From Synechococcus sp. Nb3U1 (GTDB lineage: Bacteria; Cyanobacteriota; Cyanobacteriia; Thermostichales; Thermostichaceae): 64,000 nucleotides of DNA. Under the pieces are notes generated by a model. The model was not told the origin of the DNA, did no database searches, and saw only the letters and a list, made by a program, of their open reading frames with translations. The stretch covers positions 2,052,427 to 2,116,426 of the forward strand of contig NZ_JAKFYQ010000001.1 in assembly GCF_021533835.1 (NCBI RefSeq). Reading direction: 5' to 3'. The translations under genes and the position numbers were made by a program. Shown here one piece after another: positions 1 through 64,000 of the stretch (its first letter is position 1; each line of letters opens with the position of its first letter).

Positions 1-73
1 GAGGGGGATCCCACCGCAGCACCGATGGGGGGGCGAGCCGTGCCGCAGGCGATGGGTCGATGGGTCAATCGGG

Positions 74-1297
74 TTAGGTCGGGTTAGGCCGCTTGGAGCC
101 CGTTTCGCCATCCAACACCTCTAGGATGGCCTTAGCCGCCCGACGCAGTACCCCAGGCTCTCCGAGAGCCGCTCGCATGGCGGCATAGTCAGCTTGGAGT
201 TGGGCTTGCCGCTCTGGGTGGGTGAGCAAGGCCAGGGCCAGTTCCAGCACCGTTTCCGGCTGGGCTTGATCCTGGAGCAATTCCGGTACGATGGGGCGCA
301 TCTGCACCAAGTTGGGGGGAGACATGAAGGGTACGGATACCTTCAGCCAATGGCGGGCGATCCAAAAGGTAATCGGGTTGAGGCGGTAGATGACCACCTG
401 TGGGATCCCCAAAATGGCGGTTTCCAAATTGACGGTGCCGGATTTGGCCAAAACCAGGTCAGCCGCCGCCAGCGCTAGGTGATGGGCCGGAGAGGGCAAA
501 GGTGACCCAGAGCCTGGGTCACAAGGCAGAGCTTGGGGATCCAGCAGGGTGAGATCCAACCCGAGGCGGCGGGCAGCCCGAGCGATCGGGGCCGCAAAGC
601 GAGGCGAGGCCAAGGGCACCCAAAAGCGTACCTGCGGCAGGCGCTCCTGCAACAGGCGGGCGGACTCTAGCAGGATGGGCAGTACCGAGCGAATTTCCTG
701 TTGGCGGGAGGCCGGCACCAACATCACCACCGTTTCATCGGCAGGGATCCCTAAATGGGCCCTGGCTTCGGCACGGCTGGGCACAGTCGCCAGAATATCC
801 AGCAGTGGATGACCGACATGCTGAACATTAGCTCCCGCCGCTTGGTAATACTGGGCCTCCTGTGGAAAGATCGCCAACATCAGCTGCATCTGCTGGGCCA
901 GTTGGTAGGTGATGCGGGTATCCTGCGACCACACCCACTCCTGGGGGGCGATGTAGTAGATGGTCGGGATGCCGCGCCGCTGCAACAGACGGGCAACGCG
1001 ACTATTGACCCCGACATAGTCCACCAGCACCGCTATATCTGGCGGATCTTGGGCCAGAAAGCGACGAATTTTCCATTCCGTCCAGAGGGCCGGGCCAATG
1101 AAGGGGAGGGCTTCCAAAACCCCGATCGAGCTGATCTCGGTGGTGCGGTGCAACAGGTGGGCGCCGGCTGCGGCCATACGCGCTCCCCCGACGGCTGTGA
1201 TGCGCAGGCGCGGACGTTGATGCCGCAATTCATGGATGAGATGGCTGGCCTGCAGATCCCCTGAGACCTCCCCCGTGCAGATGAACAGGTGGCTCAC
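74..1297 (-). CDS. lpxB: Lipid-A-disaccharide synthase LpxB
   Basis: LpxB joins UDP-2,3-diacylglucosamine to lipid X to make the beta-1,6 disaccharide of lipid A, at the inner face of the plasma membrane. The 407-residue product has the usual family length. It opens with the hallmark start FICTGEVSGDLQASHL, and carries the family segments YYIAPQEWVW (about residue 115) and LVLAKSGTVNLETAILGIPQVV (about 285-305), which form the GT-B nucleotide-sugar site. It is the last gene of a minus-strand operon with lpxA, fabZ and lpxC. Its start overlaps the lpxA stop by four bases (ATGA-type), so translation is probably coupled. Identity is firm from motifs and gene order. Confidence 0.96.
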   Translation of the reverse strand: MSHLFICTGEVSGDLQASHLIHELRHQRPRLRITAVGGARMAAAGAHLLHRTTEISSIGVLEALPFIGPALWTEWKIRRFLAQDPPDIAVLVDYVGVNSRVARLLQRRGIPTIYYIAPQEWVWSQDTRITYQLAQQMQLMLAIFPQEAQYYQAAGANVQHVGHPLLDILATVPSRAEARAHLGIPADETVVMLVPASRQQEIRSVLPILLESARLLQERLPQVRFWVPLASPRFAAPIARAARRLGLDLTLLDPQALPCDPGSGSPLPSPAHHLALAAADLVLAKSGTVNLETAILGIPQVVIYRLNPITFWIARHWLKVSVPFMSPPNLVQMRPIVPELLQDQAQPETVLELALALLTHPERQAQLQADYAAMRAALGEPGVLRRAAKAILEVLDGETGSKRPNPT

Positions 1298-2241
1298 GCG
1301 TTACCCTTGTCATCCATCTCTAAACCATCCATCTCTGAGGCTCCTTGGCTCCCCTTACGCAAAACTGGCAAAGGGCCACGCCGCTGGGGCTGGGAGAGGG
1401 AGTCTTCCAAAAATTGCAGCAGATGCTGCAGGGATCCCGCCTCATCCACCAGATCTTTCCCCTTCACGGAGCGGAGGCTATTGCTGTTGCGCAAGGTTTG
1501 CAGGGCTTTTTCCAGAGGCAAGCCAGAGCGGTACAGCAACCGGTAGGCCTCGCGCAGCAAGGGTAGGGATCCCTCCATCGACTTGGCCCGCCGCAACCCC
1601 ACCAAATTCAAGCCGCGAATGCGGGCCGGGTGGCCTTCTGCCAACATGTAAGGGGGGACATCCCGGTCGATGCGGCTCATCGCCCCTACCATCGCCAGCC
1701 GTCCGACGCGGGTGAACTGATGGATCCCGACCATACCGCCGATACGGGCCTGCGACTCGATGTGGATATGTCCAGCCAAGGCAACGGCGTTGGTGATCAC
1801 CACCTGATTTTCAATCACACAATTGTGAGCCACGTGAGCATAGGCCATGAGCAAATTGTTGTCGCCGATTAGGGTGGCTTCCCCTTCATTGGTGGCTCGG
1901 TTGATGGTGACGAACTCGCGGATGCGGTTACCCCTGCCGATCACCACCTGGGAGGGAGCCCCGCTGTACTTGAGATCCTGCGGCTCGGTACCCAACACCG
2001 CCCCTGGAAAGATCTGGTTGCCCTCACCAATTTCTGTCCAGCCATCGATCACAACGTTGGCCCCCACCACCGTATGAGCAGCAATACGGACATGCTCACC
2101 AATGACCGTGTGCGGGCCCACCTGCACCGTTTCGTGCAACTCGGCTTTCGGATGGATCACCGCTGTAGGATGGATCCGTGGGGAAGAGTTGGGAGTGGAT
2201 CCCGCTGAAGCCAACGAACTCATTTCTAACCCAGCTAGCAA
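1294..2241 (-). CDS. lpxA: UDP-N-acetylglucosamine acyltransferase LpxA
   Basis: LpxA adds the first 3-hydroxyacyl chain to UDP-GlcNAc and commits it to lipid A synthesis. The product is a left-handed parallel beta-helix of imperfect hexapeptide repeats (IHPTAVIHPKAELHETVQVG and onward, about residues 20-200). It has the family stretch LIGDNNLLMAYAHVAHNCVI with the catalytic His of the AHVAHNC motif. At 315 residues it is longer than typical LpxA (about 262-275), because of an N-terminal leader of about 20 residues and a charged C-terminal tail of about 35 residues after the usual helical domain. Translation may begin at the second Met (2223) rather than 2241. It is coupled to lpxB by a four-base overlap. 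Confidence 0.95.
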   Translation of the reverse strand: MLAGLEMSSLASAGSTPNSSPRIHPTAVIHPKAELHETVQVGPHTVIGEHVRIAAHTVVGANVVIDGWTEIGEGNQIFPGAVLGTEPQDLKYSGAPSQVVIGRGNRIREFVTINRATNEGEATLIGDNNLLMAYAHVAHNCVIENQVVITNAVALAGHIHIESQARIGGMVGIHQFTRVGRLAMVGAMSRIDRDVPPYMLAEGHPARIRGLNLVGLRRAKSMEGSLPLLREAYRLLYRSGLPLEKALQTLRNSNSLRSVKGKDLVDEAGSLQHLLQFLEDSLSQPQRRGPLPVLRKGSQGASEMDGLEMDDKGNA

Positions 2242-2464
2242 ATGTGGTTACGCTCCCAACCCTGCGAATGACGATGAAGGCTTAGTTCCGCTCAGCACCC
2301 GAGCCTGCCCCTATCCCAACACTTTAGCAGGGTCTTTTGGCGACAAGTCGCTGCTTCTGCCTTCGCCCTACGCCTAGGGCACCCGGTTGGGAAAAACGAC
2401 CCACAGGGCCCACGAGGTAACAGGCCAGGGATCCCGCTTGCCCCCGAACGTTGCTCTACCGCCA

Positions 2465-3004
2465 TCAATCCACTAAGGAGAACATCAGCTCTCCCTCCGT
2501 CACCAACTGGCCCCCCACTTGGGCTCGGCAAAACATCTTGCCAATCCGCTTCTGGCGAATGGTGAGCAAATCGGCAGAGAGCAGCAGTTGATCCCCTGGC
2601 AGCACCGGGCGGCGGAAACGAATGTTATCGATCCCGGCAAAGAGCGCCAAATGCCCCGCCACATCTGGTAGCTTAGTGAGCACGATTCCCCCCACCTGTG
2701 CCATGGCCTCGACGATCAAGACGCCGGGCATGATCGGTCGGTTGGGGAAATGGCCTTGGAAGAAGGGTTCGTTAAAGGTGACATTTTTCAAGCCCACGGC
2801 CCGCTGCCCTGGCTGATACTCCACCACCCGATCCACCAGCAAAAAAGGATAGCGATGGGGCAGGATCTCCAGAATTTGATCGGCTGTAAAAACGGCTGGG
2901 GCTGCCGCCAATTGGGCTGCCGCTTCAGCAGAGAGCAGAGAAGTGGGGGTCACGTCGGTGGACATGGTGAGATGGGAAGAGCAAGACACAACTTCGATGG
3001 GCAA
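2465..3004 (-). CDS. fabZ: 3-hydroxyacyl-ACP dehydratase FabZ
   Basis: FabZ dehydrates 3-hydroxyacyl-ACP in type II fatty acid synthesis and competes with the Lpx acyltransferases for 3-hydroxyacyl-ACP. The hot-dog fold signature is clear: [14 protein letters not shown] at about residue 48, then [20 protein letters not shown] (about 83-102), which contains the catalytic His and Glu. The product is 179 residues from the upstream ATG. The family is usually 140-165 residues, so the ATG at 2965 (MSTDVTP) is a good alternative start. It lies between lpxC and lpxA, the standard cyanobacterial order. The 223-bp gap to lpxA carries several GGGATCCC-like motifs and no recognisable gene. Confidence 0.95.
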
Positions 3005-3059
3005 ACCTGATCTGAGTCACGGCAGCTTTGGCAATGGATAGCGGCATCCCTGACTGGCC

Positions 3060-3926
3060 TCACTCCGCATGGATCAGCAGGGATCCACTGTTGAGAAGCT
3101 GCTCCGAGAGGCGGTGGTGCAGCGCATGGCCCGCCTTGTAGGCGACAATATGCCCCTGCAATCGATAGCCCAACAGGCTGAGATCTCCTAGTAAATCTAT
3201 CAGTTTATGGCGCACTGGCTCATCGGGATAGCGCAGCGGCCCCAACCACTCCGTCTCAGTACAGACAATCGCATTGTCCAAGCTGCCCCCCTTGATCAAG
3301 CCGCGCTGACGCGCCAGTTCCACATCCTGCTGCCGGGTGAAGGTGCGGGCCGGGGCGATGGATTCCACAAAATCCGCTGCCGTAGCTATCCAGCTCAGCC
3401 ACTGTTGTCCAATCGGCGAGTTGGCAAAATCGATGCCATAGGTGAAGCGGGCTGTAGGGTAAGGGAGGGCGCTGACAAAAGCCTCTCCTGCCCAGACAGT
3501 GACGGGTTCTTTGATCACCCCTAGCAGCGTTGGTTGATGCTGCGCCAGGATCCCAGCCTGGGCAATTGCCTCCACAAAGGGTAAGGCCGAGCCATCCAAG
3601 ATCGGCAGTTCCGGCCCATTCACCTCGATGCGGCAGTTGTCAATGCCCAGAGTGTAGAGGGCTGCCAATAGGTGTTCTACAGTCTGCACCTGAGATCCCT
3701 CACATCCTCCTGGACAGGTGTGCTGCAACAGGGTGGAAAGATGGGCCGGGGCCAGGGATCCCAACTGGGCCGGGATGGTGGGGGATCCCGGTTGATCCAC
3801 CCGTACAAAGACTCGCCCCATATCTACAGGAGCAGGATGCAGGGTACAACGCACCGATAGGCCCGTATGTAAGCCAATTCCCTCAAGGGAGATGGGACTG
3901 GCCAGGGTGTGTTGCAGAACCCTCAT
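3060..3926 (-). CDS. lpxC: UDP-3-O-acyl-N-acetylglucosamine deacetylase LpxC
   Basis: LpxC is the zinc deacetylase that makes the first irreversible step of lipid A synthesis. The 288-residue product starts with the family opening TLASPISLEGIGLHTG and has the zinc-ligand elements: VQTVEHLLAAL (His, about residue 82), HKLIDLLGDLSLLG (His and Asp, about 240) and KAGHALHHRL (catalytic His, near 268). It is a little shorter than enterobacterial LpxC (305) but normal for cyanobacteria. Its start overlaps the stop of the preceding periplasmic-protein gene by four bases, so both are probably translated from one message. Confident assignment. Confidence 0.96.
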   Translation of the reverse strand: MRVLQHTLASPISLEGIGLHTGLSVRCTLHPAPVDMGRVFVRVDQPGSPTIPAQLGSLAPAHLSTLLQHTCPGGCEGSQVQTVEHLLAALYTLGIDNCRIEVNGPELPILDGSALPFVEAIAQAGILAQHQPTLLGVIKEPVTVWAGEAFVSALPYPTARFTYGIDFANSPIGQQWLSWIATAADFVESIAPARTFTRQQDVELARQRGLIKGGSLDNAIVCTETEWLGPLRYPDEPVRHKLIDLLGDLSLLGYRLQGHIVAYKAGHALHHRLSEQLLNSGSLLIHAE

Positions 3927-4510
3927 CGCTCTTGGCCCTGATCAAAAACCCGATAGTACAGCTCTCGGTAGCCCACCCGCAGGCTGCTGCGGGCATCCGC
4001 CAATTTTTCTTTGCGGCTGCGGGTGCTGTAGGTGCTGAAAACTTCGTAGGTATCTCCCTCAAAGAAAAAGGAAGAGACATCCGAGACCTCTTCTCCCCCC
4101 AGCAACTGCCAGCGCCCTTGGCGAAACTGCAGCCGATAGTGGGCTTTATCAAGGCTGCCAGAAGGGCGATCGATGATGGCGTTGATCGTACCCTCGTACT
4201 CCAGGGTGGGATCCGTGTCTGTGCCTAAAATGGGTCTGACCTCCACTGAAATGTCCCGGTAGCGACAGTTGGGTCGGTTACACAGGCGGATCGTTTGCAT
4301 GGCCTCGCCAATGGCTTCTAAGCGTTGTTGGGCCACTGCCTGTGGGGTATGGGGAATGACCTCCACTGCTGGGGAAAGTGCTTCTGGAGCAATTTTAGTG
4401 GGGCTTGCCGCCATCCCCAGGGATCCCCACCCCACCCCAATCAGCAATAAACAGACCAAGCCTAGCCAACGACAAAGGGATCCCATAGGCACAAACTGTG
4501 ACAGAATCAA
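3923..4510 (-). CDS. Predicted exported protein at the head of the lpx operon
   Basis: Function unknown. The 195-residue product begins with a hydrophobic segment (LGLVCLLLIGVGWGSLGMAAS) that reads as a signal peptide cleaved after MAA; translation could also begin at the internal Met MGSLCRW (4486). The mature part has two cysteines in LCNRPNCRYRD and a basic C-terminus, and I recognise no catalytic motif. It overlaps lpxC by four bases, so it is likely co-expressed with lipid A synthesis and may act in the periplasm on envelope assembly; that role is inference from position only. In several cyanobacteria a BamA/Omp85 gene occupies this place. This protein is far too short to be that. Confidence 0.75.
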   Translation of the reverse strand: MILSQFVPMGSLCRWLGLVCLLLIGVGWGSLGMAASPTKIAPEALSPAVEVIPHTPQAVAQQRLEAIGEAMQTIRLCNRPNCRYRDISVEVRPILGTDTDPTLEYEGTINAIIDRPSGSLDKAHYRLQFRQGRWQLLGGEEVSDVSSFFFEGDTYEVFSTYSTRSRKEKLADARSSLRVGYRELYYRVFDQGQER

Positions 4511-4540
4511 ACTTCTCTACTCTAGGGGATCCTGACTGCG

Positions 4541-5359
4541 GTGCAGCCATTTTCCGACTCTGGCCGTGAGCGACTGGCACAGGTTCGGATTGTGTTGGTA
4601 CAACCGGCTGGGCCACGCAATTTGGGCTCGATTGCCCGAGTCATGAAGAATATGGGTCTCAGCCAGTGGGTGGTGGTGGATCCCCAATGTGATCTGCTGG
4701 ATGCGGAAGCCCTCGCCATGGCCGTCCATGGGGCAGATCTGCTCTATCAGGCTCAGAAAGTGCAGACTTTACCAGAAGCTCTGCAGGGATGTGTGCAGGT
4801 CTTTGGAACGACAGGGCGCATCGAACCCTACCCGCCAGAATGGCAAATCCAATCCCCCCGTCAGGCATTCTCCTCTTTGCTAGAAAGGCTAGAAAGTGGC
4901 CCTGCCGCCCTGGTGTTTGGCCCCGAGGATCGCGGCTTGAGCAACGAAGAGCTGGCCCTTTGTCAGCATCAAGTCCGAATTCCTACCGCTGCAGTCTACC
5001 CTTCCCTGAACCTGGCTCAGGCAGTGGGCATTTGCTGTTACGAATTGTACACCCTCAGTTGTGAAAGGTCTGATCCCCTTCACCCCCCTTTGCCATTGGC
5101 ACCCTTTGGAATGTTGGAAGGGTTTTTCCAGCACTTAGAGGCGCTGCTGTTGCAGATTGGTTACTTACACCCCCACACGGCCCGCCGCAAGATGCTCAAG
5201 TTTCGTGCCCTATTCCAGCGGGCTGGCCTGACGGTAGCGGAGGTGGCCCTGTTGCGCGGGATCCTGCGGCAATTGCGGTGGAGTCAGGAGCTACCCAAGG
5301 CAGAGGCTCCTCAACAGGGATCGATCGAAAGGGATCCCCCCCAGAACAGCTCACCCTGA
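4541..5359 (+). CDS. SPOUT-family tRNA/rRNA methyltransferase, TrmJ-like
   Basis: This is a TrmH/TrmJ-type SPOUT methyltransferase, which transfers a methyl group from SAM to a ribose 2'-OH in tRNA (TrmJ acts on position 32). The 272-residue product shows the family motif 1, VLVQPAGPRNLGSIARVMKN (about residues 18-37, with the catalytic Arg of NLGSIARVMKNMG). It also has motif 2, ALVFGPEDRGLSNEELALC (near 126-144), and motif 3, PSLNLAQAVGICCYEL (near 153-168), which form the knotted SAM site. The length fits TrmJ. The ATG at 4541 lies just inside the divergent intergenic region opposite the lpx operon. Exact RNA target cannot be told from sequence. Confidence 0.88.
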   Translation: MQPFSDSGRERLAQVRIVLVQPAGPRNLGSIARVMKNMGLSQWVVVDPQCDLLDAEALAMAVHGADLLYQAQKVQTLPEALQGCVQVFGTTGRIEPYPPEWQIQSPRQAFSSLLERLESGPAALVFGPEDRGLSNEELALCQHQVRIPTAAVYPSLNLAQAVGICCYELYTLSCERSDPLHPPLPLAPFGMLEGFFQHLEALLLQIGYLHPHTARRKMLKFRALFQRAGLTVAEVALLRGILRQLRWSQELPKAEAPQQGSIERDPPQNSSP

Positions 5360-5361
5360 TC

Positions 5362-5379
5362 GGTCGTCGGGGGATGACC
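5362..5379 (+). terminator. Hairpin just after the RNA methyltransferase gene
   Basis: Three bases after the stop, GGTCGTC and GATGACC pair in a seven-base stem around a GGGG loop, with one G-U pair. No clear T-run follows, so it is a weak or imperfect intrinsic terminator at best. Confidence 0.35.
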
Positions 5380-5494
5380 AGGGTTTACACTTAAAAACAC
5401 TCTTGAGCCAGGCCAGTTTTCTGTATCTGTGTGTTTAATCAAACCAGGCTCGCTCGAGCTGCTTCAGGAGGGTTGTGTCGAGGAAGTTGCTTTC

Positions 5495-6715
5495 ATGACC
5501 AGGACAAGGGAGGGGAAGGGCAACAGCCCCAGCAGTAAGAGGTCGTCGCGGGATCCCCTGCGTCGTCAGCGCCGCCCCTCGCGTTCTGCTGAACTCTCCT
5601 CCAGTTCAACCAGTCTCAACGCAGGTTCATCCACAGGGGGGGGGTCGTCTTCGTCTCCACCGCTGCGGCTTTCCCGCCAAAGAGCCATCACTCGCCTGCG
5701 TCAACGGGCGGCCCAGCCTAGTCGTCTGAACCGCTCTAAGTCTTTGGGAGGCGTGTTGCTGCGTGGCTTGAGCCTGAGCATTGTTTTGGGGTTGATGATG
5801 GCGGGCCTGTCACAACTGCTGCAATCCACCCCCCCAGCTCTTCCGGAACGGGCTGTGAGCACCGGTAGCCTTGAACCCACCGAGTCCCCTCTATCCGCTT
5901 TGCCCACCGACCTTCCCAGAGGAGAAGAAATCCCGGTTTTGCAGGAGCATTTGGTGGCTTTGGCCACTCAACCGGGTTTGACGGCAGGGGCTTTGTTTTG
6001 GGATGTGGAAACCGGAAATTTTGCTGGGGTACGGCCGGATCAGGCTTTTCCTGCCGCCAGTGTGATTAAAATCCCGATTTTGTTGGCCTTTTTCCAAGCC
6101 GTAGAAACAGGCCAAGTGCAGATGGATGAGATGCTCACCCTGCGGGATGACTTGAAGGGAGGGGGGGCCGGTCTATTACAAACCCGGGCCATCGGATCCC
6201 AGGTTTCGGCTCTAGAAGCTGCCACCCTGATGAGCACCGTCAGCGATAACTTCGCCACCAACCTGATCATCGACCGTCTTGGTGGGCAAGAAATTCTGAA
6301 CCAGAAGTTTCGCCAATGGGGCCTACAACACACACAAATTTCCTGGTGGTTGCCCGATTTGGAGGGCACCAATACCAGTAGCCCCCGCGACATCGTTTGG
6401 CTCCTCAGCCAAGTGGAACAGGGACGGATGCTGAACCGCCGCAACCGCGATCGCTTCCTGGACATTCTCTGGCGTACCCAGCGGCCCTCCTATTTCCGCC
6501 CCAACCTAGGTCAAGAGGTGCGGATCGCCCACAAAACTGGCACCCTACGCTCTGTGGTGGGAGATGCCGGCCTCATCGACCTGCCCAATGGCCGCCGCTA
6601 CCTAGCAGCAGTATGGGTAAAGCGAGAAACTCCCAACGATGCCAAAGCAGAAGAGTTGATCGCCAATCTATCGCAAGCCGCATACGAATACTGGTCTGTT
6701 GTCCGGGATCCCTAG
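5495..6715 (+). CDS. Serine hydrolase with class A beta-lactamase fold, membrane anchored
   Basis: A penicillin-interactive serine hydrolase related to class A beta-lactamases. The core has the three hallmark elements in order: SVIKIP (S-x-x-K nucleophile), SDN in STVSDNFATNLI, and KTG in IAHKTGTLRSV. The N-terminal 90 residues are a Ser/Arg-rich cytoplasmic segment followed by one hydrophobic helix (LSLSIVLGLMMAGLSQLL), so the enzyme is probably tethered with its catalytic domain in the periplasm. I chose the ATG at 5495 because GAGGAAG precedes it; an earlier in-frame ATG at 5429 would add 22 residues. A role in peptidoglycan turnover or beta-lactam hydrolysis is possible, and the omega-loop Glu of true beta-lactamases is not obvious. 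Confidence 0.85.
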   Translation: MTRTREGKGNSPSSKRSSRDPLRRQRRPSRSAELSSSSTSLNAGSSTGGGSSSSPPLRLSRQRAITRLRQRAAQPSRLNRSKSLGGVLLRGLSLSIVLGLMMAGLSQLLQSTPPALPERAVSTGSLEPTESPLSALPTDLPRGEEIPVLQEHLVALATQPGLTAGALFWDVETGNFAGVRPDQAFPAASVIKIPILLAFFQAVETGQVQMDEMLTLRDDLKGGGAGLLQTRAIGSQVSALEAATLMSTVSDNFATNLIIDRLGGQEILNQKFRQWGLQHTQISWWLPDLEGTNTSSPRDIVWLLSQVEQGRMLNRRNRDRFLDILWRTQRPSYFRPNLGQEVRIAHKTGTLRSVVGDAGLIDLPNGRRYLAAVWVKRETPNDAKAEELIANLSQAAYEYWSVVRDP

Positions 6716-6738
6716 CAAGACCAGCCCGCAGAGAAGGG

Positions 6739-7482
6739 CTAAAGCCTACCCGCCGCAATAATCCGCTGCAAAAATTGTTGAGTGCGGGGGTGTACTGGTT
6801 GGGAGAATACCTTTTGGGGAGTGTTTTCTTCCAAAATACGTCCCTCCGCCAAAAAGCACACCCGATCGGCCACATCCCGAGCAAAGCCCATCTCGTGGGT
6901 GACAATGATCATCGTCATCCCCTTGGTTTTCAGCTCCCGAATCACCTCCAAGACATCCCCCATCAATTCGGGATCCAAAGCAGCGGTTACTTCATCCAGC
7001 AACAAGACATCCGGCTGTGTGGCCAAAGCTCGCACAATCGCCACCCGTTGTTGTTGCCCGCCCGAAAGTTGTTCCGGATAGCTGTGGGCAAAGGTCTTCA
7101 TACCAAAGCGATCCAACAGGGACATAGCCAGCTCCCAACTTTCTATCTTGGAGACGCCATGCACTTTGCGAGGTGCAAGGGTGATATTTTCCAGCACACT
7201 TAGATGGGGAAATAGATTGTAGGACTGAAAAACGATGCCAATTCTTTTTTGCAGTTGATTGTTGCCAAAGCGGGGATCCGTAATCGGGATCCCGTCTAGA
7301 TAGATGCGGCCATAGTCAAAATCCACCAAGCGATTGATGCAGCGCAGCAGGGTGGATTTGCCGGATCCAGAGGCCCCAATCAGACAGACGACCTCATGGT
7401 TTTGAACACTGAGGTTGACCGAGTGCAAAACCAAGGTCTGTCCGTAATATTTGGTCAGATTTTCGATGCGGATCCGCTCCAT
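6739..7482 (-). CDS. Polar amino-acid ABC transporter, ATPase (GlnQ-like)
   Basis: ATP-binding subunit of a polar amino-acid importer. The 247-residue product is standard for the GlnQ/HisP family. It has Walker A GASGSGKST (about residue 37), Q-loop VFQSYNLFPHLSV, the signature LSGGQQQR and Walker B VLLLDEVTAALD, followed by the switch His in IIVTHEMGF. It is the last gene of a three-gene minus-strand operon (binding protein, permease, ATPase) and begins directly at the end of the permease gene. Substrate cannot be fixed from the ATPase, but the family handles glutamine, glutamate, arginine and similar solutes. Confidence 0.93.
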   Translation of the reverse strand: MERIRIENLTKYYGQTLVLHSVNLSVQNHEVVCLIGASGSGKSTLLRCINRLVDFDYGRIYLDGIPITDPRFGNNQLQKRIGIVFQSYNLFPHLSVLENITLAPRKVHGVSKIESWELAMSLLDRFGMKTFAHSYPEQLSGGQQQRVAIVRALATQPDVLLLDEVTAALDPELMGDVLEVIRELKTKGMTMIIVTHEMGFARDVADRVCFLAEGRILEENTPQKVFSQPVHPRTQQFLQRIIAAGRL

Positions 7483-8367
7483 CTAGAGTGTCCTTTGCAG
7501 TCGCCGGTCTCGATCCCGTCTGGCAATAGTATCGGTGAAACGGGCCAAGGGAATGGAGGTGACCAAAAACAGCAACGCAGCAGCCACCAACGAAGAGTAA
7601 TTAAACGTACGGGCCGTATAGATCTGGGCCTCTCGCACCGCATCCCGTACCCCCACTACACTCAGTAGAGCCACATCCTTTTGCAGGGCTACCGCCAGGT
7701 TGAGGAGGGCGGGCAACACATTCCGCACCGCTTGGGGCACGATGGCGTAGCGCAATGTCTGCCACTGGGATAACCCCAACGCCTTGGCCGCCGCCCGTTG
7801 CCCCTCATGTACCGCCTCCATGCCGGAGCGATACACCTCCGCAGCATAGGCAGAATAGCTGAGTACCATCGCCGTTCCTGCCCAAAATAAGCTAGTTCGG
7901 GGCAAACCTGGAATTTGTAAGGCCGGGATCCCAAACCCAAACAGCAACACCAGCAACAGTGCCGGCAAGCCCCGAAACAGGTCAATATACACCACCGTGA
8001 ACAGGCGCAGAGGGGCAAACCACGGCCCACTCAAGGAGCGAAACACCGCCAGCACCAAGGCCCAGACGGCAATACAGCAGAGAACCACCCCCCAGACGGC
8101 TAGGTTGGTCCAAAAGCCGCGCAACACTGCCGGAAACGCCTCCAACATGGCGCTGCCGTTGAAAAATTGCCGCTGGATGCGGGGCCACTGCTCAGACGAG
8201 CCTACCAAGCAGGCCAAACTGCCAAACACCACCGCCACGCTGACGACGCTGATCCCCAACGGGATCCATCGCTCTTGCAGGCTGAGGGTTTTCTGGGCAG
8301 GTGGGGGCGGATCCCCCAATGCTGTGCTCCAAGGGGAGCCTAGAGGTGGCTCGCCCTCCATCCTCAT
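7483..8367 (-). CDS. Polar amino-acid ABC transporter, permease
   Basis: Inner-membrane permease of the same importer. The 294-residue product has an N-terminal cytoplasmic stretch of about 35 residues and an extra first helix (LGISVVSVAVVFGSLACLVG). The conserved HisMQ-type core follows: FRGLPALLLVLLFGFGIPAL and the EAA loop EAVHEGQRAAAKALGLSQWQ, which docks on the ATPase. Such permeases commonly have 215-230 residues, so the N-terminus is extended; that is seen in several GlnP-type proteins. Four-base overlap with the binding-protein gene upstream and direct abutment with the ATPase gene downstream indicate one transcript. Confidence 0.92.
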   Translation of the reverse strand: MRMEGEPPLGSPWSTALGDPPPPAQKTLSLQERWIPLGISVVSVAVVFGSLACLVGSSEQWPRIQRQFFNGSAMLEAFPAVLRGFWTNLAVWGVVLCCIAVWALVLAVFRSLSGPWFAPLRLFTVVYIDLFRGLPALLLVLLFGFGIPALQIPGLPRTSLFWAGTAMVLSYSAYAAEVYRSGMEAVHEGQRAAAKALGLSQWQTLRYAIVPQAVRNVLPALLNLAVALQKDVALLSVVGVRDAVREAQIYTARTFNYSSLVAAALLFLVTSIPLARFTDTIARRDRDRRLQRTL

Positions 8368-9188
8368 TCACGGATCTCCGGGATCACCTCATCCCCCACC
8401 AGATAGGTTTGGGTCAGATCTTCCACCACACCGCGCTCGATCACGGCGGCCAACGCCTCATTGACCCAGTCCACCAAAGGATTGTCTTTTTCAAACAGCA
8501 AGCCATGGCCACGGTCATTCTCGTCCGGGGGCAACAAGGCCGTGATCTTGGCCTCCGGCACCTGCACCGCCGTTACAAACAAGGCTGTGGGTAGGGCAAC
8601 CACCGTGGCATCGATCAAATCCCCCTGCATAGCCTGAAATACCCCCGCTTGGTCGTCGTAAACCGCCACATTGCTGATGCCGAGAATGTTTTCGAGGTAA
8701 TCCAGATCTGTGGTGCCGACGGTGGCTCCCCAGCGGGCTTGGCGCAGCTCCTCGAAACTGCTGGCCCCCACCACCGGGCTATCCGGCAGCGCCACCACAG
8801 CCTTATCCGGCTGGTAATAGACACTGGAGAAGGTCACCACCTCGGAGCGAGCTTCTGTCACCGAAATCTGTTGAATGGCAAAATCGTAGGACTTGGGGCC
8901 AGGGGCGATGGACTGCTCAAAGCTCTCCCGTACCCACACCACATCCTCGGGGGCAAAACCCATCTCTGCGGCCAGGGCATAGACCAAACCATTTTCAAAA
9001 CCCTCACCCCCCGCCGGATCATCATTGAGCATCCAGGGGGGAAACACGGGATCCCCAGTGGCCACCGTCAGTTGACCCGGATTAAACAGCCGTGGATCGT
9101 TGGGGGTACGCTCTTGGGCCGCCGTGCTCACCGCTAACCCCAACCCCAGACCAACTGCTGCCAACACAGGAACGAGCTCGCGAACCAT
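8364..9188 (-). CDS. Polar amino-acid ABC transporter, periplasmic binding protein
   Basis: Extracytoplasmic solute-binding protein, first gene of the operon. The 274-residue product has a signal peptide (LVPVLAAVGLGLGLAVSTAA, cleaved near AAQE). The SBP family 3 fold follows: VATGDPVFPPWML opens the ligand cleft, GLVYALAAEMGF follows, and GATVGTTDLDYLEN resembles the GTTQ-type hinge segment. A typical family 3 protein is 240-280 residues, so the length is normal. The ligand is not evident. The 169-bp upstream gap to glcF is free of genes and probably holds the operon promoter; a short direct repeat of CGCTCTAGAT lies at about 9250. Confidence 0.9.
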   Translation of the reverse strand: MVRELVPVLAAVGLGLGLAVSTAAQERTPNDPRLFNPGQLTVATGDPVFPPWMLNDDPAGGEGFENGLVYALAAEMGFAPEDVVWVRESFEQSIAPGPKSYDFAIQQISVTEARSEVVTFSSVYYQPDKAVVALPDSPVVGASSFEELRQARWGATVGTTDLDYLENILGISNVAVYDDQAGVFQAMQGDLIDATVVALPTALFVTAVQVPEAKITALLPPDENDRGHGLLFEKDNPLVDWVNEALAAVIERGVVEDLTQTYLVGDEVIPEIRE

Positions 9189-9357
9189 ACCAGCCTCCGG
9201 TGGATTGCAAAGGATGAGGGGATATGCACCGCTGATGGCAGCGACGCGCTCTAGATCGCTCTAGATAAAGAACTAAAGTGTGAATGGGAAGAAGGATAGC
9301 ACGCCCAAACCCTATCCCAGAGTCAGCCTGGGCACATTCTGGGTGCATCCAGGAGAA

Positions 9358-10722
9358 TCAGGATCCCGGCTGAAAGGCTTGTTGCTGGGGTTGCATGGCT
9401 CGATCCAGCAGCTCCATCGGGTGAACAATCGGAATCCCCTGCCGGCCCTGTAAGTCCAAGTGCTTCTGGATTTGTAGGCGGCAACCGATATTGGCGGAGA
9501 CGATCCCTTGAGCGCCCGTATTGAGGAGATTTTCAACCTTTTGGGATCCCAGCTCAGCCGCTACCTTGGGTTGTAATAGGTTATAAACTCCAGAGCTGCC
9601 ACAGCAGAGGGCGGCATCCACTGGATCCCGGAGTTCTAGCCCTGGAATTTGCCGCAACAGTTGTCGGGGTTCTTGGCTGAGCCGTTGCCCATGCAGCATG
9701 TGACAAGCATCTTGATAAGCCAGCACCAGCGGTTCCGGTTGCAGCGGATGTAGGGGAGTGGTGAGCCCCACCTGAGCCAGAAACTCTTGAATATCCCTAA
9801 CTTGGGCAGCGAAACGGGCGGCTTTCTCCTTGTAGTCGGGATCCTTGCTCAAAATGTGGCCATATTCTTTTAGGGTGTGCCCACAGCCAGAAGCGTTGAT
9901 CAAAATTGCATCCAGCTCATAGGGAGCGAAAGTTTCGATCATGTGGCGGGCTAGGTTTTCCGCCTGTTGCAGTTGTCCTTGATGATGGGGCAGAGCGGCA
10001 CAACAGCCCTGATGGGGGGGGATCACCACCTCGCAGCCATTCCGGGTCAAGACGCGAATACTGGCTTCATTCACTTGAGGTGTAAACAGACGTTGCACAC
10101 AGCCAAGAATCAACCCCACCCGAAAGCGCCGTTCTCCCACCGCCGAGATCCGCTCAGGGTACTGCTTGGGAAGGAGTTGCTCGGTTTCGAGCGGGGGCAT
10201 GAGAGATTCCATGGCCGCCAGACGGGGGGAGATTTTCTCCAATCCCTTGCTGATCCAGCGGCTCGCCCCTAGGCGTTGATACAGCCAGAGGGGCCACAAC
10301 AAAGGCCGCAGCCGCCCTGGGTAGGGGAACACTGAAAAGATAAATTGACGGTAAAGCCGATCCCAAACATTGCGCGGGTAGTTGCGCTCAATTTGCGGTC
10401 GGGTGGCGGCGATCAGTTGGTCGTATTGCACCCCTGAGGGGCAAGCAGTGACACAGGCCAAACAGCCCAGACAACTGTCAAAATGGGAAACCGTAGCCGG
10501 AGACAAAGAAATTTGACCCTGATTGAGGGCATCCATTTGGTAGATGCGCCCACGGGGAGAATCGGTTTCTTTGCCGATAACGCGGTAGCTGGGGCAGGTG
10601 GTTAGGCAAAAGCCGCAATGCACGCAGGCATCGATCAATTTGGGATCTGGCGGGTTAGATTCATCGAATCTTGGCCCTTCCGATACAGCTATTGGCCCAG
10701 ACATATCGCGCTCTCGGGACAT
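9358..10722 (-). CDS. glcF: Glycolate oxidase iron-sulfur subunit GlcF
   Basis: GlcF carries electrons in glycolate dehydrogenase, which oxidises photorespiratory glycolate to glyoxylate together with GlcD and GlcE. The 454-residue product has two ferredoxin-type 4Fe-4S motifs, CVHCGFCLTTCP (about residue 34) and CLGCLACVTACP (about 89). Two CCG domains follow, with GCCAALPHHQG (about 240) and LCCGSSGVYNLLQP (about 375). Residues up to the ATG at 10704 may not be translated. The catalytic partners glcD/glcE are not in the window, as is common in cyanobacteria where these genes are dispersed. Assignment is confident within the GlcF/LutA-like family; the cyanobacterial setting favours glycolate. 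Confidence 0.9.
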   Translation of the reverse strand: MSRERDMSGPIAVSEGPRFDESNPPDPKLIDACVHCGFCLTTCPSYRVIGKETDSPRGRIYQMDALNQGQISLSPATVSHFDSCLGCLACVTACPSGVQYDQLIAATRPQIERNYPRNVWDRLYRQFIFSVFPYPGRLRPLLWPLWLYQRLGASRWISKGLEKISPRLAAMESLMPPLETEQLLPKQYPERISAVGERRFRVGLILGCVQRLFTPQVNEASIRVLTRNGCEVVIPPHQGCCAALPHHQGQLQQAENLARHMIETFAPYELDAILINASGCGHTLKEYGHILSKDPDYKEKAARFAAQVRDIQEFLAQVGLTTPLHPLQPEPLVLAYQDACHMLHGQRLSQEPRQLLRQIPGLELRDPVDAALCCGSSGVYNLLQPKVAAELGSQKVENLLNTGAQGIVSANIGCRLQIQKHLDLQGRQGIPIVHPMELLDRAMQPQQQAFQPGS

Positions 10723-10767
10723 GAATAAAAAAATAAAAAAGAGGGATTTTCGGGTCAGGGATCCCGT

Positions 10768-11019
10768 TTAGGAGGGGAGTTGATCATGCCGCTGCAGCAA
10801 CTCCTTAAGCAAAGACAGGGCTTCGCTATCGAAGTTGTTGTAGGTGATGGCCTCTTGCAAAAAGGCTTTCTCTGCTTCAGAAATGTGCCCATCCTGCAAA
10901 ATCAAGGTTTTCAGGCCATCTGCCTCAAAGCGGTCGATCACATTGTCGTCTTCCAGGAAAAAAGCCAGCGCCTGCCGCAAAGACTCGATTTTGTCTTCTG
11001 GCTCCACGGGATCCGCCAT
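10768..11019 (-). CDS. Small conserved cyanobacterial protein
   Basis: An 83-residue acidic, helical protein of unknown function. It resembles a short TerB-like helical bundle in pattern: LRQALAFFLEDDNVIDRFEADGLKTLIL then ISEAEKAFLQEAI, with spaced acidic residues. No catalytic motif or membrane segment is visible. It lies 45 bp upstream of glcF on the same strand and could share its transcript. That it is a real gene is supported by the position, the regular amphipathic pattern and a good cyanobacterial-looking composition, not by any recognised domain. Confidence 0.7.
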   Translation of the reverse strand: MADPVEPEDKIESLRQALAFFLEDDNVIDRFEADGLKTLILQDGHISEAEKAFLQEAITYNNFDSEALSLLKELLQRHDQLPS

Positions 11020-11174
11020 TTGCCCTACTCTCTGCCACGGTTCCTCTGCATCTTAATCCGGGAACAGCCTCCCAGAGGCAAACCCTTCCACATCCAAACT
11101 CCCGCTTTGTGCGTACTACCCTATAGAAGAGATTTGCCTAGCGGATCCCATTGTCCCTCACCTTCTTCGAACCG

Positions 11175-11495
11175 ATGAACCTACGACCCATCTTCGCCCG
11201 GGCCCTTGTGGGAGCAGCTCTTTCCGGTCTGGCCCTCTCCGGGTCAGCTCTGGCTCAAGCCAACCTGCGGGAACTCCCTCCTGATCTGGCGGAACAATTG
11301 ACCACAGAACAAATTTTGCAAGCCTGCGCCAGCAACCAAGCCGATACGTTGCCCAGCCCCTTCCCGGATGTGGTGCCGAGCGATTGGGCCTACAAAGCGG
11401 TGCTCACCCTCTACTACTGTGGTGCCTACCGTGGGGCGATTCCCCCAGAGCAATACCAGCGCTATCTGGAGCAACAACGGGGATCCCAAACCTAG
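11175..11495 (+). CDS. Small exported protein with a partial SLH-like segment
   Basis: A 106-residue predicted secreted protein of unknown role. The first 28 residues form a signal peptide ending in GSALAQA. The mature part contains FPDVVPSDWAYKAVLTLYYC, which resembles the first half of an S-layer homology (SLH) motif as found at the N-terminus of cyanobacterial outer-membrane porins (FxDV..DHWAY.A). Two cysteines (CASN and YYCGAY) might form a disulfide. The ATG at 11175 is preferred because it places the signal peptide at the N-terminus; an earlier in-frame TTG at 11151 adds eight residues. A peptidoglycan-associated envelope role is inference. Confidence 0.72.
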   Translation: MNLRPIFARALVGAALSGLALSGSALAQANLRELPPDLAEQLTTEQILQACASNQADTLPSPFPDVVPSDWAYKAVLTLYYCGAYRGAIPPEQYQRYLEQQRGSQT

Positions 11496-11558
11496 CTGGA
11501 GGGGGGAGCCTGTCCCGCCAACGCCAAGAGGATCCCTCTCATGATACGGACGCTCATC

Positions 11559-13439
11559 TCAAGCTGGATACAGCTCCTTCAGCAGATGGGCATAGCGCTC
11601 GGCCACGGGGTTGCGCTTGATCTTCAGGGTTTGGGTCATGAGGCCGTTTTCCACGCTCAGGGGTTCCGGCAAAAAGCGAAAATCCCCAATTTGGTCATCC
11701 GGTCGATAACCCGGTCGCTGGCGGATGCGGGTGTGCAACTCTTCCAAAATCAGGGAACGCACCTGTGGGCTAGCCAGCAACTCCGGTTCGGAAGTCGGGA
11801 TCCCTTGTTCGGCGGCCCAGGCTTGCAGGGCATCCAGGTTGGGGTAAATGAGGGCTGCCAATTTTTTCTGATCCTGCCCAATCACCACGATCTGATTGAT
11901 GTAGGGACATTGCAGACACACATCTTCTAAGGGTTGCGGCTCAATATTTTCTCCATTAGAAAGCACGATCGTATCCTTGGCCCGCCCGGTGATCACCAGT
12001 TGCCCGTCGGGGGTGAGCCAACCCAGATCTCCAGTATCGAACCAGCCCTCCGCAGTCAGCACTTTCGCCGTGGCTTCAGGGTTGTTGTAGTAGCCCATCA
12101 TCACCTGAGGGCCACGCGCTGTAATCAACCCTTTTTCGCCCTGAGGTAAGGGATCCTGGGTTTCCGGATCGACAATGCGAAACTCGGTGCCCGGCAAAGG
12201 AGGACCCGCCGTACCGCGCACGTTCCACTCAGGCCGCCGCGCACACAGTACCGGAGAGGTTTCCGTCAGGCCATAGCCGTTCAAAATGGAAATTCCGGCG
12301 ATTTCGTAGAACAGATCCAGGTAAGCCGGCAGGGATCCACCCCCGCTGATGGCATGTTGAAAGTTAGACCCCAGGGCTTGCCGCACTTTTCTGTAGATCA
12401 GCAGATCCCCCAATTGGTACACAGGCCACAGCAGCAGATGTTGTACCCGAGCCTGAAGACGCTCAGCCCCACTGGCCCCGTAGTGCAAAATCGACTGATT
12501 CCGAGCCACACGACCCGCCAGTACGTAGCGTTCGCTCAGCCGGATCAACCCACGAATAATCCGCTGCATCAGGGCACTTTTTTCATTAAATTGTCGTTGG
12601 ATCCCATCATAAACAGTTTCCCAAATGCGGGGAACAGCGATGAGAAAATGAGGCTGTTCTTGTTTGAGATCCTGCTTGATAAAGCGTGGATTGGTATAGA
12701 CCAACGTACAAACACGACTGAGAAGAAAATATTCACAAGCCCGTTCGTAGGAGTGCCAAGTGGGCAGAATGGTCAACACTTTATTCCCCGGTTGCGGCTG
12801 TACGACCACCCCCAAGTTCTCTACCTGGTGCATGAGGTTGCCGTGGCTGAGCATCACCCCTTTCGGTCGACCAGAGGTACCGGAGGTGTAGATGATGGTG
12901 GCCAGTTGGGAGCGATCTAGGCGTGGGGGTTCATAAACTTGATCCCGTCCTTTTTGCAGCCACTGCGGAAAGTTCAATACCCCTGCCTGTTCCTCATCCG
13001 AAAGCATCAGCACCCGCTCGAGACCCAATTCCTGCACATCCGACTGGATCCGCTTCAGGGTTTTCAGATCCTGCACGATCAAGGTGGTACTGCCGGAGTG
13101 GCGCAAAATGTAGCCCAGCTCCTCTGGGTCGGCAATGGCGCTACGAGGCACATTCACCGCCCCCGTAAACATGGTGGCCAAGTCCGCCATCAACCAGCGG
13201 GGGGAGTTATCGGCAATCAGGGCAACCCGATCCCCAGGGCGGATTCCCAGGGCTTGCAACCCGCTCGCTAGCGCTTGTACCCGTTGGAAGAACTCCCCGT
13301 AGGTAATTTCGAAAACCGGCTGCACATGGGGATCCCGCAGGGCGATGTGCTTGGGAAATTGTTCGGCTAACCTCTGCCAGACGTTCAGCAGCGTCGTCCC
13401 AGGAGCAGTGGGGGTAGCAGAAGCGATGGCAGTCGTCAT
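11559..13439 (-). CDS. Long-chain acyl-CoA/acyl-ACP synthetase (AMP-forming)
   Basis: An adenylate-forming enzyme that activates fatty acids; the cyanobacterial member (Aas, slr1609 type) recycles free fatty acids onto ACP. The 626-residue product has the P-loop-like YTSGTSGRPKGVMLSHGN (about residues 190-207), the GYGLTETSPV motif (about 388), FDTGDLGWLTPDGQLVITGR (about 465-485) and KDTIVLSNGENIEPQPLED, which carries the catalytic Lys region. It resembles FadD/Aas in length and order. It is a single gene, convergent with the small exported-protein gene. Whether it uses CoA or ACP cannot be seen; Aas is the more likely answer in a cyanobacterium. Confidence 0.9.
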   Translation of the reverse strand: MTTAIASATPTAPGTTLLNVWQRLAEQFPKHIALRDPHVQPVFEITYGEFFQRVQALASGLQALGIRPGDRVALIADNSPRWLMADLATMFTGAVNVPRSAIADPEELGYILRHSGSTTLIVQDLKTLKRIQSDVQELGLERVLMLSDEEQAGVLNFPQWLQKGRDQVYEPPRLDRSQLATIIYTSGTSGRPKGVMLSHGNLMHQVENLGVVVQPQPGNKVLTILPTWHSYERACEYFLLSRVCTLVYTNPRFIKQDLKQEQPHFLIAVPRIWETVYDGIQRQFNEKSALMQRIIRGLIRLSERYVLAGRVARNQSILHYGASGAERLQARVQHLLLWPVYQLGDLLIYRKVRQALGSNFQHAISGGGSLPAYLDLFYEIAGISILNGYGLTETSPVLCARRPEWNVRGTAGPPLPGTEFRIVDPETQDPLPQGEKGLITARGPQVMMGYYNNPEATAKVLTAEGWFDTGDLGWLTPDGQLVITGRAKDTIVLSNGENIEPQPLEDVCLQCPYINQIVVIGQDQKKLAALIYPNLDALQAWAAEQGIPTSEPELLASPQVRSLILEELHTRIRQRPGYRPDDQIGDFRFLPEPLSVENGLMTQTLKIKRNPVAERYAHLLKELYPA

Positions 13440-13912
13440 AATCTGTACCGTAAATCACATTTACAGTCTAGTAAACCAGGTTCTTTCCCCAGGGATCCCT
13501 CAGGACAGTTTACGATCTGTCACCGAACTGGCGATCCGCGCCCAGGCTGAGGCGGGATCCCCAAACCCGATTCCAACTTTTAGTAGGCAACGATCTCTTA
13601 ACGATCTCTTCATTAAAGCTGTAAGTTCCTCGCCGGGTGCGTCAGGATAGAAATAAGCTTTCCCAAAGCGTTTCTCAGTCAACGTTTCTTATGCAAGGGG
13701 GGCTTTCGTCATCGGTTATGGAGATATCAAAGCCCCCACAAAGCCTTCCAGAAAATCGTAAGTCAGACCCTACAGGGATCCCTTGTCTCCAGAGTTGTAT
13801 GGGAGTTGTGCGATGACCCCGAAACAAGACTTCGCCAGCAGGATCGCGGCACCCATAGCAGAAGGGGAAGAGAAAGATCCTAGCAACCCATTATCTTGGA
13901 GGTTGTATACCA
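13440..13912. other. Gene-free stretch between the acyl synthetase and pcm
   Basis: About 470 bases without a convincing gene. It contains a tandem repeat of AACGATCTCTT near 13590. At 13698-13706 and 13729-13737 there is an inverted repeat GGGGGCTTT/AAAGCCCCC without a T-run on either side. Three copies or near-copies of GGGATCCC are present. A 60-codon open frame on the minus strand (13500-13682) has no recognisable features. The region should hold the promoters of both divergent flanking genes. Confidence 0.5.
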
Positions 13913-14605
13913 ATGGCCGGCCCACCTCCGTCTTTTCGTGAGGGCAATTCCCACTCTTTATCCAGGCTCTCTGAGGCGAGAGCACTTGATCCTTTTGCCT
14001 TAGAGCGAGAGCAAATGGTTAGAGAGCAAATCATCCAACGAGGGATCCAGGATCAACGGGTAATTCAGGCTATGGAAAGGGTTCCCCGTCATCGTTTTGT
14101 CCCCCCTGAACAACAAGCTCGCGCCTATACGGATCGTCCGCTATCCATTGACTGTAATCAAACAATTTCTCAGCCCTATATCGTTGCTTTTATGACGGAA
14201 GCGGCCCACATTACATCGGACTCGGTGGTGCTGGAAATTGGCACCGGATCGGGTTATCAAGCGGCAGTCTTGGCGGAACTGGCCAAACAGGTTTATAGCC
14301 TGGAGCGGATCCCTTCCTTGGCCGAGCAAGCCAAACAAAATTTGCAGGCTTTGGGCTATCGAAATGTGGAGATACGTCAGGGGGATGGCTACCAAGGTTG
14401 GCCAGAACATGCCCCCTATGATGCCATTGTGGTAACGGCGGCTCCTCCTACTCTGCCGCCCCTTCTACTGGATCAACTGGCGATAGGAGGCACATTGGTG
14501 GTTCCAGTCGGGGAGGGATCCCAATCTTTGTTGATCCTCGGCAGAACAGCACAAGGGTTTGTGCAAAAGGGCTCTTTCCCGGTTCAGTTTGTCCCAATGC
14601 TTTAA
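13913..14605 (+). CDS. pcm: Protein-L-isoaspartate O-methyltransferase
   Basis: Pcm methylates L-isoaspartyl residues formed by protein ageing, starting their repair to aspartate. The 230-residue product has the family elements: RVPRHRFVPPEQQARAYTD (about residue 60), the substrate loop NQTISQPYIVAFM (about 83-95), the SAM motif I VLEIGTGSGYQAAVLAEL (about 108-125) and DGYQGWPEHAPYDAIVVTAA (about 160-180). The first 30 residues, rich in Ser/Pro, precede the usual start of the domain, so a start at the internal Met of EREQMVREQ (about codon 35) cannot be excluded. The stop overlaps the end of the convergent phosphodiesterase gene by four bases. The C-terminus is short but complete for the family (PVQFVPM). 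Confidence 0.92.
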   Translation: MAGPPPSFREGNSHSLSRLSEARALDPFALEREQMVREQIIQRGIQDQRVIQAMERVPRHRFVPPEQQARAYTDRPLSIDCNQTISQPYIVAFMTEAAHITSDSVVLEIGTGSGYQAAVLAELAKQVYSLERIPSLAEQAKQNLQALGYRNVEIRQGDGYQGWPEHAPYDAIVVTAAPPTLPPLLLDQLAIGGTLVVPVGEGSQSLLILGRTAQGFVQKGSFPVQFVPML

Positions 14606-15372
14606 GCCGATTCATGACCTGATTCATGCAAAAGATCGGCGCGGATTTGTAAAGCCAATTGGGGATAATCGGTGATTAGTCCGAGAATGGCATCAGCCTG
14701 TAAACAATCTTTCATCTGCTCAGGATCGTTGACCGTCCAGACATAGAGCGGGATCCCGGCTTGAGTGGCTAAGTTAAGAAATTCTGGATCAATCCAGCTG
14801 TGGTGAGGGGCGAGAAAATCAGCGCCTAAATCTCGACTGTATCGGAATAGGGATCCGGTTGTGGGTTCCGTTGTCTGTGAATCTTGGGTTTCCGGGTCTT
14901 TCCTGTCTACCAGCAGCCCAACTTGTAGCTGCGGATCCCATATTTTCACCTGCTGAACCACCTGCGGCAAAAAGGAGGTGATGACGTAGTGATCTGGGGT
15001 GAGAATGTCGCGGATCAAGGCCAGAACCTGTGTTTCATATCCCGCTTCTTTAAGTTCGATATCGAGGGTGATTTTGCCTTTGATGTGCAACAGGGTCTCT
15101 TTAAGGGTGGGGATCGTGGGTTTGCGGGTTTGAATCTCCACCCAAGTTAAGGCTGCTACGGGTTGTCCCCCCAAGTCAGTATCGTGAAAAATGAGCGGGA
15201 TCCCGTCCTGGCTGCGGCGGACATCCAGCTCGATCTGATCGGCCCCCACCTGAATGGCTGCGGTAAAGGCTGCTAGGGTGTTTTCTTCTGCTTGGGTGTG
15301 ATCCCCACGGTGGGCGATGATCTGGGTTCGCGAGGTGCCTAGCACTGGATCTTCTGAAAAATTGAAGGTCAT
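14602..15372 (-). CDS. Glycerophosphodiester phosphodiesterase
   Basis: GDPD enzymes hydrolyse glycerophosphodiesters from lipid turnover to glycerol-3-phosphate and an alcohol. The 256-residue product has the family motif IIAHRGDHTQAEENTLAAF (catalytic His and Glu, about residues 18-36), QIELDVRRSQDGIPLIFHD (metal-binding Glu-Asp and second catalytic His, about 47-65), and the late GIPLYVWTVND (about 220). No signal peptide is seen, so it is cytoplasmic. Its start overlaps the end of the upstream TAXI-protein gene by four bases, suggesting co-translation, while its end overlaps pcm tail to tail. Confidence 0.92.
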   Translation of the reverse strand: MTFNFSEDPVLGTSRTQIIAHRGDHTQAEENTLAAFTAAIQVGADQIELDVRRSQDGIPLIFHDTDLGGQPVAALTWVEIQTRKPTIPTLKETLLHIKGKITLDIELKEAGYETQVLALIRDILTPDHYVITSFLPQVVQQVKIWDPQLQVGLLVDRKDPETQDSQTTEPTTGSLFRYSRDLGADFLAPHHSWIDPEFLNLATQAGIPLYVWTVNDPEQMKDCLQADAILGLITDYPQLALQIRADLLHESGHESA

Positions 15373-16724
15373 ACTCGAGTCCTGGGAGCAGGGTTGGGTT
15401 CTGGGCTTGGGGCCTCCATCAAGATCCGCTCCCGGTGGCGCAAGGTAGTGAAGGCGACTTCCCAGGGTAGGGTAAAAGACTGAAAGGATTCGGGGTTAAT
15501 GCGGTCTTGATCTAGATCCGAAACCACCTGGCGTAGGATCTCAAACAGTTGTCGCCGCAATTGGGCCATTGTTTCTAAGTCGGTGCTGTCTTCAATTTGG
15601 GCCACCAAATCCAAGAGCTGCAAATTGTACATGTCGGCACGATTTTTTTGGCGTTCCTGAAGCCACAAGCGGAACTGCCACAAGCTAGACAACAGCAGCA
15701 CCAATACCGACAAAATAAACCCCAAAGATTCGGCATAACGCTCCAAAAAGCTGGGTTCGTCCTGCAGAAAATAGGCTCGCGCCCCCGCATGGAGGGGCAC
15801 CCCCAGGTTTTGCGCTGATTCTGGCATAACGATTGTGGCAGCCCGGGGGTAGAGTTCTACAATCTCGTTGCGAAATTCGTAAAGCAGTTGCGTGAGGGTG
15901 TAGATCAGGGCGGGATCCACCTGGTCATGGGCCACCAGCAGAGCACGTACCCCTACCACGGCCAGATCTTCTGTGGGCATGGCTGGAAAACCTCGATAGG
16001 TACCCTTGGGTATTTCCACTTCCTCCAAGTAGGGCAGGGTGAGCTGCAGAGCCTCCGCCTGATCGATGGGTACCACCTCGGCCTGGCCAGATCCCACCAA
16101 ATCCCGAATGGCAGGGTTGCCGAGGGCGGTGATGCGAAACAGGGCATCCACCTCCCCTTGGCGCAGGGCGGCATAGGCTTGTTCCACCCCCATGGGTTGG
16201 GCCTGAAAATCTTCTGGGCCCAGGTTGTAATGGGCCACCAAGGGCCAAAACAGGCTGTAGGATCCGCTGCCAACAGGCATTAGGGCAATCCGTTTGCCGG
16301 CCAAACCTGCTACTGATACAATCTTGGCTTCTGGGCGGGCTAGCAGATGAAAAAACTCGGGGAACAAGAACGACACCGCCTGTACCGGCATCCGCACGGG
16401 GGTATCGCTCTGGATCAGAGCCAGTTGCGCTCTATTTTCTTTGACCAGCTCGATGTTCTGGACGGATCCCTCGGTTTCTAGAACCTCAATGCGAATGTGG
16501 GGATGATGGCGACTGACCACAGTGGCAAGAGCTTGTCCGAAGGCGTAATACTCGCCAGTGGAACTGCCAGTGGCCAATTGCAACACATAGTTGCGGCTGT
16601 AGTAGTGGGCCACCCCCCAAACCACTCCGCCGATCCCCGCCAAGCCGAGGAACACCACCGCAAGAACAAAGCGACGACGCTGCATTTCCATGGCAACGCT
16701 TAGAGGATCCCCGATACCCCGCAA
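15369..16724 (-). CDS. TAXI-family solute-binding protein with membrane anchor and coiled-coil tail
   Basis: This resembles the TAXI solute receptors of TRAP transporters. After an N-terminal membrane helix (FVLAVVFLGLAGIGGVVWGV), the binding domain spans about residues 45-335, starting LQLATGSSTGEYYAFGQALA and including LMPVGSGSYSLFWPLV. A second membrane helix follows (LGFILSVLVLLLSSLWQF, about 345), then a charged helical tail of about 90 residues. The tail is unlike a simple secreted receptor. No TRAP permease gene is nearby, so it may sense rather than import. The start may be the Met at 16691 or 16685, which puts the first helix close to the N-terminus. It is coupled to the phosphodiesterase gene. 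Confidence 0.82.
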   Translation of the reverse strand: MRGIGDPLSVAMEMQRRRFVLAVVFLGLAGIGGVVWGVAHYYSRNYVLQLATGSSTGEYYAFGQALATVVSRHHPHIRIEVLETEGSVQNIELVKENRAQLALIQSDTPVRMPVQAVSFLFPEFFHLLARPEAKIVSVAGLAGKRIALMPVGSGSYSLFWPLVAHYNLGPEDFQAQPMGVEQAYAALRQGEVDALFRITALGNPAIRDLVGSGQAEVVPIDQAEALQLTLPYLEEVEIPKGTYRGFPAMPTEDLAVVGVRALLVAHDQVDPALIYTLTQLLYEFRNEIVELYPRAATIVMPESAQNLGVPLHAGARAYFLQDEPSFLERYAESLGFILSVLVLLLSSLWQFRLWLQERQKNRADMYNLQLLDLVAQIEDSTDLETMAQLRRQLFEILRQVVSDLDQDRINPESFQSFTLPWEVAFTTLRHRERILMEAPSPEPNPAPRTRV

Positions 16725-16742
16725 GTCTTCACTGCCAGTATC

Positions 16743-17339
16743 TCAGCCCCACTGAGGAAGATATCCGGAGAAATCCTGTTTTTTGACAAACTGAAATGGC
16801 CCAGAAAGGGATCCCCAAATCACTTGGTCAGTTTCCGGATCCCGCCCTTGATCAAGGCTGTGAAAATAGTCGGCCCCGATCTCAAACTCGCTATACAGAT
16901 AGGTGGTTTTGCCTTTGCGCTCCACGATACACCCCTTACCGGGCACACTCTGGCCCCGATAGTGGGATCCCGTCCATTCCACCTGGGTGATACATCCGGG
17001 CAAGGGTTCCAACCCCGCTGCTGTCAGGCTGGCCAATTTCCCCAACTCCCGACCGGCACATCTGTAAGAATCGGGGGTCGTGAGGGCGTAGTTTTGAATG
17101 CGGATCCCGTCCGGAGACTCGAACAGGTGCAACACCCGCTGACGATAGGGCTGCTCGAGATAAATATCGTACAGTTGCTCCACATAAAACCCCACCCCAT
17201 CCAAGACCGACCAGGGCAAGGGGCATTGATACACATGGATATTGGCAAACCAAACCGGCTCTGTGATCGCCTGTTGCAGGTTATTGAAGTGTCCGGCCAT
17301 CCAGGTGGCCAGTTGTGCCAGTTGCGGAGAAACAGACAT
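16743..17339 (-). CDS. CpcT/CpeT-type phycobiliprotein chromophore lyase
   Basis: CpcT-type lyases attach phycocyanobilin to a cysteine of phycobiliprotein beta subunits (Cys-153/155) for phycobilisome assembly. The 198-residue product from ATG 17339 has the expected size. It shows the family features: MAGHFNNLQQA near the start, VYQCPLPWSV, GVGFYVEQLYDIYLEQPYRQRV in the barrel, and the CITQVEWTGSHYRGQSVPGKGC segment with TYLYSEFEIGADYFHSLDQG. The ATG at 17339 fits CpcT; the open frame continues upstream another 28 codons. This gene places the organism among phycobilisome-containing cyanobacteria. CpcT and CpeT cannot be separated by eye. Confidence 0.88.
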   Translation of the reverse strand: MSVSPQLAQLATWMAGHFNNLQQAITEPVWFANIHVYQCPLPWSVLDGVGFYVEQLYDIYLEQPYRQRVLHLFESPDGIRIQNYALTTPDSYRCAGRELGKLASLTAAGLEPLPGCITQVEWTGSHYRGQSVPGKGCIVERKGKTTYLYSEFEIGADYFHSLDQGRDPETDQVIWGSLSGPFQFVKKQDFSGYLPQWG

Positions 17340-17423
17340 AGCTCGAGGGAGGGATCCCGACAGTGCAAACTTTCCTATTATCTCCAGCGATGAACCCGCA
17401 CACTCTACTTCAGTCAGTTTCAT

Positions 17424-18323
17424 TCAGTCCAGCTCGTCTTCCTGACCGGACGGGGATCCCAGTCCTGCTAGCTCAATACGGGTGGTTTCTACCCGCATCA
17501 CCACAGCATCCAAAGACCGTTGCAGCCGTTCCACTTCTTTCAGATGGGCTTGCTTGCGCAGCAGGGCTTGGCGGGCCAGATCTTCTTGATCATTTTGTAG
17601 AGCCAGTTTGGCCCGTTCCACCCAGACCTCTACCTGTTGCTTGGCCGCTTGCAGTTGTCGCTCCAGGTGTTTTTGCTCGGTCAGGTGTTCCGCCAGGGAT
17701 CCCTGTAGCTTTCGCAATTCCTGTTTTAGAGGCTGGGTTTTCGCACCTTTGCGCCGCCACTGTTGGGCCAGTAGCCCCAGCGACACCACCGCCACCGCCC
17801 CGCCCACACTCCACGCCGGGATCCCGCCCGGCAACGGGGTCGCAGCCTGGGCCATAGAAGCCGATTCCACCGCCTGCCATACCCCCAACTGGTTGGCCTG
17901 GGCATAGGTTTGTGCCTCGCTGTACCAGGTTTGCAAGACTGGATTGGGCAACTGCCAAGGGGCCACGGAGCGCCCTGCTTCCAGCATTTTTAAGTTCACC
18001 AAGCCATCGCTGCTATACACATAAGCAAACAAGCGGCCATCGGAAGCCCGCCAGGCCACATCCAACTGCACTGGTGTACCGGGAGGCAACAGTTCTTCTA
18101 AATAGTTGCGGGCCTGTCGCTCCGCCTGCAGAGATCCAATCGGCGGGCGAATGTACACCAGATCCACCTGTACAGTTTGGCCGTCGATATTCACCAGCAC
18201 ATCATCCCCCCCGATCACCCGCTCCACCGTACCCGAGAGCAGGGCTTGGGCTGAGGCAGCTCGTGAACTGGCCAGAGAAAACAGGGATCCCAACAGCAGG
18301 GCCAGAGGAAGGGTGGGCTTCAT
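17424..18323 (-). CDS. Exported protein with degenerate thermonuclease fold, membrane helix and coiled coil
   Basis: A 299-residue protein starting with a signal peptide (LPLALLLGSLFSLASSRAASAQA). Next is a staphylococcal-nuclease-like domain (about residues 32-145: GTVERVIGGDDVLVNIDGQTV, then GRLFAYVYSSDGLVNLKMLEAG). One membrane helix (WSVGGAVAVVSLGLLAQQW) and a long charged coiled coil of about 110 residues follow. The usual nuclease loop V.L.GID(A/T)PE reads VDLVYIRPPI here, lacking the catalytic Glu, so nuclease activity is doubtful. The domain may bind ligand or partner instead. The ATG at 18323 puts the signal peptide at the front; an upstream ATG at 18347 adds eight residues. Confidence 0.72.
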   Translation of the reverse strand: MKPTLPLALLLGSLFSLASSRAASAQALLSGTVERVIGGDDVLVNIDGQTVQVDLVYIRPPIGSLQAERQARNYLEELLPPGTPVQLDVAWRASDGRLFAYVYSSDGLVNLKMLEAGRSVAPWQLPNPVLQTWYSEAQTYAQANQLGVWQAVESASMAQAATPLPGGIPAWSVGGAVAVVSLGLLAQQWRRKGAKTQPLKQELRKLQGSLAEHLTEQKHLERQLQAAKQQVEVWVERAKLALQNDQEDLARQALLRKQAHLKEVERLQRSLDAVVMRVETTRIELAGLGSPSGQEDELD

Positions 18324-18426
18324 GCAAATGACCAAGAAAGAGGACAAGAATGGTCAAGCAAATCATAACTGCCCCCAGCTAGCGGTGGCGTTCCCGACAG
18401 AACAGTATGGATCCTCTTTTTTTGCG

Positions 18427-18657
18427 CTATTCCCAGAGCAAGGTTAGAGAAACAGTCTGGGCCTGATTGACCACCGGAGGATCCCCAAAACGGCTGCTCA
18501 CCCCAATCGACCCAGTCGCAGCAGGTTGAGCAATCGGATCGGGCATTGTAGCCATGGAATTGTTCCTGCCACAGCTATAGATAAGTCCTACCCCTACCAA
18601 CAGGAGGAAAGAGAAGGTGAGCCGGTAGATCCAAGTTAGGGATTTCCTAAGGTTCAT
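18427..18657 (-). CDS. Small putative lipoprotein
   Basis: A 76-residue product with a basic N-terminus, a hydrophobic core (LTFSFLLLVGVGLIYSC) ending in a lipobox-like cysteine, and a short Ala/Pro-rich tail. No domain is recognisable. It has the layout of a small periplasmic-facing lipoprotein. The gene is followed by the nuclease-fold gene about 100 bp away on the same strand. Its reality rests on the signal-peptide pattern and on filling an otherwise empty gap. Confidence 0.55.
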   Translation of the reverse strand: MNLRKSLTWIYRLTFSFLLLVGVGLIYSCGRNNSMATMPDPIAQPAATGSIGVSSRFGDPPVVNQAQTVSLTLLWE

Positions 18658-18812
18658 ATTTGCTGCTCCGAAGAAATCATGTGGAAGCTTTGACGTTGAC
18701 AGCCCTTTCTCTAGTCACCTAGCACAGCAAATCTTGCCAATCAGTTGCTCCACAGGGGACGCAAGCCAGGCAGCATCACAGAAAACCCGTGCAAGGGCTG
18801 TAGGGAGAATCG

Positions 18813-20924
18813 TTACCAAGGATTGGTGATGAGCAAAATGCTACCTTCAGCCAATGCCGGGATCCCCTGAGGAAGCCCCAGTACCAGAGCGCCATTCCCA
18901 TTGGATCCCTGGCAAACTTCAGGCAAAGAGGTATCAGCGGCAACTACTTCTAGGGCAAAGTCTTCAACCTCCTGTTGATTGATTTCCACGTAAAGGGCGC
19001 CTCTGAGGAGGGTATCTGAAGGGGAGAGCCCAAGACGCTCTAGAGGGGCTGGCAGCAGTAGACAGATTTTCACATCTGTAGAAGTAGCCTCCTCGCCATT
19101 GAAAAAGTTAAACGCTATTCCCTTGAGATCCTGGGCTCTTAGCGTTATCGACTCAACCCCAGAACGTTCACCTTCAGAGGTGAGCAGGCTAATGCTCCAG
19201 TCCAAACCTTGAACAAGAGATCCATCACGAAAGGGCCGGGGGGGACGCGGCGGGCGAGGGGGTTTACCCATCGGTAAGGGAGGAGATGGAGAAGGGGTCG
19301 GTGGCGGAGGGGTGAGTTCACTTTCCAGAGCACCCATATCGACGGTGCCGTTTAAGATTCTCGGAAATCCAACCCCTCGCTGATCAAATTCAATTTCTGC
19401 AGGAATTAGGGAATTATCTCCGGCGTTGATCACAGAACTCCCCGGCTGCGGAGCATGGGTCAGAATCGTTTGCCGAGCTGCCTGCACGCCCGTTTGAAAA
19501 CCACCATTATTGGCCAGAGGCCCCAGGCCAAGATCTTCAGAAGCAATGCCGACAAGATTGCCGTTGCTGCCATTGATCAGCCCACCAGAAGTCTCTGTAT
19601 CACCAATTAAATTATGGGATCCTGTCGCTGTACCTCTGATTTCATCGGGAGTATTCCCACTGCTATTGGTATTCCCTGCCACGATACTGTTGTCGAGAGA
19701 AAACGAATCAACACTCAGGAAATTTACCCCGCCCCCCTGCTTGGCCCGGTTGAATACGATGGTACTGTTGTTGACCTCTAGAGACTGCAGAGCAGAAACG
19801 CCGCCCCCAGACTCATTGGTGGAGTTTCCACTCAGGGTACTGTTGATCACTCTGACACTCCTAAGGCCATAGGCAGCACCACCGCGATTTCCGGCAAAAT
19901 TACCGGAAAGGGTACTGTCCTGAATCCGAATGAAGTCGGCGCTGCCACCCCCTCCAGAAAAAGACGCAACGTTAAAGGTGACAAGACTCTCGACAATTGC
20001 GGCCCCCACTCGGCCATACACCCCGCCACCCGAGTTGGACGCGGTATTACCCGTTAGGGTGCTCCTAGCTACATTGACCCCTCCGGCGCTAATTCCGCCC
20101 CCACTCGAAGCACTGTTGTTGGTCAGGGTACTATCGGTTACTGTTGCTGTCTGTTCCTGAGCATAAACCCCTCCCCCTCGATTTAGGGCGCTGTTGCCCC
20201 TAAAGGAGCTGTTGGTCACGGTGGCCGAAAAAGTGGCCCCAACCCCACCGCCATAGGCGGCTTTATTGTCGAGGAAGATACTGCCGCTCACACTCACATA
20301 TCTACCCGCAACCGCACCCCCTCTAAGCCCAGCAATATTGTCGATAAAGGTGCTGTTGCTAACAACGATGGTGCTCCCCCCTCCGATCCCTCCTCCAGAT
20401 GCATAGCCTGTTGCTCGACCACCTCTAAGGGTTAGGTTCTCAAAAGTAGCGGTGATATTCTCAGCCACTCGAAAAATCGGAAATTCACTGGGGTTTGTGA
20501 TCTCCCTTTGAACAGTAACCCGGTCGATTTCTGTAGACCCAGCCACTCGAATGATCAGCTCTTCGCTGAGCTCTGGCAGAGCTTCAAAGACTGTCACCAC
20601 TTGGCCAATCATCTCACTGCTGAAGAGAATGATGTCGCCTCCCAACTCTCCAGCGGCACATTCTCCCGGAGTTGAACCAGCAGGGATGTTGCCGTTGGCC
20701 GCAAAGATCGCCTCTCGTAAAGTACACTCCCCATCATCCGCAACAACATCGGCAGCTGAATTCACGATAAGAGTCGCAGCTTCAGCCAAATTTACCCACA
20801 GCAAGAGTCCAACAAAAGGGGAGCCGGCCAAACTTAGCCATCGCCACATTCTCCCCTGTTTGCCCCGATTGATTAGCCCAAGGGATCCCTGGGATCCCAA
20901 CTGAGGATTATCCATGAGCATCAC
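18813..20924 (-). CDS. CSLREA-type parallel beta-helix surface protein
   Basis: A 703-residue predicted secreted protein. A signal-like helix (LAGSPFVGLLLWVNLAEAA) is followed by the CSLREA signature (CTLREAIFAANGN, about residue 67). About 20 turns of a right-handed parallel beta-helix follow, visible as repeats of the type S.LSGN.A...GGG(V/I). A polymorphic-outer-membrane-like segment leads to a Pro-rich linker (about residues 540-570: TPPPPTPSP, PPRPPRP). A C-terminal beta domain of about 130 residues ends with TDVKICLLLPAPLERL and a glycan-binding-like look. The family is known from adhesins and filamentous surface proteins; attachment or polysaccharide binding is inference. It stands alone, with an AT-rich upstream region (20925-21142). 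Confidence 0.82.
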   Translation of the reverse strand: MMLMDNPQLGSQGSLGLINRGKQGRMWRWLSLAGSPFVGLLLWVNLAEAATLIVNSAADVVADDGECTLREAIFAANGNIPAGSTPGECAAGELGGDIILFSSEMIGQVVTVFEALPELSEELIIRVAGSTEIDRVTVQREITNPSEFPIFRVAENITATFENLTLRGGRATGYASGGGIGGGSTIVVSNSTFIDNIAGLRGGAVAGRYVSVSGSIFLDNKAAYGGGVGATFSATVTNSSFRGNSALNRGGGVYAQEQTATVTDSTLTNNSASSGGGISAGGVNVARSTLTGNTASNSGGGVYGRVGAAIVESLVTFNVASFSGGGGSADFIRIQDSTLSGNFAGNRGGAAYGLRSVRVINSTLSGNSTNESGGGVSALQSLEVNNSTIVFNRAKQGGGVNFLSVDSFSLDNSIVAGNTNSSGNTPDEIRGTATGSHNLIGDTETSGGLINGSNGNLVGIASEDLGLGPLANNGGFQTGVQAARQTILTHAPQPGSSVINAGDNSLIPAEIEFDQRGVGFPRILNGTVDMGALESELTPPPPTPSPSPPLPMGKPPRPPRPPRPFRDGSLVQGLDWSISLLTSEGERSGVESITLRAQDLKGIAFNFFNGEEATSTDVKICLLLPAPLERLGLSPSDTLLRGALYVEINQQEVEDFALEVVAADTSLPEVCQGSNGNGALVLGLPQGIPALAEGSILLITNPW

Positions 20925-21142
20925 TCCTCATCAAAAATAAAGAAAACAATGGGCAACCTCAGAGAGAATAGCCCTTAACAGCGCACGTAGGGATCCCTCA
21001 GCAGAATATCTTGGTTAATCTAAAAGTGGAGGGGCATAAATTATTTTCTAGCGACCTTTTTATACCGAAAATTGAGGAAATGAGTAAACAATCCAACCCA
21101 TCCGAAAAAAAGATAAATTAAGCAGTATTTGAGGCAGCATTT

Positions 21143-22153
21143 TTAGCCTTGCGGATGGGTAGCTCTACTCAGATGTTCTTCCCACTTACGCCCTGGAGTG
21201 GCCCGGCGGATCTCCCGCCAAATCGCCGTAGCGGCCAGGGTGCCATCGGCTACAGCAATCGACACTTGGTTCAAGCCTTGCTTCAGATCCCCCAGGGCAA
21301 AGAGGCGCGGATGGGAGGTACGACACCACTCATCGGTGAGCAGATTCTCCCCCTGCCAATTCAAATCCAGGATCCCTTTTAGGTAGGCATTGTGATACTG
21401 GGATCCCATCGCCACAAGGCCGGTGGTGGCTTCGATGTGGGTGCCATCTTCCAGGTCTACCCCACTCAATTGATGGTTTTCTCCACAAAAGCGACGGATC
21501 GGGGCTTCGTAGAGGGGATAGCCATACTCATAGAGTTTTTCTCGCATCGCCGAGCTGACCGAGCACAACCCGTGGGTCAATACCGAAATATAAGGGGTAA
21601 ACCAATTGAGCACAAAAGCGGCGTTAATTTGAGCCTCGGAATTGACGATCAATACAGCCTTCTGATCCCGCATTTCGTAGCCATCACAGATCAAACACAC
21701 ATGCAAGGAATAACCTGCATAGTCATAAACATTTTGCATATCAGGCAACTGCGGCAGGTGATCGATAATGCCAGTGGCTGCAATCAGATATTTGCTGTGA
21801 AAAATCGGGTAGAGACTGTTGGTCTTGCCCACCTTCACCTTGACGGCAAAGTGATCCCCCTCATCACTGGCATCCTCCACGAACCCGCGCAAATAGTCCA
21901 CCCCCAAGCTGAGGGCGTGATCCAGGCCCTGCTGCAACAGTTCTCGCCCTGGCGTTATCGGGGCCAGACCCAGATAATTACGCAGATCCTGCATCCAAAA
22001 CGAGCGACCTTTGCCCTTTTCCACCACCAAGCAACTCAATCCGTAACGGGCCAGATAAATTGCCGCCGAGAGGCCACCCGCCCCTCCCCCGGCCACGATC
22101 ACGTCATACGTTTTGTTTAGAGCGACTTCTAGATTTTTGCTACTCAACTTCAT
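21143..22153 (-). CDS. Thioredoxin-reductase-like FAD/NAD(P)H oxidoreductase
   Basis: A flavoprotein of the thioredoxin reductase/AhpF family. The 336-residue product has the FAD-binding motif VIVAGGGAGGLSAAIYLARYG (about residues 14-34) and a redox-active pair in HVCLICDGYEMRD (CxxC, about 150). The C-terminal FAD motif is LFALGDLKQGLNQVSIAVADG (about 285-305). Thioredoxin reductase usually reads CATCDG, so the sequence CLICDG is a variant and the partner may not be thioredoxin. The ATG at 22153 is preceded by an AAGGGG-like ribosome site; an earlier ATG at 22201 adds 16 residues. It ends the left host-type region; the acquired island starts about 190 bp away and is divergent. Confidence 0.85.
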   Translation of the reverse strand: MKLSSKNLEVALNKTYDVIVAGGGAGGLSAAIYLARYGLSCLVVEKGKGRSFWMQDLRNYLGLAPITPGRELLQQGLDHALSLGVDYLRGFVEDASDEGDHFAVKVKVGKTNSLYPIFHSKYLIAATGIIDHLPQLPDMQNVYDYAGYSLHVCLICDGYEMRDQKAVLIVNSEAQINAAFVLNWFTPYISVLTHGLCSVSSAMREKLYEYGYPLYEAPIRRFCGENHQLSGVDLEDGTHIEATTGLVAMGSQYHNAYLKGILDLNWQGENLLTDEWCRTSHPRLFALGDLKQGLNQVSIAVADGTLAATAIWREIRRATPGRKWEEHLSRATHPQG

Positions 22154-22341
22154 GGATGGGATCCCCTTGCAATGCTTCTGTGATAACCCTTTGATCTCCA
22201 TATCGACGATGTGGGGTAGCTGAGAGTGTTTCTCCTACCGTCAAGATAGTTAGCCACGAGGAGATAGAGCACATCTACACTGTGAGAAATGGTGAGTATC
22301 GGACTTTTCACAGCGACCCTATTCCCAGAAACTCATAGCCT

Positions 22342-25300
22342 ATGGCTCAACTCGAAGATCTCACCCGTGGTACTACCGTCAAAGGCATCCTGCCGACTCA
22401 CAACGTTACCGTGATTGATGCGCAGTGGCATGGCACTGATGTGGTTGAGCTGACCTATAAGGATGCAAACGGTCAACCTCACACGGAGATCCTGTTTCGC
22501 GATCGCGAACCCACCCTGGAAATTGTTACCGCAGGGCAACCCTGGAGCTTTGATGGGGATGGGGCGTTGCTGCGGCTGGTGTCCGAAGCCTATCGCATTC
22601 GGCTGGCGCACTTATTTGATCCGCTGCTAGCGGTGCATACTTCGTTGGTGGAACCCTTGCCCCACCAGATCACGGCAGTGTATAGCGAGATGCTGACCCG
22701 TCAGCCTCTGCGGTTTCTCCTGGCGGATGATCCGGGTGCGGGGAAAACCATCATGGCGGGACTGTTGATCCGGGAATTGCTGATTCGGGGGGACTTACAA
22801 CGGTGCCTGATCGTGTGTCCGGGGAGTTTGGCAGTGCAGTGGCAGGATGAGTTGTCGCACAAGTTTCATCTGCCTTTTGAGATTCTGACCAATGACCGGA
22901 TTGAAGCGGCTCGGACGGGAAATCCCTTTGCTGAGATACCGCTGGTCATTGTCCGCTTGGACAAGCTCAGTCGCGATGAGAGTTTACAAGCCAGGCTCAG
23001 GCAAACGGATTGGGATTTGGTGGTGGTGGATGAGGCGCACAAACTATCGGCCTCGTTTTTTGGCGGTGAAATTAAGGAAACGAAGCGTTATAAGTTGGGT
23101 AAGTTGTTGTCAACACTGACCCGCCATTTCCTGCTGATGACGGCAACGCCTCACAACGGCAAGGAAGAGGATTTTCAGCTTTTTCTGGCACTGCTGGATG
23201 GCGATCGCTTTGAGGGGCGATTCCGAGATGGGGTACATACCTGCGATGTGTCGGATTTGATGCGGCGATTGGTGAAGGAGGATCTGCTGAAGTTTGACGG
23301 CAAACCGCTGTTTCCAGAGCGGCGGGCACATACGGTGCAGTATGCCTTGTCGGAGTTGGAGGCGGTGCTGTATGGGCGAGTGACGGACTATGTGCGGGAA
23401 GAGTTTAATCGGGCAGAAGCACTGGCAAATGAGGGGCGCAAGGGGACGGTAGGGTTTGCGTTGACCATTTTGCAGCGGCGGTTAGCCTCGTCACCGGAGG
23501 CGATTTATCAGTCGTTGCGGCGAAGAAGGGAGCGATTGGAGAAGCGGTTGAAAGAGGAGAGGGAACCACAAAGGTACAAAGGATCCGAAGAAGACTCTTT
23601 GTGGTCTTTGTGTCTTCGTGGTGAGTTAGATGAGGAGGATTTGACGGCGGAAGAATGGGAGTCTGCGGAGGAAGGGCTGGTGGATCTGGCGACGGCAGCG
23701 CGGACGATCGCGGAGCTTCAGGCGGAGATTGGGCGATTGGGGGAATTGGAGGCGCTGGCGCTGCGGGTGCGGCGGAGTGGGTGCGATCGCAAGTGGGAGG
23801 AGTTGTCGCGGGTGATTCAGGGGATTTTTTCACCACAAAGGCACAAAGGACATGAAGAAAACCCTTTGTGGTCTCTGTGTCTTGGTGGTTCGTCGCGCAA
23901 ATTGGTAATCTTTACCGAACATCGGGACACGCTGAACTACCTGATCCATCAGATTACCACCCTACTGGGACGACCGGAGGCAGTGGTGACGATTCACGGG
24001 GGGATGGGGCGGGAGGAGCGTAAGCGATCGGAGGAGGCGTTTAAGCAGGACGTGACGGTGCAGGTTTTGATTGCGACGGATGCGGCGGGGGAAGGGATTA
24101 ACCTGCAACGGGCGCATTTGATGGTGAACTATGATCTGCCCTGGAACCCGAATCGGTTGGAGCAGCGGTTTGGGCGGATTCACCGGATTGGACAGACCGA
24201 AGTCTGCCATCTTTGGAACCTGGTGGCGGCGGAAACCCGCGAGGGGGAGGTGTATCTGGCGCTGCTCAAGAAGTTGGAGATTGAGCAAAAAGCCCTCGGT
24301 GGCCAGGTGTTTGATGTGTTGGGGAAGGCGATCGCAGGTAAGGAATTGCGAGAACTGCTGATTGAAGCGATCCGCTATGGCGATCGCCCCGATGTCAAAG
24401 CCAAGCTAGATCAGGTGGTGAGCGATCGGCTTGACCAGGCTCGTCTGCGGGAGTTACTGGAGGAACGCGCCCTCGCACGGGATACGATGGATGCGACGAA
24501 GGTTCAGCAGATCCGCCAGGAGATGGAGCGAGCGGAAGCCCGCAAACTCCAGCCCCATTTCATTGCCTCCTTTTTCCTGGAAGCCTTCCAGCGATTGGGC
24601 AGTACGATTCGACAGCGGGAACCCAAACGCTATGAAATTACCCATGTGCCGGCGGTCATTCGCAATTGCGATCGCCTCATTGGAGTGGGTGAAGCTATCT
24701 TAAAACGGTATGAGCGAATCTGTTTTGACAAGGAACTGATCAGTGTGCCTGGCAAACCGCTGGCGGCTTTTGTCTGTCCGGGGCATCCCCTCCTGGATGC
24801 GGTGCTTGACTTGACCTTAGAGCGTCATCGGGATGTGCTGCGGCGGGGGGCCATCCTGGTAGATGACAATGATCCGGGGGAGGCGGTCCGGGTGTTGGTG
24901 TATTTGGAGCATTCGATTCAGGATGCGCGCACCGAACGAGATGGGCGGCGGCGGGTCGTCTCGCGTCGAATGCAATATGTCGAAATTGACAGCACAGGTC
25001 AGACCATTGGCGCTGGTTATGCCCCCTATCTCGACTATCGACCATTAGAGGAAGCAGAAAAGCCTTTGGCAGAATCGGCGCTGAATCATTTGGGTCTTCG
25101 CGATGATATTGAAAGCAAGGCGACCAGCTACGCCATTACCCACTTGGTTCCCCAGCACCTCCAGGAAGTCCGGGAGCGCAAGGAAGAACTCATTGACAAA
25201 ACCATTCGAGCGGTCAAAGATCGCTTGACCAAGGAGATCAACTATTGGGATCAACGCGCCGCTGAACTCCGCCTGCAGGAACAGGCCGGAAAGCCCAATG

Positions 25301-25959
25301 CCAAGCTCAACTCTGCTAGAGCACAGCAACGCGCAGATGAGTTAGCCGATCGCTTGCAAAAGCGTCTGGCTGAGTTGGAGCAGGAACGCAAGCTGTCCCC
25401 TCTACCGCCAGTGGTTGTCGGTGGGGCGCTGGTAGTGCCGATCGGGCTTTTGCAACGGTTACAAGGAAAACGGGAATCGACAACCAGTACCTTTGCCAGG
25501 GAAACCAAGCGAGTTGAGCTTGCTGCAATGGCCGCAGTTATGGCCGCAGAACGGGCGTTGGGGTATGAACCACAGGATGTGAGCGGCCAGAAATGTGGTT
25601 ATGACATTGAATCCTCGGCTGGGGGTGAGGGACTTCGATTGATTGAGGTGAAGGGCCGGATCGAAGGGGCAGAGACAGTTACTGTCACTAAAAACGAAAT
25701 TCTGACGGCGCTCAATAAACCCGAGAACTTTATTTTGGCGCTGGTGCAGGTGCCGATGGATCACAGTTTTCCAGAGGGGGATGCGTTTAGAGTAAAGACG
25801 ACTTCGGGCACCTATGCCGTACCGGGCGAGGGGTGCATTGTGCGCTATGTGCGGCAGCCGTTTCAGCGAGAGCCAGATTTTGGGGCCAGTAGCGTGAACT
25901 ACGAATGGCGGGAACTATGGGAACGGGGGGGTGAACCACAAAGACACAAAGAACACTAA
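22342..25959 (+). CDS. SNF2-type helicase with C-terminal DUF3883-like domain, anti-phage island
   Basis: A 1205-residue ATP-dependent DNA translocase, first core gene of the island. The motor has Walker A DDPGAGKTIMAGLLI (about 129-143), VVVDEAHKL (about 230), LLMTATPHNG (about 263), LVIFTEHRDTL (about 520), TDAAGEGINLQ and the arginine finger motif QRFGRIHRIGQ (about 607-617). The C-terminus (about 1060-1160) holds a DUF3883/Mrr-like segment with LIEVKGRIEG. Two 56-base palindromes are translated in frame at residues about 409-427 and 498-516, both in the linker between the two motor lobes. A third overlaps the stop codon, so the last residues EPQRHKEH come from repeat DNA. Such helicases accompany DUF1156 and DUF499 proteins in predicted anti-phage loci; the mechanism is not established here. 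Confidence 0.88.
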   Translation: MAQLEDLTRGTTVKGILPTHNVTVIDAQWHGTDVVELTYKDANGQPHTEILFRDREPTLEIVTAGQPWSFDGDGALLRLVSEAYRIRLAHLFDPLLAVHTSLVEPLPHQITAVYSEMLTRQPLRFLLADDPGAGKTIMAGLLIRELLIRGDLQRCLIVCPGSLAVQWQDELSHKFHLPFEILTNDRIEAARTGNPFAEIPLVIVRLDKLSRDESLQARLRQTDWDLVVVDEAHKLSASFFGGEIKETKRYKLGKLLSTLTRHFLLMTATPHNGKEEDFQLFLALLDGDRFEGRFRDGVHTCDVSDLMRRLVKEDLLKFDGKPLFPERRAHTVQYALSELEAVLYGRVTDYVREEFNRAEALANEGRKGTVGFALTILQRRLASSPEAIYQSLRRRRERLEKRLKEEREPQRYKGSEEDSLWSLCLRGELDEEDLTAEEWESAEEGLVDLATAARTIAELQAEIGRLGELEALALRVRRSGCDRKWEELSRVIQGIFSPQRHKGHEENPLWSLCLGGSSRKLVIFTEHRDTLNYLIHQITTLLGRPEAVVTIHGGMGREERKRSEEAFKQDVTVQVLIATDAAGEGINLQRAHLMVNYDLPWNPNRLEQRFGRIHRIGQTEVCHLWNLVAAETREGEVYLALLKKLEIEQKALGGQVFDVLGKAIAGKELRELLIEAIRYGDRPDVKAKLDQVVSDRLDQARLRELLEERALARDTMDATKVQQIRQEMERAEARKLQPHFIASFFLEAFQRLGSTIRQREPKRYEITHVPAVIRNCDRLIGVGEAILKRYERICFDKELISVPGKPLAAFVCPGHPLLDAVLDLTLERHRDVLRRGAILVDDNDPGEAVRVLVYLEHSIQDARTERDGRRRVVSRRMQYVEIDSTGQTIGAGYAPYLDYRPLEEAEKPLAESALNHLGLRDDIESKATSYAITHLVPQHLQEVRERKEELIDKTIRAVKDRLTKEINYWDQRAAELRLQEQAGKPNAKLNSARAQQRADELADRLQKRLAELEQERKLSPLPPVVVGGALVVPIGLLQRLQGKRESTTSTFARETKRVELAAMAAVMAAERALGYEPQDVSGQKCGYDIESSAGGEGLRLIEVKGRIEGAETVTVTKNEILTALNKPENFILALVQVPMDHSFPEGDAFRVKTTSGTYAVPGEGCIVRYVRQPFQREPDFGASSVNYEWRELWERGGEPQRHKEH
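23566..23621 (+). repeat. Palindromic repeat R1 inside the helicase gene, read in frame
   Basis: A 56-base imperfect palindrome starting CCACAAAGG and ending CTTCGTGG. It is translated as PQRYKGSEEDSLWSLCLRG, which is not part of the helicase fold. It is the same element as R2 and R3. Confidence 0.85.
23833..23888 (+). repeat. Palindromic repeat R2 inside the helicase gene, read in frame
   Basis: Second 56-base copy, starting CCACAAAGGC and ending CTTGGTGG, read in the same frame as R1 (PQRHKGHEENPLWSLCLGG). It ends just before helicase motif IV (KLVIFTEHRD). Confidence 0.85.
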
Positions 25960-25987
25960 GAACTTTGTGCCCTTTGTGTCTTTGTGG
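25936..25987 (+). repeat. Palindromic repeat R3 spanning the helicase stop codon
   Basis: Third copy, 52 bases, with near-perfect arms of CCACAAAGACACAAAG type; including two flanking bases per side the stem is 19 base pairs. It supplies the last seven codons and the TAA of the helicase gene. It could also act as a hairpin between the helicase and the downstream genes. Confidence 0.85.
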
Positions 25988-26012
25988 TTCTTTTTGTTCA
26001 GGAGTCAATTTT

Positions 26013-26126
26013 ATGAATGCCCATAAGTTAGCTGCAACTCTACCTGCCGAAAATTGGGAAGCAATCTCGGCAACAATGACAGAATGGAACTCGGAAGCTG
26101 ATGAACTGGCTTATTGCAATCTGTAA
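26013..26126 (+). pseudogene. Internally deleted antitoxin copy
   Basis: A 37-codon frame that joins the first ten residues of the antitoxin gene at 26602 (MNAHKLAATL) to its last part (TMTEWNSEADELAYCNL; the full gene ends with TLTEWDSEADNLAYQDL). The upstream DNA is also duplicated (AGGAGTCAA before both starts). The middle 55-60 codons are missing. No toxin follows it directly. It is a decayed duplicate, or a mini-antitoxin if still translated. Confidence 0.7.
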
Positions 26127-26151
26127 CTTTTACTGATGTGGAGAAAAAACG

Positions 26152-26355
26152 ATGAAGTTAAAAATTATTGTTCATGAGGCGGAAGAAGGGGGCTACTGGG
26201 CAGAAGTGCCTGCCATTCCAGGATGTGCGACGCAAGGAGATAGCTTTGAAGAGTTGCTCGAAAATCTTTATGAGGCGATCGAGGGTTGTTTGTCCGTGGA
26301 CATCGAAATGCTTTCAGCTTCAGAGAAGAGCCGAGTGATGGAAATTGCGGTATGA
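26152..26355 (+). CDS. hicB: HicB-type antitoxin
   Basis: A 67-residue HicB-like protein, the antitoxin of a HicAB module, which blocks the HicA ribonuclease. The sequence has the family opening KIIVHEAEEGGYWAEVPAIP followed by GCATQGDSFEELLENLYEAIEG, the partly degraded RNase H-like core. It lacks the C-terminal DNA-binding helix that longer HicB proteins have, as do many cyanobacterial members. A GGAG ribosome site lies about 10 bases before the ATG. The stop overlaps the hicA start (ATGA), and the antitoxin-first order is frequent in cyanobacteria. Confidence 0.88.
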   Translation: MKLKIIVHEAEEGGYWAEVPAIPGCATQGDSFEELLENLYEAIEGCLSVDIEMLSASEKSRVMEIAV

Positions 26356-26561
26356 AATCCATTTTGGGCAAGCAGTTTGCCAAGATTTTGGAGCGTAAGG
26401 AATGGCAATTAATTCAGGTACAGGGCAGCTATCACATTTACACAAAGCCCGGTGAGTCAGTCCGCATCTCTATCCCAATCCACGGCAATAAAGACCTCAA
26501 AATCGGACTACTCCACTATTTTATGAAACAAGCCCACCTCTCAGAAGCTGATCTTGAATAA
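26352..26561 (+). CDS. hicA: HicA-type mRNA interferase toxin
   Basis: A 69-residue HicA-like toxin, a small double-stranded-RNA-binding-fold ribonuclease that cleaves mRNA. It contains the family motif segments KQFAKILERKEWQLIQVQGS, then YHIYTKPGESVRISIPIHGN with the catalytic-His position in GSYHIY and a second His in IHGNKDLKIGLLHYFMKQA. The start overlaps the hicB stop by four bases, so translation is coupled. The pair sits between the helicase and the methylase and may be part of the island's abortive-infection capacity or just keep the island in place; both are inference. Confidence 0.88.
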   Translation: MKSILGKQFAKILERKEWQLIQVQGSYHIYTKPGESVRISIPIHGNKDLKIGLLHYFMKQAHLSEADLE

Positions 26562-26601
26562 TCTCTATGCCTAAGTGTTTTTTATTTTAGGAGTCAAATT
26601 C

Positions 26602-26886
26602 ATGAATGCTCACAAACTCGCTGCAACTCTAATGGAGGATGGAACTCTCGTCTTGAAAGGATTACCGTTTCATGCCGGAGATACGGTAGAAATCATTATC
26701 CTGGAGCAGTCAAAAGCGGAACTTTCAAGTCAAGCATTTTCAGGAGACTATCCATTGCAGGGGACAGTGTTACGGTACGACGAACCCTCTAGCCCAGCGG
26801 TGGATGGAGAATATTTAGATGCTGTTGCGGCAACGCTGACCGAGTGGGATTCAGAAGCGGATAACTTGGCTTATCAAGATTTATGA
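26602..26886 (+). CDS. Antitoxin of a PemK/MazF-type module
   Basis: A 94-residue putative antitoxin. It begins MNAHKLAATLMEDGTLVLKG and has an AbrB/SpoVT-like look in the first half (GLPFHAGDTVEIIILE), with an acidic C-terminus that would block the toxin. The ATG at 26602 has the ribosome site TAGGAG eight bases upstream. Its stop overlaps the toxin start (ATGA). A shortened copy of this gene with its upstream region lies at 26013-26126. Confidence 0.8.
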   Translation: MNAHKLAATLMEDGTLVLKGLPFHAGDTVEIIILEQSKAELSSQAFSGDYPLQGTVLRYDEPSSPAVDGEYLDAVAATLTEWDSEADNLAYQDL

Positions 26887-27236
26887 GCAGCCAGTTTGAA
26901 CAGTTTGATCTCGTTGTCGTGCCCTTTCCATTCACAGATAGAACAGCGACTAAACGCAGACCCGCTCTGGTATTGTCAGACCTGGCTGCATTCAACACGC
27001 TGCTTGATCGCAGTGTCTTGGCGATGATTACCACATCAACCCATAGCTCCTGGCCTTTAGACGTACAAATTCAGGATTTAGCATCCACCGGCCTACAAGC
27101 ACCTTCCATCATTCGGATGAAGTTATTTACTCTGGATCATGCCTTGGTGCTGAGAAAAATCGATAAACTCACGAGCCAAGATGCTGCCTCTGTGGAAGCT
27201 GCTTTGCAGCAGTTATTCAAGTTACCTCAGTCCTAA
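26883..27236 (+). CDS. PemK/MazF-family toxin
   Basis: A 117-residue mRNA interferase-like toxin. It opens with the family signature FDLVVVPFPFTDRTATKRRPALVLSD, which corresponds to the MazF/PemK beta-barrel with the conserved PFPFTD and RPALVL elements. The closing part SIIRMKLFTLDH resembles the SxVRxxkl segment. It overlaps its antitoxin by four bases. The methylase gene begins only six bases after its stop, so the module appears to be in the transcript of the anti-phage core genes. Confidence 0.88.
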   Translation: MSSQFEQFDLVVVPFPFTDRTATKRRPALVLSDLAAFNTLLDRSVLAMITTSTHSSWPLDVQIQDLASTGLQAPSIIRMKLFTLDHALVLRKIDKLTSQDAASVEAALQQLFKLPQS

Positions 27237-27242
27237 ACCCCC

Positions 27243-30200
27243 ATGTCCTACCGCAAAAAGCTGATTGAAGTTGCCCTGCCGCTGGAAGCCATCAACATGG
27301 AGTCGGCGCGGGAGAAGTCGATTCGGCATGGGCACCCCAGCACGCTGCATCTGTGGTGGGCAAGGCGGCCGCTGGCGGCGTGTCGGGCGGTGTTGTGGTC
27401 GTCGCTGGTGGATGATCCGAGTAGCTGGCCAGACAAGTTTCCGACGGAAGAAGCGCAAAACCAGGAACGGCAGCGCTTGTTCGACATTTTGGGGCGGATT
27501 GTTGTTGAGACGGACAAGAAGGGCAACACCAAGCAGGTCGTGAAAGGCCTAGTGTCTTGGGATGAGGTGAATGACCCCAAATCTAAGGTGCTGGAGAAAG
27601 CTCAGCAAGAGATAGCGCGGTGTTTGGCATGGGAGAGAGGCGAGGAACCGCCGACAAAACCGGACGCGGTGCGCGAGTATATCGCCAAGTATGCGCCGCC
27701 TGCCTATGACCCGTTTGCTGGGGGTGGATCGATCCCATTGGAGGCACAGCGGTTGGGATTAGAGGCTCATGCCAGTGATTTGAATCCGGTGGCGGTGCTG
27801 ATCAACAAGGCGCTGATTGAGATCCCGCCGAAGTTCAAAGATCGACCGCCGATTAACCCAGAAGACAAATCGCAGATCCGCAACTGGCTTGGCGCTCAAG
27901 GGTTGGCCGCAGACGTGCGGTATTACGGCGCGTGGATGCGAGAAGAAGCATTTAAGCGAATTGGGCATCTGTATCCGAAGGTGAAGTTGTCGAAGGAGTC
28001 TGGTGGTGGTGAGGCAACTGTCATTGCGTGGCTGTGGGCGCGGACGGTGAAATGTCCAAACCCGGCTTGTGGGTGCCAGATGCCATTGGTACAGAGTTTC
28101 CAGCTTTCAACCAAGAAGGGGAAGGAGGCTTGGGTAGAGCCGATCGTAGGGAATAGGGAAGAGGTGACAGGGAATAGTGATGATTCTGTTCCCAGTTCCC
28201 TCTCATCTGTTCCCTCCATCCGGTTTGTGGTCAAGTCGGGGCAGGGGAAAGCGCCAGAAGGAACGGTGGAACGTAAGGGGGCGCGGTGTGTTGCTTGCGA
28301 AACACCTGTACCGCTTGATCATGTGCGAAGTCAGGGTAAAGCGGGGCGGATGAGTCAGCAGTTGATGGCGATCGTCGCTGAAGGACAAAACGGACGAATT
28401 TATCTATCACCCCAAGCGGAACACGTCGAAATTGCCCAATCAGCACAACCAACTTGGAAACCTGATGCTGATTTGCCGCATAATCCGAGAGATTTTAAGA
28501 CTCCAAACTATGGAATGAAGAAGATTTCAGATCTCTTCACGCCGCGTCAACTTGTAGCGCTAACCACCTTCAGCGATTTGGTGAGGGAAGCACGGGAAAA
28601 AGCCACCCAGGATGCTATTGTCGCAGGGCTGCCGGATGATGATGTGCCGTTGAATGATGGCGGAACCGGGGCTAGGGCTTATGGAGATGCGATCGCAACT
28701 TATTTGGCGTTTTCTGTTGATAAACTATCAGATAGATGTTCAACTATTTGTAGTTGGGATGTTGGATGTGTGAAAGTCAGAAATACATTTGTTAGGCAAG
28801 CAATTCCAATGATTTGGGATTTTGCAGAAGCAAATGCTTTCAGTGACTCAACCGGGAACTTTAATGGTGCAATTGAGTGGGTTTACAAAGTAATTGAAAA
28901 CGAATTTCCCAACTCTCGCACTCAAGTCCAGCAACACGACGCAACCACCCCTCACCCCCACGACACAACCCCCAAACTCATCTCCACCGATCCCCCTTAT
29001 TGCCTTGCCCCAGATACCCTCATCCAAACCGCCAAAGGCTATGTCCCCATTCAAGACATCCAAATCGGCGATCAAGTTTTAACTCATAAAGGGCAATTTT
29101 CCCCTGTCATCAACACTTCCAAACGTTGGTATGAAGGAGACATTTATCACCTCACTGTTGCAGGCGTTAACCACCCTCTGATTATCACTGGAGAACACCC
29201 AATCTATGGCATTCAAACCAATCCCTGTGGTTATCAATTCAGCTATTGCCATCCCGACTGTTCCTACATCAAAAGCCAAGGCCACTGCCGACATCAAGCC
29301 TTCGCCGACTATCATCTCGACTGGATACCCACCTCAGAGGCTAAACCCTATGATCTAATTTTTGTACCGACACTAACTACGAATAAATTTCGTCGCTCGA
29401 TTAGCCTGCGAGAATATTTGCCACAGAGTGACTATCTAGAGCGGAATGGGTTACTACACCACCAAAAAGCAACCTCTAAATCTCTCGATCGCAGAGAACA
29501 ACAAACCGCTACCCTTTGCCTCGATCGTCAATATACAATTCCAGATCGCTTACAAATTACTCCCGATTTTTGCCGTTTAATTGGCTTCTTCATTGCCGAG
29601 GGCTATGCTCGCCTAGAATCCGATGGTGGAACTATTCAATTTACCCTGCACTGGGAAGAGCAAAACCTGAAAGACGACATCATCCATCTGATGCAGACTT
29701 GCTTTCACCTCAGCCCCGGCAAAACCACCGACAATCGCAAAAATAATAATAACTCCTTCCGTCTCAACTTCTACTCAAAACCCATTACCACCCTTTTCCG
29801 TACCTGGTTCTATACCCAAGACGGACATAAATGTCTGCCCCAATGGGTTTTAGAGCTACCTGCTGAATTTTTAGAAGGCCTGATTAGAGGCTACTGGTGG
29901 GGTGATGGCTATCGTGCCAATAATGGCTACAAAGCTGTCACCGTCTCCCCTGCCCTGGCCGGACAAATTCAACTCATTCTCCAGAAATTAGACATTCGCT
30001 CCTGTTTACATACCCGCACCGTAAAAACCACGATCGTTAACGGCAATCCTGTCATCGCCCGCTACCCCCAGCACAACATCATCGTCAACGGGCCATCCTT
30101 ACTGAAACTAGCCCATCATATTGGCGAACCCAAAAATGAGCCTTTATCCCTCAAGCGGTTTAGCCAACATGGATCCTGGTGGGAAAATGGCTATCTTGTA

Positions 30201-31442
30201 CCCATTCGGAAAATAGAAAAGAAACCCTATGCCGGATATGTATATAACCTTGAAACCCTAGATCACTCCTACACTACAGCAATGGGATGTGTGCATAACT
30301 GCGACAACATTGGTTACGCCGATCTCTCTGACTTCTTTTACGTTTGGTTACGCCGATCTCTAGGAAGCATCTATCCTAATATTTGTGGCACCCTCCTAGT
30401 CCCGAAAGCCCAAGAACTGGTTTCCACACTCTATCGCTTTGAAGGTAGCAAACAAAAGGCTAAAGATTTCTTTGAATCTGGAATCAGACAAGCTTTCTCT
30501 CGCATGAGAGCAGTAACCCATGATGCCTATCCCGTCACAATATTCTATGCCTTTAAGCAACAGGAAGAAGAAGGCAAAAAAGGCGAAGAAGTGATCGCCT
30601 CGACAGGGTGGGAAACCATGCTGGAGGGATTGTTACAATCAAACCTGACCATTAACGGTACTTGGCCCATGCGAAGTGAACTGAGTAACCGCATGGTTGC
30701 TAGCGGCACCAACGCTCTTGTTTCCTCGATCGTCCTCGTCTGCCGCCCCCGCCCCAGCGACGCTCCCAAAATTACCCGCCGCCAATTCCTCACCGAACTC
30801 AAACGCGAACTCCCCAAAGCCCTCAAAACCCTCCAACAAGGCAACATCGCCCCCGTAGACCTCGCCCAACAAGACAGCATTGGCCCCGGCATGGCCATCT
30901 ACTCCCAATACACCGCCGTCCTCGAAAACGATGGCACCCCCCTGCGCGTCCGCACCGCCCTGCAACTGATCAACCAAATCCTCGACGAATACCTCACCGA
31001 GCAGGAAGGTGAATTTGATGGTGATACCCGTTGGGCACTCACCTGGTTTGAACAGTATCAGTTTGAGCCTGGACAGTACGGTGATGCTGAAACCCTCAGC
31101 AAAGCCAAAAATACCAGTGTACAAGGCATGGTAGAGGCGGGCATTCTAGAAGCAAAGGGCGGCAAGGTGCGCTTGCTCAAACGGGACGCCCTCACCCTCC
31201 CAGCCTCCCTCTCCCCAGGGGCGAGGGAGGAGCAAGGCACACCTTCTCCCCTCTCCCCACGTGGGAGAGGGGTCGGGGGTGAGGGGGCAAACGACTGGCT
31301 GATCACCCAACACCTCATCCATACCCTCGATCAACAGGGTGAAACCGGAGCCGCCGCCCTGCTGGCTAAACTGGGAAGCAGAGGCGACATCGCCCGTGAC
31401 TTGGCCTATCGGCTGTATAGCCTGTGCGACAGAAAAAACTGA
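27243..31442 (+). CDS. DUF1156 adenine-specific DNA methylase with intein, anti-phage island
   Basis: A 1399-residue precursor; without its intein the product is 966 residues. The N-terminus (MSYRKKLIEVALPLEAINME, then HPSTLHLWWARRPLAACRAV) is the DUF1156 signature. A SAM-binding motif YDPFAGGGSIPLEAQRLG lies at about 153-170, and a cysteine pair region (CPNPACGC, then CVACETP) near 275-370 may bind zinc. The catalytic DPPY (583-586) is followed by the intein (587-1019); after splicing the sequence reads TDPPYCDNIGYADLSDFF. Two palindromic repeats are read in frame, at 28148-28215 and 31188-31288. The TGA at 31440-31442 replaces what looks like a Trp codon, since coding-like sequence continues in frame to the TAA at 31548-31550, so the protein is cut by 35 residues. 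Confidence 0.9.
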   Translation: MSYRKKLIEVALPLEAINMESAREKSIRHGHPSTLHLWWARRPLAACRAVLWSSLVDDPSSWPDKFPTEEAQNQERQRLFDILGRIVVETDKKGNTKQVVKGLVSWDEVNDPKSKVLEKAQQEIARCLAWERGEEPPTKPDAVREYIAKYAPPAYDPFAGGGSIPLEAQRLGLEAHASDLNPVAVLINKALIEIPPKFKDRPPINPEDKSQIRNWLGAQGLAADVRYYGAWMREEAFKRIGHLYPKVKLSKESGGGEATVIAWLWARTVKCPNPACGCQMPLVQSFQLSTKKGKEAWVEPIVGNREEVTGNSDDSVPSSLSSVPSIRFVVKSGQGKAPEGTVERKGARCVACETPVPLDHVRSQGKAGRMSQQLMAIVAEGQNGRIYLSPQAEHVEIAQSAQPTWKPDADLPHNPRDFKTPNYGMKKISDLFTPRQLVALTTFSDLVREAREKATQDAIVAGLPDDDVPLNDGGTGARAYGDAIATYLAFSVDKLSDRCSTICSWDVGCVKVRNTFVRQAIPMIWDFAEANAFSDSTGNFNGAIEWVYKVIENEFPNSRTQVQQHDATTPHPHDTTPKLISTDPPYCLAPDTLIQTAKGYVPIQDIQIGDQVLTHKGQFSPVINTSKRWYEGDIYHLTVAGVNHPLIITGEHPIYGIQTNPCGYQFSYCHPDCSYIKSQGHCRHQAFADYHLDWIPTSEAKPYDLIFVPTLTTNKFRRSISLREYLPQSDYLERNGLLHHQKATSKSLDRREQQTATLCLDRQYTIPDRLQITPDFCRLIGFFIAEGYARLESDGGTIQFTLHWEEQNLKDDIIHLMQTCFHLSPGKTTDNRKNNNNSFRLNFYSKPITTLFRTWFYTQDGHKCLPQWVLELPAEFLEGLIRGYWWGDGYRANNGYKAVTVSPALAGQIQLILQKLDIRSCLHTRTVKTTIVNGNPVIARYPQHNIIVNGPSLLKLAHHIGEPKNEPLSLKRFSQHGSWWENGYLVPIRKIEKKPYAGYVYNLETLDHSYTTAMGCVHNCDNIGYADLSDFFYVWLRRSLGSIYPNICGTLLVPKAQELVSTLYRFEGSKQKAKDFFESGIRQAFSRMRAVTHDAYPVTIFYAFKQQEEEGKKGEEVIASTGWETMLEGLLQSNLTINGTWPMRSELSNRMVASGTNALVSSIVLVCRPRPSDAPKITRRQFLTELKRELPKALKTLQQGNIAPVDLAQQDSIGPGMAIYSQYTAVLENDGTPLRVRTALQLINQILDEYLTEQEGEFDGDTRWALTWFEQYQFEPGQYGDAETLSKAKNTSVQGMVEAGILEAKGGKVRLLKRDALTLPASLSPGAREEQGTPSPLSPRGRGVGGEGANDWLITQHLIHTLDQQGETGAAALLAKLGSRGDIARDLAYRLYSLCDRKN
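28148..28215 (+). repeat. In-frame imperfect palindrome in the methylase gene
   Basis: Two 30-base arms (28148-28177, rich in AGGGAA; 28186-28215, rich in TTCCCT) form an imperfect inverted repeat. It is translated as a low-complexity insert, NREEVTGNSDDSVPSSLSS, between cysteine-containing segments of the protein. Confidence 0.65.
29001..30299 (+). mobile_element. Intein with LAGLIDADG homing endonuclease motifs, in the DPPY motif
   Basis: A 433-codon in-frame insertion with all intein landmarks. It begins with Cys1 (CLAPDTLIQTAKG, block A) and has a block B segment ITGEHPIYG. It carries two LAGLIDADG motifs (LIGFFIAEGYARLES at about 29578 and LEGLIRGYWWGDGYRAN at about 29872). It ends GYVYNLETLDHSYTT...MGCVHN, followed by Cys+1 of the host protein. 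The C-terminal His-Asn and both nucleophilic cysteines are present, so splicing should work. Both endonuclease motifs keep an acidic residue (E and D), so homing activity is plausible. Confidence 0.93.
31188..31288 (+). repeat. In-frame G+C-rich palindromic repeat in the methylase gene
   Basis: An inverted repeat of about 100 bases, starting GCCCTCACCC and ending GGGGGTGAGGGGGC. It is translated as an insert rich in Ser, Pro, Gly and Arg (for example SPLSPRGRGVGGEG). The same kind of translated repeat is common in unrelated bacterial genes. Confidence 0.8.
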
Positions 31443-31551
31443 ACCCAAGAAGCCCTAGCCTACAACAGCCTGGTCATCTCCTGGCCCGAAATCAGTCGGT
31501 TAGCATCAGAGGTGAAACCTAGCGAACCCATCCAAACCAGTTTGTTATAAC

Positions 31552-31652
31552 CCTTTGTGCCTTTGTGGTGAATATAACCACGGAGACACAGAAAACACAG
31601 AGAAATCCTAAAGGAGTTAAGCCATGAACACCCAGTTAGTCGAATCTGTCAT
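31552..31652 (+). repeat. R-type palindrome and 5' copy of an 89-90 bp direct repeat
   Basis: CTTTGTGCCTTTGTGG and CCACGGAGACACAG form another version of the R1-R3 palindrome (31552-31600). From 31564 to 31652 the sequence is repeated at 33459-33548 with few differences. The repeat includes the ribosome site and first ten codons of the antitoxin gene at 31624. Confidence 0.75.
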
Positions 31653-31839
31653 TCAGCTTATCCGTTCACTCTCCCCAGAGGAGCAAGCCATCTTAGAAGA
31701 AAAGCTTTTCTTTGATTTTGCTTACCCATCTACCCCAGATCTCGTCACCCTCGCCCTACGAGGTGGTAGTTTCGAGTTCTTGAATGACGAACTCGACCTC
31801 TATAGACTGGATGATGGAGAACCCATTCCATGTCCTTAG
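31624..31839 (+). CDS. Putative antitoxin of the second PemK/MazF-type module
   Basis: A 71-residue acidic protein (MNTQLVESVIQLIRSLSPEE, then AILEEKLFFDF) of the kind found before PemK/MazF toxins in cyanobacteria. The N-terminal helix has the SLSPEEQAILEEKL pattern. A strong AAAGGAG ribosome site precedes the ATG. It overlaps the toxin gene by ten bases. A truncated relic of its first codons exists at 33520. Antitoxin function is inferred from the arrangement. Confidence 0.78.
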   Translation: MNTQLVESVIQLIRSLSPEEQAILEEKLFFDFAYPSTPDLVTLALRGGSFEFLNDELDLYRLDDGEPIPCP

Positions 31840-32180
31840 CGAAAGGCGATATTGTGTTGGTTCCCTTTCCCTTTACCGACCTTAGCCAAACTAAACTGAG
31901 GCCAGCAGTCGTTCTTTGGGTCGAGCCTCAAGGGCAAGACATCACACTGTGCTTTATCTCTTCGCAGAACCTTGAGCGCATCACGCTGGATGAGTTGCTT
32001 CTGGAGACAAGCGACCCAGAATTTACGCAAACAGGACTTAAAACCACCTCCAAAATCAAAGTGACTAAAATTGTCACCCTAGAGCGACAGTTGCTTCAGC
32101 GACGATTAGGCAGCCTGGGCACGCAGCAGATACAGTGCCTAAACCAAACCCTAATCCAAGCCTTTCAGCTTGACGTGTAA
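31830..32180 (+). CDS. PemK/MazF-family toxin, second module
   Basis: A 116-residue mRNA interferase-like protein with the signature KGDIVLVPFPFTDLSQTKLR and PAVVLWVEPQGQD. The conserved ITLCFISSQ strand follows, and the SKIKVTKIVTLERQLL segment corresponds to the family's Ser/Lys-containing strand. It is similar in layout to the toxin at 26883 but not a recent copy, since they differ widely after the PFPFTD motif. It overlaps its antitoxin by ten bases and is followed by two Uma2-type genes. Confidence 0.87.
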   Translation: MSLAKGDIVLVPFPFTDLSQTKLRPAVVLWVEPQGQDITLCFISSQNLERITLDELLLETSDPEFTQTGLKTTSKIKVTKIVTLERQLLQRRLGSLGTQQIQCLNQTLIQAFQLDV

Positions 32181-32199
32181 TCCCCACAAGGAGACTCCC

Positions 32200-32772
32200 A
32201 TGATCGCCCTTAATCTGCGCCCCACTCTCCAACTGACTGATGAAGTCTTTGCCCAACTCTGCCAACAGAACCCCGATCTAAGGCTGGAACGCACCGCCCA
32301 AGGAGAACTGATCGCCATATCCCCCGCCGGAAGTGAAAGTGGTCGTCAAAATTTGAGCCTCAGCGCCCAATTATGGCAATGGAATCACCAAGCCAAACTC
32401 GGAGTAGCCTTTGATTCTTCCGCCGGCTTCACCCTCCCCAACGGGGCCATCCGCTCCCCCGATGCCGCCTGGATTGAACAAACTCGCTGGGATAACGTAT
32501 CCCCCGAGCAACGGCGCAAATTTGCCCCCCTTTGTCCCGACTTCGTCCTCGAACTCAAATCCCCCAGTGACGACCTTGCTGCCCTCCAGGCCAAACTGCA
32601 AGAATACATCGACAACGGTACCCAACTGGGCTGGTTAATTGACCCCGAAACCCAGACCGTCTACTGCTATCAACCCGGACAACCCATGCAACGGCTCAAC
32701 CAGCCCAGCACCCTATCTGGCGAAACCATATTACCCAACTTTGTCATGGATCTCACCCTCATCTGGGAGTAA
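32200..32772 (+). CDS. Uma2-family (DUF820) putative endonuclease
   Basis: A 190-residue protein of the Uma2/DUF820 family, which has the PD-(D/E)XK restriction-endonuclease fold and is greatly expanded in cyanobacteria. Visible signature elements are GELIAISPAGSESGRQN, SPDAAWIEQTRWD, and PDFVLELKSPSDDLAALQAK with the catalytic E-x-K; QLGWLIDPETQTVYCYQPG completes the core. The ATG at 32200 has an AAGGAG site just upstream; an earlier in-frame TTG at 32170 adds ten residues. Function of the family is unproven; nucleases linked to mobile DNA or defence are suggested. Confidence 0.9.
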   Translation: MIALNLRPTLQLTDEVFAQLCQQNPDLRLERTAQGELIAISPAGSESGRQNLSLSAQLWQWNHQAKLGVAFDSSAGFTLPNGAIRSPDAAWIEQTRWDNVSPEQRRKFAPLCPDFVLELKSPSDDLAALQAKLQEYIDNGTQLGWLIDPETQTVYCYQPGQPMQRLNQPSTLSGETILPNFVMDLTLIWE

Positions 32773-32787
32773 CACTGAAGTCACACG

Positions 32788-33435
32788 ATGGTCACCCTCC
32801 AACTTCGACAACTCAGCGTTCCCCCCGGTCAGCGTCTGCGGATCCACGACCTAGACTGGTCAAAATTTGAAGCCATCCTGGATGAACTAGGCGAAAAACG
32901 CGCTAGCCGCATTGCCTATAGCGATGGAATTTTAGAAATCCGAATGCAATTACCCAAACATGAGCGAGAGAAATCAATTATCGGAGATATCGTCAAAATC
33001 CTATTGGAAGAACTAGAAATTGACTGCGAATGTTTTGGCTCAACGACGTTTAAGTGGCAAGAAATGAACTACGGCATTGAGCCAGACGAATGTTTCTATA
33101 TTCAAAATCACCAAACCATGATTGGGAAGGATCGGCTGGACTTATCCGTTGACCCGCCTCCCGATCTGGCGATTGAGGTCGATATCACCTCCAAAATCCA
33201 GATGGAAGCTTACACCCGCCTAGGGGTTCTGGAACTGTGGGTCTATGAGGGGACTGAGCTAAAAATCTACCTCCTGCAAGCCGGACACTATCAAGTTTCT
33301 ACCACCAGCCCCACCTTTCCCGATTTGCCAATTGTGGCGTGGATATCAGAAGTATTGGAGCACAGCCGAGAGCTGGGCCGAAGTCCAGCCTTACGCGCCT
33401 TTCGCCAAAAAATAAGATCCCTCTCAACCTCATAA
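32788..33435 (+). CDS. Second Uma2-family (DUF820) putative endonuclease
   Basis: A 215-residue Uma2 protein of a different subgroup from its neighbour. It has KRASRIAYSDGILEIRMQLP, the segment YGIEPDECFYIQN, and PDLAIEVDITSKIQM, where D, E-V-D and a Lys stand in for the PD-(D/E)XK residues. The end is GVLELWVYEGTELKIYLL. It follows the first Uma2 gene by 15 bp. The two share the fold and not much sequence, so the tandem is not a recent duplication. Confidence 0.88.
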   Translation: MVTLQLRQLSVPPGQRLRIHDLDWSKFEAILDELGEKRASRIAYSDGILEIRMQLPKHEREKSIIGDIVKILLEELEIDCECFGSTTFKWQEMNYGIEPDECFYIQNHQTMIGKDRLDLSVDPPPDLAIEVDITSKIQMEAYTRLGVLELWVYEGTELKIYLLQAGHYQVSTTSPTFPDLPIVAWISEVLEHSRELGRSPALRAFRQKIRSLSTS

Positions 33436-33458
33436 ACCCTCCGTGCCCGATCTGCCGC

Positions 33459-33548
33459 TGTGGTGAATACGAACCACGGAGACACAGAAAACACAGAGAA
33501 ATCCTCAAGGAGTTAAGCCATGAACACCGAGTTAGTCGAATCTATCAT
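33459..33548 (+). repeat. 3' copy of the 89-90 bp direct repeat
   Basis: Nearly identical to 31564-31652, including the CCACGGAGACACAG half-palindrome, the AAGGAGTTAAGCC ribosome site and the codons for MNTELVES. A long stretch of genes (toxin and two Uma2) lies between the copies. Confidence 0.78.
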
Positions 33549-33603
33549 GAAGCCCGCAAAATCAAATTGCTCCCAGAAGATAGCTCCAGTACGAAAAACA
33601 TAA
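33520..33603 (+). pseudogene. Truncated relic of the PemI-like antitoxin
   Basis: A 27-codon frame starting MNTELVESIM, matching the start of the antitoxin at 31624 (MNTQLVESVI). Similarity fades after codon 10 and the frame ends at TAA, so the antitoxin domain is lost and no toxin gene follows. Confidence 0.6.
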
Positions 33604-33628
33604 CAAGATCCTTACTAGACGTACAACA

Positions 33629-33982
33629 ATGGCTAGCTTGACTATCGAAATTCCAGATGATTTGATGGAGCGCCTTGCTCCAATACAGGATCAGTTGCCT
33701 GAGCTTTTACGGCTTTGTTTACAGCCCTCGATCATTTCAACGCAGGCTTATCGCTACATTCTCGACTTTCTCACCAGCCAACCAACGCCTGAGCAGGTTG
33801 CAACCTTTCGACCTACCCCGGAAATGCAAGCTCGACTCCGGTATCTTCTGGCTCGCAGCCATGATGGCACCATTGAACCCGACGAAGTGAAAGAACTGGA
33901 CGAATACGAACGCATCGAGCATCTCATCATTTTGCTCAAGGCCGGCAATTTACCCTACCTCACCACAGGTTCCCCATCGTGA
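33629..33982 (+). CDS. Hypothetical protein coupled to an HNH nuclease gene
   Basis: A 117-residue protein (MASLTIEIPDDLMERLAPIQ) that looks like a ribbon-helix-helix or helical adaptor at its start and is strongly helical afterwards, ending in YERIEHLIILLKAGNLPYL. It resembles small cyanobacterial proteins placed before toxin or nuclease genes. Its stop overlaps the GTG start of the HNH nuclease gene by four bases, so it is probably translated together with it, as an immunity or targeting partner. Domain not recognised with certainty. Confidence 0.72.
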   Translation: MASLTIEIPDDLMERLAPIQDQLPELLRLCLQPSIISTQAYRYILDFLTSQPTPEQVATFRPTPEMQARLRYLLARSHDGTIEPDEVKELDEYERIEHLIILLKAGNLPYLTTGSPS

Positions 33983-34377
33983 CTGTTATTCCGGAACCGC
34001 TCCGTCGCCAAGTGGAAGAGCGAGCCAAGCACCGCTGTGAGTACTGTCTACTACCCAATAGCCTTAGTTTCTATCCCCATGAAGTCGATCACATTATTGC
34101 TCTTAAACACAGCGGGTCAACCAATGCCGAAAATTTGGCCTATGCCTGTTGGCGGTGCAATCGCTACAAAGGCACCGACCTCGGCTCATTCGACCCTGAA
34201 ACTGGAGCGTTCAGTTTTTTATTCAATCCCCGTACACAACAATGGTCTGATCATTTCCGTTGGCAAGATGCTCGGATCAATGGCATCACCCCAGAGGGTC
34301 GCACTACTGTCTACCTCCTCAAGCTCAACAGTCATGAACGCATTGCCGAACGACAACGGCTAAACCTTGAATCTTGA
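33979..34377 (+). CDS. HNH endonuclease
   Basis: A 132-residue HNH nuclease. The core is KHRCEYCLLPNSLSFYPHEV (first zinc Cys pair), VDHIIALKHSG (catalytic DH), NLAYACWRCNRYKG (Asn and second Cys pair with CxxC) and a final SFDPETGAFSFLFNPRTQQW. These give the complete HNH/zinc-ribbon set, so the enzyme looks intact. It is started by GTG inside the preceding gene's stop. It lies inside the island just before the DUF499 gene. Similar genes occur singly in many cyanobacteria, so it could be a passenger. Confidence 0.9.
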   Translation: MTVIPEPLRRQVEERAKHRCEYCLLPNSLSFYPHEVDHIIALKHSGSTNAENLAYACWRCNRYKGTDLGSFDPETGAFSFLFNPRTQQWSDHFRWQDARINGITPEGRTTVYLLKLNSHERIAERQRLNLES

Positions 34378-34413
34378 GTCCCACAGTTACTTCGATATTT
34401 TCTGAGTTGACCT

Positions 34414-37400
34414 ATGGCGATTAGCAACCACGAACGAGTCGGCAGAGCCTTGAATCTACTTCGCGATGGGCTTTACCCCTATATCGAGCGGGAGATGAAG
34501 GCCATCCATAGGGATCGCTGGCTCATCCCCGCCTCCGCCTGCTTACCCGACAGCTACGTCAAGTATAAAAAAGCTCAGGACGTGCTACGGGAAGATATCT
34601 CCGCCTTGCTGATTGTCATGTGGGAACAATGGAACACCGTCTTCAAGAAAACCCTAGGTCAATCCGAACGAACCCTAATTAGCGAACTGCGCAACACCCG
34701 AAATGATTGGGCACACACACCCACCTTTTCATCCGACGACGCTTACCGTGCCCTGGACAGCATTACCCGCCTCCTCAATGCCATCTCGGCTGCGACGGAA
34801 GCCAACTTGGTTGAAAAACAAAGACAAGAACTCCTACGCTTGCGCTATGAAGAACAGGCCCGTCGTGAAACCCGTAAAGTAACCGTCGCTCCTACTGAAG
34901 GCCAACCCATGGCTGGCCTCAAACCCTGGCGCGAAATTGCTACCCCCCATCCCGATGTTGCTTCTGGTCGCTTCCAGCAAGCCGAATTTGCCGCCGACCT
35001 CTGGCAGGTCTATCTGGATGAAGGCTCCGACGAATACCGCGACCCCACCGAATTCTATCGCCGCACCTACCTCACCGACGGACTGCAACAACTGCTCACC
35101 AACGCCCTGCGACGGCTGAGTGGTCAGGGCGGCGATCCGGTGATCGAACTGCAAACCAACTTCGGCGGTGGCAAAACCCACGCCATGCTGGCTCTCTACC
35201 ACCTGTGTCAGGCAATGCAAATCTCAGACTTGCCTGGGATGGAACCGATCTTTCAGACCGTGGGGCTTGCGGCCCCGCCTCAAAATGTCAATGTGGCCGT
35301 TCTGGTGGGCAATAAGCTCCAGCCCAGCGGCATTGTGCCCTATAAGCCAGAACACGCCAGCCAAAATCGCCCGCTGATTAAAACCCTCTGGGGCGAACTG
35401 GCCTGGCAACTGGGCGGAGCCGAGGGCTATGAACTGGTGCGGCAAGCGGATGAAACGTCCACCAATCCGGGCGATGCCCTTAAGAGATTATTTAACCGCT
35501 TTTCTCCCTGCTTGATTCTGATTGATGAATGGGTGTCCTACGCGCGGCAGCTCCACGAACAGAGCGACTTACCCGGCGGCAGTTTCGATACCCAATTCAC
35601 CTTTGCCCAGACCCTCAGCGAATCCGCCAAGAATGCTAAAGATACCCTGCTGGTGGTGAGCATTCCATCGTCGGATATCGAGATTGGGGGCGATCGCGGT
35701 AAAGAAGCCATGGATCGACTCAAAAATGCGATCGGTCGGGTGGAATCCCCCTGGCGACCCGCTAGCGCGGAAGAGAGTTTTGAGATTGTGCGCCGGCGCT
35801 TATTCCAAACGACGGTTGACCCCAGCCTGTTTGTCCAACGGGATGCCGTCGTCAAAGCCTTCATGGAGATGTATCGCACCCAGAGCCAGGAGTTTCCGAG
35901 TGAGTGCAAAGAAAGTGACTACGAACGGCGCATGAAGGCCGCCTACCCCATCCATCCTGAACTGTTCGATCGCCTCTATTCCGACTGGTCTACCCTCGAT
36001 AAATTCCAACGCACCCGCGGTGTCCTGCGGCTGATGGCCAAAGTCATCCATTCCCTCTGGGAGCGCAACGACCAGAGCCTGATGATCATGCCTGCCCATA
36101 TCCCGATGGACGATCCGCCGGTGCAGTCAGAACTGACCCGCTACCTGGAAGATAACTGGCTGCCCGTCATTGATAAGGATGTGGATGGCACAAACTCCCT
36201 GCCCCTCACCCTCGATCGCAACAATCCCAAACTGGGGCGTTATTCCGCCTGCCGCCGCGTCGCCCGCACCGTTTACATGGGGTCTGCGCCTACCCTGCGT
36301 GCCGCCAATCGCGGCCTCGACGATCGTCGCATTAAACTGGGCTGCGTCCAACCCGGAGAAAGCGTCGCCACCTTTGGCGATGCCCTGCGCCGCCTCACCG
36401 ATCAAGCCACCTATCTCTACATCGACGGCAACCGCTACTGGATCTCCACCCAACCCAACGTCAACCGCACCGCCCAGGAACGTGCCGAGCAACTCCTGAG
36501 CGATCGCCACCCCGTCTGGGAAGAAATCATCAAACGCCTCAAAGCTGACAAAAATCGGGGCGAATTCAGCGCTATCCATGTCGCACCAGACTCCACCGCC
36601 GACATTCCCGATGATCCCACCCTAGGCGTCCGGTTAGTCGTGCTCGATCCCCAACATCCGCATAGCAAAGGCACCGAAGACAGCCCCGCCCGCCAATGGG
36701 TCGAGAATGCCCTGAACCATAGGGGCAGCGGTTCCCGGTATTACAAAAACACGCTCCTATTTCTGGCACCGGATAAGGCCAAAATTGAAAATCTGGAACG
36801 CAACACCGCCCAATATCTTGCCTGGAAAGCGATTGTGGACGAAAAAGATGCCCTCAACCTGGATGTCTTTCAAAGCAAACAGGCTGACACCAAGCTCAAA
36901 CAATCTCACCAGGATGTTGAGAATATCCTCCGCGATACCTATCAGTGGCTCTTAATTCCTGATCAACCGGATGCGCAGGGTGGCATTGAATGGCAGGAAA
37001 CTCGACTACCCAATCAAGACTCCCCTATTTTGCAAGCGAGTCGCAAAGCCAGCCATGAAAATGATCTTCTAACCACCTGTCATGCATCCTATTTACGGCT
37101 CGAAGCCCTCGATAAATACCTCTGGCGAGACACGAATCACATCGATCTAAAACGGCTTTGGGAATATCTCACCCAGTACCTCTATCTCCCTCGCTTGAAG
37201 AATCAGTCCGTGCTTCTGGAAGCCGTTCGAGATGGAGTCACCTCAACGGTGTGGGCTGATAACTTCGCCTATGCGGAAGGCTTTGATGACGCAAAAGGGA
37301 GGTATCTCGGTCTTCAAGCCGGTACAGGTATCAATCCCAGCATTAGCCCCCAAAGCCTTGTGGTTAAGCCAGAAGTGGCTCAGCAGCAGCTTGATGAGGA

Positions 37401-37743
37401 AAGGAGGAAAAAAGAGGAAAGAGAAGAGAGAAAAGAGGATGGAGAGAGTACTTCAGTTCCCCTCACTTCTGACTCCTCTCCCCTCACGTCTATCTCCTCT
37501 ATTCCTATCCTCCGTAGGTTTCATGGCAATGTGGACATTGATGCGATGCGGATTAACCGCGATGTGCCAACGATCGCCAACGAAGTCATTCAACACCTCA
37601 CCGCTTTGAATGGCGCAACGGTCAAAATTACTCTGGAGATTGAAGCTGAAATTCCTGAGGGAGTACCTGATGATGTAGCGCGTACTGTCATGGAGAATTG
37701 CCGAACGCTCAAATTTAATGGTCAATCTTTTGAGCAGAGTTGA
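34414..37743 (+). CDS. DUF499 AAA-type ATPase, anti-phage island
   Basis: A 1109-residue protein of the DUF499 family, which accompanies DUF1156 methylases in predicted anti-phage loci. The first 140 residues are a helical domain (MAISNHERVGRALNLLRDGL, then ELRNTRNDWAHTPTFSSDDA), similar to Swt1-like domains. An ATPase core begins near 180 (LKPWREIATPHPDVASGRFQ). Walker A is TNFGGGKTHAMLAL (about 248-261) and Walker B LILIDEWVSYA (about 367-377), with a sensor-like LLVVSIPSSD near 411. The C-terminal half has no motif I recognise. Near the end (37396-37513) a purine/pyrimidine palindromic repeat is translated as a charged then Ser-rich insert. The last domain (IDAMRINRDVPTIANEVIQH) resumes afterwards. 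Confidence 0.9.
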   Translation: MAISNHERVGRALNLLRDGLYPYIEREMKAIHRDRWLIPASACLPDSYVKYKKAQDVLREDISALLIVMWEQWNTVFKKTLGQSERTLISELRNTRNDWAHTPTFSSDDAYRALDSITRLLNAISAATEANLVEKQRQELLRLRYEEQARRETRKVTVAPTEGQPMAGLKPWREIATPHPDVASGRFQQAEFAADLWQVYLDEGSDEYRDPTEFYRRTYLTDGLQQLLTNALRRLSGQGGDPVIELQTNFGGGKTHAMLALYHLCQAMQISDLPGMEPIFQTVGLAAPPQNVNVAVLVGNKLQPSGIVPYKPEHASQNRPLIKTLWGELAWQLGGAEGYELVRQADETSTNPGDALKRLFNRFSPCLILIDEWVSYARQLHEQSDLPGGSFDTQFTFAQTLSESAKNAKDTLLVVSIPSSDIEIGGDRGKEAMDRLKNAIGRVESPWRPASAEESFEIVRRRLFQTTVDPSLFVQRDAVVKAFMEMYRTQSQEFPSECKESDYERRMKAAYPIHPELFDRLYSDWSTLDKFQRTRGVLRLMAKVIHSLWERNDQSLMIMPAHIPMDDPPVQSELTRYLEDNWLPVIDKDVDGTNSLPLTLDRNNPKLGRYSACRRVARTVYMGSAPTLRAANRGLDDRRIKLGCVQPGESVATFGDALRRLTDQATYLYIDGNRYWISTQPNVNRTAQERAEQLLSDRHPVWEEIIKRLKADKNRGEFSAIHVAPDSTADIPDDPTLGVRLVVLDPQHPHSKGTEDSPARQWVENALNHRGSGSRYYKNTLLFLAPDKAKIENLERNTAQYLAWKAIVDEKDALNLDVFQSKQADTKLKQSHQDVENILRDTYQWLLIPDQPDAQGGIEWQETRLPNQDSPILQASRKASHENDLLTTCHASYLRLEALDKYLWRDTNHIDLKRLWEYLTQYLYLPRLKNQSVLLEAVRDGVTSTVWADNFAYAEGFDDAKGRYLGLQAGTGINPSISPQSLVVKPEVAQQQLDEERRKKEEREERKEDGESTSVPLTSDSSPLTSISSIPILRRFHGNVDIDAMRINRDVPTIANEVIQHLTALNGATVKITLEIEAEIPEGVPDDVARTVMENCRTLKFNGQSFEQS
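37396..37513 (+). repeat. In-frame purine/pyrimidine inverted repeat in the DUF499 gene
   Basis: A left arm of GAGGAAAG type and a right arm of CTCCTCTATTCC type form an imperfect inverted repeat of about 118 bases, translated as EERRKKEEREERKEDG and then a Ser/Thr/Pro-rich stretch. Confidence 0.6.
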
Positions 37744-37898
37744 TGTGGCAAAACCAATGGAATACGACGGAAAGCGTTCAAACCAGTGATGAGGGAGGGC
37801 TAACCCTGCTTGGCAGCGAATGGGCGAAAGTCACTGATGCTAAGTTCAAGCAAGGTTGCCTGCCGCCGCTGCACTTCATCAATAGCCGCCCAAGATGA
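37743..37898 (+). CDS. Short coupled ORF at the end of the island, possible truncated gene
   Basis: A 51-codon frame whose ATG overlaps the DUF499 stop (TGATG), so it would be translated by coupling. It reads MWQNQWNTTESVQTSDEGG, and later SEWAKVTDAKFKQGCLPPLH. The sequence looks like a normal protein beginning, not like random translation, but is very short. It may be the remaining front end of the next island gene, cut when the island joined the host DNA. No family is recognised. Confidence 0.45.
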   Translation: MWQNQWNTTESVQTSDEGGLTLLGSEWAKVTDAKFKQGCLPPLHFINSRPR

Positions 37899-37912
37899 AT
37901 GGGATTTCATCA

Positions 37913-37942
37913 GAAAAGCTGTGCATGGAAAAGCTGTGCATG
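37913..37942 (+). repeat. Exact 15-bp tandem duplication
   Basis: GAAAAGCTGTGCATG occurs twice in direct succession near the right edge of the island, in the gap before the SPFH gene. Confidence 0.85.
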
Positions 37943-38011
37943 GTCTGAGGGTAAGAGGAAAGGGCCATCGCTTAAAATGGAATCTGAACTCCAGATAAGG
38001 AGAAAACCCCT

Positions 38012-38989
38012 ATGCCAGGTATCTTGGCGGCCATTGCCCTGATCTTTCTCGGCTACCTATTTAACTCTGTCAAAATCATCAACCAGGGCTATGAGGCGTT
38101 GGTGGAGCGATTGGGCAAGTTTCACCGCAAACTTACTCCCGGGTTGCATTTTATCCTGCCCCCCATCGACAGCATTGTGTACCGGGAAACCATCCGCGAA
38201 AAGGTGTTGGATGTGCCGCCGCAGCAGTGCATCACCAGCGACAACGTTTCCTTGATGGCGGATGCGGTGGTCTACTGGCGGATCACTGACATGATCAAAG
38301 CCCGCTATGCGGTGGAGGATGTGCAACGGGCCTTGATTAACCTGGTGTTAACGACTTTGCGCTCCGAAATTGGCCGCATGGTATTGGATCAAACCTTTTC
38401 CTCTCGCGCTGAGATCAATGCCCGCCTGCTGACGGAACTGGATGAAGCTACGGATCCTTGGGGGATCAAGGTGACACGGGTGGAGGTGAAAGATATTCAG
38501 CCCTCTAAAACCGTACAAGATTCTATGGAAAAGCAAATGGCTGCTGAACGGGAAAAGCGGGCTGCTATTCTCAAATCGGAAGGAGAACAGCAGGCCAGCA
38601 TCAACCAAGCCACTGGTGCTGCTAAGGCCCAAATTTTAAGGGCAGAAGCTGACAAACGCGAACGCCTCTTGCTAGCTGAAGGAACGGCCGAAGCTCTAAA
38701 AACCATTGCGGCTACCTTACAGGCGGATCCCCAGGCGGGCAGCGCGCTGCAATACTTGATGGCGCAAAACTACATTGATATGGGTCTCAAGGTGGGCAAC
38801 AGCCCCAGCTCAAAGGTGATCTTCATGGATCCCAACTCGATTCCGGGTACGTTGCAAGGGCTGCTCTCGATGGTGGATGTTTCCAAAGTGGGAGAGGGTT
38901 CTAGCTCCCGCACTCTCCCCCCGCAAAAGTTTCCGTTGCGCACCCCGACTTCTTTTCCGGCTGAAGCGGACTTTCCTCGGCGTGACTGA
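38012..38989 (+). CDS. SPFH/Band 7 (stomatin-like) membrane protein
   Basis: A 325-residue membrane scaffold protein of the stomatin/prohibitin superfamily. It starts with one hydrophobic helix ([17 protein letters not shown]). The Band 7 domain follows: [38 protein letters not shown], and the classic [19 protein letters not shown] long Ala/Glu coiled coil comes next ([20 protein letters not shown]). In other bacteria such proteins pair with a NfeD protease partner; no nfeD gene is seen in this window. It lies at the right edge of the island and is host-type in sequence; the next gene is rimM, three bases on. Confidence 0.93.
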
Positions 38990-38992
38990 ACC

Positions 38993-39529
38993 ATGATGGC
39001 GGATCCCGCTTGGTTATGGGTGGGGCGGGTGGTAGCGGCTCATGGCTTGCAGGGCTGGCTGCGGGTGAGGTGTCTGTCGGATTTTCCCGAGCGCCTCACA
39101 GAGCCGGGGCAGCGCTGGCTGCAACGCGATAGTGATCCTGAGCCCCAGTTGTACCCCCTGATTCAGGGGCAATTTTTCCCGGCCAAAGGTTTGTATTTGG
39201 TGCAGTTGGAAGGGATCCCGGATCGCACGGCGGCTGAGGCTTGGGTGGGGGCTCGTGTGTTGGTGCCTGCTTCCGACAGGTTGCCCCTAGAGCCGGATGA
39301 ATACTACTACCGGGATCTGATCGGTTTGGCGGTCTATCACCAGGGGGAGTTGCTAGGGCAAGTCTCGGCGATTTGGGCGGCTGGCCAGGATGTGCTGGAG
39401 ATAACCACCGCCAGTGGCCAACAGGTGTTGATCCCTTTTGTCAAGGCGTTTGTGCCCGTTGTGGATCTAGAACAAGGGCAGGTGCAGGTGCAGCCGCCGC
39501 CTGGGTTGGTGGAGAGTTTTCTAGGCTAG
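38993..39529 (+). CDS. rimM: Ribosome maturation factor RimM
   Basis: RimM helps 30S subunit assembly by binding protein S19. The 178-residue product has the N-terminal PRC-like barrel opening VGRVVAAHGLQGWLRVRCLS and the second domain motif YYYRDLIGLAVYHQGELLG. It ends with VDLEQGQVQVQPPPGLVE. An ATG three bases later (38996) is equally possible as start. It follows the SPFH gene by three bases, so the two are likely co-transcribed. Confident from the full-length match to the family pattern. Confidence 0.94.
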   Translation: MMADPAWLWVGRVVAAHGLQGWLRVRCLSDFPERLTEPGQRWLQRDSDPEPQLYPLIQGQFFPAKGLYLVQLEGIPDRTAAEAWVGARVLVPASDRLPLEPDEYYYRDLIGLAVYHQGELLGQVSAIWAAGQDVLEITTASGQQVLIPFVKAFVPVVDLEQGQVQVQPPPGLVESFLG

Positions 39530-39597
39530 GGCCGGGCGAGTTTAAATTACTCCTAAATCTGCATCCCACCCCAAAGTTGTCTCTCAGAGGCGGCTGA

Positions 39598-41657
<2,060 letters not shown>

Positions 41658-41658
<1 letters not shown>

Positions 41659-42331
41659 TGAATACCCCCACCCATTTCCTGCTGACGGTGGCTTTGGGGA
41701 GGCCTCTCAAGCAGCAGGGGATCCACCCGCTGCGCTCAGCTTGGTGGTGGGGATCTCTTGCTCCCGACATTCCCCTATATCTGCTCACCTTGGGGGGATG
41801 GGTCTACTACTGTCTGATCCTGGGCTGGGATCCATCCAATGCCTTTCGCTATATGTTTCGGCAGTTGTTTTTTCGCAATCCCTTTTGGATCGCTAGCCAC
41901 AATGTTTTGCATTCACCAACAGTCCTAGTGCTGAGCTTGGGTTGGACTCTGTTTTGGAAGGGATCCCAATCCCTCTGGCTGCGCTGGTTTTTTTGTCTGC
42001 TTGTTTGCTGCATACACTGGTGGATATCCCCGTCCATGTCACAGATGGCCCTTTGCTGTTTTTCCCTTTTAACTGGAGCTACCGCTGGCGTGGCCCGGTG
42101 AGCTACTGGGATCCCCGCTATGGGGGCAACTGGTTTTTTGGGGTGGAATTGGCCTTGAATGGGCTGTTGTTGCTCTATCTAGCTTGGCCTAGGCTGAAAA
42201 AGACGCCTGCGCGGGCAACGCCCTCTACGGAGAGACTAGAGAATCAACTGGAAAGAGAAACCCCTGACTTCCTAAACGGATCCTTTGCTTGGCCCGAATC
42301 GATAACGGCGGCTGATCCCCTGTGCCAGTAG
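41658..42331 (+). pseudogene. Frameshifted multi-pass membrane protein gene
   Basis: Two overlapping frames make one protein if a single base is added. The first (41658-42101) starts MNTPTHFLLTVALGRPLKQQ and has APDIPLYLLTL. The second (second frame, 41942-42331) continues CLLHTLVDIPVHVTDGPLLF and SYWDPRYGGNW. Together they read like a membrane-bound metal-dependent-hydrolase-type protein with PDIP, HNxLHS and HTLxDxPVH motifs. The break lies at a run of seven T (about 41987-41993); one more T restores the frame. It begins at the last base of gyrB (TAATG), so it was coupled to gyrB. Either a real loss-of-function mutation, slippage at the T-run, or a sequencing error. Confidence 0.75.
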
Positions 42332-43312
42332 CACAAACAATACCAGGGATCCCTGAATCACCCCCGCCAAAGAAGATTCCAACTGTAACGAAAGGGGAAG
42401 TTGCAAGCTTCCGATATTAAGGCTGCTGAAGAAAAAGGCAATCGGCAAAATCAGCAGGGGATTAAAGCCCGCCAACATCACCACCAGCAAAGCCAAAAAG
42501 CCCAAATTACTAGAGATATTCGGGATCAGGCGATGGAACAAGGCCAAAACCTGCAAAGCCCCCGCCAACCCCGCCAAGCCCCCACAGCAACCGAAGGCCA
42601 TCAATAACCGCTGCGTCGAAGGGATCCCCAACCGAAAGGCCGCCAAAGGATTTTTCCCCACCGCCCGCAACTGCAAGCCAAAGCGGGTATTGCGTACCAC
42701 CATCACCGTCAGGCCCAAGGCCAACAGAGCCAGAAACAATGCCACCGGGCTGGCCTCTGACCGTCCCCAAGTGGGCAGCCACAAACTGGGCTCCAATAAT
42801 TCCGTCCCACTCATAGAGGCCACCCCTGGTCGTTTCCAGGGGCCAAAAATCAGGTATAGCACCCAGCCCTGAGCAACGAAGTTCAGCCCTAGGCCAGCGA
42901 AGATCTCGTTTACCCGCCCAAAGACATTCAGGATCCCAGCTAGCCAGCCCCAGCCTGCTCCCCCCAGGATCCCTGCCCCAAGTGCCAAGGTTATAGCCAA
43001 AGTCGGTGGCAAACGGCCATCTTCCAGCCGCAACAGGAATGTCGCCGCAATCGCCCCGATGGTAATCTGCCCTTCAATACCCAGGTTGTAGAGACCAGCA
43101 ACGAAAGTCAAGACCAGACCACAACAGCAGAGAGAAAGGGGGGCCAAGGTCGCCAAAACCCGCCCAAACTGAGCTTCTGTGCCAAACGCCCCACTCCACA
43201 TACTCCGGGCCACCTGCAGCGGCGAGGCCCCCACCCATAGGATCACCACCGCCACAAACAGCAGCGCCGCCAGCAAAGCTAACCCCTGAAGGATCCAGGT
43301 GCGTTGGCCCAT
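42272..43312 (-). CDS. Nucleoside/sugar-type ABC transporter permease (BmpA system type)
   Basis: A 346-residue integral membrane permease with the motif FVAGLYNLGIEGQITIGAIA (about residue 70-89), the hallmark of the permeases that work with Bmp-type lipoproteins for nucleoside uptake (BPD_transp_2 family). Other conserved segments are FAGLGLNFVAQGWVLYL and VRNTRFGLQLRAVGKNPLAA, the latter being the coupling loop to the ATPase. Eight or more hydrophobic helices are seen. Neither the ATPase nor the second permease nor the binding protein is in the window. It overlaps the end of the frameshifted gene by about 60 bases tail to tail. Confidence 0.87.
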   Translation of the reverse strand: MGQRTWILQGLALLAALLFVAVVILWVGASPLQVARSMWSGAFGTEAQFGRVLATLAPLSLCCCGLVLTFVAGLYNLGIEGQITIGAIAATFLLRLEDGRLPPTLAITLALGAGILGGAGWGWLAGILNVFGRVNEIFAGLGLNFVAQGWVLYLIFGPWKRPGVASMSGTELLEPSLWLPTWGRSEASPVALFLALLALGLTVMVVRNTRFGLQLRAVGKNPLAAFRLGIPSTQRLLMAFGCCGGLAGLAGALQVLALFHRLIPNISSNLGFLALLVVMLAGFNPLLILPIAFFFSSLNIGSLQLPLSLQLESSLAGVIQGSLVLFVLLAQGISRRYRFGPSKGSV

Positions 43313-43433
43313 CGACTTACCTCGCTTATTGTGAATGCACTACACCGGATTGCGTTGCGATACAAGCGTAGCTTCCTTATCCCCAGAGACAGAGTAAAAC
43401 CCACTTCTCAAACCCACTGCATCAAATACTTCA

Positions 43434-44129
43434 TCAGACATTGCCATACACCGGGATTACTGCACCCCGCAGGTCTCGCGCTGCTTCAGAAACCAAAAAG
43501 GCTAGCACTTGCCCAAAAGACTCCGGCTTTACCCACAGCTCAGCCTGTTCGGAGCCCATGGCAGCTCGATTGGTCGGTGTATCGATGATGCTCGGCAAGA
43601 CGACATTGGCTGTGATATCCGTACCCTTGGTTTCGGCAGCGATGCTGCGGGTGAGGGCGACCACCCCAGCTTTGGAGGCACAGTAGGCGGCCAGTTGTGG
43701 GCCCGGCTCCACCGCCCCCCGGGATCCCACCGTCACGATCCGCCCATAGCCTTGCTGCCACATTTTTCGCAGGCTGTGCTTACAGATCAAGAAGGTGGTG
43801 GTGAGGTTGAGATCAAAATCTTTCCGCCAATCCTCCAGGCTGTACTCGTGGGTTGGCCCCATGGCAAAGCCTCCCACCAAATGGATTAACCCATCCACCC
43901 GCCGCATACTGTCAATCATCTGGGCGATCGCGGCTTCATCCAGCAGATCCACCTGCACAAAGCGAATCCGTTCCAAAGTGTTGGCCGGTAGAGTTTCTCG
44001 CAAGGCCATCAGATCTTTTTCTTTGCGATAGGGCAAGGTCAGCTCTGCCCCTGTGGTCAGTACCACCGGGGTTACCCCCAATCCCAACCCACCTGTACCA
44101 CCCGTCAGCAAGATCTGTTTGCCCTGCAT
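43434..44129 (-). CDS. Short-chain dehydrogenase/reductase
   Basis: A 231-residue SDR oxidoreductase. The Rossmann signature is ILLTGGTGGLGLGVTPVVL (about residues 7-25) and the active site is VGSRGAVEPGPQLAAYCASKAG with the catalytic Ser, Tyr and Lys (YxxxK, about 150-154). NVVLPSIIDTPTNRAAMG resembles the P(S/G)xxxT segment that holds NAD(P). Length is typical for classical SDRs. The substrate cannot be predicted. It is upstream of rsmA's end on the same strand, and a 121-bp gene-free gap separates it from the permease gene. Confidence 0.9.
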   Translation of the reverse strand: MQGKQILLTGGTGGLGLGVTPVVLTTGAELTLPYRKEKDLMALRETLPANTLERIRFVQVDLLDEAAIAQMIDSMRRVDGLIHLVGGFAMGPTHEYSLEDWRKDFDLNLTTTFLICKHSLRKMWQQGYGRIVTVGSRGAVEPGPQLAAYCASKAGVVALTRSIAAETKGTDITANVVLPSIIDTPTNRAAMGSEQAELWVKPESFGQVLAFLVSEAARDLRGAVIPVYGNV

Positions 44130-44192
44130 GGCTCTGTTCCTGGGGAAAAACTCAATCCTCGGTGCCCCCTCGTGTAGGCCACCTTTCTCACC

Positions 44193-45041
44193 CTAGCGCG
44201 ATTCTTCCCCCTGGCAGTGAGCCAGGGTAGTCCTTTCCACTTCATCCAACAACAGATCACTCAAGGCCAGCCAATCGGGCAGATCCAGTTCTTCAGCGCG
44301 GGCATCGGGGTTCAGGTTGAGCTGTGTCAAGGCTGCCGACAACAACTCCCGTTCCACTAGGCCCTGCAACGCATTGAGTAACTTCTTGCGGCGGGTGGAG
44401 AATCCCTGTTGAATCAGTTGGTTAAACCAACGGGGATCCCGGGCGGGAGTGGGGGCAGGACGAGGGCTGAGACGAATAACGGCAGATTCCACCTTGGGTG
44501 AGGGCTTAAAGGCGCTGCGAGGCACAGTGCAAATCAGTTCACACTCCGCCAGATAACGAGTTCGCAAACTCATGGCTCCATAGGCTTTACTGCCGGGGGT
44601 AGCCTGGAGACGCTCCGCCAGCTCCTTTTGTACCAGCAGGACAATGCGCTCGAATTGCTGCACAGGATGGGCCGGGGATCCCAGCACTTTCTCTAGAATC
44701 GGGCTAGTGAGGTTGTAGGGGATATTGGCCACCAAGAGGCGTGGTTCTTTGGGTAAGGGCAGCCGTAGAAAATCCCCCTCCACCAAATGAAAATGGGGCT
44801 GGTCGGCAAAGCGTTTGTGCAGCAACCGACAGAGATCCCGGTCGATCTCCACCGCCAGAACCTGTACTCCCCGGGTCAATAGCCGTTGGGTTAACTGCCC
44901 CGTACCTGGGCCGATCTCCAGCACCCAGATGGGGTCCACACCCGCTTGGGCCGGATCCAGGTTTGCAGCCCGTAGGATCGTCTCATGGACAGAAGCATCT
45001 TTGAGCCAGTGTTGGCCAAACCGTTTGCGGGGGTAGGGCAT
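44193..45041 (-). CDS. rsmA: 16S rRNA dimethyladenosine transferase RsmA (KsgA)
   Basis: RsmA dimethylates two adjacent adenosines near the 3' end of 16S rRNA. The 282-residue product has the family opening KRFGQHWLKDASVHETILRA, SAM motif I VLEIGPGTGQLTQRLLTRG (about 40-58), the catalytic motif NIPYNLTSPILEKVLG (about 106-121) and a late FSTRRKKLLNALQG, all in order. It follows the histidine kinase gene with a six-base gap. Confident assignment. Confidence 0.95.
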   Translation of the reverse strand: MPYPRKRFGQHWLKDASVHETILRAANLDPAQAGVDPIWVLEIGPGTGQLTQRLLTRGVQVLAVEIDRDLCRLLHKRFADQPHFHLVEGDFLRLPLPKEPRLLVANIPYNLTSPILEKVLGSPAHPVQQFERIVLLVQKELAERLQATPGSKAYGAMSLRTRYLAECELICTVPRSAFKPSPKVESAVIRLSPRPAPTPARDPRWFNQLIQQGFSTRRKKLLNALQGLVERELLSAALTQLNLNPDARAEELDLPDWLALSDLLLDEVERTTLAHCQGEESR

Positions 45042-45047
45042 GGGAGC

Positions 45048-46835
45048 TTATTGCCGCACCGGCGGCTTGGGGAAAGGCACCAGGGTGGGATCCGTATCTT
45101 CCCGTTCTTCGGGTTGTTCTTCCGGCAGGAGTTCACGAACAGGTAGAGCGGCGGTGGGCAGCTCCTCCTCTCCACCCAGGAGCGGCTTGCGGTAGAGGGG
45201 CACCGTGAAAGTGACGGTGGATCCCAACCCTTCTCCCAAACTGTAGAAATTCATCTCCCCTTCCATCGCCTCCACCAACCGTTGGCTGATCGCCAGCCCC
45301 AACCCTGTGCCCCCGTATTGGCGGGTCGTGGAGCCATCCACTTGGCTAAAGGCTTGAAACAGCCGCTGCTGCTTCTCTAACGACACTCCAATACCGGTAT
45401 CGATCACCCGAATGCGAGCACGGAAGGGGTTGCCAGGAATGATATCCGCCCGCACCGTCACGGAGCCGGCTGGGGTAAATTTGATGGCATTGCCCACCAA
45501 ATTGAGCAGCACCTGCAACAGACGTTGGTAATCCCCCAACAGCAGAATTTGATCGGGGGTGTTGGGCAGATGAAAGCTCAGCTTTAAGCCCTTTTGGCTG
45601 GCCTGCAAACTGGTCTTGGCTTCCACATCCTTCAAGAGGGTTTGCAAATCACAGGGCTGCGATTCCAGTTGCATTTTGCCCGCCTCGATCTTGGCGATAT
45701 CCAAGACATCGTTGATCAGAGCCAATAGGTGCAGAGCGGAGCGATAGGCTTCTCGCAAAAAGTCCAACTCCTCTTCGCGATCTTCGGCAATGCCATCCAG
45801 TACCAGCTTGATGAAGCCGATCATGCCATTTAGGGGGGTGCGCAACTCGTGGGAGGTATTAGCCAAAAATTGGCTCTTCAGTTGGTTGGCGGATTCCGCC
45901 TGAGTGCGGGCATATTCCAGCTCTTTGTTTTTTTGGCGCAGAGTTTGGTTAGCCAGTTGCAGACGGGTGGCCAGTTGACGGCTCTGATCCAACAGAATGG
46001 CGTGGGCAATGGCAGTGCCCAAGTAAGTAGAAATGCTTTGCAGCACTTGAATGTGGCCGGATTGCCAGATGGGATCCACATCCGGGTCGAGAATCTCCAG
46101 CCATAGCAAGCTGTTGGCGTACCCCTGGTAGGACATGGCGATCACTAGGTTGCGGCCCGCCTCGAGTGGTTCCTCTTGTTTGAGGGCTTGCAACAGGTGG
46201 GGGTAATCCGCCAGCCGCAGAGTTTGGTTGAGCAGGGAGCCCGCTTTGGGGTGTTGTCGATACTCCGCAGCAATGGTCAAAGAATCGTGCCCCACTTCGT
46301 AGAGGGCCATCAGGCAGCGATCCACCCCAAACAACTGCCCCAGCTGATCCACGGTTTGTTGGCACAATTGGCGGATATCAAGGGAATGTCGGATGTTGCG
46401 CATTAACTGCGTCGTGATCCCCTGCACCGGATCCAAAACGACCGGATTGAGCGGGTTGCTGGAGCTGCTAGCCCGTCCGGCTAAAGAAAAAGGTGTCGCT
46501 CCCAACAACTTGCCCACCACCGAGATGGCGATCACCTCTCCTTCCATATCCCGCACAGGATTGAGCGAAAGGTGAAGGTGCAACTTATAGCGGGGGGAGA
46601 GCACCTGACATTGGCACTGGAGGGGATCCCCGACTTCAAACACCTGACTAACCTTGGCCTCGTACTCTCCTGCATTGGCCAACTCCCAGGGCTGTTGTCC
46701 GCTTAGGATCTGCTGCGGATGAATGGCATATTTCTCGGCGTCCTCCCAGTAAAAACTCCAAAAACGCCTCTGTCGATCCTGAGTGTAAAAGATCGGATCG
46801 GGTCGGAGCACGCTCAGGCGAGAGGAGGCCACCAT
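45048..46835 (-). CDS. Sensor histidine kinase with PAS-like and GAF domains
   Basis: A 595-residue soluble-looking kinase. Residues 1-110 form a PAS-like domain ([20 protein letters not shown], then [13 protein letters not shown]). A GAF domain follows (about 145-290, [20 protein letters not shown]), with a coiled coil ([20 protein letters not shown]). The phospho-acceptor box [19 protein letters not shown] has His at residue 329. The HATPase has N box [11 protein letters not shown] and G boxes [10 protein letters not shown] and [15 protein letters not shown]. The end is an acidic Glu/Pro-rich tail. No transmembrane helix or receiver domain is seen. No response regulator is adjacent, so its partner is elsewhere. 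A light or redox role, as is common for cyanobacterial GAF kinases, cannot be shown. Confidence 0.92.
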
Positions 46836-46846
46836 AGCCCAAAGCC

Positions 46847-48007
46847 TCAGGCTTTTACAGGGGGAGTAGAACTGGTGGGGGCAGCCGCAGAGTTGAGACG
46901 AGCAAAGATCATTCGGCCCGCCGAGGTTTGAATGGCGCTGGTCACCACCACAGAGCGGGTTTTGCCCAGAGAGCGCTGCCCCTCTTCTACCACCACCATC
47001 GTGCCGTCATCCAGGTAACCCACCCCTTGGCCCGGTTCTTTCCCCTCGCGGGTGATCTTGATATCGAGGCTGTCTCCGGCAATATAGAGGGGCCGTAGAG
47101 CCTCCGCCAGCTCGTTCACATTCAGCACCTTGACATTCTGCACCATGGCCACTTTCTTCAGGTTGAAATCGGTGGTGAGCAGGGTACCGCCCACAGTTTG
47201 GGTGAGCCGTACCAGCTTGTCATCCACGGTGGCCAGATCGGGATAGTCGGTTTCGTGAATCACAAACCGTTCTGGATAGTCTTGCCGTAGCGCCTGCAGG
47301 GTATCCAGACCTTTACGGCCCCGCTCCCGTTTTTGGGCATCGGCTTTGTCGGCGATGGTTTGCAATTCCGCCAGCACAAACCTGGGCACCACCAGCGTGC
47401 CCTCCAGAAAGCCTGTCTCAATCAACTGGGCCAAGCGACCATCGATGATTGAGCTGGTATCCAAAACCTTGGCACTGGCGGCCACCACATTGCCCTCTGC
47501 CCAAAGGGCCACCTGCAGGGCATAGTTGGGATTAAACAGCCGTAACAGCGAGGGGCCGTGGGTATCCGCTAGGCTCACCCCCAGGTAGGCGAAGGACAAA
47601 CTGAAAAAGACCGAGGCCAGCGGCTCGATAAAGTTGTTCAGCTCCTGCGGCAGGGGGAGCAAATACACGGGAGCCATGGCCAAATTGGCGATCACCAACC
47701 CGATCACCAACCCCACCGAGCGGGTAATCAACACATCCGGCGGCAGCGAGCGCACATTGGCCTCAAAGCGACGGTAGCTCCAGCGCACGATGGATCCCAG
47801 CACCAAGCCGGCCAAAACCCCAAAGCCGCTGGTGACAATGCGTGCCCCCTCCACATTCGCTCCCTGGGTAACGGTGGGGGGGAGCAGATCCAGACCGTAA
47901 AATCCGAGGCCAGCCCCGGCCAGCATAAAGATCGTGATCAGTAAGGCGTCTAGCATAGCGAGGAAGGCGGCCCTGCTCAGAATGTGCTTGGGTGATGCTG
48001 CTAGCAA
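46847..48007 (-). CDS. PIN/TRAM-domain membrane protein (YacL-like)
   Basis: A 386-residue protein with four predicted membrane helices in the first 150 residues ([20 protein letters not shown] and others). A PIN-domain nuclease-like core begins [20 protein letters not shown] (about 185), with [15 protein letters not shown] and the acidic residues of [10 protein letters not shown] and [12 protein letters not shown]. The end is a TRAM domain ([22 protein letters not shown]). This is the YacL/PIN-TRAM family, suspected to act on RNA at the membrane. A start at the internal Met MLDALL (47956 region) is likely, since family members begin there. The function is not established. Confidence 0.88.
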
Positions 48008-48179
48008 TGCGCAAATCTGCTTCTTATTCTAGTCACTTGTGTTGGAGGGATCCCCTGAAGCTGGTATACAGCCGCCAGGAAGAAGCAGACTATGCTGAAT
48101 AATAGCGATCCCACGCTAGCTTGAGTGGCCTGTGGAGAAATCGCTACAATCAGAACCTGAAACCAGGATGAAGGCAACT

Positions 48180-48422
48180 ATGGCACAAGCATTGGAACTG
48201 AATCCCGCCAACATCGAAAAAGTGCTGGATGAGCTGCGTCCTTACCTGATGGCCGACGGGGGCAATGTGGAGCTGGTGGAAATCGATGGCCCGGTGGTGA
48301 AACTGCGCCTACAAGGGGCCTGTGGTGCCTGCCCCAGCTCTACTATGACCTTAAAAATGGGCATCGAGCGCAAGTTGCGGGAGAGCATTCCCGATGTTCT
48401 AGAGGTAGAACAGGTGTTCTGA
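48180..48422 (+). CDS. NifU-like C-terminal domain iron-sulfur carrier protein
   Basis: An 80-residue Nfu-type protein that carries and delivers Fe-S clusters. The domain reads [20 protein letters not shown] and [20 protein letters not shown], with the CxxC cluster ligands in GACGACPSS. The C-terminus is [12 protein letters not shown]. The start at ATG 48180 ([14 protein letters not shown]) fits small cyanobacterial NifU homologues of about 80 residues; ATG 48168 would add four codons. The 124-bp gap from the divergent PIN gene holds its promoter. Confidence 0.92.
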
Positions 48423-48479
48423 AGTTGGCTATTTTCTCGGCTTCGGGCCGCTATGTTCCCTGTTTCTCACCCCTAACGC

Positions 48480-49577
48480 ATGTTTATCCTCATCTCCATC
48501 GCCATTCTCGCCCTCCTGATCCTGGTGCATGAGGCAGGCCACTTTGCGGCAGCCAAGTTGCAAGGGATCCATGTCAATCGTTTCTCCCTCGGGTTTGGCC
48601 CGGTTTTGTGGAGCTACCGGGGCAAGGAAACGGAGTACGCCATTCGCGCCCTGCCTTTGGGGGGCTTTGTCGGTTTTCCCGATGAGGATGAGGATTGTCC
48701 CTACTCCAAGACTGATCCGAACCTATTAAAGAACCGCCCCGTCTTGGATCGACTGGTGGTGATGGCGGCAGGGGTGATGGCCAATTTGGTCTTCGCCTAC
48801 CTAGTGCTGGTGTTGATGTTTGCTTCGATCGGGATCCCATCGGTAGCTCGCATCCATCCTGGCATCCTCATCCCCCAGGTGATGCCCGATAGCCCTGCGG
48901 AGGTGGCTGGACTGCAGACGGGAGATGTGGTGTTGCGGGCGGCGGATCAAGACTACAGCACGGTAGCGGATGAAACGGCAGCTCTATCCGCTTTGAACGA
49001 GTTTCAGGAGTTGATCCGCACCCACGAAAATCAGCCCATTCTCCTGGAGATCCAACGAGGAGAGGCGGATCCCGTACAACTGACGGTGATCCCCCAAGCC
49101 CGTGAAGATACGGTGGTGATCGGGGTAAACCTGTCTCCCAACCAAGAAACAGCCCTGCGTCCTGCCGCCAACTGGGGTGAAATTTTCTCGGAGGCAGGCG
49201 GAGCTTACCAGCGAATCGTCATGCTGAACGTAAATGGCTTGCGCCAGCTGGTGCAAAACTTTCAGAGTACGGCCACTCAGGTCTCTGGCCCGGTGGGAAT
49301 TGTCAAGATCGGTGCCGATTTGGCCCGCAACGATGCTGCCAGCCTGTTTAATTTCACCGCTTTGATCAGTATTAACCTGGCCATTCTCAACCTGTTGCCC
49401 TTGCCCGCCTTGGACGGGGGTCACATCGCCTTCTTGATTCTGGAAGGGATCCGAGGCAAACGTCTGCCCAAGGGCCTGGAGGATCGCGTGATGCAAACCG
49501 GCCTGGTGCTGCTCCTGGGGTTGGGGGTGGTGCTGATTTTCAAAGACACGATTGCCATCGTCACCGGCTCGGGTTAA
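48480..49577 (+). CDS. rseP: Site-2-type intramembrane metalloprotease RseP/MraP
   Basis: A 365-residue site-2 protease homologue that cuts membrane-bound regulators within the bilayer. It has the zinc-binding HEAGHFAAAKLQ (about residues 18-29), a PDZ domain in the middle (IPQVMPDSPAEVAGLQTGDV, about 135-155) and the third metal ligand in NLLPLPALDGGHIAFLIL (about 305-322). Four hydrophobic segments are visible. In cyanobacteria such proteases affect cell wall and stress responses; the target here is unknown. It is followed by nth after a 12-bp gap. Confidence 0.93.
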   Translation: MFILISIAILALLILVHEAGHFAAAKLQGIHVNRFSLGFGPVLWSYRGKETEYAIRALPLGGFVGFPDEDEDCPYSKTDPNLLKNRPVLDRLVVMAAGVMANLVFAYLVLVLMFASIGIPSVARIHPGILIPQVMPDSPAEVAGLQTGDVVLRAADQDYSTVADETAALSALNEFQELIRTHENQPILLEIQRGEADPVQLTVIPQAREDTVVIGVNLSPNQETALRPAANWGEIFSEAGGAYQRIVMLNVNGLRQLVQNFQSTATQVSGPVGIVKIGADLARNDAASLFNFTALISINLAILNLLPLPALDGGHIAFLILEGIRGKRLPKGLEDRVMQTGLVLLLGLGVVLIFKDTIAIVTGSG

Positions 49578-49589
49578 GGGTCGGGCAAC

Positions 49590-50294
49590 ATGGCCAGCAA
49601 ACGCACCCTGCGCCAACGGGCTTTGGAGATTCTGACCCGTCTGAAGCAGCACTATCCCGACTCCACCTGTGCCCTTCAGTACCAAACGCCGCTGCAACTG
49701 CTGGTGGCCACCATCCTTTCGGCCCAGTGTACGGATGAACGGGTGAACCGCGTTACTCCGGAGCTGTTCCGCCGCTTCCCCGATGCTCAGGCCCTGGCAA
49801 TGGCCCCACGGGAGGAGATCGAGACCCTGATTCACTCCACCGGCTTCTACCGCAACAAAGCCAAGCATATTCAAGGGGCTTGCCAGAAGATCCTGACGGA
49901 TTTTGGTGGTGAACTGCCCCGTACGATGCCTGAGCTGCTCACCCTACCTGGGGTGGCCCGTAAGACCGCCAATGTGGTTTTGGCCCATGCCTTTGGCATC
50001 AATGCCGGGGTGACCGTCGATACCCACGTGAAACGGCTCAGCCGTCGCCTAGGCTTGACGGAGCAAGAGGATCCCGTGCGTATTGAGAAAGATCTGATGC
50101 AGCTCTTGCCTCAGTCGGATTGGGAAAACTGGTCGATCCGGCTCATCGCTCACGGACGCGCCATTTGTGAGGCCCGCAAGCCCCGGTGTGATCAGTGTTT
50201 TTTGGCAGATCTTTGCCCCACTGCCCCCCTTATTCAGCCAGCGAGCCCCAAGACCAAGGATAAAACCAAAGTTCCTTCACAAGCCAGGGCGTGA
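49590..50294 (+). CDS. nth: Endonuclease III
   Basis: Nth removes oxidised pyrimidines and cuts the abasic DNA strand in base excision repair. The 234-residue product shows VATILSAQCTDERVNRVTPE, the helix-hairpin-helix LPGVARKTANVVLAHAFG with the catalytic Lys, and VDTHVKRLSRRLG with the catalytic Asp. At the end it has the four-cysteine Fe-S loop (CEARKPRCDQCFLADLCP). All active residues are present. The tail beyond the cluster (about 20 residues, Lys/Pro-rich) is an extension without known role. Confidence 0.96.
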   Translation: MASKRTLRQRALEILTRLKQHYPDSTCALQYQTPLQLLVATILSAQCTDERVNRVTPELFRRFPDAQALAMAPREEIETLIHSTGFYRNKAKHIQGACQKILTDFGGELPRTMPELLTLPGVARKTANVVLAHAFGINAGVTVDTHVKRLSRRLGLTEQEDPVRIEKDLMQLLPQSDWENWSIRLIAHGRAICEARKPRCDQCFLADLCPTAPLIQPASPKTKDKTKVPSQARA

Positions 50295-50375
50295 ATTCGT
50301 ACCCAACCTTAGAGGTGCACCTGTAGAAGCCTGCCCGTACCCTAGGTAGATCCGCCTAGCCTTACAATGGGATTT

Positions 50376-51350
50376 ATGCGAGCAGCAACACCGATTTTGG
50401 CAATTGCGGGATTGACGGGGGCAGGTAAAACCCTGGCGGTTCAGCAGTTGGAGCAGTTGGGCTATGTGGGCCTGGAAGGGATCCCACCCGCCCATGTCCT
50501 CCCTCTGATCGAGGCGATGCGCCCCCAGCATCAGGCTCTGGTGGTAACCCTCAACCTGCGCCAGCCCGATTACCTAGAACAGCTCCCCGCCCTCGATGCC
50601 TGGTTGCAAACGGAAGGGATCCCCTTCTTATTCTTGGAGGCCAGCCCCCAGGTGCTGCTGAACCGCCTGAGTGCCCACCGCCGCCCCCACCCCCACCAAT
50701 CTGCGGCTTGCGGCCTCCTGGAAGCGATTGATCTAGAACGGCTGGCCCTGCGCCCGGCCCGTGAACGCTGTACCCACCTCCTGGACACCTCGGATCTGAA
50801 TAGCCAGCAGCTGCGGCAGCAGTTGGAAGCCCTAATCCAAGGGATCCCGCAACCTCTCAACCTCAGCCTGATTAGCTTTGGGTTCAAGTACGGCATCCCC
50901 TCAGATGCCAACTTGATGTTCGATGTGCGGTTTTTGCCCAATCCTTTTTTTCAACCGCATCTGCGTCCCTTGACCGGACAGGATCCCCTGTTGCAGGAGT
51001 TTCTCTTCGCAGATCCCGTCACCCAATCTGCCTATGGGCACATTTTCTCCCTGATTCAGGAGTTTTTGCCCCACTACCAGGCGGAGCGTCGCCCTCACCT
51101 AGCCCTTGCCATCGGCTGTACGGGTGGTCAGCACCGCTCTGTGGCCCTGGTAGAGCGCTTGGCGCAGGACTTGCAGCCTTGGTTGGCTGCCGAACATGGT
51201 TTACCCCGTCTCAGTGTGCAGGTACACCATCGTCATTTGCTGGATTCACAGCGGGAGCTAGAGGCTCGTTTTGGTTCGGTGCCTGAGGTTAGGATCCCGG
51301 ACGGCACCCTAGCCAGAACGGCAGTTGCTCCTGTTATCCCCCATGGTTAG
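50376..51350 (+). CDS. rapZ: RapZ/YvcJ-type RNase adapter, P-loop nucleotide-binding protein
   Basis: A P-loop protein of the RapZ/YvcJ family. The start region has [20 protein letters not shown] (about 10-29). A Walker B-like [22 protein letters not shown] follows, and [20 protein letters not shown] (about 170-190) is the family signature. The C-terminal half has [20 protein letters not shown], the domain that binds amino-sugar phosphate in E. coli RapZ. Translation may start at the upstream Met (50367). It overlaps the following YvcK-like gene by eight bases, the same yvcJ-yvcK pairing as in Firmicutes. The role in a cyanobacterium is not known. Confidence 0.9.
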
Positions 51351-52719
51351 GCCTGTTCGTACCAATGGCAATAAATTACCTCCCTCTCGCTGGAGTCTGT
51401 ACCGTCACTTGGCCAGTTGGCCAGGAAGCGGATGGAAATGGCTCTCTCCCGGCCTATCGGTCAAACGCTGGCTGAGCCTAGCGATTGGGGGTGTGCTACT
51501 GATGGTGCTGGGCATTGCCATCTGGACGGAACTCACCCCGGTTTTTCGTCTCAAACAGCTGATTGACTTTACCCTCCGCCTGATCACCACCTGGATCCCA
51601 AACAACATCAGCGGCCCTCTGGTGACTGGGATCGGCTTACTGCTGGTGGTGCTCGGGTTCTACAGTGCCATGCGCTCCATTGAGGATGTTTTGATCCCGG
51701 AAGGGGACGAAGCCCTGGTGGATAAGCTCCTGTCTCGCCGTCGCCTCAGTCGGGGGCCACGCATTGTGGTGTTGGGAGGAGGCACCGGACTTTCCCACCT
51801 GCTGCGGGGCTTGAAACGCTATAGCTCCAACATTACCGCTGTGGTGACGGTTGCCGACGACGGAGGATCCTCAGGACGGCTGCGGCGGGAGATTGGCGTG
51901 CTGCCCCCCGGAGATATCCGCAACTGTCTCACGGCCCTAGCGAATGAAGAAAAACTGCTCACGGAGTTGTTTCAATATCGCTTCCAATCGGGGGATGGGC
52001 TGACGGGGCACAGCTTTGGCAACCTTTTCATTACAGCCCTGACTGCGGTCACCGGGGGCGACTTGATTCGGGCCATCACTGCTACCTCTCAAGTTCTAGC
52101 GATCCAGGGACGGGTGTTGCCTGCCACCTTGGCAGATGTCACTCTATGGGCGGAACTGAGTGATGGCCGCCGGGTAGTGGGGGAGTCAAACATTGCCAAA
52201 GCTGGTGGGCACATTCGCCGGATCGGCTGTGATCCACCCAACCCTCCGGCTATACCTGAGGTCATCGAGGCTATTCAGTCGGCAGAGTTTTTGGTCTTGG
52301 GGCCGGGCAGCCTCTACACCAGCGTGATTCCCAATTTGTTGGTGCCCGAAATTGTCGAGGCCATCGCCAAAAACACCGCCCCCCACATCTACGTGTGTAA
52401 CATCATGACGGAGCCGGGTGAAACAGATGGCTACACGGTTGGGGATCATGTCATGGCGCTGGATCAAGTGGCCGGGATCCGTCTCTTCGACGGGGTATTG
52501 GTGCAGCGGGAGTTGCCCTCGGCGCGGGCGTTGGAGCATTATCGGCGTAGCGGCTCGGAGTTTGTGCCGTTGGATCCCGATAAACTGGCCTACCTGGGGT
52601 GTCGGGCGGTATTGGCCAATGTGATGCAAGAAGATCCCGAGACAGGCTTGGTGCGCCATAACCCAGAACGGCTGGCTGCTATGCTGATGCGCTGGTTCGA
52701 CCGACATCGCCCCCTTTAG
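51343..52719 (+). CDS. YvcK/CofD-like protein (gluconeogenesis factor type)
   Basis: A 458-residue YvcK-type protein. The first 95 residues are an N-terminal part with two hydrophobic helices ([20 protein letters not shown] and [18 protein letters not shown]), which are absent in Bacillus YvcK. The main domain reads [20 protein letters not shown], then [20 protein letters not shown] with PPGDIRNCL, and [14 protein letters not shown] and [16 protein letters not shown]. In Bacillus YvcK is needed for growth on gluconeogenic carbon and for cell shape, and binds UDP-sugars. The start is chosen at MVRPVRTNG. It overlaps rapZ, and the two are probably co-translated. Confidence 0.92.
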
Positions 52720-52802
52720 ATTCGGATCGGCGCGAATTGCCATTGACCAAGCCATGAGCCGCCATTCATGATACAAAATATAGACTTATCAAATTCTTCT
52801 CC

Positions 52803-53609
52803 ATGCTAAAGCGGTTATTTTTGGGTGGCTTGCGTCGACGAATTGGCCGCATTGAGGTAACTGGGGCCATTGATGGCAAAACTCGCGAACGTGTCTTAAA
52901 AGCCTTGAAAGAGGTGGAGGAAAAACATATTCCTGCTGTGGTGCTGCGGATTGATAGCCCTGGTGGTACCGTGGCCGATTCCCAAGAAATCTATAATGCC
53001 CTCCTCCGCTTGCGAGAACAAAAAGGCACCCATATTATTGCTAGCTTTGGCAACATTGCTGCCTCTGGAGGCATTTACATCGCCATGGGCGCCGAAAAAA
53101 TTATGTCCAATCCGGGTACGATCACCGGTAGTATTGGCGTGATTATTCGGGGCAATAATATCGAGCGCCTCCTGGACAAGGTGGGGATCTCCTTTAAGGT
53201 GATCAAGTCTGGCCCCTATAAAGATATTCTCTCCTTTGATCGTGAGTTGACTTCAGAAGAACGAAACATCCTGCAAGAGCTGATTGATATTACCTACAGC
53301 CAGTTTGTGCAGACAGTGGCAACAGCTCGCAAGCTGAGCTTGAACGTGGTAAGAACCTTTGCCGATGGGCGCATTTTTAGTGGGGAACAGGCCCTCAATT
53401 TGGGTGTGGTGGATCGGTTAGGCACAGAAGAAGATGCCCGCCTATGGGCGGCGGAACTAGCAGGGCTAGAGCCGGATACCAAGTTTTATGATCTGATCCC
53501 ACGGCGCACTGGCTTGGCGCGGCTGATCCCTGGGGGAGATGCCCTGGCGCGTTTGCATTTTGATGTGGTGAGCTCTGGTCTACCCCTCTGGCTTTACACA
53601 GGCTTTTGA
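52803..53609 (+). CDS. sppA: Signal peptide peptidase SppA-type protease
   Basis: A 268-residue S49-family protease that degrades cleaved signal peptides. It has the motifs VVLRIDSPGGTVADSQEIYN (about 48-67) and IASFGNIAASGGIYIAMGAE (the nucleophile Ser of SGGIYIA, about 93). The catalytic Lys lies in SFKVIKSGPYKDILS (about 140). It lacks the first domain of E. coli SppA, so it is the short SppA form typical of cyanobacteria. No obvious membrane helix is seen in the first residues. The nearest gene downstream is 205 bp away and convergent. Confidence 0.92.
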   Translation: MLKRLFLGGLRRRIGRIEVTGAIDGKTRERVLKALKEVEEKHIPAVVLRIDSPGGTVADSQEIYNALLRLREQKGTHIIASFGNIAASGGIYIAMGAEKIMSNPGTITGSIGVIIRGNNIERLLDKVGISFKVIKSGPYKDILSFDRELTSEERNILQELIDITYSQFVQTVATARKLSLNVVRTFADGRIFSGEQALNLGVVDRLGTEEDARLWAAELAGLEPDTKFYDLIPRRTGLARLIPGGDALARLHFDVVSSGLPLWLYTGF

Positions 53610-53690
53610 GGGGTATCACCTGAAACTTTTACGAATCCAGCAAAGGATCCCTCAGTTGAGATTTTGGGGCAGAAGATGATCAAGCACCTT

Positions 53691-53795
53691 ACAGCCTTTT
53701 CCAACTTCACACAGGCCCTTGAGCTAGGCAAAAAAACTTATGAAGCAAAGGATTGATCTGAATCTGCTGTCTCAGGCAGCTCTGGAAAAGGCTGT
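53691..53795 (+). repeat. 105-bp element with 13-bp inverted ends, copy 1
   Basis: Starts ACAGCCTTTTCCA and ends TGGAAAAGGCTGT, a perfect 13-base terminal inverted repeat. The interior shares long blocks with copy 2 at 62873 (CAGGCCCTTGAGCTAGGCAA and AATCTGCTGT). Neither carries a complete gene. It has the size and structure of a MITE. Confidence 0.85.
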
Positions 53796-53814
53796 AACCA
53801 AGATGCAAGAAAAC

Positions 53815-54501
53815 TCACTGACCTTGAGTTATCACAATAGTTATATTCCCTACAGCAAGCTGCCCGCTAGCATCTACAGCTGAAATTTGCAAGTCATAAA
53901 TTCCAGGGAAGATAAATGCGGAGTTGATAAAAACTTGGTTGTTGATGACACTAAACGAGAATGAGGCTGTAAAGGTGCCATTTACATTAGTGATTGTTGG
54001 AGGAACAGGAGTCGGATCGATCTGAACATCAACAGTAATTGGTGCAACTCCACCCGTAATTCTGGCAACAATTGCATTGATATTGGCTGTTCCAGAGATC
54101 AAGCCAGCACCAGAACCCGTTCCTTCACCCACAGGAATTACACCGTTGATCTGATCCCGACCCGGCAAAATGGAGACTGTCAAGACTGGGGGAACTGGAG
54201 CAGGAGGAATGGGCCCTTCAGCAACAATTGGAGGGACGGCATCTGGGGTGACAACCGGGTCAATGGTAGGAGCAGAGATTGGCCTCGGGATCCCTGGAGT
54301 AGGTTGAGCCACAGCCACAGGGCTAGATCCTACGTTGGTTCCACCCGTTTCAACGGTTGGGTTTTGCACACCGATGATTGGCCCTGGCAAAAAACTCGTC
54401 ACATTCTTATCCTTGGCTTGCTGACATCCGCCTAATGCTAAGACAGCCAACAACAAAGAGGCACCACTAATTGCAACCAAGCGATCCTTTTTCATCATCA
54501 C
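53815..54501 (-). CDS. Putative proline-rich lipoprotein A
   Basis: A 228-residue predicted lipoprotein. The signal segment ISGASLLLAVLALGGCQQAK has a lipobox ending at Cys (about residue 26). A Pro/Val-rich stretch (PIPPAPVPPVLTVSILPG) leads to a C-terminal Ig-like/cadherin-like beta domain (VNGTFTASFSFSVINNQVFI, GIYDLQISAVDASGQLAVGN). No catalytic motif is visible. Two further lipoprotein genes follow, so it is one of a group of three. The 105-bp repeat starts 20 bp beyond its 3' end. Confidence 0.75.
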   Translation of the reverse strand: MMMKKDRLVAISGASLLLAVLALGGCQQAKDKNVTSFLPGPIIGVQNPTVETGGTNVGSSPVAVAQPTPGIPRPISAPTIDPVVTPDAVPPIVAEGPIPPAPVPPVLTVSILPGRDQINGVIPVGEGTGSGAGLISGTANINAIVARITGGVAPITVDVQIDPTPVPPTITNVNGTFTASFSFSVINNQVFINSAFIFPGIYDLQISAVDASGQLAVGNITIVITQGQ

Positions 54502-54575
54502 ACCCTCTCACACTCACTGAAACTCTCAATTCAGCCTCTGCTTCATCTGGCAACTTCTTTCTGGAGTTACTTTCT

Positions 54576-55343
54576 TTACAGGTTTCCACAAGCAGGAACC
54601 TGAGACCCACGAATTTCCGTTCGGCTTTCTTCCCCACTAAATATGGAGTTGTCAACTCTTAGCACTTGGCCAAAAGTATCACGGATAGTCAGGATGATGA
54701 GTATATCATCACCTGTTAGTTCATCCTCAATAGTAACCTGCCCCTGTGCATCAACTTTACGAACGCCGCGAGTGCCTTTGGATAAAATCCTAAGATCATC
54801 AAAGTATCGAGGATCGGTTGGGAAAGTAAAGCTAAAGCTAAATCCCCCAGCATCAGCGAAGGTGTTGCCCCTACCAATCAACAAGTTCTGAAATTGTTCT
54901 AGTGCGGTTGGGAGAATTACCTCTGTCACATCTGTGCCACAGGTAATGTTCAGAACCTGTATATCAACACTGGCAATAACACCACGCACAATCAAATCAA
55001 TGATATCGACCTTGTAGGATAACGAAGCAAGTTCCTGGTTGGCATTGAACCCACTGTTTAGATTTGTCGGATCAAACTGAGGCTGATCTGGCAAGTTGGG
55101 TTGAACAGGCGGTGGCGTAATCGGGGCAAAATCGGGGGCAGGGCGTACCGTGGTCGGATTGTTATTAGGGGCAATCGTGGGGGCAACAGCCACAGGCCGA
55201 GGGGTGGCAGAGCTAGAACTCAACAAGGGCGGTACGCCACTGGTGGTCTCGCTGCTACAACCACCGGCTAGCGCGATCGAGGCACAGGTTGCCAAAAGAG
55301 AGAGGCCGCCACGGCAAAGGGCTGAGCCAGAAAGTCGTCTCAT
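54576..55343 (-). CDS. Putative proline-rich lipoprotein B
   Basis: A 255-residue predicted lipoprotein. The first residues (LSLLATCASIALAGGCSSET) end in a lipobox Cys. A Pro/Thr-rich linker (TPRPVAVAPTIAPNNNPTTV and ITPPPVQPNLPDQPQ) leads to a beta-rich domain of about 150 residues (SYKVDIIDLIVRGVIASVDI, CGTDVTEVILPTALEQFQNL). It lies 75 bp upstream of lipoprotein A on the same strand, and they are probably co-transcribed. Start at MRRLSG; an upstream ATG at 55358 adds five residues. Two cysteines (CGTD, ACGNL) could pair in the periplasm. Function unknown. Confidence 0.75.
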   Translation of the reverse strand: MRRLSGSALCRGGLSLLATCASIALAGGCSSETTSGVPPLLSSSSATPRPVAVAPTIAPNNNPTTVRPAPDFAPITPPPVQPNLPDQPQFDPTNLNSGFNANQELASLSYKVDIIDLIVRGVIASVDIQVLNITCGTDVTEVILPTALEQFQNLLIGRGNTFADAGGFSFSFTFPTDPRYFDDLRILSKGTRGVRKVDAQGQVTIEDELTGDDILIILTIRDTFGQVLRVDNSIFSGEESRTEIRGSQVPACGNL

Positions 55344-55667
55344 CGAGAAATTCTCCACTCACTCACACCAAAAAGTTCTGGACAAAGTCCAGCAGGGATC
55401 CAACTCAACCACAAATTTGCAGGATATGCCTGTATCCACGGGATCCCGTTTCAAAGGAGGGATCACCTGCTGTTAGTTCTACTTCATCCTGAGGCGTTGT
55501 CAACCCACTGGTTCAGCAAATCAAAGGAATTTTCCGGAAACGGCCCATCCCCTACATATGGGGTATTATAACTTCGAGCAGGGGTGGGCAGCTTACCCGT
55601 AGCGTTTGTGGTCGAGTGCCTGTTGTCTCCTTTTGTGCATAGATTATGGTGTGTGAGGAAGTGCCGT
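55344..55667. other. Divergent promoter region between lipoprotein genes
   Basis: About 320 bases without a gene, separating the minus-strand lipoproteins from the plus-strand one. It has an AT-rich block with a TATTAT-like -10 box near 55565, two GGGATCC-type palindromes and an AAAGGAGGGATCACCT stretch that looks like part of a 16S 3' end but has no rRNA around it. Promoters for both directions are expected here. Confidence 0.4.
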
Positions 55668-57110
55668 ATGAACTTCAAATGTCGCTCATTGGCGGTTTTA
55701 TGTGGAGTATTGCTGCTAGCCAGTTGCGGTGAAGTTGATGAGTCCCCCGCGTTGCCTGGGCCTGTCCAGGTGGATCCCAGTGCCTTTGTCTCGGCTCAAG
55801 AATATCAATTCACTCCAGGATCTGTTCTGGAAACCACCAGTATGAGGCTGGACTTTGTCAATCCAAGGTTTGATCAAGGCATTGCTGTACGAAATACAGG
55901 CAGTCAAGGGAGTGGTGAGGCCCGCCTTACCAACATTGAAGCTTCTATACGGCCCGTGGGTCAGACAGGCTCTACCATTGGCGATTCTAATGGCAGCAGT
56001 ACCCTGGCCATTGCTCTATCCTCAACATTGCCACCTCTGAAAATTATTGCCTTTGCTCCCAATGATGCTCGCCTAGAGACACAAGCATCTGTTAATGGAA
56101 TTGAGCTGATCTCCAGTACACCAGAAGACCAGCGGATCCGAGTCAATTCCAGCTTTCGTGGCGCATTGGTTAATGCAGATCTGGCTGAGGACGTTCAAGT
56201 AAGAACGCTTCTGACTCTGAGGGTGAACCGGATCTTGGTGAACACTACGGGTACTCAGGTGGTGATTGAAGGAGAAGCCTCTCTGCAAGCTCGCACCACG
56301 AATGTATTTAATACAGTAACGGGTGAAACCTTGGGCAGCAATCCTCCAGATACAGCGATTGTGACCATGGGAGCTGGCTCTTTCTCCGCCAGTTTTGTGG
56401 TACGGCAGCGGGGTATTGCTGGAGATGGTGGTGGTGAAGACGCACTGGCTTTATTGGCGCGCTTGAATTTCCAACCGAACCAAGCGGAGATCGTTTATCG
56501 TCCGACACAAACCGGAACTCAATCGGTTCTTTTCGCCCCCGATCCGACTCGGCCCAATATCCTTACGAATCAATTGGTTCAGATCCGTCGCCTTTTGAAT
56601 GGACGGGTACAAGCAGAGTTTGACCCAGCCAATACCAGTACGGTGTTGAACTTTGTGCAAACCAATCCTCCACCGGAGCCTTTTCCCACGCCGATTCCGC
56701 AGTTACCACCTCCCACCCGTCCGGGTGCTCCGACCGCCTTTGACTACTTCTTCTCTCTGCGCACAGAAAGAGAAGGAGAAGGAGAAGGAACGACTCCAGG
56801 CTCAGTGGTGTTGCAGGGCATTGTACCCACTACGGGCGACTTCATCTTCCGCACCTTGGCTGGGGCACAATTGGCGGGGCCATTTAACCGGTTCGATATT
56901 GGGGGCGGTACCCAACGTGGCAACTTGAACCTTGTCTTCGACCAAACCACTTCTGCAGACCAAATTTCGGGTCAGTGGTTCTTGGAGCAAGAGTTCCCAA
57001 CTGGCAACGTTGAAGGCGGTACAGCCGATGAACCCGGTACACCCGCTAGCCTGCAAGGGGCTATTCTGATCATCCGTGGATTCTTTAACGGGGCTCAGGT
57101 TCGCCTTTGA
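55668..57110 (+). CDS. Putative proline-rich lipoprotein C
   Basis: A 480-residue predicted lipoprotein. It starts MNFKCRSLAVLCGVLLLASC with a lipobox Cys (about residue 20). Beta-rich sequence follows with segments like SVLETTSMRLDFVNPRFDQG, and a Pro-rich joint (FPTPIPQLPPPTRPGAPTAF) near 350. A last domain of about 120 residues ends in GTPASLQGAILIIRGFFNG. The upstream GAGGAAG sits at the right distance from ATG 55668; the open frame runs 28 codons further upstream without support. No family is recognised. A hairpin-plus-T terminator follows at 57161. Confidence 0.75.
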   Translation: MNFKCRSLAVLCGVLLLASCGEVDESPALPGPVQVDPSAFVSAQEYQFTPGSVLETTSMRLDFVNPRFDQGIAVRNTGSQGSGEARLTNIEASIRPVGQTGSTIGDSNGSSTLAIALSSTLPPLKIIAFAPNDARLETQASVNGIELISSTPEDQRIRVNSSFRGALVNADLAEDVQVRTLLTLRVNRILVNTTGTQVVIEGEASLQARTTNVFNTVTGETLGSNPPDTAIVTMGAGSFSASFVVRQRGIAGDGGGEDALALLARLNFQPNQAEIVYRPTQTGTQSVLFAPDPTRPNILTNQLVQIRRLLNGRVQAEFDPANTSTVLNFVQTNPPPEPFPTPIPQLPPPTRPGAPTAFDYFFSLRTEREGEGEGTTPGSVVLQGIVPTTGDFIFRTLAGAQLAGPFNRFDIGGGTQRGNLNLVFDQTTSADQISGQWFLEQEFPTGNVEGGTADEPGTPASLQGAILIIRGFFNGAQVRL

Positions 57111-57160
57111 GGCCAAAATTGATACCAAAAGAAAGTTAACCCCCAACAAGGGATCCCCTA

Positions 57161-57189
57161 GGCTTGGTCATTGTGGCTGAGCCTTTTTT
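57161..57189 (+). terminator. Intrinsic terminator after lipoprotein C
   Basis: GGCTTGGTC pairs with GGCTGAGCC (nine pairs, some G-U) around ATTGT, followed by a run of six T. It lies about 50 bases after the stop codon. Confidence 0.7.
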
Positions 57190-57200
57190 GTTAAGTGGAG

Positions 57201-58763
57201 TTAAAGTTTCGGGAAGTCGCCAAGCACCACCTGGGCGCAATTATGGCCAGGGATCCCTGTCACTCCTCCGCCAGGATGCGCCCCGGAGCCACACAAATAA
57301 AGACCGGCAATCGGGGAGCGGTAATCGGCAAAGCCAGAGATGGGCCGGAGATCATAGCTTTGATCCGGCGTAATTTCCCCATGAAAAATGCTGCCCCCCA
57401 TCAGGCCGAAGCGGGCTTCTAAATCCACCGGTGACAACATCTGCCGTGCGATCACGGCATTTTGGATATTGGGGGCAAACTGGGCAATTTTATCGATTAC
57501 CCGATTGGCAAATTCTTCTCGTAGGCCATCGTTCCAATCCCGTCCTTTTGGGTGGTAGGGCACAAACTGGCAGAAACAGGAGAGGATATGTTTACCCTCC
57601 GGGGCCATCGTTCGATCTGTGGGGGATTGGCTATAGATCTCGATAAACGGATCCCGAGAGGGGATCCCGTACTTGTAGTCATCCCAGGCCCGCTCCAGGT
57701 AGGCCACCGAAGGGGCAATATCCACTGTCGCCGAACTCACCACTTCTGGGGCTATCTCGGCGGGGGCTGCCGTGTAGCGGGGCAATTCTTCTAGAGCCAA
57801 GTTCAGTTTGTAAACGGGGCCAGAAGTGCGATAGTTCCGTTCCAGGTGCACCCGAAACGCTTCTGGCAGGGATCCCGTGGGGCACAGTTTCAAGAAAGTC
57901 ATCTGCGGATGGGCATTGGAAAGTACCGCTCGCGCGCGAATCGTCTCGCCCGTTTCCAGCACCACTCCGGTGGCTTGCCTAGCTTCGACCAAGATCTCGA
58001 CTACTGGAGCTGAGGTGCGAATCTCCACCCCCAAATCCAGGGCCGCCTTGGCCATGGCCTGGGTGATCGCCCCCATGCCCCCGCGCACATAGCCCCATAC
58101 CCCCCGCATCCCAATCGCCCGGCCCACCGCATGAATTAGCCAAACATAGGGCGTGCCGGGGGTCATCGGCCCAGCTGCCGTGCCAATCAAAGATTGTGGC
58201 GCCATTGCCGCCTTCACCTGATCCGACTCGAAAAATTCATCCAGCAGATCGGTGGTGGAAAGCAGCATAATGCGGCGAAAATCATCCTCATACCCTGCCT
58301 GAGCGAAGCGCTCCGCCAATTGCCCCAGTGAAATAGGAGGCTGCATCAAGGTCGGCTCAATCACCTCATTCACCCGATCCCAAAAGTCTTCCCAGCGGTC
58401 GTAGGCTTCGGCATCTTTGTCAGAGAACTTGGCAATTTCCGCTTTGCTTTTGGCGCGGTTGTCGGCGTAGAGGAAGAGGTGCTGCCCATCCGGGAAAGGC
58501 ATGAAGTAGGAGGGCTGCTTGGCGTACACCTCAAAGCCGTACTCTGGCAGGCGCAGGTCACGGATGATCTCGGGTCGCAGCAAGCTGCAGGAGTAGGAAG
58601 CCACCGACACGCGAAACCCTGGATGGATCTCTTCGGTAATCGCTGCCCCACCGACGGTGTGATAGCGCTCGAGCACCAACACTTTTTTGCCCGCCTTGGC
58701 CAAATAGCAGGCACTGACCAAGCCGTTGTGCCCACCGCCAATCACCACTGCGTCGTAGCTCAT
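57201..58763 (-). CDS. CrtO/PYROXD2-like FAD-dependent oxidoreductase
   Basis: A 520-residue flavoprotein of the phytoene-desaturase superfamily. The FAD-binding motif is AVVIGGGHNGLVSACYLAKA (about residues 5-24) with LERYHTVGGAAITEE. The end GLYLCGSGAHPGGGVTGIPG (about 480-500) is a feature of CrtO-type carotene ketolases and their relatives. Ketolase activity would be consistent with a cyanobacterium, but PYROXD2-like proteins of unknown role share these motifs, so the substrate is open. ATG 58763 directly precedes SYDAVVIGGGHNG; an in-frame start upstream at 58841 adds 26 residues that do not fit the fold. Confidence 0.85.
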   Translation of the reverse strand: MSYDAVVIGGGHNGLVSACYLAKAGKKVLVLERYHTVGGAAITEEIHPGFRVSVASYSCSLLRPEIIRDLRLPEYGFEVYAKQPSYFMPFPDGQHLFLYADNRAKSKAEIAKFSDKDAEAYDRWEDFWDRVNEVIEPTLMQPPISLGQLAERFAQAGYEDDFRRIMLLSTTDLLDEFFESDQVKAAMAPQSLIGTAAGPMTPGTPYVWLIHAVGRAIGMRGVWGYVRGGMGAITQAMAKAALDLGVEIRTSAPVVEILVEARQATGVVLETGETIRARAVLSNAHPQMTFLKLCPTGSLPEAFRVHLERNYRTSGPVYKLNLALEELPRYTAAPAEIAPEVVSSATVDIAPSVAYLERAWDDYKYGIPSRDPFIEIYSQSPTDRTMAPEGKHILSCFCQFVPYHPKGRDWNDGLREEFANRVIDKIAQFAPNIQNAVIARQMLSPVDLEARFGLMGGSIFHGEITPDQSYDLRPISGFADYRSPIAGLYLCGSGAHPGGGVTGIPGHNCAQVVLGDFPKL

Positions 58764-59012
58764 CTGTTGTCCTTCGGTCTTTCCCCTATTGGATCTCCAC
58801 CCAAGATACTGCTTTTCCCAGCGACAGCTTCTACCGCTCATTCAGGCTGATCTCCTGCCCGATAAGAATTGTGGAGAGTCTTGGATCCTCAATCACGTGT
58901 TTTTTCAATGGAGAGGTTCTCACTTTAGCCACAAAAACGAGCCGGGATCCTCAGATCACCCTGCAGTGGAGCCGGTATGATATGGCAGATCCACCACCTG
59001 GCCAAGAAACGC

Positions 59013-60230
59013 ATGGGATCCCGATTTCAGAAAGTTGAAGGCGCCGTCACTGCCCCACGGGGGTTTCAAGCTGCCGGGGTAGCCGCCGGGTTAAAGCCCT
59101 CAGGGGCTGCGGATCTGGCCTTGATTGTTTCTGAGTGTGATGCGGTCGGGGCGGGGGTTTTTACCACCAGCCAGGTGAAGGCGGCCTGTGTCACCTACGG
59201 ACAAGGGATCCTCGCCCAACAGCAGCCGGTACGGGCCATCCTCTGCAATGCTGGCCAAGCCAACGCCTGCACCGGAGAAGAAGGAGATCGCAACAACGCG
59301 CAGATGGCCGCCTGGGTAGGAGAACAGTTGGGGATCCCGGCTGCACAGGTGCTGACTGCTTCGACGGGGGTGATCGGGCGACAATTGGATATGCCGAAAA
59401 TTCAAGCGGCTCTGCCCAGTTTGGTTAAAACTCTCTCCGCAGAAGGGGGGGAGAACGCGGCCCGCGCCATCATCACCACCGATCTGGTGACCAAGAGCAT
59501 TGCCCTAGAGACTGAGATTATGGGATATACCGTCCGGGTGGGGGGTATCAGCAAGGGATCCGGCATGATCCATCCCAACTTAGCCACGATGCTGGCCTTT
59601 CTCACCTGTGATGCCGCCGTCGAACCCTCCCTATGGCAGGGGATCCTGCAACGGGCTGCGGATCTGAGCTTTAACCAAATCACCGTGGATGGGGATACCA
59701 GCACCAACGACATGCTCCTGGCCCTGGCCAACGGCAAAAGCGGGATCCCGACCCTGCAACCGGGTACAGAAGCCGCCCAGATTTTGGCGGAGATGGTGAA
59801 CACAGTTTGTATTCATCTGGCCAAGGCCATTGCCCGCGATGGAGAAGGGGCCACCAAGCTGCTGGAAATTCAGGTGCGTGGAGCTGTAGAGGATGCGGCA
59901 GCCCGGCAAATGGCCCGTGTGATCGCCAGTTCCCCCTTGGTCAAGTCGGCAGCTTTTGGCAACGATCCCAACTGGGGCCGGGTGGCAGCAGCAGCGGGTC
60001 GGGCAGGGATCCCGTTCGACAGCCGCCGGTTGGATATTTACCTGGGGGAATTTCTGCTGATGCAGGCAGGGATGCCCTTGGCTTTTGATCGCAAAGCCGC
60101 CTCAGCGTATCTGAAAGGGGATCCGGTAACCTTCACGGTCGATCTGCACCAGGGATCCGGCCAGGGTATTGCTTGGGGATGCGATCTCAGCTACGACTAC
60201 GTGCGCATCAACGCCGAATACACCACCTAA
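59013..60230 (+). CDS. argJ: Bifunctional ornithine acetyltransferase/N-acetylglutamate synthase
   Basis: ArgJ moves the acetyl group from N-acetylornithine to glutamate and so recycles it in arginine synthesis; many versions also use acetyl-CoA. The product, 405 residues from ATG 59013, is a self-cleaving enzyme. The cleavage region is GGISKGSGMIHPNLATMLAF, where the Thr of LATML is the nucleophile. The early AVGAGVFTTSQVKAACVTYG and late NDPNWGRVAAAAGRAGIPFD are family hallmarks. An upstream ATG at 58977 would add 12 residues. The enzyme is of normal length and its neighbours are unrelated in pathway, though arginine is near guanidine metabolism. Confidence 0.94.
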   Translation: MGSRFQKVEGAVTAPRGFQAAGVAAGLKPSGAADLALIVSECDAVGAGVFTTSQVKAACVTYGQGILAQQQPVRAILCNAGQANACTGEEGDRNNAQMAAWVGEQLGIPAAQVLTASTGVIGRQLDMPKIQAALPSLVKTLSAEGGENAARAIITTDLVTKSIALETEIMGYTVRVGGISKGSGMIHPNLATMLAFLTCDAAVEPSLWQGILQRAADLSFNQITVDGDTSTNDMLLALANGKSGIPTLQPGTEAAQILAEMVNTVCIHLAKAIARDGEGATKLLEIQVRGAVEDAAARQMARVIASSPLVKSAAFGNDPNWGRVAAAAGRAGIPFDSRRLDIYLGEFLLMQAGMPLAFDRKAASAYLKGDPVTFTVDLHQGSGQGIAWGCDLSYDYVRINAEYTT

Positions 60231-60300
60231 ACTCCAGCAGTCCTTCCCAGCGCTGAATGGGCCAACTCACTGTAGGATTGAGGCAAACGCAATACAAAAC

Positions 60301-60441
60301 CTCTAGGATTCCGGTTCTCACTCACGAACGTCTGGTTCAAGAGAGGGATCCGGCGGCTCATGGGTAGCCCTCGGACACACGGAGGGATAAAAGCCCGGGA
60401 GAGCTAGCATCACGAAGCGGCCTTCCGGGTTTGTTGTTTGG
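60301..60441 (+). promoter_or_regulatory. Guanidine-I (ykkC-type) riboswitch with terminator-like platform
   Basis: The leader matches the guanidine-I aptamer: CTAGGATTCCG at 60303, CTGGTTCAAGAGA at about 60332, and the near-invariant ACGGAGGGATAAAAGCCCGG with GGAGA at about 60379-60402. After it, CCGGGTTTGTTGTTTG (60426-60441) can pair with AAGCCCGG and ends in a T-rich run. This gives a terminator that guanidine binding should disfavour. The start codon lies 17 bases later. Boundaries are estimated by eye. Confidence 0.92.
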
Positions 60442-60457
60442 CAAAAGGGATCCGATC

Positions 60458-61636
60458 ATGACCACCGAATCGAACGTGAATAACGGTTTTTCCAGCGAGG
60501 CCCAAGCCGCTCTGGCCAAAGAGGCGGGGCTATCCTTATCAGGCTGGCAACAGGAAGTCAGCCGGGGCCTGGAATTTGGCCTGGAGGCCGCAGCCAGCAT
60601 CGGCGACCGCTCCATTCCCACCTTCTCGCGTGGCGAATTGCCCCATTATGCGGGCATCAACACCTTCCTCAAGGCTCCTTATCTAGAGGATGTGCGCAAA
60701 GTCGGCGAGTACGATGTGGCGGTGGTGGGGGTTCCCCACGATTCTGGCACCACCTATCGACCTGGCACCCGCTTTGGCCCACAAGGGATCCGGCGCATTT
60801 CCGCCCTTTACACCCCCTACAACTTCGAGTTTGGCGTGGATCTGCGGGAGCAAATCACCCTCTGTGATGTCGGCGATATTTTCACGATCCCAGCCAACAA
60901 CGAAAAATCCTTCGACCAAATCTCCAAAGGTGTGGCCCATATTTTCGGCTCCGGGGCCTTCCCGATCATCCTCGGCGGCGATCACTCGATTGGCTTCCCG
61001 ACGGTACGGGGGGTCTGTCGCCACCTGGGGGATAAAAAAGTCGGCATCATCCACTTCGACCGCCATGTGGATACCCAAGAGACCGATCTGGATGAGCGCA
61101 TGCACACCTGCCCTTGGTTTCACGCCACCAACATTCGCAACGCGCCCGCCCACAACCTGGTACAACTGGGCATCGGCGGCTGGCAAGTGCCCCGGCAAGG
61201 GGTGAAGGTGTGTCGGGAGCGGGCCACCAACATCCTCACAGTAACGGATATCACCGAAATGGGGTTGGATGCGGCGGCAGATTTTGCCCTTGAAAAAGCC
61301 CTGGATGGCACCGATTGTGTATACATCAGCTTCGACATCGACTGCATCGATGCAGGCTTTGTGCCAGGTACGGGTTGGCCAGAACCGGGCGGGTTACTGC
61401 CCCGAGAAGCGCTCTACCTGCTCAAGCGCATCGTACGGGAGGCGCCCGTGTGTGGGCTAGAGGTGGTGGAAGTATCGCCCCCCTACGACATTAGCGACAT
61501 CACTGCCCTGATGGCCACCCGAGTTATTTGCGATACGCTGGCCCACTTGGTGGTGTCTGGGCAACTGCCCCGCCGCGAAAAACCCGCCTACCTTCACCCC
61601 GAAGCAGAACCAGAAATGGCAGGCGACTGGAGGTGA
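60458..61636 (+). CDS. gdmH: Guanidine hydrolase (ureohydrolase/agmatinase family)
   Basis: A 392-residue enzyme of the arginase/agmatinase family that resembles Synechocystis Sll1077, the nickel enzyme that splits guanidine into urea and ammonia. Metal-binding motifs are GGDHSIG (about residue 175), HFDRHVDT (about 200) and SFDIDCIDAGFVPGTGWPEP (about 290-310). The usual agmatinase form of the second motif is DAHxD, so DRHVD is a variant. The TGWPEPGG segment is what I recall from guanidine hydrolases. Start ATG 60458 has AAAGGGA upstream. The identity rests on the guanidine riboswitch upstream, the HypA-type nickel chaperone gene downstream, and the length. Agmatinase is the second choice. 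Confidence 0.85.
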   Translation: MTTESNVNNGFSSEAQAALAKEAGLSLSGWQQEVSRGLEFGLEAAASIGDRSIPTFSRGELPHYAGINTFLKAPYLEDVRKVGEYDVAVVGVPHDSGTTYRPGTRFGPQGIRRISALYTPYNFEFGVDLREQITLCDVGDIFTIPANNEKSFDQISKGVAHIFGSGAFPIILGGDHSIGFPTVRGVCRHLGDKKVGIIHFDRHVDTQETDLDERMHTCPWFHATNIRNAPAHNLVQLGIGGWQVPRQGVKVCRERATNILTVTDITEMGLDAAADFALEKALDGTDCVYISFDIDCIDAGFVPGTGWPEPGGLLPREALYLLKRIVREAPVCGLEVVEVSPPYDISDITALMATRVICDTLAHLVVSGQLPRREKPAYLHPEAEPEMAGDWR

Positions 61637-61642
61637 AGGGTG

Positions 61643-62008
61643 CATGAAACGGATATGACGCGGGCCTTGATCCAAACCCTGCGGGACTGGTGGGAAAGCC
61701 AGCCGGAACGACCTCGGATCACCCACGTCCATTTGATCGTCGGGCGGTTCACCTGTGTGGAGCCGGTCAGCCTGGAGTTTGCCTACGCGGTACAGACCCA
61801 GGCTACTTTCCTCGAGGGATCCCGGCTGGTGATCCGGGAAACCCCGCTGATCGCCTACTGCTATTCCTGTAAACAAGAATACAAGCCAGAAATCGGCCAA
61901 CGGTACGCCTGCCCCACCTGTGGATCCCCGATGGAGGAGATCCGCTCAGGCCGGGAACTGAAAATTGACCAGATTGAGTGCCTATCGGAAGTCTCTCAGG
62001 GAGAGTGA
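61643..62008 (+). CDS. HypA-type nickel chaperone, likely for guanidine hydrolase
   Basis: A 121-residue protein of the HypA family, which delivers nickel to metalloenzymes and binds zinc. It begins MHETDMTRALIQTLRDWWES, with the nickel-binding MHE start, and has a zinc ribbon in CYSCKQEYKP and ACPTCGSPM (two CxxC pairs). The gene starts seven bases after the hydrolase gene, so it is probably read from the same guanidine-controlled message. In Synechocystis, paralogues of HypA and HypB (GhaA and GhaB) load nickel into the guanidine hydrolase; this one fits GhaA. The HypB partner is not in the window. Confidence 0.88.
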   Translation, partial: HETDMTRALIQTLRDWWESQPERPRITHVHLIVGRFTCVEPVSLEFAYAVQTQATFLEGSRLVIRETPLIAYCYSCKQEYKPEIGQRYACPTCGSPMEEIRSGRELKIDQIECLSEVSQGE

Positions 62009-62024
62009 ACAGGAAGATTGAGGT

Positions 62025-62342
62025 CTAGGCCAAGCGAAAACTGAAGCCCAAGAGGGCAGCTACCCCCAAGCTCAGGATCAACAGCAAGCCAGCGGGCATA
62101 AAACTTTGGGTTTTGCGGTAGCGAATGCCAAACACAATCGACAACAGAACTGCCGTCCCTAACCCCAACCCCAGACCCCAACGGGGATCCGAACCCAGCA
62201 GCCAGTAGCTCACCCCACTCAGCAGGGATCCCACCAAGCCACCTAGCAAAGACTTAGGACTTTTGGCCTTGGCATAGCCGATTACTCCGCCCACCAAAAG
62301 CAGTACCCCATAGATCAGCAAGGTAATTTGTGCGGTCACCAT
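62025..62342 (-). CDS. TMEM14-family small membrane protein
   Basis: A 105-residue protein with four hydrophobic helices (LLIYGVLLLVGGVIGYAKAK, LLGGLVGSLLSGVSYWLLG, GLGLGLGTAVLLSIVFGI and LLLILSLGVAALLGFSF). The pattern GGVIGYAKAKSPKSLLGGLV is the UPF0136/TMEM14 signature. The family occurs in chloroplasts and cyanobacteria; plant members are linked to fatty acid export, but the role here is unproven. It is convergent with the chaperone gene, 16 bp apart. Confidence 0.88.
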   Translation of the reverse strand: MVTAQITLLIYGVLLLVGGVIGYAKAKSPKSLLGGLVGSLLSGVSYWLLGSDPRWGLGLGLGTAVLLSIVFGIRYRKTQSFMPAGLLLILSLGVAALLGFSFRLA

Positions 62343-62369
62343 GATTGCAGACCTCCGCTCAATTCCTGT

Positions 62370-62585
62370 CTAATCCAGGACGATATCACGGATTAACGGC
62401 AAGCGGATGGTGATGTAACGATTCAGAATAGAAGTATCTACGAGGCTGAGGGCATGTTGCTTTCGGCAGGCATTCAAGAGCAACCGCACCAAGTCATCGT
62501 CGCGCTGTGTGAGCCATTCTGGCCTGCCGATTTCGCCGACCAAAGACCAAAACTGGCGTACCATTTCAGGAGTCATGGCATCCAT
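62370..62585 (-). CDS. Small conserved cyanobacterial protein
   Basis: A 71-residue protein of unknown function (MDAMTPEMVRQFWSLVGEIG, then LLLNACRKQHALSLVDTSIL). It is charged and helical, without a signal peptide. I recall similar short proteins in many cyanobacteria, but no role is known. It is upstream of the TMEM14 gene by 27 bp on the same strand, so they may share a transcript. Confidence 0.7.
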   Translation of the reverse strand: MDAMTPEMVRQFWSLVGEIGRPEWLTQRDDDLVRLLLNACRKQHALSLVDTSILNRYITIRLPLIRDIVLD

Positions 62586-63010
62586 CTTGATAAAGAGTAG
62601 GGTCTGGACTGCTCGAAAGTGGTCTAGGCCACAGCCCTGATTCTAGAAAAGAGACCCCATCAAAACTGAGAATATTTCAGCTCCGTCACAACTTAGGATA
62701 AGATGTCATGCTTGCCCATAAACCTCAGCAAGTGCCCAATATCCTTGCTTTAGAAGGCTTTTCAGGAAGAAATCCAGAGGCTTTTTGCACTGAATATTAA
62801 AAAATAATGATTACTGTCAAAACCTCGACATCAACATCAAAAGGTTTGTAAACCTGATCGCGGATCTTACTGACAGCCTTTTCCGACTTTACGCAGGCCC
62901 TTGAGCTAGGCAAAAAACCTTATGGGGCAAGGGAGTGACCTAAATCTGCTGTATCAGATAGCGCTGGAAAAGGCTGTCAGAGAGCTGGAGAACCTTTGCA
63001 GACATAGGTG
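62586..63010. other. Gene-free stretch with the second copy of the 105-bp element
   Basis: A 425-base region without a supported gene. It contains the 105-bp repeat at 62873-62977, a small perfect palindrome AGGTTTGTAAACCT at about 62842, and AT-rich sequence that probably contains the promoter of the small minus-strand gene at 62585. Confidence 0.5.
62873..62977 (+). repeat. 105-bp element with 13-bp inverted ends, copy 2
   Basis: Starts ACAGCCTTTTCC and ends GGAAAAGGCTGT. Length is exactly equal to copy 1 at 53691-53795, with most interior blocks kept (CAGGCCCTTGAGCTAGGCAA) and scattered differences elsewhere. Same orientation as copy 1. Confidence 0.85.
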
Positions 63011-63817
63011 CTAACGCAATGTGTACTGCAATACGTAAGCCCCTTGCTCCCCCGGTTCGTAGGTGTTGGCCCGTAGGGTGTAGGTACCTGTACGGGGTAG
63101 GAAGGCGATCATCAGGGCATGGGTTCCGCCCCCCTGGTCATCGTCCCAAGCCATGACTTCCCCATCGGGATCCAGCAGTTGCAAAAAGGCGTCGAAATCC
63201 GGGCTGGTCATGGAGGCGATCAGAATTTGCCCGGCTCGCGCGGAAATGGGGTGTTCTTCCATCCAACTGCCATCGTCGGGGTGCTGCAGGGATCCCGGCT
63301 GCAGACGACCGGAGTGACTTTCTTGCCAATCCAGTTGGGTGACGGTGTAGGTGAGCTGGTAGTCGCCAGTAGATTCTGGTTCAAAGCTGGTGGCCCGCAA
63401 CGTGTAGGTACCCCCTTCCGGCAAACGCACCGCCAACAGAGCATTCACATCGGAGCCAGAGTCATCATTAAAGGCGATCACCTGTCCTTGGCCATTCACC
63501 ACTTCCAAATAGGCATCAAAGGCCTCACTTTCCATAGACGCGATCAAAATTTGCCCCGGCTGAGCCGTAATCGAGATTTCATCCAAAAAGCTGCCATCGT
63601 GGGGGTTGATCTGATCCCCAGAGCCAAGGGTTCCGGTGATGGTTTGGCTGTCTCTCCATAGGGCAGAACGGGTCAGAGAGGATCCCACCTGAGAGCCACT
63701 CTCTCGCACCCAATTTAGCAATCCACAACTGCTGGCCAGCCCCAAGGCCAGGCAACTGAGGGCCAAACGGGATCCCCAACGGCGGGGAGAGGCAGAAGAA
63801 CGACGCAAATTCAACAT
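63011..63817 (-). CDS. Secreted protein with two PPC-type domains
   Basis: A 268-residue predicted lipoprotein. The signal segment RLALSCLALGLASSCGLL has a lipobox-like end. Two domains of about 100 residues follow, each with the bacterial pre-peptidase C-terminal pattern: QILIASMESEAFDAYLEVVN with AFNDDSGSDVNALLAVRLPE in the first, and QILIASMTSPDFDAFLQLLD with MAWDDDQGGGTHALMIAFLP in the second. PPC domains usually come with a secreted protease or form a beta-sandwich binding unit. No protease is attached here, so a binding or accessory role is more likely. Confidence 0.85.
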   Translation of the reverse strand: MLNLRRSSASPRRWGSRLALSCLALGLASSCGLLNWVRESGSQVGSSLTRSALWRDSQTITGTLGSGDQINPHDGSFLDEISITAQPGQILIASMESEAFDAYLEVVNGQGQVIAFNDDSGSDVNALLAVRLPEGGTYTLRATSFEPESTGDYQLTYTVTQLDWQESHSGRLQPGSLQHPDDGSWMEEHPISARAGQILIASMTSPDFDAFLQLLDPDGEVMAWDDDQGGGTHALMIAFLPRTGTYTLRANTYEPGEQGAYVLQYTLR

Positions 63818-63927
63818 CGAAAAGACTCCCCTAGATAAGTGCGCCTGAGGGATAAGAGCCGCAGATCACCCCAATTTTAGTCGCTGGTAGGGTTTATGCC
63901 CCTAGCCTATAGGAAAGCTTCAGACAT

Positions 63928-64000
63928 TCAAAGGGCCTCCCATGCCGTGAGCACCGCTTCTAGGGCCAAGCGCCCGTGGCAGAGGTGGGTTCCCCCTTGC
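63928..64000 (-). CDS. Possible 3' end of a gene entering from the right edge
   Basis: On the minus strand, a frame open from the window edge reads GGTHLCHGRLALEAVLTAWEAL and then stops at 63928. It looks like a natural protein C-terminus in a strand with matching gene direction. Only 23 codons are visible, so no function can be given. Confidence 0.35.
   Translation of the reverse strand, partial: QGGTHLCHGRLALEAVLTAWEAL

Follow-up and report, generated by a model that had tools for sequence, protein, structure and literature searches.

Why the catalytic motif of a DNA methylase in a cyanobacterial defence locus should be split by a long in-frame insert, and whether such an element serves its host gene or itself, is the question raised by the hmaB gene of Synechococcus sp. 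Nb3U1. We addressed it in a window of 64,000 nucleotides (contig NZ_JAKFYQ010000001.1) from a genome that is itself cyanobacterial, with photosystem II reaction-centre and phycobilisome genes present. The host system comprises three genes:

22342..25959, + strand: hmaA, SNF2/DEAD-box helicase (PADLOC HmaA, E=0, 1674 bits)
27243..31442, + strand: hmaB, DUF1156 DNA methylase with intein (PADLOC HmaB, E=0, 1107 bits, in two stretches; Pfam DUF1156, 9.9e-31)
34414..37743, + strand: hmaC, DUF499 AAA+ ATPase with N-terminal Swt1-like HEPN domain (PADLOC HmaC, E=0; HEPN_Swt1, 3.3e-39; DUF499, 8.2e-33)

With HmaA, HmaB and HmaC all present (PADLOC E=0 each), the locus is an Hma system, as described by Payne et al. 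(PMC8565338) and later treated as a Type-1 BREX-related (BR) system whose methylase is of the N6 type (PMC12839542). Both HmaA and HmaC cover their PADLOC models in full, and profile searches of the whole genome returned a single HmaB copy and a single LAGLIDADG_3 match. The window has in common with the described systems the HmaA-HmaB-HmaC genes and the HEPN-fused DUF499 ATPase, but differs from them in its interrupted hmaB and in the MazF, Uma2 and HNH genes that separate hmaB from hmaC. The MazF-like gene of this interval (31830-32180) is the second at the locus, HicA-like and MazF-like toxin genes also lying between hmaA and hmaB (26286-27236). An 82-bp repeat, 94% identical, brackets the MazF-Uma2 block (31576-31657 and 33472-33553) and may be the trace of a duplication or insertion. 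In HmaA (22342-25959) a short repeat-like peptide, PQR.KG.EE..LWSLCL, occurs twice in frame, and the two copies are probably interspersed repeats now inside the coding region. The chemistry of HmaB (27243-31442) is labelled differently between sources, as an adenine methylase in PADLOC, an m5C methylase by Payne et al. (PMC8565338) and an N6-methylase in the 2026 BREX paper (PMC12839542); its DPPY motif fits an amino-methylase.

The open reading frame at 27243-31442 (+) encodes a precursor of 1399 aa, or 966 aa without the insert. A sequence-only reading had placed a 433-residue intein at the DPPY motif of this DUF1156 defence methylase (29001-30299), starting with Cys after DPPY, ending with His-Asn before Cys, and containing an ITGEHPIYG block B and two LAGLIDADG motifs. 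Every one of these elements was recovered, and the exact boundaries were upheld by comparison with empty sites. The insert corresponds to HmaB residues 587-1019, opens with CLAPDTL right after TDPPY and closes with GCVHN, followed by the extein CDNIGYADLSDFFY; block B occupies intein residues 62-70, and the LAGLIDADG motifs, RLIGFFIAEGYA and LEGLIRGYWWGDGYR, residues 192-203 and 291-305, respectively. On the precursor, Pfam assigns DUF1156 to residues 11-82, Hint_2 to residues 587-631 (2.8e-8, the N-terminal end of the intein) and LAGLIDADG_3 to residues 876-961 (7.8e-13), and removing the insert in silico yields 966 aa reading TDPPYCDNIGYADLSDFF. The element is organized as follows:

29001..30299, + strand: intein, 433 aa, HmaB site a (DPPY|C), from Hint_2, LAGLIDADG_3, empty-site comparison and VMA-intein fold match
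29001..29039, + strand: splicing block A, containing the catalytic Cys1 that all 18 aligned inteins share
29184..29210, + strand: splicing block B, ITGEHPIYG, with T63 and H66 invariant in 18 inteins
29226..29288, + strand: four-cysteine insert C76-C83-C87-C96, invariant in six site-a inteins, missing at site b, found also in three viral inteins
29574..29609, + strand: LAGLIDADG motif 1 with acidic residue E200
29826..29846, + strand: endonuclease block with conserved Lys277
29871..29915, + strand: LAGLIDADG motif 2 with acidic residue D302, invariant in 18 inteins
30228..30299, + strand: splicing blocks F and G, with C430 V H432 N433 at the end
30300..30302, + strand: +1 Cys codon (TGC), Tyr or Phe in every empty homologue

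The class-1 splicing residues are complete (C1, T63xxH66, H432-N433 and the +1 Cys), and the endonuclease retains both motifs with their acidic residues, E200 and D302, as well as the conserved K277. Across 18 aligned inteins C1, T63, H66, D302 and N433 are invariant, while H432, E/D200 and K277 are kept in all HmaB-site relatives readable at those positions. An AlphaFold model of the intein (pLDDT 87.3, pTM 0.88) returned as its top PDB fold matches the TliVMA intein (3.1e-19), 2cw7 (PI-PkoII; 2.7e-17) and PI-SceI (6.4e-15), with the endonuclease I-DmoI also among the matches. A Hint fold is indicated both by the Hint_2 profile and by similarity to solved inteins. An intein-free HmaB modelled poorly (pLDDT 58.6) and gave zero matches in a phmmer search against the PDB. 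A chance origin of the insert is excluded by the profile matches, the precise empty-site comparison and the six further alleles occupied at the same codon described below. At the level of sequence, the insert at 29001-30299 is thus confirmed as a full-length class-1 intein with a two-motif LAGLIDADG endonuclease.

We then compared alleles with and without the intein. All 27 intein-less homologues of a first set read DPPYY or DPPYF, and 400 Chloroflexota genomes contributed 70 empty sites in 56 genomes (68 Tyr, 2 Phe), none with Cys at +1 even though the search pattern permitted it. The initial reading was right to give DPPYYDN for intein-less relatives: in all 97 empty homologues DPPY is followed by Y or F, DPPY-C occurs in none, and alignment with these DUF1156 proteins shows the insert to be absent at the exact codon. 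Occupied alleles were sought with a degenerate pattern for the downstream junction, scanned over 84,980 species genomes, which gave seven matches, six of them real (Spirulina subsalsa, two Oscillochloris, Aggregatilineales, another Chloroflexota and Thermoflexales); the seventh, a Saprospiraceae match (L035), was a chance hit in low-complexity DNA and was rejected. Including the window, seven occupied alleles are at hand (two cyanobacteria, five Chloroflexota), and 7/7 carry the +1 Cys, which supports the initial reading of this residue as a splice-linked change (P = 4.7e-11 if the sequences were independent, which they are not). Because empty alleles have no Cys at +1, each successful invasion would need co-conversion of the flank from Tyr to Cys. 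Site a is free of an intein in most HmaB relatives. Among 386 genomes of the window's phylum, a direct search for the intein turned up no close relative besides the window's own, and none came from the other 8 genomes of its order; viral contigs yielded neither the occupied-junction pattern nor a close intein relative, only distant inteins in other genes.

The patchy distribution is mirrored in the extein tree, where alleles with the intein are scattered among empty ones and a minimum of six presence/absence changes is needed, a count that takes in the long-branched Annamia row of a second site (site b, below) as one and in which changes may be losses as well as gains. The Spirulina HmaB extein groups with empty alleles (support 100) and not with that of the window, although among inteins that of Spirulina is nearest to the window intein (88% identity between inteins, 78% between exteins). 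For this pair, dN/dS is 0.054 for the intein, 0.034 for its endonuclease part and 0.148 for the extein; judged by these ratios, the intein is under strong purifying selection. With a dS of 1.3, near synonymous saturation, the two inteins offer no indication that the window's own lineage acquired its copy recently, and the window and Spirulina exteins showed no raised similarity clearly centred on the insertion point. The two Oscillochloris alleles, both from metagenome-assembled genomes, gave an intein dS of 0.010 versus 0.224 for the extein, with 7/1293 intein bases differing and a mismatch-free extein run of 512 bp spanning the junction (next longest 182; 0/20000 shuffles); outside this run, 62/569 bases of hmaB differ on the left and 92/947 on the right. 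Such a tract fits the mark expected from homing with co-conversion of flanks, and by its sequence the intein looks like an active homing parasite.

A second insertion site came to light in related methylases:

L038:426-1703, - strand, and upstream: HmaB of Thermoflexales, interrupted by two related inteins at a spacing of 14 codons
L071:8001-9290: site-b intein in a DUF1156 methylase of Annamia dubia plasmid AP025633, annotated as a hypothetical protein

In the Thermoflexales HmaB, the end of a site-a intein is followed 14 codons downstream by a full intein at FFY|C...HN|CWL; the contig stops within the first intein, so that the upstream DPPY junction lies beyond the contig end. Annamia dubia is a cyanobacterium; its methylase has as neighbours a DUF499 ATPase and a helicase that gave PbeA- and PLD-helicase-type matches, and by gene content the locus is a cousin system of Hma. 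Site-b inteins are 32-35% identical to the window intein. Two viral contigs (L130:4001-5113 and L143:4001-5146) encode phage DNA methylases with inteins just upstream of motif IV (T|C-PPY), where the +1 Cys replaces the first residue of (S/D/N)PPY; on sequence evidence, these are another instance of inteins targeting methylase motif IV. The four-cysteine insert that follows block B (C76, C83, C87, C96) was present in 6/6 readable site-a inteins and may form a metal-binding loop. The idea that it is peculiar to the defence methylase was dropped, since three viral inteins of other hosts (L100-L102) carry the same insert; this occurrence, together with its absence from site-b inteins, leaves it with no tie to a defence role.

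Together, we consider it highly probable that the element is a selfish, splicing-competent homing intein residing in the catalytic DPPY motif of HmaB. After translation it would excise itself by an acyl shift at Cys1, transfer to the +1 Cys, cyclisation of Asn433 and ligation, and the spliced product would be a 966-aa N6-adenine-type methylase reading TDPPYCDN. Empty alleles of hmaB would be cut by the endonuclease at motif IV, whose codons are highly conserved, and the intein plus its flanks, including the Cys codon required for splicing, would be copied into the cut allele during repair, allowing persistence through horizontal homing among cyanobacteria and Chloroflexota. Insertion into the active site would make imprecise loss costly, and splicing would leave the host gene usable. 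From these features we infer that the intein splices, that its endonuclease cleaves DNA and that the Cys-bearing product is an active methylase; the unspliced precursor, its motif IV split by the insert, is probably inactive.

This last point could also be taken to mean that the intein is a conditional switch, holding HmaB inactive until a metal, redox or infection signal and thereby regulating defence; the initial reading likewise had splicing act as a switch on the defence gene, for which we found no specific support. The split motif IV makes precursor activity unlikely, the four-cysteine insert beside block B is invariant in site-a inteins, and zinc- or redox-conditional splicing is documented in other inteins (PMC7360933). 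However, the same insert is shared with viral inteins of unrelated hosts and missing at site b, most HmaB relatives have no intein at site a, and the endonuclease has been kept intact, as in a selfish element, so that we regard a switch as improbable. Inactivity of the precursor does not by itself make the intein a regulator, given that we see no sign of conditional splicing and that the four-cysteine loop is not host-specific. A broader proposal fares no better, namely that inteins have a hot spot in the DUF1156 methylases of Hma and its relatives, where two sites spaced by 14 codons fall in and just after motif IV, and that some of these inteins splice conditionally via the four-cysteine loop, so that a mobile element controls the timing of self-DNA modification; as a whole, we would give it little credence.

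Still less likely is an inactivated element that no longer splices and leaves hmaB non-functional. Replacement of Tyr by Cys in the active-site loop could lower activity, but both the extein (dN/dS 0.148) and the intein (0.054) are under purifying selection, the splicing residues are all intact, and HmaA and HmaC are full length. The open frame that continues through the insert would speak for a normal domain of the methylase fold, a reading of negligible probability that the empty-site comparison has already refuted, the insert being missing at the exact codon in 97 homologues and matching inteins in sequence and fold. The patchy distribution, the purifying selection on the endonuclease and the co-conversion tract instead fit a selfish element that would splice constitutively.

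Comparison with known inteins places the HmaB elements further. According to the structural model, the window intein would share with the VMA inteins (PI-SceI, TliVMA, PhoVMA) a common fold in which the splicing domain is broken by a two-motif LAGLIDADG endonuclease; unlike them, it resides in a DUF1156 defence methylase, carries the four-cysteine insert after block B and shows 10-14% identity in the fold alignments. Haloarchaeal MCM genes harbour neighbouring inteins with interfering homing, and MCM-a and MCM-d resemble the HmaB case in having several close sites in a catalytic domain and in that, for some invasions, a flanking Pro has to be co-converted to Ser (PMC10643990). In contrast to MCM-a/MCM-d, every empty HmaB allele seen lacks the +1 nucleophile, and the sites lie 14 codons apart in a defence gene. 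Similar to the HmaB intein, the actinophage methylase intein of the Dorothy_75 family is described (PMC9957025) as a patchy, horizontally mobile LAGLIDADG intein in a DNA methylase, but it is a 327-aa intein in a phage gene. Inteins are unmentioned in the main texts of both Hma/BR papers (PMC8565338 and PMC12839542), and a literature search, with most subscription journals outside its reach, brought up no paper that describes an intein in a DUF1156/Hma methylase. The HmaB inteins are a new intein allele family of known kind, and the neighbouring second site is their most unusual element.

Since all empty sites seen are without the required +1 nucleophile, obligatory co-conversion becomes directly testable in this family. 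Inteins usually reside in essential replication genes, and defence genes are accessory and patchily distributed. A lineage of inteins dedicated to a defence methylase's catalytic motif would therefore be a useful test of how inteins choose and keep their hosts. Moreover, if the helicase and ATPase are active but the HmaB precursor is not, the speed of splicing would bear on how a newly acquired system avoids self-attack.
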